Source of the DNA: Verrucomicrobiales bacterium
GTDB taxonomy: Bacteria > Verrucomicrobiota > Verrucomicrobiia > Verrucomicrobiales > DEV007
Length of the DNA stretch: 32,882 nucleotides
Reading direction: 5' to 3'
Assembly (NCBI GenBank): GCA_024641425.1
Contig: JAHEDC010000008.1
Span: forward strand, 1 to 32,882
In this document: positions 1-32,882 of the stretch, piece by piece
Numbering within the stretch: position 1 is the first letter of the stretch
How the letters are laid out: every line of letters starts with the position of its first letter
The notes under the pieces: generated by a model
Databases searched by the model: none
Seen by the model: the letters and a program-made list of their open reading frames with translations, nothing else
Told to the model about the DNA's origin: nothing
Translations under genes and position numbers: made by a program

Positions 1-65
1 CGGGCAGACAGGACACTTCACCCGGCCCGCGATGGGCCTCGAAGCTTCATCCAGCACCGCCGATT

Positions 66-971
66 CTATTCCTCGCTATTCAGCGCCTTTTTTGCGACTG
101 CCAGTTCCTTCAGTTTCTCGGCGCCCACCTGCGGATAGGCGAGATTCAGCGAGGCCAGGCCATCGATGACCGCCCCGGCTACCGCGATGCGGGTGAACCA
201 CTTGTGATCGGCTGGCACGACATACCACGGGGCCTCGTCGGTCGCGGTGTGTCGGATCATCTCCTCGTAAGCCCTCTGGTAGTCATCCCAATAGCCGCGC
301 TCCCGACAGTCCGCCGAGGAGAATTTCCAGTTCTTTTCCGGATTGTCGATTCGCGCCAGGAACCGCTTCTTCTGCTCGTCCTTGGACACATGGAGGAAGA
401 ACTTCCGGACTAACACCCCATTGCGGCTCAGATAACGTTCGAAGGCACGGATATCTTCGAACCGTTCCTTCCATATGTTCTTCGTGACCCGCTTCGGCGG
501 CAGTTTCTGGCTCTGGAGCAATTCCTCGTGCACGCGCACGACGAGCGTCTCCTCGTAGTAACTGCGATTGAAGATCCCGATGCGCCCCCGCTCGGGCAAA
601 TGCTTCTGGCAGCGCCAGAGATAGTCGTGGTCGAGTTCCTCCGAGGACGGCACCTTGAACGAGGCGACCTGGCAGCCCTGCGGATTGACGCCGCTCATCA
701 CATGCTTGATCGCACCGTCCTTTCCCGCCGCATCCATCGCCTGGAAAATCAGCAGCACGGCCCATTTGTCCTGCGCGTAGAGCATGTCCTGCAATTCGGC
801 CAAAGCCTCCACCCCGGTTTGCAATCCCTCCTTCGCCCGTGGCTTGTCCTCCGATCCCAGATGAAGAGTATCCTCCGGGTCAATATCCTTGAGGCGAAAC
901 TTCTTGCCGTCTGTCACACGGAACGGCCTCGAAAGCTCCTTCGCGATCTTTTCTATTTTCTTCAGATTCAT
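66..971 (-). CDS. ppk2: PPK2-family polyphosphate kinase
   Basis: A 301-residue protein of the PPK2 family, which transfers phosphate between polyphosphate and nucleoside mono- or diphosphates in the cytoplasm. The Walker A-type loop FQAMDAAGKDG lies at residues 76-86, followed by the conserved HVMSGVNPQGC stretch (90-100) and the Walker B-like RIGIFNRSYYEE (130-141). The length and the single kinase domain fit one-domain PPK2 enzymes. The MDAAGKDG/SGVNPQG pattern resembles the class that can phosphorylate both AMP and ADP, but the substrate class is inferred, not shown. It is divergent from the feo genes, with about 380 bp between the two start codons. Family assignment is firm. Confidence 0.93.
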   Translation of the reverse strand: MNLKKIEKIAKELSRPFRVTDGKKFRLKDIDPEDTLHLGSEDKPRAKEGLQTGVEALAELQDMLYAQDKWAVLLIFQAMDAAGKDGAIKHVMSGVNPQGCQVASFKVPSSEELDHDYLWRCQKHLPERGRIGIFNRSYYEETLVVRVHEELLQSQKLPPKRVTKNIWKERFEDIRAFERYLSRNGVLVRKFFLHVSKDEQKKRFLARIDNPEKNWKFSSADCRERGYWDDYQRAYEEMIRHTATDEAPWYVVPADHKWFTRIAVAGAVIDGLASLNLAYPQVGAEKLKELAVAKKALNSEE

Positions 972-1290
972 GGCTGGGTTTGGCTTCGGATTGAATCGAT
1001 TCTGGGATGTATTCAGGAAAGCACCCCTGTCGGTCGGGGTTTATCGCTTCGTCGCGTCAGGGTTGGTGCCCTCACGAAACGAGACGCGCGGACTTTGGTC
1101 AATCCGATTCTCGCCGCACGGTTCTCACCCACCGACACGGCGGCGGAATTTCCCCGCGGGGCGTGGCCCAAACCCCAACTCCATTGAATGGAGAACGGCA
1201 ACGACTGCGCCTCCACGGCGCAAAAATACCCGCCCCCCCCATTTCCAGTTGTTTTTGAGACGCAATCTCATTAAGCTGCTTGGAGAAAAC
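972..1290. other. Non-coding gap between ppk2 and the feo genes
   Basis: About 320 bp separate the divergent ppk2 and feoA starts. Reading frames cross it, but none has protein-like content here. The only structure I can support is the palindrome at 1256-1270. The gap presumably carries both promoters. I see no tRNA or recognisable riboswitch. Confidence 0.5.
1256..1270. promoter_or_regulatory. Palindrome upstream of feoA, candidate iron-regulator operator
   Basis: TGAGACGCAATCTCA is a perfect 5-bp inverted repeat (TGAGA/TCTCA) around five bases. Against the 7-1-7 Fur core (TGATAAT-N-ATTATCA) it matches 9 of 14 positions by my count. It lies 84 nt before the ATG of the first feoA, where an iron-responsive operator would be expected. 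Fur binding is inference; another metalloregulator is possible. Confidence 0.35.
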
Positions 1291-1353
1291 GTGAATATCC
1301 GCTCCGCGACCCGCGTTTCTCATTCAAGCCGGTTTGTGAAAGCAGCCCTCGCC

Positions 1354-1599
1354 ATGACCCAACCCCGAATTCCGAAAGAAAGCCAGTCCCTTCGCCAGAC
1401 CCGGAAGGGCGAGCGCGTCCGCGTGGAGCGGATTGAAGGGGAGTCGACCGTCTGCCACCGGCTCCGCGAGATGGGCTTCTGTGAGACGGCCGAAGTGCAG
1501 GTCCTGAACAATTCCGGGGCCCTCCTCTGCCAGGTCTGCGGCGCGCGGGTCTGCCTCAGTTCGAAACTCGCCGAGTCCATTTTCGTCGCCCCGGCCTAG
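1354..1599 (+). CDS. feoA: FeoA-family protein, Cys-rich (first copy)
   Basis: An 81-residue FeoA/SH3-like protein, the small cytoplasmic partner of the FeoB ferrous iron transporter. Residues 17-80 carry the FeoA pattern, with a basic start, LREMGFCE (38-44) and a final strand ending SIFVAP. It is unusually rich in Cys (C34, C43, C59, C62, C67), which could bind iron, but that is inference. The ATG at 1354 gives the usual FeoA length and has no clear ribosome site. An in-frame GTG at 1291 has a good GGAG five bases upstream and would add 21 residues, so the start is open. It is followed after 47 bp by a second feoA and then feoB. Confidence 0.85.
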   Translation: MTQPRIPKESQSLRQTRKGERVRVERIEGESTVCHRLREMGFCETAEVQVLNNSGALLCQVCGARVCLSSKLAESIFVAPA

Positions 1600-1646
1600 T
1601 CGCGCGCCCGCCCGGAGCACCCACGGTTCCGCGCATTGCCGAAACC

Positions 1647-1901
1647 ATGTCCGATCCGTCCCTCCAGAAGCTCTCCGACCTCCCGATTGGCGCGACCGCC
1701 GTCGTCCATTCCCTCCAATCCGGCCTGCCCAGCCTGACCCGGCTCCGCGAGTTCGGACTTCTGCCCGGCGTCCGCGTCCAACTCATCCGCAAGGCCCCGC
1801 TCGGCGATCCGATGGAGATCTCGGTGCGCGGCTCCCTGCTTTCCGTCCGCAAGACCGAGGCCGAGGCCATTGAAGTTATGGTGACCGAGGATTCGAAATA
1901 G
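1647..1901 (+). CDS. feoA: FeoA-family protein (second copy)
   Basis: An 84-residue FeoA-domain protein with the typical LREFGLLPGVRVQ (about 33-45), APLGDPMEISVRG (about 50-62) and SVRKTEAEAIEV (about 65-76) blocks. It lacks the extra cysteines of the first copy, so the two are probably not interchangeable. FeoA proteins act with FeoB at the inner membrane in Fe(II) uptake. The TAG stop directly abuts the feoB ATG, with no gap, which indicates translational coupling. Tandem feoA genes before feoB are known in several phyla. Confidence 0.92.
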   Translation: MSDPSLQKLSDLPIGATAVVHSLQSGLPSLTRLREFGLLPGVRVQLIRKAPLGDPMEISVRGSLLSVRKTEAEAIEVMVTEDSK

Positions 1902-4004
1902 ATGAGCGAAGCCGATTCAGAGAGGGCCCCGCTCATCTTCGCCTTCGTCGGGAATCCGAACTTCGGAAAAACAACCCTGTTCAACGCCTTGACCGGCCTC
2001 AAGCAGAAGGTTGGCAACTATCCCGGAGTCACTGTCGAGCGCAAGGAGGGCGAATGCTTCTCCCAGCACGGGAAAAAGCTGCGTCTGATCGACCTGCCCG
2101 GCACTTACAGCCTCAGCGCCCGCTCGCCCGACGAGGCGGTCATGCGCGATGTCCTCCTCGGACGTCGCCCCGACACGCCGCGTCCCGACCGTGTTATCGT
2201 CGTCATCGACGCGAGCAATCCGGAGCGGAACCTCTACCTCCTGACCCAGATCCTCGAACTCGGCCTGCCCGTCATCGTGGCGCTGAACATGACCGACGTG
2301 GCGGAGGAGAAAGGCCTCGTCATCGATGTGCCGCTGCTTTCGGAGCGCCTCGGCGTCCCCGTCGTTCCCATTCAGGCCACGGAGAAAAAGGGAATCATCG
2401 AGCTGAAAGCCGTCATGAGCCGCGTGAACCTCGCCGCGCCCGAAGGCCACGAGGCCGCCATCCCCGCCGATCTCCGCGCCGTCCTCGAGCACACCCGCGA
2501 CGCCCTCGCCAAAGTCGGCGCCCCCGTGGCCTCGCGCTCGCTCCTCGAGCCGCTCTATCTTCTCTCCGACCACGACCCGAGCCGGCAGACGCTCGATGCC
2601 GCGACCTTCCGCGCCCTCGCCGCCGAGCGGAAGCGCGTGGACGAGGCTCTCCCTGGTTGGGAGGACAAACTCGTCGCCGCCCGCTACGACACCATCGGCG
2701 ACCTTCTCGATGGCGTCGTCCGCAGCACCGCCGACGGCACCGCCACCCTCACCGACCGCGTCGACGCCATCCTCCTCCACCGCGTCTGGGGCTGGGTCTC
2801 GCTCGTCGGGATGCTCGGCGTCATCTTCTATCTCATCTTCAGCTTCGCCGACATCCCGATGGGTTGGGTCGAGAGCCTGTTCGCCACCGTCTCGGGTTGG
2901 GTGGAGAACGCGATGCCCGAGGGCGACCTGCGCAGCCTCATCGTCGACGGCGCCCTCGCCGGCGTCCAGGGCGTCGTCATCTTCCTTCCCCAGATCGTCA
3001 TCCTCTTCTTCTTCATCGGGATCATGGAGGACACCGGCTACATGGCGCGGATCGCCTTCATCATGGACCGCTTCATGGGCAAGGTCGGGCTCAACGGTCG
3101 CAGCTTCCTCCCCCTCCTCAGTTCCTACGCCTGCGCCGTGCCCGGCGTCATGGCCGCCCGCACCATCGACTCGCCGAAGGACCGCCTCATCACCATCCTC
3201 GTCGTCCCCCTCGCGAGCTGTTCGGCCCGTCTCCCGGTTTACCTGCTCCTCATCGGCACGATGGTGCCCGGCGATGTCGTGCCCGCGCTGACCAAAGTGC
3301 TCATCCTCCTTGGCCTCTATGTCCTCGGCACCGTCGGCGCCTTCTTCTTCGCCTGGCTTTTCAACCGGACGATGATGAAGGGCTCGACCTCGGTCATGAT
3401 CCTTGAGCTTCCCTCCTACCGGCATCCCTCGTGGGGCTCGATCGGCCTTCATCTCTGGGAAAGGACGCGCCTTTTCATCCGCCGCGCCGGCACCGTCATT
3501 CTCGGACTTTCCATCATCCTCTGGGCCCTCATGACCTATCCGAAGACGGACACCGAGGACAAGTCGCAGGCCATCGCCGAGAGCTATGGCGGGAAATTCG
3601 GCCACGCCATCGAGCCCGTCATCAAGCCGCTCGGCTACGACTGGAAGATCGGCATCGGCCTCGCCGGTTCCTTCGCCGCCCGCGAGGTCTTCGTCAGCAC
3701 GATGTCGATCATCTACGCCATCGAAGAAGACGACGACGAGGAAGTCACCCGCCATCTTCTCGCCGAGAAACTGCGGCTGGAAAAACACGCCGACGGTCGA
3801 CCGATCTATTCCATCGCCACCTGCCTCAGCCTCCTCGTCTTCTACGTCTTCGCCATGCAGTGCCTCAGCACCGTGGCCGTGGTGCGCCGGGAAACGAACG
3901 GTTGGAAATGGCCCCTCTTTCAGCTAGGGTACATGACCGGTACCGCTTACCTCGGTGCGCTCGTCGTCTACCAGACCTGCCGCGTCCTCGGCTACGCCGG
4001 CTAA
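1902..4004 (+). CDS. feoB: Ferrous iron transporter FeoB
   Basis: A 700-residue FeoB, the inner-membrane Fe(II) transporter with an N-terminal G-protein domain. The P-loop is GNPNFGKT (17-24); the G3 motif DLPGTYSLSARSPDE is near residue 63 and the G4 motif NMTD near 129. The helical spacer is followed by a multi-pass membrane domain starting near residue 290. Both gate motifs are present: LLSSYACAVPGVMAARTI near 405 and PLASCSARLPVYLLLIG near 435. The length is within the FeoB range. A Phe in the variable part of the P-loop is less usual than Ser, Cys or Val. It starts immediately after the second feoA and is followed by a small Cys-rich membrane protein. Confidence 0.97.
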   Translation: MSEADSERAPLIFAFVGNPNFGKTTLFNALTGLKQKVGNYPGVTVERKEGECFSQHGKKLRLIDLPGTYSLSARSPDEAVMRDVLLGRRPDTPRPDRVIVVIDASNPERNLYLLTQILELGLPVIVALNMTDVAEEKGLVIDVPLLSERLGVPVVPIQATEKKGIIELKAVMSRVNLAAPEGHEAAIPADLRAVLEHTRDALAKVGAPVASRSLLEPLYLLSDHDPSRQTLDAATFRALAAERKRVDEALPGWEDKLVAARYDTIGDLLDGVVRSTADGTATLTDRVDAILLHRVWGWVSLVGMLGVIFYLIFSFADIPMGWVESLFATVSGWVENAMPEGDLRSLIVDGALAGVQGVVIFLPQIVILFFFIGIMEDTGYMARIAFIMDRFMGKVGLNGRSFLPLLSSYACAVPGVMAARTIDSPKDRLITILVVPLASCSARLPVYLLLIGTMVPGDVVPALTKVLILLGLYVLGTVGAFFFAWLFNRTMMKGSTSVMILELPSYRHPSWGSIGLHLWERTRLFIRRAGTVILGLSIILWALMTYPKTDTEDKSQAIAESYGGKFGHAIEPVIKPLGYDWKIGIGLAGSFAAREVFVSTMSIIYAIEEDDDEEVTRHLLAEKLRLEKHADGRPIYSIATCLSLLVFYVFAMQCLSTVAVVRRETNGWKWPLFQLGYMTGTAYLGALVVYQTCRVLGYAG

Positions 4005-4019
4005 CCCGCAAAGACCACC

Positions 4020-4187
4020 ATGCACCTCGACGAATGGCAGACCTGGGGCGCCCTCGCGGTCATCGCCCTTACCCTCGGCATTTTCGCCAGGGCGATCCTC
4101 CGTTCCCGGAAAAACGGCGCGGGCGGTTGCGCGGGCGGCTGCCACTGCACGGTGAAGGAGAAGATCACGCCGAAGGCCCCCCGCTAG
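4020..4187 (+). CDS. Small FeoB-associated Cys-rich membrane protein
   Basis: A 55-residue protein starting at the ATG 15 bp after feoB. It has one predicted membrane segment (about residues 8-27), a basic stretch RSRKNG and a Cys cluster GGCAGGCHC (36-43 region) before a Lys-rich tail. This matches the small FeoB-associated Cys-rich membrane proteins that commonly end feo operons. They are thought to assist FeoB, perhaps as an iron or redox sensor in place of FeoC, though the role is not settled. Position, topology and Cys cluster all agree. Its small size makes it easy to miss in automatic annotation. Confidence 0.8.
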   Translation: MHLDEWQTWGALAVIALTLGIFARAILRSRKNGAGGCAGGCHCTVKEKITPKAPR

Positions 4188-4213
4188 GCGGTCTGCGGGG
4201 CGTTCAGTTCCCC

Positions 4214-4235
4214 CCCTGCCTCGGCTCTCGCAGGG
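4214..4235. terminator. Weak hairpin between convergent genes
   Basis: CCCTGC (4214-4219) and GCAGGG (4230-4235) form a 6-bp perfect stem with a 10-nt loop. A second small inverted repeat, CGCGC/GCGCG, lies at 4251-4265. Both are between the convergent feo operon and hemoglobin gene. No T-run is present, so a termination role is only suggested by position. Confidence 0.25.
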
Positions 4236-4271
4236 AAAGCCCCCCTCGGACGCGCCGGAAGCGCGCCCACT

Positions 4272-4889
4272 TCACTCGGTCGCGGCCGGAGCTTCGGCCT
4301 TCGGCTTCTCCTCGGCGGGCTTCGGACGATTCAACACGTCGTCCCGAACGCTGCCCACCACCGTCATTACTTCTCCGATCAATTTCTCCGGCACCTTCAG
4401 TTCAACGAGCGTCGCCTGCAGATTCTCCGCGACCGCGTTGAAGTGCGATTCCTTTAGGTCGGGTAGATTCTTGTGCGCGGCGCGCATGTCCTTGCCCGTC
4501 CACGGCTCCGGCCCGCCCAAGGCAGTGGCAAGGAAGGCCTTCTGCTTGTTGTGCTGCTTCTTCATGTTCACGTCCTCGAAGAAATAATTGATCCGCTCGT
4601 CGGCGAGCACCTTTTTGTAAAAGATGTCAACCGCCGCATTGATCGCCGCCTTGCCGCCAAGCTGCTGGTAAAGGCTCGCCTCACGCGCAGTGTTGAATTT
4701 GTCCCGGCATTTCCCGCAACAGAACGCGTAGGATTTCTTCTCGTAGACGACCGTGACCGCCGTGTCCGCGTCCTCCTCGCAGACCGCGCACTTCGGGACC
4801 GGAGCGGCTTTCTTTTCCGCGGCCTTGTCTTCGGCGGATACGGGCAAAAGGAAACTGGCAAGGAGGAGGAGGGCGAAAAAGGTCTTCAT
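4272..4889 (-). CDS. Exported TRASH-like domain fused to a group I truncated hemoglobin
   Basis: A 205-residue protein with three parts. Residues 1-19 are a signal peptide (hydrophobic stretch ending PVSA). Residues 33-66 form a Cys-rich module (C34, C37, C57, C58, C61) resembling TRASH/YHS metal-binding domains. Residues 72-188 match group I truncated hemoglobins: YQQLGGKAAI, the FF pair near 103-104, AFLATALGG, and MRAAHKNL with H139 as the likely proximal heme ligand. The tail is rich in Pro, Ala and Glu. Truncated hemoglobins bind O2 or NO and are usually cytoplasmic, so the signal peptide and metal-binding module are unusual. It lies between the feo genes and tspO, which suggests an iron or heme related role; that is inference. 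Confidence 0.85.
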   Translation of the reverse strand: MKTFFALLLLASFLLPVSAEDKAAEKKAAPVPKCAVCEEDADTAVTVVYEKKSYAFCCGKCRDKFNTAREASLYQQLGGKAAINAAVDIFYKKVLADERINYFFEDVNMKKQHNKQKAFLATALGGPEPWTGKDMRAAHKNLPDLKESHFNAVAENLQATLVELKVPEKLIGEVMTVVGSVRDDVLNRPKPAEEKPKAEAPAATE

Positions 4890-5041
4890 GGGCGTTTCAG
4901 GTAGTTGGATTCAAGGGATTCGCTCCATTCGTGCCACAAACCGTATTTCCCCGCTCGGCGTATTCTGCGATTTTCCGCGCATGGGAGCCTTCGCAGGACT
5001 ATCGTGACGGCCTTCCATGTGCGATAAGAACAGGCACCTCG

Positions 5042-5515
5042 ATGAAAGTCAGATCCAAAAAGATCCTCGGCCTTGTAGCCTGGATCATCGTCACCTTCGC
5101 CGCCCCCGTAGCCGGAGCGTTTTTCGGTCCGGACGAGTGGTTCGCCGGCCTCGCGAAGCCCGCGTGGAATCCGCCCTCGTGGCTTTTCGGGCCGGTCTGG
5201 ACGATCCTCTACACCTTCATGGCCATCGCTGCCTGGCTCGTCTGGAAGGACGGCGGCTTCGGCCGGAGGCGCGTGCCGCTCGCGCTTTTCCTCGCCCAAC
5301 TCGCCGTCAATGCCACCTGGACGCCGGTCTTCTTCGGCCTCCACGCTCCGGGCCCCGCCTTTGCCGTCATCGTCCTGCTCTGGATCGGCATTGCGGCCAC
5401 ACTTGTCGCTTTTGGCCGGGTTCATCGCACCGCCGCCGGCCTTCTCGTTCCTTACCTTGCTTGGGTGACTTTCGCCGCCGCCCTCAATTTCGCGATCTGG
5501 CGCCTGAACCCCTGA
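5042..5515 (+). CDS. tspO: TspO/MBR family protein
   Basis: A 157-residue integral membrane protein with five predicted helices, of the TspO/peripheral benzodiazepine receptor family, which binds porphyrins and other tetrapyrroles. Family signatures are LAKPAWNPPSWLFGPVWTIL (about 37-56), a Trp-rich NATWTPVFFG (about 90-99) and the C-terminal PYLAWVTFAAALNFAIWRLN. The ATG at 5042 gives the standard family length; the open frame continues upstream to 4931 but that part is not TspO-like. It is divergent from the exported hemoglobin gene with about 150 bp between them, which fits a heme or porphyrin theme. Tetrapyrrole binding is known for the family, not shown here. Confidence 0.93.
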   Translation: MKVRSKKILGLVAWIIVTFAAPVAGAFFGPDEWFAGLAKPAWNPPSWLFGPVWTILYTFMAIAAWLVWKDGGFGRRRVPLALFLAQLAVNATWTPVFFGLHAPGPAFAVIVLLWIGIAATLVAFGRVHRTAAGLLVPYLAWVTFAAALNFAIWRLNP

Positions 5516-5561
5516 TTTCGCTTGCCCCGGCACGGAATTCCGGGACACGATGCGCGTAGCC

Positions 5562-5831
5562 ATGGCTACCGTGCGCTTCACGCAGAACCTCCAACGCCAC
5601 GCCTCCGCGCCGGAAACACGCGCTCCCGGCACGACCGTGCGCGAGGCGCTCGACGCCACTTTCCGCGAAAACCCGAAACTCCGAGGCTACGTCCTCGACG
5701 ACCAGGCCGCACTGCGCCGCCACATGGTGGTCTTCGTCAACGGCAGCGAAATCACCGACCGCTCCGGCCTCAGCGATCCCGTTCCGGAAGACGGCGAAAT
5801 ATTCGTCATGCAGGCCCTTTCCGGCGGTTAG
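5562..5831 (+). CDS. MoaD/ThiS-like ubiquitin-fold sulfur carrier
   Basis: An 89-residue beta-grasp protein ending in Gly-Gly (QALSGG), the feature by which MoaD and ThiS are activated as C-terminal thiocarboxylates. The N-terminal MATVRFTQNLQRH, central VFVNGSEI and DGEIFVMQALSGG fit the family. I chose the ATG at 5562 because relatives begin this way; an in-frame ATG at 5550 would add four residues. No moaE, thiG or activating enzyme is nearby. Instead it is followed after 24 bp by a BNR beta-propeller gene, a pairing I recall from other bacteria. The partner pathway is unknown, so no specific gene name is given. Confidence 0.82.
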   Translation: MATVRFTQNLQRHASAPETRAPGTTVREALDATFRENPKLRGYVLDDQAALRRHMVVFVNGSEITDRSGLSDPVPEDGEIFVMQALSGG

Positions 5832-5855
5832 GCATTTCTTACACACGCATAACCC

Positions 5856-6971
5856 ATGAGCCCGTTCCTCCACCTCGGCACCCGCAAGGGCTACTTCCGA
5901 CTCGACCGCGATGAGGACCGCCCATGGCGGATCGCCCGCACGGACTTCCTCGGCGTGCAGGTTCCCATGCTCCTTCCCGACCCGCGCGACGGCAGCCTTT
6001 ACGCGGCGGTCGAACACGGGCATTTCGGAACGAAGCTCCACCGCTCCACCGACAACGGAACATCCTGGGACGAGATCACCGTGCCCGCCTATCCTCCGAA
6101 ACCCGACAACGCGCCCGAGGTGATGTGCCCGGTGCGCCAGAGGCCGATCCCTTGGACGCTGGAGAAAATCTGGTCGCTCGAAGCCGGCGGCACCGACCAG
6201 CCCGGTCGCCTCTGGTGCGGCACCCTTCCCGGCGGACTCTTCCGCTCCGACGACCACGGCCAATCCTGGGAACTCGTCCGCTCGCTCTGGGATCGCCCCG
6301 AGCGCGCCAAGTGGTTCGGCGGCGGCTACGATTCCCCCGGCATCCACTCGATCTGTGTCGACCCGCGCAACAGTGACAGCGTCCGCGTCGCGATCTCCTG
6401 CGGCGGCGTGTGGGAAACCCTCGACGGCGGCGTGACCTGGACCTGCCGGGCTACCGGCATGGTCGCCGACTACCTCCCACCCGAACTCGCCGGTGATCCC
6501 GACGTCCAGGACCCCCATCGCATGGTGCAATGCCGCGACGAGCCCGATCACTTCTGGGTGCAGCACCACAACGGCATCTTCCGCAGCACGGACGCCTGCA
6601 CGAGCTGGCACAGGATCACGAACGACCAGCCCGCCGACTTCGGCTTCGCCGTCGCGGTCGATCCCGCGAAGGCCTCCCGCGCCTGGTTCGTCCCCGGTGT
6701 GAAGGACGAGGTGCGCCTCCCCGTCGACGGCAAACTTGTCGTCACCCGCACCGACGACGGGGGGGCGAGCTTCACCAGCCTCTCGCAAGGCCTCCCGCAG
6801 GAACACGCCTACCACCTCGTCTACCGCCACGCCCTCGACAGCGACCCCAGCGGCTCACGCCTCGCCATGGGCTCCACCACCGGCTCCCTCTGGACCAGCG
6901 ACGACGCCGGCGACTCCTGGAACCTCCTCAGCCACGACCTCCCCCCGGTCTTCTGCGTGCGGTTCGGATGA
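5856..6971 (+). CDS. BNR/Asp-box beta-propeller protein (sialidase-like fold)
   Basis: A 371-residue protein built from repeated Asp-box (BNR) motifs of the S/T-x-D-x-G-x-S/T-W/F type: STDNGTSWDE, SDDHGQSWEL, TLDGGVTWTC, STDACTSWHR, TDDGGASFTS and SDDAGDSWNL. Six such motifs indicate a sialidase/YCF48-like beta-propeller. There is no signal peptide, so it is probably cytoplasmic. Sialidase activity should not be assumed, because Asp boxes are structural and I do not see the Arg triad or catalytic Tyr/Glu placed with confidence. It follows a MoaD/ThiS-like gene by 24 bp and is probably co-transcribed with it. Function unknown. Confidence 0.85.
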   Translation: MSPFLHLGTRKGYFRLDRDEDRPWRIARTDFLGVQVPMLLPDPRDGSLYAAVEHGHFGTKLHRSTDNGTSWDEITVPAYPPKPDNAPEVMCPVRQRPIPWTLEKIWSLEAGGTDQPGRLWCGTLPGGLFRSDDHGQSWELVRSLWDRPERAKWFGGGYDSPGIHSICVDPRNSDSVRVAISCGGVWETLDGGVTWTCRATGMVADYLPPELAGDPDVQDPHRMVQCRDEPDHFWVQHHNGIFRSTDACTSWHRITNDQPADFGFAVAVDPAKASRAWFVPGVKDEVRLPVDGKLVVTRTDDGGASFTSLSQGLPQEHAYHLVYRHALDSDPSGSRLAMGSTTGSLWTSDDAGDSWNLLSHDLPPVFCVRFG

Positions 6972-7004
6972 GGTTTCCGGAAAACCGGACCCGTCCGCCC
7001 CATT

Positions 7005-7571
7005 CTACCAGCTCTTCGGATCCTTCGCGTCGAAGACACCATCCTCGCCGAGGCTGTAGCAAATGACGTCCTGCGCGATCCGCGTCCCGTCCGGGCCCAC
7101 CACGGCTCCATCGTCATTGGCATCAATCACAACGATGTAGGGCCGCCCCCAACCGTCCACAAGGCGCGGACCAAGCTTCGGATTGACGACCAGCAGACCG
7201 CCCTTTCCATCGCGCGCCAATTTCCCCTTATAGAATAGCGGCCCCCGGGAACTCGCCCCCCCGTCAGATCCATGAGACGTGAGGATGTCCACGAATCTTT
7301 CGTCCGTCTCTGTTTCGTAGCTATCCGTTGCAGCGACTCCGTTCGGAATGGGCAGCCTAGAGTATTCCATTTCGTAGGCCTTTACCGCTCGCACCAGATT
7401 CACAACCTCGTTGCTTTCTTCCCCATGATGCCGGATCAACGGTTCAGGCTGGTTGCGATGACCACAATATCCGAACAAGAAAACGGCAACGGCCACCACC
7501 CCCACCACCTGCAATAGATCCCGCCAGCGCTTCCGCCGCGCTTCCAGCCGTTCGAAATCCGCCCGTTTCAT
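7005..7571 (-). CDS. Membrane-anchored pseudopilin-like protein
   Basis: A 188-residue protein with a basic N-terminus (RLEARRKRWRD), one membrane helix (about residues 20-36) and an extracytoplasmic domain. The C-terminal part (GWGRPYIVVIDANDDG, then YSLGEDGVFDAKDPKSW) closely resembles the end of type II secretion-like pseudopilins common in Verrucomicrobia and relatives, including the Asp-rich loop that binds calcium in GspG. The classic prepilin peptidase site (G followed by FTLIE) is missing, so it is probably anchored rather than processed as a pilin. It stands alone, convergent with the propeller gene and divergent from parA. The role is unknown. Confidence 0.7.
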   Translation of the reverse strand: MKRADFERLEARRKRWRDLLQVVGVVAVAVFLFGYCGHRNQPEPLIRHHGEESNEVVNLVRAVKAYEMEYSRLPIPNGVAATDSYETETDERFVDILTSHGSDGGASSRGPLFYKGKLARDGKGGLLVVNPKLGPRLVDGWGRPYIVVIDANDDGAVVGPDGTRIAQDVICYSLGEDGVFDAKDPKSW

Positions 7572-7671
7572 CCCCCATCATCCTTCCTCCGCTTCCGAAA
7601 TCAAGGCGGCGGGGCGGATTGTCAGAGGGAAGGACGAGGAGGAGGAGCGGGGCGTGGCCTCCGAATCCCCC

Positions 7672-7700
7672 AATTAACCAATATCCAATAACCAATAACC
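7672..7700. repeat. AT-rich heptamer repeat (AATAACC units)
   Basis: Four degenerate units in tandem: AATTAACC, AATATCC, AATAACC, AATAACC. The run lies in the gap upstream of parA, in an otherwise GC-rich region, and a shorter version recurs near 16323-16340. Role unknown. Confidence 0.7.
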
Positions 7701-7776
7701 ATTTGCCCCCCGTCCCGGAATTGTCTATTGCTTGGGTTCCCCCCGCGCCGAACCCACACCCAGCCACCAGACCGGA

Positions 7777-8601
7777 ATGACCATTGTTGCCATCGCGAAC
7801 CAGAAGGGCGGCGTCGGAAAAACGACGACGGCCATTAATCTCTCGACCTGCCTCGCCGAGCTGGGCAAGGCACGCGTCCTCCTCATTGACATGGACCCGC
7901 AGGCGAACGCGACCAGCGGCCTCGGTTTGGATCCGGAGGAAGGGAAGAGCATCTACGAGGCCCTTATCGGCGAGGCCACCCTGATCTCGAAAATCCAGCC
8001 CACCCGCTTCCAGAATCTCTCGATCATCCCCGCCGACATGGAGATGGCCGGGGCCGAGATCGAGCTGGCGCAGAAGGAAAACCACCTCACCCGCCTCCGC
8101 GAAATCCTCGAGCCCCTTCGCGCCGAGAAGGCCTACGACTTCGTTCTCCTCGACTGCCCGCCCTCGCTCGGCGTCCTCATGACCTCGTCGCTCGCCGCCG
8201 CCGACCAGCTCCTCATTCCCCTCCAGTGCGAGTTCTTCGGCCTCGAGGGACTGGCCAAGATCGTCCACGTCCACGAGCAGATCCGCGCATCGGGCGCGAA
8301 CCCGGACGTGCGTATCGAGGGCATCGTCATGACGATGTTCGACCAGCGGACGAACCTTTCCCGGCAGGTGCTCACCCAGGTCAGCGAGCATTTCCCGGAG
8401 GAAATGTACCAGACGATCATCCCGCGCTCGATCCGCCTCGGCGAGGCCCCGAGCTTCGGCCAGGCCATCATCGAATACGCGCCGACGAGCCAGGGGGCCG
8501 CCGCCTATCGGGCGCTCGCCCAGGAATTCCTCGCCCGCCACCGCGCCGCCTTGGTAGAAAACGCGACCCCAAAACCTGTCCCCGCCTCCCGGGACGCCTG
8601 A
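7777..8601 (+). CDS. parA: ParA/Soj-family ATPase
   Basis: A 274-residue ParA-type ATPase that acts in chromosome partitioning by cycling on and off nucleoid DNA. The deviant Walker A motif KGGVGKTTT begins at residue 10 with the signature lysine. The Walker A' motif LLIDMDPQANAT is near residues 36-47 and the Walker B motif VLLDCPPSLG near 125. The ATG at 7777 gives the standard start MTIVAIANQKGG; the frame stays open upstream to 7732 but those residues are not family-like. ParB normally follows ParA, but the next gene is secA, about 205 bp downstream. It may still be the chromosomal Soj, with parB elsewhere, or an orphan ParA. Confidence 0.93.
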   Translation: MTIVAIANQKGGVGKTTTAINLSTCLAELGKARVLLIDMDPQANATSGLGLDPEEGKSIYEALIGEATLISKIQPTRFQNLSIIPADMEMAGAEIELAQKENHLTRLREILEPLRAEKAYDFVLLDCPPSLGVLMTSSLAAADQLLIPLQCEFFGLEGLAKIVHVHEQIRASGANPDVRIEGIVMTMFDQRTNLSRQVLTQVSEHFPEEMYQTIIPRSIRLGEAPSFGQAIIEYAPTSQGAAAYRALAQEFLARHRAALVENATPKPVPASRDA

Positions 8602-8665
8602 TTCCCCCCGCCCTTGCTCGTTGATCGCCCTGATCCCTGCTACTTTCTCCCGGTGGTTGTAATTT

Positions 8666-8689
8666 CCCGAAATGCCCGTTTATTTCGGG
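8666..8689. terminator. Perfect hairpin after parA
   Basis: CCCGAAAT and ATTTCGGG form a perfect 8-bp stem with an 8-nt loop in the parA-secA gap. No T-run follows, so it could end the parA transcript or be an operator. Its position 65 bp after the parA stop favours termination. Confidence 0.4.
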
Positions 8690-8806
8690 CTGCCTAAATA
8701 CAAAAGGCATTCCAAACAAACGACCAGCGACGTATCGCGGCCGTGGCGACTCCCCCCTTCCCTCGCCATCGGGCCGATCCCGTCGCGCCTACAACAAGCG
8801 AATTTC

Positions 8807-11800
8807 ATGATAAAGTGGATCATCAGGAAGATCATCGGCTCGAAAAACCAGCGGGAAATCCGCCGGATTTGGCCGCTGGTGAAGAAAATCAACGCCTTCG
8901 ATGAGGAATTCAATAGCCTCAGCGACGATGATCTGCGCGCCAAAACGGTGAAATGGCAGGAAGAACTCGCTTCCTTCGAGGCCACGCTTGACGGGGAAAT
9001 CGCGGCCTGGGTCGAGTCCGAGAAGAAGGCCATCGAAGCCTCCGGCAAGCCCGAGGACGACCAGGCCCGCGCCGTTCAGGCCATTATGGAACAGGCCCGC
9101 AAGCGCAAGGTCGAAGGCCTCCACGATGTTTTCGCCTCCCAGAATGCCTACCTCGACGAGATCATGTGCGAGGCCTTCGCCGTGGTGAAAAACGGCGCCC
9201 GCAGACTCTGTGGAACCAGCTATGATGTTTGCGACCAGCAGGTTACCTGGGAAATGGTCCATTTCGATGTCCAGCTCATCGGCGGTATCGGTCTCCACCG
9301 CGGGATGATCGCCGAGATGGCGACCGGGGAAGGCAAGACCCTGGTCGCCACCCTTCCCGTCTACCTGAACGCCCTCACCGGCCGGGGCGTCCACCTCATC
9401 ACGGTGAACGACTACCTCGCCAAAAGGGACGCGGAATGGATGGGCTACCTCTACAAGTTCCTCGGCCTTACGGTCGGGGTCCTCCAGGGAGCCCAGCAGC
9501 AGAGCCCGGACATGAAGCGGGAAATGTACAACTGCGACATCACCTACGGCACGAACAGCGAGTTCGGCTTCGACTACCTCCGCGACAACGGGATGGCCTC
9601 GTCGAAGGACTACCAGGTGCAGCGCGGCCATTTCTTCGCCCTCATCGACGAAGTCGACTCCGTCCTCATCGACGAGGCGCGCACCCCGCTCATCATCAGC
9701 GGTCCGGTCTCCTATAGCAACACCCACCAGTACGACCGCTACAAGCCGCTCGTCGAGCAGTTGGTGAAAAAGCAGAACATCCTTTGCAACCAATCCATCA
9801 CGGACGCCAAGACCGCCTTTGACGAGGGCGACCTTGTTGCCGCGGGACACGAGTTGGTCAAGGTGAAGCTTGGGCAGCCGAAGAACCGGGGCTTCCTCCG
9901 CCTGATGGAGGATCCCGAACTGCGGAAGCTGTCCGAAAAATCGGAATTGACCTTCTACCAGGACAGTCAGAAGACCGCCCTCTTCGCGCTCAAGGAGGAA
10001 CTTTACTACACCATCGATGAAAAGGGCCACGATGCCGATCTCTCGGAAATGGGGCGAAATTACCTGAATCCCGACGATCCCGACGCGTTCGTCCTCCCCG
10101 ACCTCGCTACTTCCTTCGCCGACATCGAGGCCGACGAGGCGCTCTCCGAGGCGGAGAAGGGAGTGCGTAAGGAGGAAATGCAGAAGAAGCTCGACACCCA
10201 GGGCGAGCGCATCCATTGCATCTCCCAGCTCCTCAAGGCCTATTGCCTTTACGAGAAGGACGTCCAGTACGTCGTCACCGACAACAAGGTCGTCATCGTC
10301 GACGAGAACACCGGCCGCGAAATGCCCGGCCGTCGCTGGAGCGACGGTCTCCACCAGGCGGTCGAGGCCAAGGAAGGCGTGCAGATCGACAAGGAAACCC
10401 AGACCCTCGCCACGATCACGATCCAGAACTACTTCCGCCTTTACGAGAAGCTCGGCGGCATGACCGGAACGGCCGAGACCGAAGCGGCGGAATTCCACGA
10501 CATCTACGGCCTCGACGTGCTCCCCATCCCGACAAACCGCCCGGTCCAGCGAAAGGACGCGAACGACCATATCTACAAGACGCGCCGCGAGAAATTCAAC
10601 GCCGCCATCGCCCTCATCAAGGAACGCCACGCCAAGGGCCAGCCGGTCCTTGTCGGAACGGCCAGCGTCGATACCTCGGAGACCGTCTCTCGCATGCTCA
10701 AGCGTGAGAAGATCCCCCACGCCGTCCTCAACGCCAAGTTCCACCGCCAGGAAGCCGAAATCGTCTCCCGCGCCGGCCAGCCCGGTTCCGTCACCGTCTC
10801 GACGAACATGGCCGGTCGGGGCACCGACATCAAACTCGGCGAAGGGGTCGCCGACGTCGGCGGACTCTTCGTTCTCGCCACCGAGCGCCACGAGTCCCGC
10901 CGCATCGACCGCCAGCTGCGCGGCCGTTGCGCGCGCCAGGGCGATCCCGGCGAATCGATCTTCTTCATCAGCTTCGAGGACGACCTCATGCGGAACTTCG
11001 GCGCCGCCGACCGCATGACCAAGATCATGGAGCGCTTCAAACTGGAAGAAGGCCAGGAACTCCAGCACCCTTGGCTCAATCGCTCGGTCGAGACCGCACA
11101 GAAGCGCGTCGAACAGCGAAACTACACGATCCGGAAGCGCGTTCTTGAGTTCGACGATGTGATGAACCAACAGCGGGAAGTCGTCTACGGCTACCGCAAT
11201 GAGGTCATCGCGACCCAGAATCCCCGCGAGCTCCTTTTCGAGATTATCGAGGAAGCCATCCCGGTCAAGGTCGCCTCCTATCTCGAAGCCCTCGACGGCG
11301 AGCCCGACTTCGAGAATCTGCTCCAGTGGGTGAACGCCACCTTCCCCATCGGCCTCAGCCGCGAGAACGCCGATTTCGAATCCCGCGATGTCGAGGGCAA
11401 TGCCGCCTTCCTCGTCGAGAAGATCAAGGCCGTCTACGAGATCAAGACGAAGAGCGTCCCGCCCGGGCCTCTGGCCGCCATCGAGCGCCACATGATCCTC
11501 GCCAGCATCGACAGTCTCTGGCAGGAACACCTCTACGGTATGGACTCCCTCCGCGAGGGCGTGCATCTCCGCTCCTACGGCCAGAAGGATCCGCTCATCG
11601 AATACAAGAACGAAGCCTTCTCCATGTTCCAGGAACTGATGGAGAACATCAAGTTCGAGGCCCTGAACAACCTCTTCAAAAGCCAGGCCGCCATCATGAT
11701 GATGGAAGGCATGCTCACCGGCGGACCCACCCGCCAGGGTCCCGGCCCCCGCATGCTCGGTCCCGAGAACATGGGCCAGTCCGGCAATTCCGGCGCCATG

Positions 11801-11944
11801 ATGGACGTCGAGGCCTCCGAATCCCTGAAATTGCCCGACCTCAGCAAGGTCAAGAAACCCTCCCAGCCCGTCGTCGGCCGCAACGACCCATGCCCCTGCG
11901 GCAGCGGGAAGAAATACAAGCAGTGCTGCGGACGCGGGGCGTGA
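8807..11944 (+). CDS. secA: Protein translocase ATPase SecA
   Basis: A 1,045-residue SecA, the motor that drives preproteins through SecYEG. The Walker A motif ATGEGKT is near residue 170, the DEAD-like IDEVDSVLIDEARTPLIISG begins near 278, and the helicase II motifs TNMAGRGTDIKLGEGV and DRQLRGRCARQGDPGES follow near 665 and 705. The C-terminus has the zinc-binding NDPCPCGSGKKYKQCCG. The protein is longer than E. coli SecA (about 900), mostly through an insert near residues 320-470, as in other PVC and Bacteroidetes SecAs. I chose the ATG at 8807 (MIKWIIRKIIGSKNQREI); the upstream open frame is not SecA-like. Confidence 0.98.
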   Translation: MIKWIIRKIIGSKNQREIRRIWPLVKKINAFDEEFNSLSDDDLRAKTVKWQEELASFEATLDGEIAAWVESEKKAIEASGKPEDDQARAVQAIMEQARKRKVEGLHDVFASQNAYLDEIMCEAFAVVKNGARRLCGTSYDVCDQQVTWEMVHFDVQLIGGIGLHRGMIAEMATGEGKTLVATLPVYLNALTGRGVHLITVNDYLAKRDAEWMGYLYKFLGLTVGVLQGAQQQSPDMKREMYNCDITYGTNSEFGFDYLRDNGMASSKDYQVQRGHFFALIDEVDSVLIDEARTPLIISGPVSYSNTHQYDRYKPLVEQLVKKQNILCNQSITDAKTAFDEGDLVAAGHELVKVKLGQPKNRGFLRLMEDPELRKLSEKSELTFYQDSQKTALFALKEELYYTIDEKGHDADLSEMGRNYLNPDDPDAFVLPDLATSFADIEADEALSEAEKGVRKEEMQKKLDTQGERIHCISQLLKAYCLYEKDVQYVVTDNKVVIVDENTGREMPGRRWSDGLHQAVEAKEGVQIDKETQTLATITIQNYFRLYEKLGGMTGTAETEAAEFHDIYGLDVLPIPTNRPVQRKDANDHIYKTRREKFNAAIALIKERHAKGQPVLVGTASVDTSETVSRMLKREKIPHAVLNAKFHRQEAEIVSRAGQPGSVTVSTNMAGRGTDIKLGEGVADVGGLFVLATERHESRRIDRQLRGRCARQGDPGESIFFISFEDDLMRNFGAADRMTKIMERFKLEEGQELQHPWLNRSVETAQKRVEQRNYTIRKRVLEFDDVMNQQREVVYGYRNEVIATQNPRELLFEIIEEAIPVKVASYLEALDGEPDFENLLQWVNATFPIGLSRENADFESRDVEGNAAFLVEKIKAVYEIKTKSVPPGPLAAIERHMILASIDSLWQEHLYGMDSLREGVHLRSYGQKDPLIEYKNEAFSMFQELMENIKFEALNNLFKSQAAIMMMEGMLTGGPTRQGPGPRMLGPENMGQSGNSGAMMDVEASESLKLPDLSKVKKPSQPVVGRNDPCPCGSGKKYKQCCGRGA

Positions 11945-11948
11945 TTGA

Positions 11949-12032
11949 GTTTTCGGTTTTCAGTTTTAAGTTTTCAGTTCCCGCCGCAGGCGCATCTGCT
12001 CCACTGAAAACTGAACCCTGAAAACGGAAAAC
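11949..12032. repeat. Inverted repeat of TTTTCAG-type heptamers between secA and nadD
   Basis: The left arm (11949-11979) is GTTTTC, GGTTTTCAG and AAGTTTTCAG units. The right arm (12003-12032) is the reverse complement, with 26 of 30 positions pairing by my alignment. The 23-nt spacer is GC-rich. It begins 4 bp after the secA stop and its right arm merges with the nadD 5' end. It could form a long hairpin, but no T-run follows. Confidence 0.8.
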
Positions 12033-12605
12033 TTAACAGCTCTCTTCGGCGGCACCTTCGATCCCGTCCACCTCGGCCACCGTTACCTCGCGGAAACCGC
12101 ACGGCACGAATGCGGACTCGCGGAGGTCATTTTCATCCCCTGCTGGAAATCCCCGCACAAGGCAGGCCACCGCACCAGTTCGGGAGCGCACCGCGTCGCC
12201 ATGCTCCGCGCCGCTCTTGCCGACGCGCCCTGGGCCGAGGTCTCGACCTGGGAACTCGACCGCGAGGAACCGTCGTATTCCTGGATGACCGTCGAGCATT
12301 TCACCCGCACCTTCCCGAATCGGAAATTCGCCTGGATCCTCGGCAGCGACCAATGGAACGCCATCGAGACGTGGGCTCGTCCCGATTTCCTCGCCGCCAA
12401 CCTGACCTTCATCCCCTTCCCCCGCGACGGCATCGATCCCGTTCCCAAACCGGGATTCCGCATGAAGCCCATCGCTGCCTCGACCCCCGGTTCCGCCACC
12501 GAGATCCGCCACCGCGTTCGTGAACGAGAATCCATCTACGGTCTCGTTTCCCCGGCGGTGAAAGATTACATCGCCGCGCACCGTCTCTATCTGGACGCCC
12601 CCTGA
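12018..12605 (+). CDS. nadD: Nicotinate-nucleotide adenylyltransferase with non-canonical start
   Basis: NadD joins nicotinate mononucleotide to ATP to make deamido-NAD. The nucleotidyltransferase motif LFGGTFDPVHLGH is encoded from 12042, and SATEIRHRV is the expected C-terminal (S/T)xxIR motif; ILGSDQWNAIETW and FIPFPRDG fit the family. The odd point is the start. An in-frame TGA at 12012-12014 bounds the frame, and no ATG, GTG or TTG lies between it and the essential GGTFDPVH motif. The only NTG codon is CTG at 12018, giving a natural-length leader (KTENLTALFGG). The next ATG at 12201 would remove the catalytic motif. These 5' codons are part of a heptamer repeat. A sequence error or a damaged start is also possible. 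Confidence 0.85.
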   Translation: MKTENLTALFGGTFDPVHLGHRYLAETARHECGLAEVIFIPCWKSPHKAGHRTSSGAHRVAMLRAALADAPWAEVSTWELDREEPSYSWMTVEHFTRTFPNRKFAWILGSDQWNAIETWARPDFLAANLTFIPFPRDGIDPVPKPGFRMKPIAASTPGSATEIRHRVRERESIYGLVSPAVKDYIAAHRLYLDAP

Positions 12606-12615
12606 TTTCCACATC

Positions 12616-13491
12616 ATGAACAAGACGTCCTCCATCACCGCCGCCTTGGCCGCCATCGCCGTCATCGTCTCCCTCATTCTCGCGGGACAACGAAGCGCCC
12701 TCCGCAAGGATCTCGCGGCTTCCCAAGCCGATACCATGATCGCCCGCAAGGAACTCGCCGAAGCGAAACGCGTCCACGCCGAGGAACTCCTCGCCGTCCA
12801 GGATCAGGCCGCCGCGAATCTCCAGTCCGCCGAGGCGCGGTGGAAGGACGCCACCCGGCAGCTTGAGGAACAGCACGCCGACCGCCTCGCCGCCGCGAAT
12901 AGCCAGTTCAACGACCTCCTCGAGAACGGCCGCCGCTCCCTCGGCTACATCGGAACCCTCGAAAAGAAACTCCAGGACGACCAGACGCTCGAAGCCGGCG
13001 AGATCGAGCGGCTCGCCGCCATCGCCTCCGGCCTCGACCACCTCCGCGCGCAGTACCGGAAGCCGATGCAGGAATTCACCGAACTTGGCGCCTATTTCGA
13101 GCGCCAGGCGAATGTCTCCGTGACCGAGCCCGAAACAAAGCGCCTCAGGGGAATCAAACGCCTTGTCAGCAAGAGCTTCCGCGAGGAAGAACGCGAGCAG
13201 AAACGGGAATACGAGCAACAGCTCGGCCAGCGCGCCGCCTTCGAGGTCGCCCACGCCCGCTTTTCCGCCGCCTATGCTTCCGCCCAGAAACAGATGGACG
13301 CCCTCGGCAAGGACATGGCCGACCACTCCCAACGCCTCTACGCGCTCATCGACGAAGGAAGGGCCGCCAATTCCGAGGATCTCGCCCGTTTTTTCGCCGA
13401 ATCCAAAAAGGCGATCAACGTCCACCTCGAGATGATCGAACTGGATCCCGGCGATTTCGACGACCCGCCAGAGCCCGCCCTAAGGCCCTGA
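12616..13491 (+). CDS. Membrane-anchored coiled-coil protein, function unknown
   Basis: A 291-residue protein with one N-terminal membrane helix or uncleaved signal (about residues 7-23) followed by a long, highly charged helical region rich in Ala, Glu, Gln, Lys and Arg. Heptad-like patterning from about 30 to 130 and 190 to 260 predicts coiled coil. There are no Cys residues and no enzyme motif. It begins 10 bp after the nadD stop, so the two are probably co-transcribed, and ends 111 bp before sdhB. I do not recognise a family. The shape suggests a structural or scaffold protein at the cell envelope, which is inference. Confidence 0.7.
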   Translation: MNKTSSITAALAAIAVIVSLILAGQRSALRKDLAASQADTMIARKELAEAKRVHAEELLAVQDQAAANLQSAEARWKDATRQLEEQHADRLAAANSQFNDLLENGRRSLGYIGTLEKKLQDDQTLEAGEIERLAAIASGLDHLRAQYRKPMQEFTELGAYFERQANVSVTEPETKRLRGIKRLVSKSFREEEREQKREYEQQLGQRAAFEVAHARFSAAYASAQKQMDALGKDMADHSQRLYALIDEGRAANSEDLARFFAESKKAINVHLEMIELDPGDFDDPPEPALRP

Positions 13492-13602
13492 CCTTTCCTT
13501 TCTCCGTCGATTTCCTCCCCCCGATGCTTGCCAACGGCCGCCGGAAAACGTAATGCTTTTCCAACATCCCCCTTTTTTCCGGCTATTTTCCACCGATATC
13601 CC

Positions 13603-14364
13603 ATGAATCTCACTCTCAAAGTCTGGCGCCAGAAGAATCGTGAATCCAACGGCAGGATCGAAACCTACGCCGCGAACAACATTCCGGACACGGCTTCCTT
13701 TCTCGAGATGCTCGACATCGTGAACACGAACATCATCGAGTCCGGCGGCGATCCCATCGCCTTCGACCACGACTGCCGCGAAGGCATCTGCGGAGCCTGT
13801 TCGCTCGTCATCAATGGCATCCCCCATGGCCCCGAGGGAGGCGTCACCACCTGCCAGCTCCACATGCGGAAGTTCCGCGACGGCGACACCATCTGGATCG
13901 AACCCTTCCGCGCCCGCGCCTTCCCGGTCCTCCGCGACCTCGTCGTCGACCGCTCCGCCTTCGACAAAATCGTTCAGGCCGGCGGCTTCGTCTCCGTCCG
14001 CACCGGCTCCGCCGTCGAGGCCAACGCCCTCCCGATCCCCAAGGACGTCGCCGACGCCTCGTTCGACGCTGCCGCCTGCATCGGCTGCGGGGCCTGCGTC
14101 GCCACCTGCAAGAACGCCTCCGCCATGCTCTTCGTCGCCGCCAAGGCCGCCCATCTTAATCTTCTCCCCCAGGGCAAGCCCGAGGCCGACCGTCGCGTCC
14201 TCGGCATGGTGCGCGCCATGGACGAGGCCGGCTTCGGCAACTGCACGAACCAATACGAGTGCTCCGCCGTCTGCCCGAAGGAAATCACCGCCTCCTACAT
14301 CACCCGCCTCAACCGAGAGTTCGCCAAGGCCGCCGCCAAGGAAGCCGTCGGGGCCTGCGGGTAG
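13603..14364 (+). CDS. sdhB: Succinate dehydrogenase/fumarate reductase iron-sulfur subunit
   Basis: A 253-residue SdhB/FrdB, the electron-transfer subunit of complex II. The N-terminal ferredoxin domain binds [2Fe-2S] through C58, C63, C66 and C84 ([12 protein letters not shown]). The C-terminal domain has C159, C162, C165 and C169 ([11 protein letters not shown]) and C214, C220 and C224 ([14 protein letters not shown]) for the [4Fe-4S] and [3Fe-4S] clusters. The form resembles the non-classical complex II with a single cytochrome b anchor. The ATG at 13603 gives the usual N-terminus; the open frame upstream is unrelated. The flavoprotein and anchor genes, normally just upstream, are absent from this window. 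Confidence 0.93.
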
Positions 14365-14614
14365 TCCGTCGGCGATCGGGTTTGAAATCCGTACCTTGGG
14401 GATAAAGGTTCCGCCCCGTGCGGCAAGCGGTCGCAATGCCCCCGAAACCGTTTTTCCCGCGAGCCTCGTCTTGAGCCCCCCCCAGGAAAACGAGCGCGAG
14501 TTTCTCAGCATGCCAGGCGGCCGGCAGGTTCTCCTGGAGCCCGGCACGATCACGGTTGCGGTGCCCCAGTTCCTCTCGGTCGCCGCTTTGGAGCCTCGTT
14601 TACCCCTGAAAAGC

Positions 14615-15270
14615 ATGCGTCCAAGTTTACTCGCGATCGCCGTTTTGGGATCCCATTTCCTGTCCGCTTTTCCCGCCAGCGCTTACGACAACGAAGACCT
14701 CCGGCGGGAACTCAACAGCCCGGATCCTCTCGTCTACTATTCGGCGACGCAGAAAGCCATCGAGGTGCCCACTCCTGAAACCGTTCGGGATCTGATGGCA
14801 GTCAGCCTTTCAGCCAATCCGCAGCACCGTACCCTCAAGGCCCATGGCGACGAGGTCTATCGGGCTCCAAGGAGCCATTCTCTCCTCGCACTTTCTCAGA
14901 TTCTCCCCAATCCGCCCGCCACCTTCAACTCCGACAAAAACTTGGAGGCATGCGGGGATCGGAGGTCTACTTCCTGGAACTTGGGGAAACCTGGTGGGAG
15001 GAAAACAGACGCCAGTTTGAGGGAAAAGATTCAAAAATGCCCGAGCGTCGCCCCGAGTCACTGCGCAATCTAGACCCTGAGGATCTTGAAGTGAGGGAAC
15101 GCTCCGATTGCGAAAAGAGTAGCAAGCTTTCAATGGCTCTCACCTTGAGGCAGGCCAAACGGAGTGGAAGCACCAGGGACCAGATCGAGGATGAATACCT
15201 CGCGGAACGCCGGCAGGCCCGCGCCGCCGAGCGGGCGCTGGCAGATCGAGATCGCACCTCCCCCGGTTCC
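14615..15270 (+). pseudogene. Probable frameshifted gene for a secreted protein
   Basis: An ATG at 14615 begins a clear signal peptide (residues 1-23, ending PASA) and a plausible helical domain (DLRRELNSPDPLVYYSATQK, then VYRA). From about 14870 that frame loses protein character and stops at 15073. A second frame, open from 14815 through 15270, reads like real protein from about 14950: EVYFLELGETWWEENRRQF, then a charged helix (DQIEDEYLAERRQARAAERA). One or more frameshifts near 14860-14950 would explain both. Codon use weakens in the following 240 bp. The early part is reminiscent of HEAT-like repeats, but I cannot name a family. A pair of short genes is the alternative. Confidence 0.45.
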
Positions 15271-15508
15271 GCTTTTGTTTCTCCGCCCCCAGAAGCGGCC
15301 GTCCGACGCCCATTTCCAATGGACCTTCCAACCTTCCCGTCTCCTGGCCCTGGATCACCGGAAACCGTTCTTTCCCTCTCGTCGCCGTCGCTGCAGCGAT
15401 GCTCTCCTTTCATCGCCGGAAGTCAGAGGCTTCGGCCTGATCGCGCCCCCTAAGGATTGAATTTGTTCCCATGGACGAAGCCTGGGGACCGCCCTACAGT
15501 CCCCGATC

Positions 15509-16255
15509 ATGAAAATTCGAAACCTGCTAGTTGTGGGTGCGGTTTCCGGGGCGGTTTGGATGCCATTCGCATCTTCCGCGAAGGACGAACCCGCCCTTCC
15601 CTCCGCCAAGGTGAGCGACCTCACCGTGGATGGCTTCATCGGCGAGAACACCGTCGATGTCGAGTCGTTCAAGGGCAAGGTCGTCGCCGTCGAATACTGG
15701 GGACAGCATTGAGGCCCCTGCATGGCTTCCATGCCCCATCTGGTCCAGATGGATAAAAAGTATGCGAAAAAGGGTCTGCAACTCATCGGCGCGCACGTCC
15801 AGGCCGCGACCAACGAGGAATTGACGGACATCATCAAGAACTACAAGATCGGCTTTCCGATCGCCACCAAGGTCAATAGTCCGGTGCCTTCGAAGGGAAT
15901 TCCGCACATGATCGTCTTCGGGGCCGACGGGAACCTCGTCTTCGCCGGTCATCCGGCGAACCCGGATGCCGAGAAGGCGATCAAGGCGGCCCTGAAGAAG
16001 GTCGGAGATCCGGGCGGGGCTTCCGGGGACGCGGATTCCTCCTTGCTCGCGCCGCGACCCGAAACCCTGGTCGAACTGCGGACCTGGACCAATGCCGAAG
16101 GCAAGACAATGAAGGCCAAATTGCTCTCCGTCGAGAACGGTACCGGCAAGTTCGCCTTCGCCGACGGACGCACCTTCGACTACGCCCTCGACAAGCTCTC
16201 CGACGAAGACCAAAAGGTCGTCGCCGAGAAGTCCGCGTCGACCGAAAGCGAATAG
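15509..16255 (+). CDS. Secreted TlpA/thioredoxin-like selenoprotein candidate with SHD1-like C-terminus
   Basis: One reading frame of 249 codons, interrupted only by TGA at 15710-15712. Read as selenocysteine it gives 248 residues: a signal peptide (1-24), a thioredoxin fold (about 33-166) and an SHD1-like domain (about 190-241, RTWTNAEGKTMKAKLLSV to LSDEDQKVVAE). The TGA sits at residue 68 in EYWGQH-U-GPCMASMPHL, exactly replacing the first Cys of the TlpA-type CGPC active site; C71 is retained. P132 in GIPHM is the expected cis-Pro. The frame after the TGA is fully conserved in character, which argues against a decayed gene. The codon before it is CAT, and a hairpin follows. A Cys-to-stop mutation (TGC or TGT to TGA) or a sequencing error is the alternative. 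Its role would be thiol redox chemistry outside the cytoplasm. Confidence 0.78.
15710..15752 (+). promoter_or_regulatory. UGA codon and candidate bacterial SECIS hairpin
   Basis: CCATCT (15736-15741) and AGATGG (15747-15752) pair perfectly around the loop GGTCC (15742-15746). The loop begins 29 nt after the UGA and has G in its first two positions. As I recall, bacterial SECIS models ask for about 16-37 nt and a G among the first two loop bases, and E. coli fdhF has a similar GGUCU loop. Another perfect stem, GCATGG/CCATGC, lies at 15720-15734. Confidence 0.62.
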
Positions 16256-16270
16256 CTCCTTCCGGCTCCG

Positions 16271-16309
16271 GCAGTCGCATCCCGCTCTCTCGGGATGCGA
16301 CTGCTTTTT
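16271..16309 (+). terminator. Strong intrinsic terminator after the selenoprotein candidate
   Basis: GCAGTCGCATCCCG and CGGGATGCGACTGC form a perfect 14-bp stem with a 6-nt loop, followed by TTTTT. It lies 15 bp after the stop codon at 16255. This is the clearest terminator in the window. Confidence 0.93.
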
Positions 16310-16322
16310 CATTTCCCCGCTT

Positions 16323-16340
16323 AATCTTTAACCAATAACC
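16323..16340. repeat. Short AATAACC-type repeat
   Basis: AATCTTTAACCAATAACC shares the AACCAATAACC core with the repeat at 7672-7700. It lies between the terminator and the GTG start of the SWIM protein, and a TAA within it closes that reading frame upstream. Confidence 0.55.
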
Positions 16341-16347
16341 ACCCTCC

Positions 16348-17106
16348 GTGTCCTGGCACTACGACGACGATTATCAGGATCGCGCCGCCGCGAAGGCGAA
16401 CATCCTCCGCGAGATCGCGAAACGCCGGAAGAAGGGGGAACCTTTCAAGCAGCTAGAAGTCGCGAGTCCGCGAGGCAACCCGGCGAAGACCTTCTGGGGC
16501 CGGGCTTGGTGCGAGAATCTCGAGCGCTACAGCGACTACGAATCCCGTCTCCCGCGGGGCCGTTCCTACCTCCGGCAGGGCAACGTTTACGACCTCACCC
16601 TCGATCCCGGCGAGATTTTCGCCTACGTGACCGGTTCGGAAATCTACGAGGTGCTCGTGAGGATCGACGCTCTCGATCGCGGCAAATGGAAGGCCCTGCG
16701 CGCCCGCACCGCCGGGCAGATCGGCAACCTCGTCGACCTTCTCGGCGGCACGCTCGGCCCCGGCGTGCTCGCGGCGATCACGGACGCCAAGGACGGCCTC
16801 TTTCCGAATCCGAAGGAAATCCACTTGAGCTGCTCCTGCCCCGACTGGGCGGGCATGTGCAAGCACGTCGCGGCCGTTCTTTACGGCGTCGGCGTCCAGC
16901 TCGACCAGCAACCCAAACTCTTTTTTACCCTCCGTAATATCGATCACGGCGAACTCATCGCCGCCGCCACGATGGGCGCAGCCAAGGCAACAACCCTCGC
17001 AAAATCCGCCCGCGCCGGCACCGATATCCTCGTTCCCGGGGAGCTCTCCAACCTCTTCGGCATCGAGATCTCTGATCCGGAATCCGCCTTTTCGACGGCG
17101 GAATAG
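16348..17106 (+). CDS. SWIM zinc-finger protein
   Basis: A 252-residue protein with a SWIM-type zinc finger, CSCPDWAGMCKHVAAVLYGVG, near residues 162-182 (CxC...CxH). SWIM domains bind DNA or proteins. In bacteria they often accompany SNF2-type helicases, but no helicase gene is adjacent here. The N-terminal half (TFWGRAWCENLERYSDYESR, RGRSYLRQGNVYDL) matches the usual bacterial SWIM-protein layout. The start is a GTG at 16348, fixed by an in-frame TAA at 16336. The C-terminal tail has no recognised domain. Its own promoter would have to lie in the short gap after the terminator. Confidence 0.88.
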   Translation: MSWHYDDDYQDRAAAKANILREIAKRRKKGEPFKQLEVASPRGNPAKTFWGRAWCENLERYSDYESRLPRGRSYLRQGNVYDLTLDPGEIFAYVTGSEIYEVLVRIDALDRGKWKALRARTAGQIGNLVDLLGGTLGPGVLAAITDAKDGLFPNPKEIHLSCSCPDWAGMCKHVAAVLYGVGVQLDQQPKLFFTLRNIDHGELIAAATMGAAKATTLAKSARAGTDILVPGELSNLFGIEISDPESAFSTAE

Positions 17107-17257
17107 ACTCAGACATTCGTTGCAGGGTCGGCAAGCGTGCGCGACAGGAACTTGCACGACTTGGCGCTTCCGCTCTCCCCTAGGCGCGCCTTTCCCCCGC
17201 AATCCGTCCGCTCCTTCCCTACGCCCACGCCGCTGCAGCTTTTCCAGACTTCCCATT

Positions 17258-19606
17258 ATGCCTTCAAACCACTCGAGGGACGACAAGTCTGCGACCAGGA
17301 CACCTTTCGCAAACATCGCCCTCCTCCTTGCGCTCTCCTTGGCGGCTTGTAGGCGCAACGCCCCGGAAGATAGTCCAGAGGTGAGCGCGCCCCTCCTTCC
17401 TTCGGCGGCGGGAGGTCAAGGGGTGATTCTGGAAACACTTCGACGACTCAGCGAGGCGGCGGAGCACGATCACCCGCTTCTTGGCGACAGGAAGGTGCGG
17501 GCACTCCGGGCAAGACTGTCCGCGATCCCTGAACCCAGCGAAACCCCGGAGCATTCCCGCGCCCTTTATGAACTCGGCATCGAGGAATTGCGGATGAACG
17601 CACTGGAAGAGGGCATCACCCATCTGGACCACGCCCTCAGCCTCACCGCGAAGATCGCGTTTCCCGATGACGCCCAACGAACCCTCTGGACGAACCGGAT
17701 CCGCTTTCAGTTGGGAGTCGGGTACCTCCGGCTCGGCGAGACGGAGAATTGCTGCCTTCTCTACACCGCCGAGAGCTGCATCGTTCCCATCCGCGGCGGC
17801 GGCCTGCATTCAAGGACACGCGGTTCCCGGGGAGCCATCCGTTACTTCGAGGAAATACTGGGCCATCCACTGCCCGGCGAGGAGATCATGGAAACCCTCC
17901 AGGTCCGATTGGCCGCCCGTTGGCTTCTCAACATCGCCTACATGACGCTGGGAGAATACCCGGACGGCGTTCCGGAACCCTTTCGCGTACCCGCTTCAAG
18001 GTTCGAAGATTCGGCAAGCTTCCCGCACTTCGAGAACATCGGTGTTACGATGGGCCTTGATACCTTCAACCTCGACGGGAGCGTTGTCGTCGATGATTTC
18101 GACAACGATGGTGATCTTGATATTCTGACCTCCACCTGGGACCCACGGGGACAAACCCGATTCTTCCGCAATGACGGGGACGGGCGTTTTTCCGACCAAA
18201 CCGAGACCGCCGGGCTCACCGGATTCTTCGGGGGACTCCACCTAGTCCAGGCGGATTACAACAACGATGGCTATCTCGACGCCCTCATCCTCCGCGGCGC
18301 ATGGCTTGGCGCCTACGGCAGGATTCCGAACTCCCTCCTTCGGAACAACCGCGACGGCACTTTCACCGACGTGACGATGGAGTCGGGCCTGGGGGCGACG
18401 GCCTTCCCTACCCAGACGGGCGCGTGGGCCGACTACGACAATGACGGCGATCTCGACCTTTATCTTGGCAATGAATCGGAACGCGCCTTCGCTGCTCCCA
18501 CCCAGCTCTTTCGCAACAATGGCAACGGCACCTTTACCGACGTCGCGGAAGACGCCCGGGTGCGCGAAACGATCTTCGCCAAGGGCGCGTCCTGGGGCGA
18601 TATCGACAACGACCGGTTTCCGGATCTCTTTGTCTCCTTCGCGGGCGGCCCGAACCGGATGTTCCGCAACAATGCCGACGGCACCTTCACGGATGTCGCG
18701 CCCGAACGGGGAATGACTTCCCCGACGGGAAGTTTCGCCACCTGGTTCTGGGACTACAACAACGACGGGAACCTTGATCTCTGGGTCGGGTCCTCGACGG
18801 GTCCCGTCGGGGTTCTCCTTCTGTTTTCGAATGGCATCGGAAATCCCGCGAATGATCCCGAGACCCAGCGGCTCCAGGATCAGTTCGTTGCGGAATCGAT
18901 GAAACTCTATGAGGGCACCGGCCTCGGAATGTTCCGCGAGGTCTCATTCGCTCGCGGTCTCCATTACCCCAGTCAACCCATGGGCTGCAACTTCGGGGAT
19001 CTCGATAACGACGGCTTTCTCGACTTCTACCTTGGCACGGGAAACGTCGACTACGCCGAGCTTCGACCGAACCTCATGTTCCACAATGAAGGCGGCCGGA
19101 AATTCACCAACGTCACGATGGCGGGAGGATTCGGGCACCTCCAGAAAGGACATGGCGTTTCATTCGCCGATCTCGACAGCGATGGCGACCAGGATGTCTA
19201 CATCCAGATGGGAGGAGCCCAATGGGCCGACGAGTTCTACGATGCGATCTTCGAGAATCCCGGCTTCAAGAACAACGCCCTCACCGTAATCCTCGAAGGG
19301 CGGGAATCAAATCGCTCCGCCATTGGGGCCAGGATCAAGGCCGACTTCACCGACGGCGGCTCTCGCCGTGAAGTCTACCGCCACGTGAGCAGCGGTAGCA
19401 GTTTCGGAAACAATCCGCTCCGCCAGGCCATCGGAATCGGCAAGGCCACGACTGTCAGTACCCTTGAAGTTTTCTGGCCGACCACGGGCAAAACACAGAC
19501 GTTCTCAAACATCCCGGCGGGACAAACCATCCGCATCGTCGAGGGCGAAGCGACCTTCAAGACGGTGCCCTTGGAAGCGGTTCGTCTCCACACGAAACAG
19601 CCCTAA
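17258..19606 (+). CDS. FG-GAP/VCBS repeat lipoprotein with ASPIC/UnbV-like C-terminus
   Basis: A 782-residue exported protein. The N-terminus ends in a lipobox-like LAAC with C31 as the likely lipidation site. Residues about 50-250 are helical and TPR-like (SRALYELGIEELRMNALEEG). The rest is a beta-propeller of FG-GAP repeats with calcium-loop motifs: DDFDNDGDLD, ADYNNDGYLD, ADYDNDGDLD, GDIDNDRFPD, WDYNNDGNLD, GDLDNDGFLD and ADLDSDGDQD. The end (AIGARIKADFTDG, RQAIGIGKATTVSTLEVFWP) is the ASPIC/UnbV domain. Such proteins are abundant in Verrucomicrobia, Planctomycetes and Acidobacteria; their functions are mostly unknown. The ATG at 17258 gives the signal sequence. It is convergent with lexA. 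Confidence 0.88.
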   Translation: MPSNHSRDDKSATRTPFANIALLLALSLAACRRNAPEDSPEVSAPLLPSAAGGQGVILETLRRLSEAAEHDHPLLGDRKVRALRARLSAIPEPSETPEHSRALYELGIEELRMNALEEGITHLDHALSLTAKIAFPDDAQRTLWTNRIRFQLGVGYLRLGETENCCLLYTAESCIVPIRGGGLHSRTRGSRGAIRYFEEILGHPLPGEEIMETLQVRLAARWLLNIAYMTLGEYPDGVPEPFRVPASRFEDSASFPHFENIGVTMGLDTFNLDGSVVVDDFDNDGDLDILTSTWDPRGQTRFFRNDGDGRFSDQTETAGLTGFFGGLHLVQADYNNDGYLDALILRGAWLGAYGRIPNSLLRNNRDGTFTDVTMESGLGATAFPTQTGAWADYDNDGDLDLYLGNESERAFAAPTQLFRNNGNGTFTDVAEDARVRETIFAKGASWGDIDNDRFPDLFVSFAGGPNRMFRNNADGTFTDVAPERGMTSPTGSFATWFWDYNNDGNLDLWVGSSTGPVGVLLLFSNGIGNPANDPETQRLQDQFVAESMKLYEGTGLGMFREVSFARGLHYPSQPMGCNFGDLDNDGFLDFYLGTGNVDYAELRPNLMFHNEGGRKFTNVTMAGGFGHLQKGHGVSFADLDSDGDQDVYIQMGGAQWADEFYDAIFENPGFKNNALTVILEGRESNRSAIGARIKADFTDGGSRREVYRHVSSGSSFGNNPLRQAIGIGKATTVSTLEVFWPTTGKTQTFSNIPAGQTIRIVEGEATFKTVPLEAVRLHTKQP

Positions 19607-19620
19607 CCCGCTGCCGGGAA

Positions 19621-19647
19621 GAGCGAACGCGGGAATCCCGCGCGCTC
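19621..19647. terminator. Hairpin between convergent genes
   Basis: GAGCG-aa-CGCGGG pairs with CCCGCG-CGCTC around the loop AAT, giving 11 bp with one two-base bulge. It lies 15 bp after the FG-GAP gene stop and before the lexA stop, where a bidirectional terminator is expected. There is no T-run. Confidence 0.45.
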
Positions 19648-19711
19648 GGGCGCCGGAGCCAAAGAGGCTGACGCCGCCCCTAAGGAAAGGGCAGCGCAGC
19701 CGAACGCGTGC

Positions 19712-20335
19712 TCACGCAACCTTTCCCTTGCCCTGCCGGAGCAGCGCCACCATGACACCTTGGACCATGAGTTCCTCCACGGGCACGAGATCGGGATAGT
19801 CGGGATTCTCCGCCTGGAGGTAAGGTTTACCCCGCTTGGTCACGAAGCGCTTCAACGTGGTCTCCCCATCGATCAAAGCCGCCACAATGTCGCCCTCGCG
19901 GGGTTCCTTGAATTCCAGGATCACGTAATCGCCGCTCAGAATATGCGCGCCGGTCATCGAGTCACCCCGTACTTTCAGGGCGAAGGTCTTCGCGTTGCGT
20001 GGCACCCCGAGGGAGGTAATATCCACCGAGAGGCATCCGTCCGCGTCCTGCGGGTTATCGGAAGCCATGCCGGCAGGAATCTGCCCGTAGATCGGAATAT
20101 CGACGATCTCGTCCCGTTCGAGCACTTCCGGAAAGACGAGTGCCCGGGCGAGGCCGGCGATGCGTTGAATCGCTCCCTTGCGTTCCAACGCCCTAAGGTG
20201 GCTTACCGCCGCCGTCTGGCTTTTGAACTCGAAGTGGTGCTGAATATCCCGCGTCGACGGCATCACACCGGTCTTCCTGTGGTAACTGCGGAGGAAATCC
20301 AGAATTTTTTCCTGACGACTCGTAAGCTTGATCAT
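19712..20335 (-). CDS. lexA: SOS repressor LexA
   Basis: A 207-residue LexA with the winged-helix DNA-binding domain at 1-68 (LTSRQEKILDFLRSYHRKTG, MPSTRDIQHHF) and a serine self-cleaving domain. The cleavage site is A88-G89 in GQIPAGM, the nucleophile is S126 in RGDSM, and the lysine is K162 in TTLKRF; all agree with E. coli LexA spacing. RecA-stimulated self-cleavage would induce the SOS genes. The start MIKLTSRQ at 20335 matches the family; the longer open frame upstream is not LexA-like. A palindrome 88 bp upstream is probably its own operator. It is divergent from a TPR gene. Confidence 0.96.
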   Translation of the reverse strand: MIKLTSRQEKILDFLRSYHRKTGVMPSTRDIQHHFEFKSQTAAVSHLRALERKGAIQRIAGLARALVFPEVLERDEIVDIPIYGQIPAGMASDNPQDADGCLSVDITSLGVPRNAKTFALKVRGDSMTGAHILSGDYVILEFKEPREGDIVAALIDGETTLKRFVTKRGKPYLQAENPDYPDLVPVEELMVQGVMVALLRQGKGKVA

Positions 20336-20422
20336 TTGATTGGCGTGGCTGGCGGGTTCGGTGATAATAGGCCCATTCGGGATGGTTCGCGGGCACTCCG
20401 TCGGACACCCCCAATTGAACAC

Positions 20423-20436
20423 TGTTCCCGAGAACA
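20423..20436. promoter_or_regulatory. Candidate LexA operator (SOS box)
   Basis: TGTTCCCGAGAACA is a perfect TGTTC-N4-GAACA palindrome. I recall this type as the Verrucomicrobia LexA motif. A further GAAC half-site lies at 20417-20420, spaced three bases from the GTTC. The site is 88 bp upstream of lexA and 60 bp upstream of the divergent TPR gene, so it could control either or both. Confidence 0.75.
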
Positions 20437-20495
20437 CTTTCGCGCTTCGCGAACTTGTGCAACATTTTTCTCGCGTCCTTCAAATAATTTTTATC

Positions 20496-21209
20496 GTGAA
20501 GCTCTCCTTCCCGCTCGTCACCGCGGCCCTCCTGACCTTCCACGGACTTTTTCTTTCCCCGCCGGGTTCGGCGCAGGAGGATCCTCCCGTTGATTCCGAA
20601 ACGCCCCGCGGAGGCGTCGCGGACCCCTTCGTCGAGGGGGCGCTCCCCGCCCTTTCGCAGGAGACAAGCCGACGCGCGGCCGCGGCGGCCGCGAAACAGG
20701 ATTGGGAGACCGCCTTGAAGCTCTACCGGGAAATTGTCGAGTTCGCTCCCGAGAACGCCCTTGCCCGGGCCAATCTCGGAGCGGTTTACTTTCAGGCCGG
20801 CGACTACAAGGCGGCGGGCCCCGAACTTGAAAAAGCGGTCGAACTCAACCCCGCCCTCAACCACACACGCGTCACTCTCGGCATGACCTACTTCATGTTG
20901 GAGCAACCGTATCTCGCCATCTCCGTGCTCAGCCGAGCGGTGAATGACGATCCCGCGGACGCCCGCGCCCACAACTACCTCGCCGTCGCCCTCCGGCAAA
21001 AGGGCTGGGTCGATGGCGCGGAGGAAGAACTCCTCAAGGCCGTGAATCTCGACCCCAAGAACGCGGAAGCCCATTTCAACCTCGCCCTCGTCTATCTGGA
21101 ACGGAAGGTTCCCGCACCTGAACTCGCCCGCCGACACTACTACATCGCGCGCGATCTGGGCGCCGAACCCGATAAAATAATTGAAAAACAATTGAATGAG
21201 GGGAAGTAG
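20496..21209 (+). CDS. Exported TPR-repeat protein
   Basis: A 237-residue protein starting at a GTG (20496) that gives a signal peptide (about residues 1-26, LTFHGLFLSPPGSAQ). Residues about 60-230 are tandem tetratricopeptide repeats, four or five copies, with the usual pattern (ALKLYREIVEFAPENALAR, NLGAVYFQAGDYKAA, AVELNPALNHTR). TPR arrays are protein-binding scaffolds, and the export signal places this one outside the cytoplasm. No enzyme domain is present. It lies 59 bp before a D-Ala-D-Ala carboxypeptidase gene and shares its upstream region with lexA. A link to cell-wall assembly is only suggested by position. Confidence 0.85.
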   Translation: MKLSFPLVTAALLTFHGLFLSPPGSAQEDPPVDSETPRGGVADPFVEGALPALSQETSRRAAAAAAKQDWETALKLYREIVEFAPENALARANLGAVYFQAGDYKAAGPELEKAVELNPALNHTRVTLGMTYFMLEQPYLAISVLSRAVNDDPADARAHNYLAVALRQKGWVDGAEEELLKAVNLDPKNAEAHFNLALVYLERKVPAPELARRHYYIARDLGAEPDKIIEKQLNEGK

Positions 21210-21268
21210 TATGGTTTGCCGAATTATTTCCAGTTTTTGCCGCAAATCACCACTAGCTGAACATCGCC

Positions 21269-22135
21269 ATGGAATTATCTGATAGCACGAGCCGCCGTAA
21301 CGCGCTCCGGATGCTCGGAGCAGGACTCTTCGTTCCCAACATCCTCATCCCGCGCCACGCCATCGCGGACGACACCCGCGTCTTGCGCGCCATTCGGGTG
21401 CAACCTCCGAGCATCGTTGGAAAGTCCGCCATTGTCATTGACCCGAACGCGCGCAAGGTCCTCTACACGAAGAACGCCGACACGCGACGTCCGGTCGCGA
21501 GCACCCAGAAACTCCTCACCGCCCTCATCAATGTCGAGCGCGGCGATCTCGACGGCATGATCACGGTCGCGAAGACCGACACCCAGGTCGAGCCCACGAA
21601 ACTCTATATCGCGGCGGGCCAGCGCTATCGGCGCAGCGCCCTCATCGAGGCCCTTCTCGTGAAAAGCGGAAACGACCTTGCCCGTTGCCTTGCCCGCGAC
21701 TACGCCGGTAGCCAGGAATCCTTCGCCAAAGCCATGAACGAGCGCGCGAGGAAACTCGGCATGCGCAATTCGAACTTCATCACCTCCAACGGCCTTCCCG
21801 CCTCGGGTCAATACTCAACGGCGCGGGATATGGGGATTCTCGGCCTCGCCTGTTACAACAACCGCACCATCCGGAGCTTCATCAAGGAAAAGGCAATCAA
21901 CTTCCGCTACGCTGACGGCCGGGTGGTTACCCTCTCCAACACGAACAAGCTTCTCTCCCGCTCCACCTACTGCAACGGCATGAAGACCGGCTATACTAAC
22001 GCGAGCGGGAAATGCCTCATCTCCTCCGGCGCGCGCGGCCGCACCGAGGCCATCGTTGTCATTCTTGGCGGATCGTCCGCGAACATCTGGGACGATTCCC
22101 AGAAACTCCTGCACTGGGGACTTGGTCTCTCCTGA
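21269..22135 (+). CDS. D-alanyl-D-alanine carboxypeptidase (PBP5/S11 family)
   Basis: A 288-residue low-molecular-weight penicillin-binding protein that trims the terminal D-Ala from peptidoglycan stem peptides. All three active-site motifs are present: S78-T-Q-K81 (SxxK), S133-G-N135 (SxN) and K239-T-G241 (KTG). The N-terminus (SRRNALRMLGAGLFVPN) has a paired Arg and hydrophobic stretch like a Tat or Sec signal. The protein ends soon after the catalytic domain, so it lacks the C-terminal beta domain and amphipathic anchor of E. coli PBP5. It precedes bioF by 17 bp and is probably co-transcribed with it. Confidence 0.94.
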   Translation: MELSDSTSRRNALRMLGAGLFVPNILIPRHAIADDTRVLRAIRVQPPSIVGKSAIVIDPNARKVLYTKNADTRRPVASTQKLLTALINVERGDLDGMITVAKTDTQVEPTKLYIAAGQRYRRSALIEALLVKSGNDLARCLARDYAGSQESFAKAMNERARKLGMRNSNFITSNGLPASGQYSTARDMGILGLACYNNRTIRSFIKEKAINFRYADGRVVTLSNTNKLLSRSTYCNGMKTGYTNASGKCLISSGARGRTEAIVVILGGSSANIWDDSQKLLHWGLGLS

Positions 22136-22152
22136 CCCCGCGCCACGCCCCC

Positions 22153-23316
22153 ATGCGCTCTCCCGAAGACGAGCTGAGCGCGCTTGCGGGGCAGTCCCTC
22201 CTCCGGCGACTCCGGCACCACGATTCCGCTCAGGGCACCCGGGTCCTTGTCGACGGACGGGAATTCCTCAATTTCTCGTCCAACGACTATCTTGGACTGG
22301 CCGGCGATCCGGAGATCGCCCGCATCATGGGCGAGGCGGCGGAAAGATACGGCGCGGGCAGCGGCGCCTCGCGTCTCATCTGTGGCGGTCAAACCCCGCA
22401 CTTTGCTCTCGAGGAGACCCTTGCGGAATTCATGGGATCCGAGGCTGCCCTCTCCTTCGCCACCGGTTATAGCGCCGCCCTCGGCACTGTCGGGGCGCTT
22501 TGCGCCAAGGGCGACGTCATCATCGCCGACAAGCTCTGCCACGCCTCGCTCGTCGATTCCGCCCGCTTGAGCGGAGCGACTTTGCGTGTCTTTCCCCACA
22601 ACCATCTCGGCAAACTTGAACGCCTCCTCGCCGGAGCCGCGGATTCGACGGGAAAGAACGGGCGCGTCCTCGTCGCGACCGAGTCCGTCTTCAGCATGGA
22701 CGGCGACCGGGCCCGTCTTGGCGAAATCATCGAGGCGAAGGACAGATACGGTGCCCTCCTCCTCCTCGACGAGGCCCACGCCTTCGGCATCATCGGGAAC
22801 AAGGGACAAGGGTTCGCCGACGCGGCGAACCTCGCCCACCGCGTCGACATTCGCATGGGCACGCTCGGCAAGGCGGCGGGAGCAGCCGGTGGCTTCGTTG
22901 CCTCCCGCCGGGCTCTCATCGATCTCATCCTCAACAAGGGCCGCAGCTTCATCTACTCCACGGCCCCGCCTCCCGCCCAGGCTGCCGCCGCACGCAGGGG
23001 TGTCGAAATCCTCGCGTCCGAACGCGGCGACCGCCTCCGCACGAGCCTCTGGGAGAACATTCGTCATTTCGCCGGAGTCGCCGCGCTTCCCGAAATCCCT
23101 TCCAGCGCCATCATCCCGATCCTCCTCGGTTCCGAGACCGCAGCCCTCGACGCCGACACGCACCTCCGCGAGGCCGGTCTCCTCGTTCCCGCCATCCGCT
23201 ACCCCACCGTTGCCCGCAACAGCGCCCGCTTGCGGATCACCCTCTCCGCGGCCCATACCTCCGCCGAAATCGAGCGCCTGGGTCGGGCGCTTGCAGGGAA
23301 AGCAAAAGTGGAATAG
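22153..23316 (+). CDS. bioF: 8-amino-7-oxononanoate synthase or related alpha-oxoamine synthase
   Basis: A 387-residue PLP enzyme of the alpha-oxoamine synthase family, whose BioF member joins pimeloyl-ACP/CoA and alanine in biotin synthesis. Visible features are NFSSNDYLGL (40-49), GAGSGASRLICGG (67-79), H130, D206 and H209 in LLLLDEAHAFG, and the PLP lysine K240 in MGTLGKAAGAAGGF. The length fits BioF. The ATG at 22153 lies 17 bp after the carboxypeptidase gene; the upstream open frame is not part of the family. No other bio gene is nearby, so a related enzyme such as KBL or a sphingolipid-type synthase cannot be excluded, though BioF is the better fit. Confidence 0.85.
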   Translation: MRSPEDELSALAGQSLLRRLRHHDSAQGTRVLVDGREFLNFSSNDYLGLAGDPEIARIMGEAAERYGAGSGASRLICGGQTPHFALEETLAEFMGSEAALSFATGYSAALGTVGALCAKGDVIIADKLCHASLVDSARLSGATLRVFPHNHLGKLERLLAGAADSTGKNGRVLVATESVFSMDGDRARLGEIIEAKDRYGALLLLDEAHAFGIIGNKGQGFADAANLAHRVDIRMGTLGKAAGAAGGFVASRRALIDLILNKGRSFIYSTAPPPAQAAAARRGVEILASERGDRLRTSLWENIRHFAGVAALPEIPSSAIIPILLGSETAALDADTHLREAGLLVPAIRYPTVARNSARLRITLSAAHTSAEIERLGRALAGKAKVE

Positions 23317-23382
23317 AGCCGTGCCATCGAGATTCCGCCCTCCCGCCGCACCAGGCGACAACTCCCGCCGACCAAGGATGCC

Positions 23383-24810
23383 CTACGATTTCCCTCGCTT
23401 CGCCTTCCTCTCCGCCACCACATAGCGGCTTGCCCTTCGCGGCCGCAATTTCCGCAGTCCCCGCAACACCATCTGCTTCAAATGCGCCGGCACGAGCGCG
23501 ACATCACTCCAAACAAGGTCCAGATCAAAGCGCACCGCCCCGAAAGCGGCCAGGCACCGCAAAAGCGCGCGCGCCGTCACTTCCTTCGCGAAATTCGCCG
23601 CCGCGTGTTCCCGCCCCGCCCTTCCCATACGCGCCCGTGATTCCTCGTCACAGAGCAGTCGTGACAAAGCCTCCGCGAAAGCTTCCGGATCCCTCTCCTC
23701 CACCAGCAATCCCGTTTCCCCGTCGACAACCATCTCGGGCACACCCGCCAAACGCGTCGAGACACACGGCCGCGAGGCCGCCATCGCCTCCATGAGAACC
23801 GTGGGAAGATTATCCTTCCCTCCCGACTTCTCGGTCACGCAGGCCAGCGCGAAAACGCTCGTATTTCCCAGCAAATCAATGATCTCGGGCTGACTCTTCG
23901 GTCCCGCCAATTCCACCACGCCTTCCAGATCAAGCCGCGCGACCCGCGCGAGAAGTTCCGCCTCCATCGGCCCGTCGCCGACGATCACACAGCGGAATGC
24001 CGGCACCGGCGGCACCCGATCGCGAAGACACGCGCAGGCATCGATCAGATCATCGAATCCCTTTTTCTCGATCAGCCGCCCGATACTCAGGATTATTTGC
24101 GGATCACGCGCCGGAAGGGCATTCCCCGCGTCCCTGAAGGGCGCGAGATCGAGCCCGTTGTATACGCGCCGGATCTTCCAGCCCGCCCACGGGAACCGAC
24201 TTCGCAGATCCTTCGCCGTAAACTCGCTTACCGTCACCACCAAGGCCGCCTCGCGCATCAACGCGTCGAGATCGATCTCGAAACCGCTCGGCTCGAAAAT
24301 GTCGTTCGCATGTCCAGTAAAACTGAAGCTAATCCCGAAGAAGCGCTTCATCCACCAGCACGTCCGCGCGCCCACGCCCGCGAAGTGCGAATGCGCGTGC
24401 CGCACTCCGGCCTCGCGCATTTTCATCCCGATATAGATCGCCTCGTAGAGCCGCGACTTGTCCGCGCCACCGCCCCAACGACGCAAGGTCAGGACGGCTT
24501 CCTGCGGCAGCGCGTTCGCCTGTTTCCATTCCTCTACCTGTGACCGCAGCTTCTTCGCTTCCGGAAGCACGCTTACCCGTTCGACCAGCGATTTCGGGAA
24601 ATGATCCTCCAACGGTTCGTCCCCGGTATCACGGATCGAGAAGAGCATCGGGCACACATGCTGGCGCTCGAGTTCCATCACCTCCCGAACACAGAACGTC
24701 TGAGTGAAAGTCGGGAAACGCTCGAAGACGTAGGCGAAATGATAACCGCCCTTCCGCGGGGACGCCCCGGCCTTTCCCCCCGTTTTTCTGACCGCTTGTT
24801 TCTTCTTCAC
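23383..24810 (-). CDS. GT4-family glycosyltransferase
   Basis: A 475-residue GT-B fold glycosyltransferase. The N-terminal acceptor domain starts at about residue 22 (YHFAYVFERFPTFTQTFCVRE), as in colanic acid-type transferases. The C-terminal GT4 domain has SIGRLIEKKGFDDLIDA, GDGPMEAEL and the E-x7-E motif EKSGGKDNLPTVLMEAMA. It transfers a sugar from a nucleotide donor, probably to a surface polysaccharide or lipid; donor and acceptor are unknown. The start is a GTG at 24810 whose bases overlap the TGA of the upstream gene (GTGA), indicating coupling. The longer open frame to 24966 would run inside that gene and is not used. The C-terminus is basic. Confidence 0.88.
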   Translation of the reverse strand: MKKKQAVRKTGGKAGASPRKGGYHFAYVFERFPTFTQTFCVREVMELERQHVCPMLFSIRDTGDEPLEDHFPKSLVERVSVLPEAKKLRSQVEEWKQANALPQEAVLTLRRWGGGADKSRLYEAIYIGMKMREAGVRHAHSHFAGVGARTCWWMKRFFGISFSFTGHANDIFEPSGFEIDLDALMREAALVVTVSEFTAKDLRSRFPWAGWKIRRVYNGLDLAPFRDAGNALPARDPQIILSIGRLIEKKGFDDLIDACACLRDRVPPVPAFRCVIVGDGPMEAELLARVARLDLEGVVELAGPKSQPEIIDLLGNTSVFALACVTEKSGGKDNLPTVLMEAMAASRPCVSTRLAGVPEMVVDGETGLLVEERDPEAFAEALSRLLCDEESRARMGRAGREHAAANFAKEVTARALLRCLAAFGAVRFDLDLVWSDVALVPAHLKQMVLRGLRKLRPRRASRYVVAERKAKRGKS

Positions 24811-25199
24811 CGTCGCAGCCGATAGGGTGTGCCGCAGAACATGCAGGTGAATTTCGCTCGCGTCGCCACATCGAGCATCATCGTCTGCCGGTGGCTCAAG
24901 GGCCCTAGTTTCCGCGATTCCTGATGCATCCGGCACTTCTTCTTCTGGAGAATGTGTCCATGGCAAAGTGGACAGGTGATCCTTCTCGCGATGATGAAAC
25001 GGATCACCCGGAGAATCATCCAGCCGCCAAGGAAAACCGCCGCAAACTTCGCGTAATCGCCGGCATGATCTCGCCCCACCGCAAGCATCAGCACGAACGA
25101 AACCAACAGCCCGACGAGGAGCACCCCGCTCACGAGCCAGAGGAAGGTGGCGAGGAGCAGGACAAGACTGTATTTGTAATGGCGGGCAGCGACAGGCAC
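24807..25199 (-). CDS. Small membrane protein with two CxxC zinc-ribbon motifs
   Basis: A 130-residue protein with two predicted membrane helices (about residues 10-40 and 48-70), followed by a cytoplasmic tail with two CxxC pairs: CPLCHGHIL near 76-84 and CMFCGTPYRL near 118-127. An additional C and H (KKKCRMH) lie between them. The arrangement is a zinc-ribbon-like module; metal binding is inferred. It overlaps the glycosyltransferase start by four bases, so the two are translated together and may act in the same envelope process. I do not recognise a named family. Confidence 0.75.
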   Translation of the reverse strand: MPVAARHYKYSLVLLLATFLWLVSGVLLVGLLVSFVLMLAVGRDHAGDYAKFAAVFLGGWMILRVIRFIIARRITCPLCHGHILQKKKCRMHQESRKLGPLSHRQTMMLDVATRAKFTCMFCGTPYRLRR

Positions 25200-25254
25200 T
25201 TCCGGTTTCTAGTCTCTTCGTTCGCAGAAATCAACCCCACTGAATCATTCCGAA

Positions 25255-26382
25255 CTAACGCTGATAAATCGGCAGGAAGTTATGGTGAATCGAGAGACTG
25301 AGAAGCGCGAGGGAAGTCGAGTAGACGGGACCACTGCTCTTCTCCTGATTGTCTCGGCTCGCCGTCCGCCATGATCCGTCCTTGCCCTGGCTCCGAAGCA
25401 TGATCTCGCTGGTCAGGCGCTTCGCGGTGCTGGCATACTCACCGCCGCGCTGAGCCATTCCCTGGGCATAATAGTAGGTGCCGTAATAAAACCATTCGTC
25501 CGTCCGGCGCGGTTCCTGTTTCAGGAGGAAATCGGCGGAACGAAGCACCTCCTCGGCATCGTAACGGCCGCACACCTGCATCGATAGGAGCCCCTCCGCG
25601 ACGGTGGAGTACGTCGGGCCCTGACCCACAACGTAGCCGAAACCACCCTGGTCCTTGCGGAAACACCGCTCCACGTACGCGACCGCGTCCCCGACCGCAC
25701 GGGCGGGCACCGCAAGCCCGCTGTTCTTCGCGGAGCGCAACGCCATCACTTGCCAGACCGTGACGGAGAGATCGGAATCACTGCTGTGCGGCTCGTAGCG
25801 CCAGCCTCCCTTGTTGCTCGAGTCCTTGTTGATCCGCTGTGATTTCACGATCAGCCCGATCGCCCGCTGGCATTTCTCGCGGAGACGACGATCCATGTCG
25901 TCGTCGACTCCCATGCCCACCATTTCCGCGAGCATGAGCGTGACGATCCCGTGCCCGTACATCCGCGAGCCATCGATTTGGCCGAAATACCCTTCCTCGT
26001 TCTGATGCCGGTCGCGGAGCACGAAATCGAGGGCCATGCGCATCGCCCTCCCCTCGCTCGTCGGATCGCCCGGCTGGTGCCCCACGGAAGCGAGGCCCAT
26101 GATCGCGAGCGCTGTCATGGCAACACCGTTCCTCGGTGGATTCCCTTCCTCGTGCTTCGCGAAACGTTTCTGCCCTTCCAAATCCTGGATGCAGCCGGAC
26201 GCCCACTGCTGGCTGAGCAGGTAGCCGACCGCGCGCTGGCAAGCAGCCTCAACCGCTTCCTGGCCAAAGCCGTCGTCCCCCGACTCCTCGCCTTCGGCAG
26301 CGCGGAGATTCCCTCCGAAGAAAAGGGAGACTGCAAGGCATCCGACGGGAAAGAGGGACGGAAATAGGATGTGACGTGACAT
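25255..26382 (-). CDS. Exported squalene-cyclase/prenyltransferase-like repeat protein
   Basis: A 375-residue protein with a signal peptide (residues 1-29, ending LRAA) and an all-helical domain of repeats of the prenyltransferase and squalene oxidocyclase type: AVGYLLSQQWASGCIQD, GVAMTALAIMGLASVGHQ, YGHGIVTLMLAEMVG, GGWRYEPHSSDSDLSVTVWQ, GFGYVV and YSTSLALLSLSI. The DxDD-like catalytic acid motif of true cyclases is not evident, so it is not assumed to be an enzyme. Its ATG shares one base with the TAA of the DUF4175-like gene (TAATG), a coupled pair. Such proteins accompany BatA- and DUF4175-type genes in Planctomycetes and Verrucomicrobia, where their role is unclear. Confidence 0.85.
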   Translation of the reverse strand: MSRHILFPSLFPVGCLAVSLFFGGNLRAAEGEESGDDGFGQEAVEAACQRAVGYLLSQQWASGCIQDLEGQKRFAKHEEGNPPRNGVAMTALAIMGLASVGHQPGDPTSEGRAMRMALDFVLRDRHQNEEGYFGQIDGSRMYGHGIVTLMLAEMVGMGVDDDMDRRLREKCQRAIGLIVKSQRINKDSSNKGGWRYEPHSSDSDLSVTVWQVMALRSAKNSGLAVPARAVGDAVAYVERCFRKDQGGFGYVVGQGPTYSTVAEGLLSMQVCGRYDAEEVLRSADFLLKQEPRRTDEWFYYGTYYYAQGMAQRGGEYASTAKRLTSEIMLRSQGKDGSWRTASRDNQEKSSGPVYSTSLALLSLSIHHNFLPIYQR

Positions 26383-29300
26383 TACTGCTGGGATTTGCGG
26401 CCCGCCTTCTCAGCGATGGCCTTGTAGTAGTTTTCGATCGCAGAGCGGTACTCAGGTGACATATCCTGCCGCTGGCCTTCAAGAAGATCCTTCGCCACCT
26501 TCGAGGGCAATTTGCTCCAGTCCGCAGGGGCGGGAGCCTTCCCCTGCGCGCCTTCCGGAGCGGCAACCAGCTTCCGTGGCACCTCGGCGACCCCGACCTG
26601 CGATCCCTTACTCTGCTGGCTTGCCTCCGAAGTGCTCGATGCAGTCATCGGCTGGCCTGGCTGCGATGACGGACTACCCGGCGTCATCCCCTGCGAGCGG
26701 GCCATCGCCATCGCCTGCGCCTGCGCCCGCGCGGCCGAGGCGAGAGCCGCCTGCGCCTGACTCTGCCCCTGGGACGACTCCGGCGCACCTCGAGCCGCAG
26801 GAGCCGACGGCGAGGAAGGGCCGGGCCCCTTCTCGCCCGGAGGCGCGGCGGCAGGGGAACCCTGGCTTTCCCCCTGCGGCGACGGCCCCGCCCCCTGCGA
26901 CAGTTCCGACGAAGCGGGAGTCCGCCCGGAGGGAAGGGCGCCGGAAGCGAGCGCCTGGTCGAGCGAATCAAGCGCCTCGGCGAGGAAGCCCGCCTGCTCG
27001 ATGTTCGTAGGATCGAAGGGCCCGATCATTCCGTCCTGGTCGGGATCCAAGGACGGCGCCGGGGAACCCTCTACACTCTGGGGTGAACCCGATGCCTTTT
27101 GCGGTGGGGAAGGCTCGCTTGGAGCCTTTCCGCTCCCTTGTCCGGACGAAGAGGGCTCGCCGGCCAGCGCCGCCGCTTCCTGCGCCCTCGCCCGGATCGC
27201 GCTCTCAGCCGCGCCGACTTTCTCGGAAGCCGCCGCCTGCGACTGGTTCGCGGCGAGCGCCTGGGCGGCCTCGGCGGCCTGCTCTTCCGCGACCGCTTCC
27301 GTCTGCTGGCCCGTTTCGGACAAGGCCTCGCCAAGCGCCTCATTGCCGAGACGCTCCTCGTGGCGTCCAGCCCGCGAGAGTTCCTCACCGGCCTGCGCCA
27401 CCTGTTCGCCGATCTGCCCCTGCTGGTGCGCCGCGTCCTCCATCCGACCCTGTTCACCGGGCATTTGCCCGTGGTCACCCATTGCCTGCTCGAGGGCATC
27501 GCCCAGCTGGGACTGGCTCGCAGCGGCCTGCTCCAGCGATTCCGCCGCGCTCTCAACGACGCTCCGGGCGATGTCGCCGAGGGACTCCTGCATCGGCTGA
27601 TTGCGTTGTAGTTCCTGCTCAAGCGCAGCCAGCGCTTCCTGCGGATTCACCGCCGTCTCGTCGAGCAAATCCGCCAGTTCCGAAGCCTGCTCGTAGGCCT
27701 GGTCGAGCGCCTCCGCGACCCCCGTTCGCTCTTCGCTGCCGCGCAAGGCCATACGCGCTTCTTCCGCTCCCTCGCCGCCCTGGTCAAGGGACTCCAATTG
27801 ATCCGCCAATTCGCCCAGCGATTCGGCCAGCCCGCGCTGCTGCCCGGCGGCCGACTGCAGGGCGCCGGCCTGTTCACTCGCACTGGCGGCTGCGGCAGCC
27901 TCGGCCAGTTTCGCGGACGTCGAAACCGCTTCGGGAAGCACCTCATTCAGTTGCGCGATGGCATCGTCGGCATCGCGGGCCCGCTCGCGGGATTCGCTGC
28001 TCAGCAGATCCTCGATGCCAGCTTCCGCAGCAAGGGCCCCCGCGATCTCCTCCATTCGCTCGCCTGTCTCCTCGCTCTGCCCGAGTATTTCCGCCGCTTG
28101 GGCGGCGACCTCCTCCGACGTCCTCCGAGCATCCGATTCCTCGGCGTTCGCCCCTTCACCCGCCGCGTTTTCCGCCGTCTCGGCCAGATCCGCCGAATGT
28201 TCCGCCTGCGCCTGCACTTCCCGGGCCAGGGCGCGCAGCTGCTCCGGAACCGTCGGCGCCATATTCTCCAGCGCCGCGCGGGCGGCGGCGACCTGAGGTT
28301 CGATCTGTTCGGAAATTCCTTCCAACTGCTCCTGAAGGGCCGACGCCTGCTGTTGCATCGACTGCGGCTGGCGATTCTCGTCCCCCCGCAATTCCGCCTG
28401 CTCTCGCTCACGCAGTTCGTCGTTCAACTGATTCGCTTCCTGCGAATTCGCCGCCTGCCCCGCGCGCTGCACCGCCTCTTTCGCCCCCTCGACCTGCTCC
28501 AACGCTTTCGGCAACGCACGCATCTCGGCCAATGCGGCCTGGCCCGCCTCGGCATTCTCACGCCTTGCCGCGGCGGAACCCGATTCTCCCTGCCGCCACT
28601 CCCGCACGGACTCGGCCAGTTCCTCTGTCGTCGCCCCGACGTCGACGGCCTCGACCGCGTCCTTCAATGCCTTTGCCGTGGCGGCCAGTTCCTTCGCCAC
28701 TTCAGGGCTCGTGGCCTCATCGACCTTCGCGGCAAGGGCATCCGCCGCCTGGGCTGCATTCTCAAGATCCGCAGACCACTGCCGTTTGGGATTCGGACCT
28801 CCCTGTTCGTAATCGGCCAGATCGCGGAGTTGATCCGCCGTCGCCTCCAGGCCCGCGACCAACGCTTCCTCCATCCCGGCGGCTTCTTCGGCCAGCCGGG
28901 AAGCCTGCTCGGGATTCCTCTCGTTCGCGATCTGCTCCTGCTTCCTGACCAACTCGTTCGCGACGCCTTCCAGATCCGCCAGCTCGCGCGTCGGACCGGG
29001 CTGGTTCCGCATCATCTCCTCCCGCGCCTGATCCGCGCGGCTCGCCAACCCCTTCCGCAGGTTATCCATCTGGCGTGCGCCTTCCTCAGCCCGGTTCTTC
29101 AATTCATCGGCCTGCTGCCGAAGCTGGTTCCGGTCCGGCACCTCCGCCGCCAACGCCTGCTCGAGTTCCTCGCGTTCACGCTTCAACTGTTCGGCCATCT
29201 GGCGCGCGGTGGTCTGTTCGCCCCCGTCGGCCACCTCGGCCAATTCCAGGAGGGCTTCTTCAAGTTCCCGCGTCTGCGTTCCCGCGATCTCCTGCTGCGC

Positions 29301-31424
29301 CTTCACCGCTTCGAGTGCTTCGGCCGATTCCCGCTGATTCTGTGCCCGCTCGCTCGCCTCGGCCACTTCACGCTGGCGCTCGGCCACACGGTCGCTGTCG
29401 TTTTCCAGCACCTCCGCCAGGTCCTCCGCCGCCAGCGCCCGCTCCATGGTCGCGATCCGGGCCGCCTCGCTGTGGGCCTCCCACGCCTCACTCTCCGCGA
29501 TATCATCCCCGCGCCCCCATTCCGCCTTCGGCTTCGTCGCCCAATCCGCAATCCGCTCCGCCAGGGGATCCAGCTTCTGGTTCCGCACAGCGGCGATCAC
29601 GGCGGCGGCGGCCCGCAATTCGCGTTCTTCCGCCCTTCCGGGGGCGTCCGCTCGCAAGGCATCCAGTTCTTCCCAGACCCGCTCGGCCTGATGCCGGGCC
29701 TCGGCCACCGCCGCCTGGGCACGCGCGATCTTCTGCTGTTCCTCGACGCCGAGTTCCGGCTGCCCGCTTTCCTTCGCCGCCTTCTTCGCTTCTCCCACGG
29801 CTTGACCCATCTCCCCGAGCTGCCTCCGCAATGCATCCGTCTGCTTCGCGAAAGCCTTTTCCTTTTCCGCCCATTCACGTTCTTCGGTATCGGTATCTTC
29901 CGATGTGACCGCTAGGCGAACGATCGTCGATTCACCACGGTTTCCTTTCGTATCCTCCGCGATCAAGCGGGTGAAAAGCGTGTCGCCCGCCTTGATCGGC
30001 AGGCCACGAAGGTTCCATTCACCCGCGATCTCAGCACTCGGCCCCATCGCTTCGGCGAGCAAGCGTTCCTGCCATTCGTCCTGACCGATCCGCCACGCCT
30101 GGAAAATACGGGCGAGCCCCACGTCGTCGCTCGCGCTCCCCGTCACCGGAAGGGTCGCGTTCACCGCCACCTCGCGGTTCGTCACCGGAGCGGTCATCCG
30201 CACCGCCGGCACAAGGTCGGGCACGGCACGTAACTCGTAGTCGGGGCTGAACTTGTTCGTGAAACCGCTTGCGGCGGCTTTCAGTTCCACCCGATAACTC
30301 TGGAACTGGTTGTCCAGTAGGATGCTTCCACGGAGAAGTCCATCTCCGGAAGCCTCAAGCAAAACGACCTTGTCCTCGATCTGGCGGCTCGAGCTCGCCA
30401 GCAACAATTCCGCCTTCTCGATCTTCTGGTTCACCTTCAGCTCAAGATCAACTTTTGATCCCTCGAGTGCCGATAGATCCCCGTGATCCTCCCGGGCCGT
30501 GACGTCAGGGATCCCGGAGTATTCCGGATAATGATAGACTTTCGCGAACTCCAGTATCTCGGGACGCGGACGCGATTCCAAGGTGTGGAACCGGGTGATG
30601 GTTCCCTTCGCCCGCACCCGGTAGCGCACGTCGAACCGGTTCACACTGATCGCCCCCGCGTATCTTCCACCTTCGCGCCGGGTTAGTTTGATCTTCTCCT
30701 CCTCACCATCCGACCCGCTCGTTTCAAGGATCACCTTGTCTACCCTTCCTCCCTCCACGCTTACCAGCAGATCCACCGTGTCTCCCGACGCGACGATCCG
30801 ATCCGCCGGCGACGGCTCGAGGAAGGTCACGATAATGTCGGAGGGGCGCTCTAGATTCGCGCCCGGTAACAGCGCGCGACCAAGAAGCTTTGGGAAATGC
30901 AGCCCCGGAATCAGCAGGAGGACAATCAACAGAATGACCGCCGCCATGGCTCCCCGCAGCCAGGGGGCGACCAGCTTCTGCGGGAGCAGGGCATTCACCT
31001 CCACCTCCTTGATTCGGCGCGCCACGTCCCTTTGTACTAGGGCGCGGAACTGCTCGGAATCCCAGCGGTTTCCTTCGGCATTCTTCTGCTCGCCCAACTC
31101 GACGGCCGCGATCAGGTCTTCCCGCAGAGAAGGGTCGGCATGCTCGATCATCCGTGCCAACTCACGGAATCCCGTCCGGTGCACCATGAATCGCATACAC
31201 GTCTGCCACAGCACCAGAAGCACCGCTCCATACCCGATGCCGCTCAGCGTCCAGCGCACGGCATCCGGCAGGATTACCAGGCGATCGAACAGGGCGAGGA
31301 CGGACATGATCACGATGAGACTCCCGAGAAAGGCGCACAGCCCCCGCTCGAGAATCAAACGCCGGCGACGCTCGGCGAACGCCTGAAGCTTGTCGACAGT
31401 CCTGGGATCAACGGTAACACTCAT
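26382..31424 (-). CDS. DUF4175-like giant membrane protein
   Basis: A 1,680-residue protein. Residues about 27-50 and 60-80 are two membrane helices, and a third lies near 160-180 (AAVILLIVLLLIPGL). Residues 190-515 look like an extracytoplasmic beta-rich region. From about 520 to 1,300 it is a very long Ala/Glu/Gln-rich coiled coil, then comes a low-complexity Ser/Pro/Gly/Gln region (about 1,340-1,600). The C-terminus (WSKLPSKVAKDLLEGQR, SPEYRSAIENYYKAIAEKA) matches the DUF4175-type end, which I recall as conserved in this gene cluster. It lies between the BatA/GATase-like gene and the squalene-cyclase-like gene, overlapping the latter by one base. Its function is not known. Confidence 0.8.
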   Translation of the reverse strand: MSVTVDPRTVDKLQAFAERRRRLILERGLCAFLGSLIVIMSVLALFDRLVILPDAVRWTLSGIGYGAVLLVLWQTCMRFMVHRTGFRELARMIEHADPSLREDLIAAVELGEQKNAEGNRWDSEQFRALVQRDVARRIKEVEVNALLPQKLVAPWLRGAMAAVILLIVLLLIPGLHFPKLLGRALLPGANLERPSDIIVTFLEPSPADRIVASGDTVDLLVSVEGGRVDKVILETSGSDGEEEKIKLTRREGGRYAGAISVNRFDVRYRVRAKGTITRFHTLESRPRPEILEFAKVYHYPEYSGIPDVTAREDHGDLSALEGSKVDLELKVNQKIEKAELLLASSSRQIEDKVVLLEASGDGLLRGSILLDNQFQSYRVELKAAASGFTNKFSPDYELRAVPDLVPAVRMTAPVTNREVAVNATLPVTGSASDDVGLARIFQAWRIGQDEWQERLLAEAMGPSAEIAGEWNLRGLPIKAGDTLFTRLIAEDTKGNRGESTIVRLAVTSEDTDTEEREWAEKEKAFAKQTDALRRQLGEMGQAVGEAKKAAKESGQPELGVEEQQKIARAQAAVAEARHQAERVWEELDALRADAPGRAEERELRAAAAVIAAVRNQKLDPLAERIADWATKPKAEWGRGDDIAESEAWEAHSEAARIATMERALAAEDLAEVLENDSDRVAERQREVAEASERAQNQRESAEALEAVKAQQEIAGTQTRELEEALLELAEVADGGEQTTARQMAEQLKREREELEQALAAEVPDRNQLRQQADELKNRAEEGARQMDNLRKGLASRADQAREEMMRNQPGPTRELADLEGVANELVRKQEQIANERNPEQASRLAEEAAGMEEALVAGLEATADQLRDLADYEQGGPNPKRQWSADLENAAQAADALAAKVDEATSPEVAKELAATAKALKDAVEAVDVGATTEELAESVREWRQGESGSAAARRENAEAGQAALAEMRALPKALEQVEGAKEAVQRAGQAANSQEANQLNDELREREQAELRGDENRQPQSMQQQASALQEQLEGISEQIEPQVAAARAALENMAPTVPEQLRALAREVQAQAEHSADLAETAENAAGEGANAEESDARRTSEEVAAQAAEILGQSEETGERMEEIAGALAAEAGIEDLLSSESRERARDADDAIAQLNEVLPEAVSTSAKLAEAAAAASASEQAGALQSAAGQQRGLAESLGELADQLESLDQGGEGAEEARMALRGSEERTGVAEALDQAYEQASELADLLDETAVNPQEALAALEQELQRNQPMQESLGDIARSVVESAAESLEQAAASQSQLGDALEQAMGDHGQMPGEQGRMEDAAHQQGQIGEQVAQAGEELSRAGRHEERLGNEALGEALSETGQQTEAVAEEQAAEAAQALAANQSQAAASEKVGAAESAIRARAQEAAALAGEPSSSGQGSGKAPSEPSPPQKASGSPQSVEGSPAPSLDPDQDGMIGPFDPTNIEQAGFLAEALDSLDQALASGALPSGRTPASSELSQGAGPSPQGESQGSPAAAPPGEKGPGPSSPSAPAARGAPESSQGQSQAQAALASAARAQAQAMAMARSQGMTPGSPSSQPGQPMTASSTSEASQQSKGSQVGVAEVPRKLVAAPEGAQGKAPAPADWSKLPSKVAKDLLEGQRQDMSPEYRSAIENYYKAIAEKAGRKSQQ

Positions 31425-31452
31425 GGGATTGATAACTTAAATCAGAATACTT

Positions 31453-32882
31453 CTAAACATACCCACTGCGCTTTCGGATGATCCATTCAGCGGTGAGGAG
31501 GGCAATCAGGGGGACAAACCACCAGTAACTCGACCAAAGGATCGTCTGGGACGAGATCACCTTCTTGCGGTCAATGGACTCAAGCAGACCGGCGAGATTC
31601 CGTGCCTCCTCTTCATGGAAAAACTGCCCTCCCGCATTCCGGGCCACATCTCCGAGCAATTCCACGTTCAGCGAAAGGTTGTCGAGTTCCTGCTGGCTCG
31701 TGTTACGCACCACAAATTGCGTGCGCTCTGGAAACTCGCGCGGTTTCCCCAGAAAGGCCTTCTCCCGCACCCCGACCTCATACTCGCCCGGAACCAGTTC
31801 ACCCGTGCGCCCACGGAATATCCCGCCCTCGTTCGGATCCGGCTCCAGTCCGATTTCGGCGATAACGTCTAGTCCCTTGTAAACGACGGCCACGAAATCC
31901 CCCTCCTCCACAGGCTGTCCCCCCTCGTCCCGAACCCGCACCCGGAGATCCGCCCGCTTGCCCGGATCATACACCAGGCTGTCGGCGGCCAGACTAAGAT
32001 ATTTCCCTTCGATCGCAAAGGGACGCTCACTGACCCAATTCGTCAGCTGCACCCAGAATTTCTGGTGATAGCGGTCGCCGACGTGATAGCGCCAGCGCCA
32101 GGCTTCATCGAATCCGCAATAGAACACGCGGCCCGCGCCGTAGCGTCGGGTAACCAGCGCGGGATAACTCCGTGTGCCATCGATGACCCCGCGGGCCAAC
32201 ACTTCGCTGCCTGGAAGTTCGCGCACCGGGGCCACCCAATGCGGCGCGGGAAGCCGCTCCCAGATTTCCTCGTTCTCCAGCGAGGCCGTGACAAAGCGGA
32301 GCGCGTCGACCTGCGTTCCGGCGGGAGTCAGTTCGATCTTCTCCGGCATGTCCTCTTCGGTTCGTCCCCCTTCCCCGCCCCCTCCATCGATCCATTCCAC
32401 CGGAATCATCTTTCCCAACAAGGAACCGGCCAACCCACGCAGGTTCTCCCGCTGGCCATCAATGAAGAGGACCCCACCCCCCCGCTTGGAAGCGAAGTCC
32501 GAGATCCATTCCATCTCTTCCGCGCGGACGAGGTGCGCCGGCAAGTCTCCAACCACAATCATCGAGTAAGTGAAGAGTTCCTTCTTCGAGGAAGGAAACA
32601 TTTCCACCCCCTCTCCGCGCGTCCATTCCTTCTTGGTCTCTGTTCCGGCGATCGTTTCCATGAGGGCATTGACGTCCCAGCGTTCGTCGCGCTCGAAAAG
32701 CGTTCTCAAGTAGCGGGTCTCCCACCGCGGCCTTCCATCCAGAATCAAAATCTTCCGCGGCTGGGTGACCGCCTGAACATAGAAGGGCTTGGCATTGTTC
32801 TCCGTCACCCGCTCCAGCGGCATTAAACCCGCCTCGTTCCCCGCCGCCGGAAGTATCGAGGCTTCGAAATAAAGTGGCACAC
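31453..32882 (-). CDS. BatA/glutamine-amidotransferase-like membrane protein (partial)
   Basis: The C-terminal 475 or more residues of a membrane protein; its beginning lies beyond the window. The visible part starts with a beta-domain and then a GATase1-like fold (KILILDGRPRWETRYLRTLF, MIVVGDLPAHLV, GGGVLFIDGQREN, RRYGAGRVFYCGFDEAWRWR). A second beta-rich domain follows (about 290-400), and a final membrane helix precedes a basic tail (WWFVPLIALLTAEWIIRKRSGYV). No catalytic Cys-His pair of true amidotransferases is evident. Proteins of this kind lie beside MoxR, DUF58 and BatA genes in PVC bacteria. It is 28 bp upstream of the DUF4175-like gene and is probably the earlier gene of the same operon. 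Confidence 0.8.
   Translation of the reverse strand, partial: VPLYFEASILPAAGNEAGLMPLERVTENNAKPFYVQAVTQPRKILILDGRPRWETRYLRTLFERDERWDVNALMETIAGTETKKEWTRGEGVEMFPSSKKELFTYSMIVVGDLPAHLVRAEEMEWISDFASKRGGGVLFIDGQRENLRGLAGSLLGKMIPVEWIDGGGGEGGRTEEDMPEKIELTPAGTQVDALRFVTASLENEEIWERLPAPHWVAPVRELPGSEVLARGVIDGTRSYPALVTRRYGAGRVFYCGFDEAWRWRYHVGDRYHQKFWVQLTNWVSERPFAIEGKYLSLAADSLVYDPGKRADLRVRVRDEGGQPVEEGDFVAVVYKGLDVIAEIGLEPDPNEGGIFRGRTGELVPGEYEVGVREKAFLGKPREFPERTQFVVRNTSQQELDNLSLNVELLGDVARNAGGQFFHEEEARNLAGLLESIDRKKVISSQTILWSSYWWFVPLIALLTAEWIIRKRSGYV

Follow-up and report, generated by a model that had tools for sequence, protein, structure and literature searches.

A probable selenoprotein of the TlpA/ResA/DsbE fold with an SHD1-like domain and a conserved SECIS-like hairpin in Verrucomicrobiales

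The window, by which we mean the whole stretch of 32,882 nucleotides that was analysed, carries on its forward strand a frame at 15509-16255 that direct translation reads with one internal stop, a TGA at 15710-15712, lying within WGQH*GPC (asterisk, stop). An earlier sequence-only reading had given the same coordinates, a single frame and a lone internal TGA, and had placed this codon at the first position of a CxxC-type active site (H-U-G-P-C), proposing selenocysteine (Sec, U) in place of the first active-site Cys; on coordinates, frame and codon, translation agrees with it. That reading also expected gene callers to report a downstream fragment from 15722 to 16255, and an ORF with these limits is indeed entered separately in the ORF list. 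The features of the locus are as follows:

15509-16255, forward strand: proposed complete selenoprotein gene, 248 residues with Sec at residue 68, ending in the stop codon TAG at 16253-16255
15509-15580, forward strand: signal-peptide-like N terminus of about 24 residues, with a K/R n-region, a hydrophobic core and ...ASSA before K25 (predicted cleavage site)
15710-15712, forward strand: proposed Sec codon TGA, opening the U-G-P-C active site; TGC or TGT in the Cys forms
15719-15721, forward strand: codon (TGC) of the putative resolving Cys71, invariant in 20 aligned orthologues
15720-15734, forward strand: second hairpin, GCATGG-CTT-CCATGC, situated after the proposed Sec codon and before the putative SECIS, present in some relatives only
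15736-15752, forward strand: putative bacterial SECIS hairpin, CCAUCUG-GUC-CAGAUGG, with the core CAUCU-[GGUCC]-AGAUG at 15737-15751
15899-15904, forward strand: cis-Pro motif I131-P132, invariant in 20 aligned orthologues
16070-16246, forward strand: SHD1-like small beta-barrel domain (residues 188-246) with a sub-threshold PF03983 match, made of strands and a helix, pLDDT mostly 93-96

Elsewhere in the window, on the reverse strand at 4272-4889, lies a secreted protein with what looks, as judged by eye, like a YHS/CxxC metal-binding stretch fused to a truncated-haemoglobin-like domain.

The protein keeps its character on both sides of the TGA, as had been claimed, with a signal-peptide-like stretch, the cis-Pro and an SHD1-like end all present. 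The N-terminal stretch, MKIRNLLVVGAVSGAVWMPFASSA-K, is judged from sequence only, lacks a lipobox Cys and suggests that the protein would be exported. When the window protein was compared with Pfam with U at residue 68, Redoxin (PF08534) scored 40.7 bits against a cut-off of 26.6 and PF00578 matched with 36.7 bits, the matches to Redoxin, AhpC-TSA and Thioredoxin_8 lying over residues 37-142. In an AlphaFold2 model based on the family alignment (mean pLDDT 86), a thioredoxin-fold domain predicted with confidence is followed by a linker and then by a small beta domain that has a helix at its C terminus; the N terminus is of low confidence, as is the linker before the SHD1-like domain (residues 169-180), which is disordered. 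Foldseek returned ResA, DipZ and DsbE among its first PDB matches, with GPX structures among the weaker ones. The thioredoxin fold, CxxC-type site, cis-Pro and apparent export signal are those of ResA/TlpA/DsbE (CcmG) proteins in the broad sense, which are the closest structural matches and from which the present protein differs by the proposed Sec in place of the first Cys and by the SHD1-like C-terminal domain. No NCBIfam model passes its own cut-off on the window protein: the closest, the ResA model NF002854, scores 49.8 bits against 170, and NF041054, a ResA-like protein with a WAxxUGC motif, scores 24.3 bits against 300. The latter shares the ResA/TlpA-like fold and an active-site Sec, but its motif is UGC where here it is UGPC. 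The signature Glu of ResA, which we take to be E80, three residues after the second active-site Cys (the residue of the 'ResA E80Q' entries among the structure matches), is absent, the window protein having S74 and none of 20 aligned relatives having Glu there.

The C-terminal domain matches SHD1 (PF03983) over residues 189-241 with 17.2 bits, under the gathering cut-off of 23.7; among 20 orthologues, 13 have a match with E <= 0.1, the best relative reaching 6.3e-8. Secreted proteins with SHD1 domains occur in Planctomycetes and Verrucomicrobia, usually fused to other domains, and their C-terminal module is of the same R-x-W-T-N-x-x-G ... L-S-x-x-D-Q type as that found here; the literature searched held no link between SHD1-domain proteins and selenocysteine. 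The Cys forms L043-L046, from small genomes of family f2, have the active site WGINCPPC and end in a different, longer tail that is not SHD1-like.

The U-G-P-C site, the invariant second Cys and the cis-Pro suggest that the family is one of thiol:disulfide oxidoreductases, and we lean towards a reductase as its function. A selenoprotein could instead be a peroxidase of the peroxiredoxin or glutathione peroxidase kind, as the Redoxin, AhpC-TSA and GSHPx profiles that match the thioredoxin domain and the GPX structures among the weaker fold matches might suggest; however, the active site is U-G-P-C, with a resolving Cys that is invariant and that, like the cis-Pro, stands where thioredoxins have it, and the top fold matches are ResA, DipZ and DsbE, so that we consider a peroxidase unlikely. 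Clustering of gene neighbourhoods gave no conserved partner outside close relatives and nothing that points to a substrate. The two widespread neighbour clusters were rejected, as their members are shadow frames on the strand opposite the gene.

Among 57 relatives that were searched there are orthologues at 40-49% identity, and most of these contain exactly one TGA. When 289 genomes of the order were then searched with a profile and the active-site codon was extracted from each orthologue, 32 TGA forms emerged across three families, with Cys orthologues interspersed among them. The TGA occupies the first active-site position in every one of the 32 and is never replaced by TAA or TAG, and 31 have no further internal stop; a codon shared in this manner excludes chance, in keeping with the earlier argument that random nonsense mutation would rarely strike this one position. 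At the proposed Sec codon some 25 orthologues carry TGC or TGT instead, and the alignment column, for which the sequence-only reading had asked whether Cys or U occupies it, holds U or Cys. The downstream half, whose absence from relatives would have told against Sec, is present in the U forms, and in the closest U pairs it is under purifying selection, with dN/dS of 0.06-0.23 and synonymous change far exceeding non-synonymous change. The maximum-likelihood tree, built from 51 full-length members, needs at least seven changes between U and Cys, counted without direction, and at least five of these are forced by well supported branches. Two distant orthologues, L128 (G275; WDVKSESC) and L089 (G054; WGVNRGPC), lack the first active-site residue, which suggests a non-redox role in some lineages. 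Outside the order, the class and phylum samples gave few matches at the thresholds used, and the sole codon read, that of G630, is Cys. A search of genome contigs with degenerate patterns, which are too specific when identity is about 45%, found no relative. The use of tblastn against plasmids gave only ordinary TlpA relatives of about 27-37% identity among the matches listed. One TGA copy with an extra in-frame TAG (L068, G173:C123) is near-identical to the U-form gene of the f1 genome G027 and lies in an f2 bin that also carries its own Cys copy; it is probably bin contamination.

Downstream of the TGA, the window sequence can form a hairpin of 7 bp with the loop GUC (or the 5-nt loop GGUCC), 29-30 nt from the UGA and with an energy of -7.7 kcal/mol when folded alone. 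Its stem, loop, spacing and energy all lie within the published bacterial SECIS model, as given in the inventory PMC13188914, which describes a stem of 4-16 bp, a loop of 3-9 nt, a distance of 16-37 nt from the UGA and an MFE <= -7.5, with a G within the first two loop nucleotides and, in most cases, G or U next. In all 32 U forms a hairpin whose apical loop is of the GU type lies downstream. It comes in two registers, with the loop either 25 or 29-30 nt from the UGA; each register has a G within the first two nucleotides of its loop and a spacing inside the 16-37 nt range. In 28 of the U forms the arms CAUCU/AGAUG are identical, the loop is [GAC]GU[UCG][CGA] and it starts 29 nt after the UGA; four f3 genomes have UGCCNC-AGUUG-GYGGCA with the loop at 25 nt, one of them mismatched. 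The hairpin of G080 has a mismatch, and in the G230/G235 subgroup the isolated hairpin reaches -5.8 kcal/mol, weaker than the model limit of -7.5. Since the copy in the window, taken by itself, does not stand out in folding energy (z = -1.4), the argument has to come from position-specific conservation and from a synonymous-codon null based on each gene's own codon usage. Against this null the stem is kept in 31 of 32 U forms where 11.4 are expected, and occurs in 1 of 26 Cys forms where 2.0 are expected, figures that serve as a comparison and not as a probability because the hairpin positions were picked post hoc and the sequences are related. Most U forms, unlike the Cys forms, keep the encoded peptide HLVQM, which is what a constraint from the RNA would produce. 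Covariation is limited, as five of the seven pairs never vary; in G002 the closing pair is swapped from G-C to C-G, one compensatory pair that accompanies a Q-to-E change in the protein. An Rfam scan of the window gave no match. The second hairpin at 15720-15734 is not claimed to be functional, as only some relatives have it. Two Cys genes, L117 and L116 (G050 and G068), stand beside the U-form sister G044 and retain five of the six pairs of the second register, which is likely a fossil SECIS.

The sequence-only reading had called for a genome search for the Sec machinery. The source genome is a metagenome-assembled genome (MAG) of 6.53 Mb in 721 contigs, 90.6% complete and 5.5% contaminated, and it contains tRNA-Sec (selC), selB and selD, with selA as a fragment at a contig end. 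The tRNA-Sec, with the anticodon TCA, lies on contig C417 and scores 60.9 bits; as RF01852 is unspecific here, with one Leu and one Ser tRNA of the genome also passing its cut-off, ARAGORN, which agrees, and selB were used as well. A tRNA search of the window itself found none. On C715, selB scores 293.7 bits against a cut-off of 242, and on C230 selD scores 260.4 bits, above its cut-off; the selD frame (L135:2086-4338, reverse strand) is 750 residues long, with selD fused behind an FAD/NADH-dehydrogenase-like oxidoreductase domain. The selA fragment comprises the C-terminal 135 residues only and runs off the end of contig C79, so that it was cut by the assembly and not by mutation. Because selA is a fragment, the machinery genes are on contigs other than that of the window gene, and the bin is 5.5% contaminated, we state only as likely that the machinery belongs to this very organism. 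Among genomes at least 90% complete, selB is over its cut-off in 19 of 19 with the U form and in 6 of the 17 whose Cys form is full-length (P = 2e-5 by Fisher's test, uncorrected for shared ancestry of the genomes). Six U-form genomes in which selB was not found are all 53-85% complete.

A UGA aligned with a conserved redox Cys, a SECIS-like hairpin and the Sec machinery, three features by which bacterial selenoproteins are recognized, are found for this gene. The argument is a comparative one, in that the codon is conserved, the hairpin is restricted to the putative Sec-form genes and these are associated with the Sec machinery. The Cys/Sec exchange proposed earlier gains from the U/Cys column and the machinery, and receives independent support from the SECIS-like hairpin, which that reading had not noticed. 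We conclude that the apparent stop is almost certainly read as Sec in a working, not broken, gene, and on the same comparisons we would be very surprised if this family member were not a genuine selenoprotein.

Decoding of the UGA as some other amino acid, through reassignment or a suppressor tRNA, or plain readthrough would in principle also give the full-length protein, as would any near-cognate decoding. However, of 25 frames checked in the window, among them the downstream piece of this gene and some that are unverified, 10 end in TGA, which is therefore not reassigned; the residue exchanged for U in relatives is Cys; the genome contains tRNA-Sec and selB, the latter co-occurring with U forms; and the SECIS-like hairpin lies at the right distance. 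Together these points make such decoding very improbable. We give as little weight to a translational switch, in which the UGA would serve mainly for selenium-dependent regulation and the output would be a 67-residue product or one from an internal start: an in-frame ATG does stand at 15722, directly after Cys71, but the product from it would have neither the active site nor the signal peptide, and the whole frame is conserved. Less credible still is a pseudogene, broken by a nonsense mutation so that fragments or nothing would be made; a lone in-frame stop and a separately listed downstream fragment are compatible with it, but the same TGA in 32 genomes, the selection downstream of it and a conserved hairpin absent from the Cys copies are not. 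A sequencing or assembly error that made TGA from TGC or TGT, for which one might point to a MAG in 721 contigs, can be dismissed, as the assemblies of 31 other genomes have TGA at the same codon.

The best explanation overall, to which we assign a probability of about 95%, is that this is the gene of an exported thiol:disulfide oxidoreductase with the TlpA/ResA/DsbE fold and that its UGA codon 68 is translated as Sec. In the mechanism that we envisage, the in-frame hairpin about 30 nt downstream (CAUCU-GGUYC-AGAUG) would recruit SelB and Sec-tRNA(Sec), the UGA would be decoded as selenocysteine, and the product would leave the cytoplasm via the Sec export pathway. In the envelope it would act as a reductase on disulfides or oxidised thiols, with Sec68 as the attacking nucleophile and Cys71 resolving the Se-S bond, and it could be recycled by the DsbD-type membrane protein that is encoded in the same genome. 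The SHD1-like domain might dock a partner and so bring it to the active site, a role that we put forward tentatively.

Selenoproteins with a UxxC site in a redoxin-type fold are a known kind. The inventory PMC13188914 includes a 'Redoxin family protein' (PF08534, UxxC; representative HEU0032618.1), citing PMC2398784, an ocean survey, and PMC5029168, and the 'Prx-like 3, pfam08534 (E > 0.001), UxxC' of PMC2398784 may be the source of this entry. The present family shares with it the UxxC motif, the Redoxin-type thioredoxin fold and the PF08534 match; the entry as described gives no SHD1-like domain, Verrucomicrobia or SECIS, and it is by this description that we set the two apart, so that they may overlap. 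The same inventory describes a UGC-containing TlpA disulfide reductase family, likewise with a ResA/TlpA-like fold and an active-site Sec but with UGC in place of UGPC, and a Prx-like thiol:disulfide oxidoreductase (PF00578, UxxC/UxxU), which shares the UxxC kind and the PF00578 match and, compared by description, is listed with no SHD1-like domain. The reviews that we consulted present redoxin-type UxxC selenoproteins with no mention of Verrucomicrobia or SHD1, and name no Verrucomicrobia among selenoprotein users. The literature on selenoproteins in Verrucomicrobia yielded no description of the family, though an earlier one may exist, and the statement of the sequence-only reading that it knew of no well described exported thioredoxin-like selenoprotein with an SHD1-like domain accords with the literature, in which we found none.

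These are apparently unrecorded selenoproteins. It is probable that they form an undescribed family of Verrucomicrobiales, an exported UGPC reductase with an SHD1-like docking domain that has switched repeatedly between Sec and Cys, has its SECIS in two registers and has left a decaying remnant of it in two Cys genes. If so, the family would provide a natural series in which the loss or gain of a SECIS element and its Sec residue can be followed, and would make the movement and decay of SECIS elements testable. Because gene callers split these genes, annotations lack a redox protein that many bacteria of the order have kept. With a strong case for Sec from computation and many close Cys relatives, the family makes the cost and benefit of Sec versus Cys in an exported reductase directly testable.

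Follow-up and report, generated by a model that had tools for sequence, protein, structure and literature searches.

A hairpin behind the in-frame UGA of a thioredoxin-like gene in Verrucomicrobiales: a probable bacterial SECIS element

When a lone UGA codon interrupts an otherwise open bacterial reading frame and is followed by a small hairpin, does the codon end the protein, or is it read as selenocysteine (Sec) under the direction of that hairpin? The question is raised by a 32,882-nucleotide stretch of DNA (hereafter the window) from a Verrucomicrobiales bacterium (contig JAHEDC010000008.1 of assembly GCA_024641425.1), in which a frame runs from ATG at 15509 to TAG at 16253–16255 with a single interruption, the in-frame UGA at 15710–15712. 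The original prediction, made from the letters of the window alone, had pointed to a perfect hairpin with a GGTCC loop 29 nt past this codon and had read it as a bacterial SECIS element. The hairpin is present as described, as CCATCTGGTCCAGATGG at 15736–15752, and the reading placed on it is weighed below.

Gene and predicted product

Read through the UGA, the frame encodes a 248-residue protein laid out as a hydrophobic N-terminus, a thioredoxin-fold domain that holds the active-site motif W-G-Q-H-U-G-P-C and, beyond a linker, a small C-terminal domain (Table 1). Two Pfam profiles exceed their cut-offs, PF08534 (Redoxin, 40.7 bits against 26.6) and PF00578 (AhpC-TSA, 36.7 against 26). The AlphaFold2 model (mean pLDDT 83) has a thioredoxin fold at residues 39–162 and a separate domain at residues 188–246, and Foldseek and HMMER, the one by fold and the other by sequence, both return ResA/DsbE-type structures from the PDB. 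Profile, fold and UxxC motif together place the protein in the thioredoxin superfamily, among its redoxin/TlpA-like members. The best NCBIfam match is ResA (NF002854), a model that 20 of 20 members match, and the PDB matches include ResA and DsbE; the window protein differs from the Cys-containing ResA/TlpA proteins in carrying Sec for the first Cys, and its ResA score is 49.8 against a cut-off of 170. No NCBIfam family, including ResA and the WAxxUGC selenoprotein, scored over cut-off for the window protein. The C-terminal domain resembles SHD1 (PF03983), which in the window protein itself scores 17.2 bits (E 0.0045), below the Pfam cut-off of 23.7, and for which 6 of 20 family members have a match with E ≤ 0.01, the strongest at 6.3e-8. 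The product is probably a thioredoxin-fold protein with a U-G-P-C active site and an SHD1-like C-terminal domain, with export and thiol-disulfide chemistry as predicted properties. A strong terminator-like hairpin just past the distal stop is what would be expected if the whole frame is one gene.

In the family scan the SHD1-like domain by itself (query residues about 180–240) also aligns with further proteins encoded in these genomes, many at 42–51% identity. The neighbours of the gene in the window are an FG-GAP/UnbV_ASPIC repeat protein downstream (17120–19603) and SecA upstream (8672–11941).

Table 1. Features of the selenoprotein locus, with positions counted from the first nucleotide of the window
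Feature	Position	Strand	Basis or remark
Probable selenoprotein gene, thioredoxin-like (ResA/TlpA, redoxin) with C-terminal SHD1-like domain	15509..16255	+	248 aa, UGA read as Sec
Probable secretion signal, residues 1–25	15509..15583	+	Hydrophobic N-terminus; pLDDT <50 in model
Thioredoxin-fold domain, residues about 35–162	15611..15994	+	Profiles, AlphaFold2 model, fold matches
UGA codon, probably read as selenocysteine 68, in U-G-P-C redox motif	15710..15712	+	Codon is TGC or TGT in the aligned Cys forms
Second small stem, GCATGG/CCATGC	15720..15734	+	Present; unsupported as functional
Probable SECIS hairpin, CCATCT/AGATGG stem, GGUCC loop	15736..15752	+	Folding and homologue comparison
Loop G-U, presumed SelB contact	15743..15744	+	Alignment columns 34–35; invariant in 34/34 UGA homologues of common register
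SHD1-like C-terminal domain, residues 188–246	16070..16246	+	PF03983 in family members; separate confident model domain
Strong hairpin resembling an intrinsic terminator, 15 pairs, T tail	16270..16305	+	Just 3' of the distal stop, TAG

Homologues with UGA or Cys at the same codon

A scan of 74 genomes of the family found a homologue with one TGA in 21, the window's own genome included, the other 20 proteins being 40–53% identical to the window protein, and a scan of 386 genomes of the order found matches with E ≤ 1e-20 in 126. Queries of the genome contigs with the single protein found no relative; an alignment query yielded 36 loci. To read off the codon at the Sec column, loci were placed on a profile built from 20 UGA proteins (alignment A1, from which L036 was left out for its ambiguous bases), low-scoring TGA rows such as G219, G057:C572 and G032 falling outside this inspection. 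Removal of same-locus repeats reduced 161 rows to 119 distinct ones, which carry TGA (38), TGC (59), TGT (18) or another codon (4) at the site. The main comparison uses the 48 Cys rows that score at least 150 bits, lower-scoring Cys rows being left out, and the alignment of Cys genes (A3) holds 41 of them, without the near-copies L150 and L157 and the degenerate motifs L164, L168, L169, L171 and L172.

All 20 named records of the UGA form (L053–L072) are labelled Verrucomicrobia, most of them Verrucomicrobiales, and the Cys homologues in the named-record scan include Planctomycetota and Kiritimatiellia. When the UGA form was sought elsewhere in the phylum (387 genomes), it was found among the inspected matches in two genomes only, both of this order, and a stricter motif search gave no match. 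The locus L185, a candidate from beyond the order, was rejected on finding Cys at the site, and the one-TGA matches in G163, G358 and G304 proved on codon inspection to be Cys forms. Two loci, L106 (G190:C123) and L030 (G050:C557), share an identical 78-nt stretch around the UGA in genomes of two different families, which probably reflects contamination of one assembly or recent transfer.

These counts bear on the reading in which the UGA is a true stop, a sequencing error or a sign that a Cys gene has decayed to a pseudogene, and in which the hairpin is a by-product of a conserved protein whose HLVQM segment back-translates to a palindrome. Such an error would be at home in the fragmented assembly from which the window comes (721 contigs, 5.48% contamination), yet UGA occupies the same codon in 38 distinct sequences, and the downstream frame is open in all 21 UGA homologues examined for it.

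The hairpin in one sequence and across the family

The criteria for bacterial SECIS elements were coded from a figure legend in PMC13188914, where the bSECIS model has an apical loop of 3–9 nt on an upper stem of 4–16 bp, G in the first two loop positions (mostly G[G/U]), 16–37 nt from UGA to loop, and an MFE at or below -7.5 kcal/mol. Two liberties were taken: G[G/U] may begin at loop position 1 or 2, and a hairpin energy of -4 kcal/mol or lower is demanded together with an MFE of -7.5 or lower for the 48 nt after the codon. For the window element, RNAfold favours 7 bp with the 3-nt loop GUC at a spacing of 30 nt and -7.7 kcal/mol for the hairpin alone, the alternative being 6 bp closing GGUCC at 29 nt, and the stretch after the UGA has an MFE of -16.6 kcal/mol. 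Loop and stem size, loop G, spacing and energy thus all fall within the published limits. Among the 13 perfect 6-bp/5-nt hairpins on the + strand of the window, a number from which simple arithmetic gives about 0.008 expected with a loop 16–37 nt past a given UGA, only this one has GU at loop positions 2–3, and none on the other strand does. Rfam gave no gathering-score match in the window and none at E up to 10 for 15650–15820.

The original prediction had staked the element on its being favoured over shuffled sequence, an expectation that held but weakly: z is -2.79 for the 17-mer, with 4 of 200 shuffles doing as well, and -1.58 for the 51 nt from the UGA onward (13 of 200), and synonymous recoding of the gene gave an equal hairpin in 12.7% of 10,000 draws (p = 0.13), a point in favour of the by-product explanation. 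From the lone sequence the hairpin is moderately unusual and therefore suggestive; it becomes decisive only through comparison.

In that comparison the coded model was passed by 36 of 38 UGA homologues and by none of the 48 Cys homologues scoring at least 150 bits (Fisher p 3e-22, uncorrected for relatedness), and the two UGA rows that fail, L125 and L134, do so on the energy limit. Over all 77 Cys rows two pass, both from the distant homologue L084, and in a wider set of 38 UGA and 55 other rows, three of the latter with Ser or Asn, one non-UGA row passes (L174, TCG for Ser). The best local hairpin, any hairpin counted, averages -6.63 kcal/mol in UGA rows and -3.56 in Cys rows. In the stem, 93.7% of cells are paired in 34 UGA genes as against 53.0% in 41 Cys genes, and the RNAalifold consensus for the former is exactly the distal stem, 6 bp with a 5-nt loop, while the latter yield no consensus structure.

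Among the stem pairs that vary there is one clean double change. In L031 CTG...CAG has become CTC...GAG, a Gln-to-Glu replacement accompanied by a synonymous Leu change, and L020 has a U-A pair at the stem base. Since five stem pairs are invariant in all 34 UGA genes of the common register, no covariation signal can come from those pairs; formally, two pairs are changed on both sides, a result equalled in 52 of 500 shuffles, and the percentage paired lies above all 500. The tree requires nine Sec/Cys changes, at least three of them on well-supported branches, and a tree-aware test finds three well-supported independent Sec/Cys contrasts, none in the wrong direction and too few for significance. 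The expectation that UGA homologues would keep the stem through compensatory changes and that Cys homologues would lose it is borne out by L031, by a comparison within L123–L126 described below and by the paired fractions. One Cys homologue, L163 (G304, TGC), keeps the same stem as CATCTC-GCC-GAGATG with the loop U changed to C; it may be a SECIS fossil left after Sec reverted to Cys.

A claim of G at both first loop positions stands in part. The second G is invariant together with the U that follows it, but the first is C or A in 6 of the 34 genes and so is not required. In other bacteria SelB touches a G and a U of the loop, and the invariance of this dinucleotide, which matches those contacts, is suggestive of the same role here.

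Synonymous shuffling of one gene at a time remained non-significant (median p 0.103 in the UGA set, with 7 of 38 at 0.05 or below, and 5 of 48 in the Cys set), and a column-wise test of synonymous sites was used instead. It drew on 33 UGA genes of the common register, L134 being left out of the 34, and on 31 two-fold columns, one of which is the UGA itself, leaving 30 to compare. The third base is invariant in just two of these, His77 (CAT in 33/33) and residue 80 (Gln, Glu or Lys ending in G in 33/33). Both are stem positions, no column outside the stem is invariant, and the next most constant columns reach 0.88 (Cys71) and 0.82. With all 34 genes counted, His is CAT and the Gln/Glu/Lys codon ends in G in 34/34, as against near-even background use. 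This column-wise control preserves relatedness and shows that synonymous sites are otherwise well mixed. The Cys homologues, which mostly have Ala in place of Val at the loop position, have dropped the stem. A stop, error or pseudogene is very unlikely as an account of the UGA, and the hairpin reads better as an RNA element.

The two tandem hairpins of the original prediction fare less well. A 6-bp stem at 15720–15734 is indeed present, and the functional element might be conceived as both hairpins together (15720–15752), given that the best fold of 15714–15756 forms both and that in the nearer stem the four outer pairs are frequently preserved. The two inner pairs of that stem, however, are broken in 16 and 21 of the 34 UGA genes, the outer ones sit in conserved codons (TGC, ATG CC) and are frequent with Cys too (62% of cells paired, against 76% with UGA), and the RNAalifold consensus includes the distal stem alone. 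A helix beside the UGA (GAGGCC/GGCUUC) folds equally well, and for the full two-stem structure the covariation statistics do not exceed shuffles. A tandem element is unlikely on this evidence, and the distal hairpin is taken to act by itself.

Not all UGA homologues use the common register. L123–L126, four UGA homologues from a different family of the order, are without HLVQM, and in three of them the hairpin reads TGCCAC-AGTTG-GTGGCA or TGCCGC-AGTTG-GCGGCA, with G-U present in a loop 25 nt past the UGA, 4 nt nearer than in the common register; in the fourth, L125, this stem has one mismatch. Where L123 has Val (GTG), L124/L126 have Ala (GCG), and a silent switch of a Pro codon from CCA to CCG compensates, so that A-U becomes G-C. 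The second register may have arisen by a slide of the element or by a separate origin. On a somewhat favoured reading, these loci belong to an undescribed family of exported UxxC thioredoxins in Verrucomicrobiales that carry an SHD1-like domain, exchange Sec and Cys, and have a SECIS that moves, CATCT-xGUNN-AGATG at 29 nt in most lineages and GCCRC-AGUUG-GYGGC 4 nt nearer in another family; the element would dictate Val79 and Met81, a demand relaxed upon return to Cys.

Selenium machinery, known systems and significance

The genome that holds the window carries a full-length tRNA-Sec with anticodon UCA (60.9 bits against 47), SelB (293.7 bits against 242.25, with SelB-wing_3 at 5e-14 and a weak wing_2) and SelD (260.4 bits against 125). 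Of SelA it has a C-terminal piece that ends one base from a contig end and scores 91.7 bits, below cut-off, and no full-length SelA was seen. An in-frame UGA aligned with Cys, in a genome with selB, selC and selD and a sub-cut-off fragment of selA, is the profile of a selenoprotein gene. Across the order, SelB was found in 31 of 39 UGA genomes, a number that includes G190, whose 78-nt stretch equals that of G050 and may be contamination; the eight without SelB are 53–88% complete, and SelB is present in every one of the 22 UGA genomes whose completeness is 90% or more. It occurs in 8 of 44 genomes with Cys forms only (a few with Ser at the site), and its presence in 76 of the 347 genomes that are without the UGA gene (order n = 386; SelB genomes n = 107) makes other selenoproteins likely there. 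SelD of L049 (G000:C230) is encoded within an open frame of 758 aa, well beyond the length of SelD by itself, and is likely a fusion.

UGA read-through occurs in bacteria, and the codon could in principle be read by a near-cognate tRNA, whether generically or as Trp or Gly, with no part for Sec. Nothing specific speaks for this here, whereas the aligned homologues carry Cys and not Trp or Gly, the UGA genomes have SelB and the window's own genome tRNA-Sec, and a hairpin of the Sec type is retained alongside UGA and not alongside Cys; near-cognate decoding is extremely improbable. The hairpin at 15736–15752 is almost certainly the apical part of a bacterial SECIS element that directs Sec at UGA 15710, with SelB binding and Sec insertion as its presumed mode of action, and the SECIS reading of the original prediction is supported by the split between UGA and Cys homologues, the third-base invariance and the Sec machinery. 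As the ribosome reaches or pauses at UGA 15710, SelB with Sec-tRNA-Sec (anticodon UCA) would bind the hairpin through its C-terminal winged-helix domains, touching the loop G-U, and Sec would be delivered in place of termination, to serve as the nucleophile at the first position of UxxC. The protein would probably work in thiol-disulfide exchange outside the cytoplasm, and, as a guess, the SHD1-like domain may tether it to a partner or matrix.

Set beside the bSECIS model of the PMC13188914 legend, the element shares the apical loop G-U, the 6-bp stem, a spacing of 29–30 nt (16–37 in the model) and a place within the coding region past the UGA. It differs from the type case, fdhF, in having no extended lower helix that is conserved and in its longer spacing, the GGTC loop of E. 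coli fdhF, used as a control, lying 18 nt after UGA140; the three homologues with an element 4 nt nearer the UGA on a different stem are a further departure. On the protein side, Table 1 of PMC13188914 lists UxxC selenoproteins that include thiol-disulfide isomerase-like (cd02966), redoxin family (PF08534) and Prx-like (PF00578) proteins, with which the window protein shares the redoxin/AhpC-TSA/thioredoxin fold and Sec as the first residue of UxxC. The window subfamily is set apart from these by its SHD1-like domain and by a distribution that was seen here in one Verrucomicrobiota order only; the distinction follows the descriptions in that table, so that overlap is possible and the subfamily may be partly covered by its UxxC families. 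In the portions of text returned by a full-text literature search, which included PMC13188914, PMC1088965, PMC9312934, PMC12013277, PMC2398784 and PMC4807772, the subfamily was not found by name. The type of element is already known, and the subfamily with the SHD1-like domain, for which no NCBIfam model or literature match was found, appears from its sequences to be new.

Genes like this one are usually annotated as truncated or missed altogether. With its numerous Sec and Cys forms of a single enzyme among related bacteria, the family can reveal how a SECIS arises, shifts and disappears within coding sequence and at what cost to the protein. It also suggests that a widespread and mostly uncultured group uses selenium in a redox protein that is probably periplasmic or secreted.
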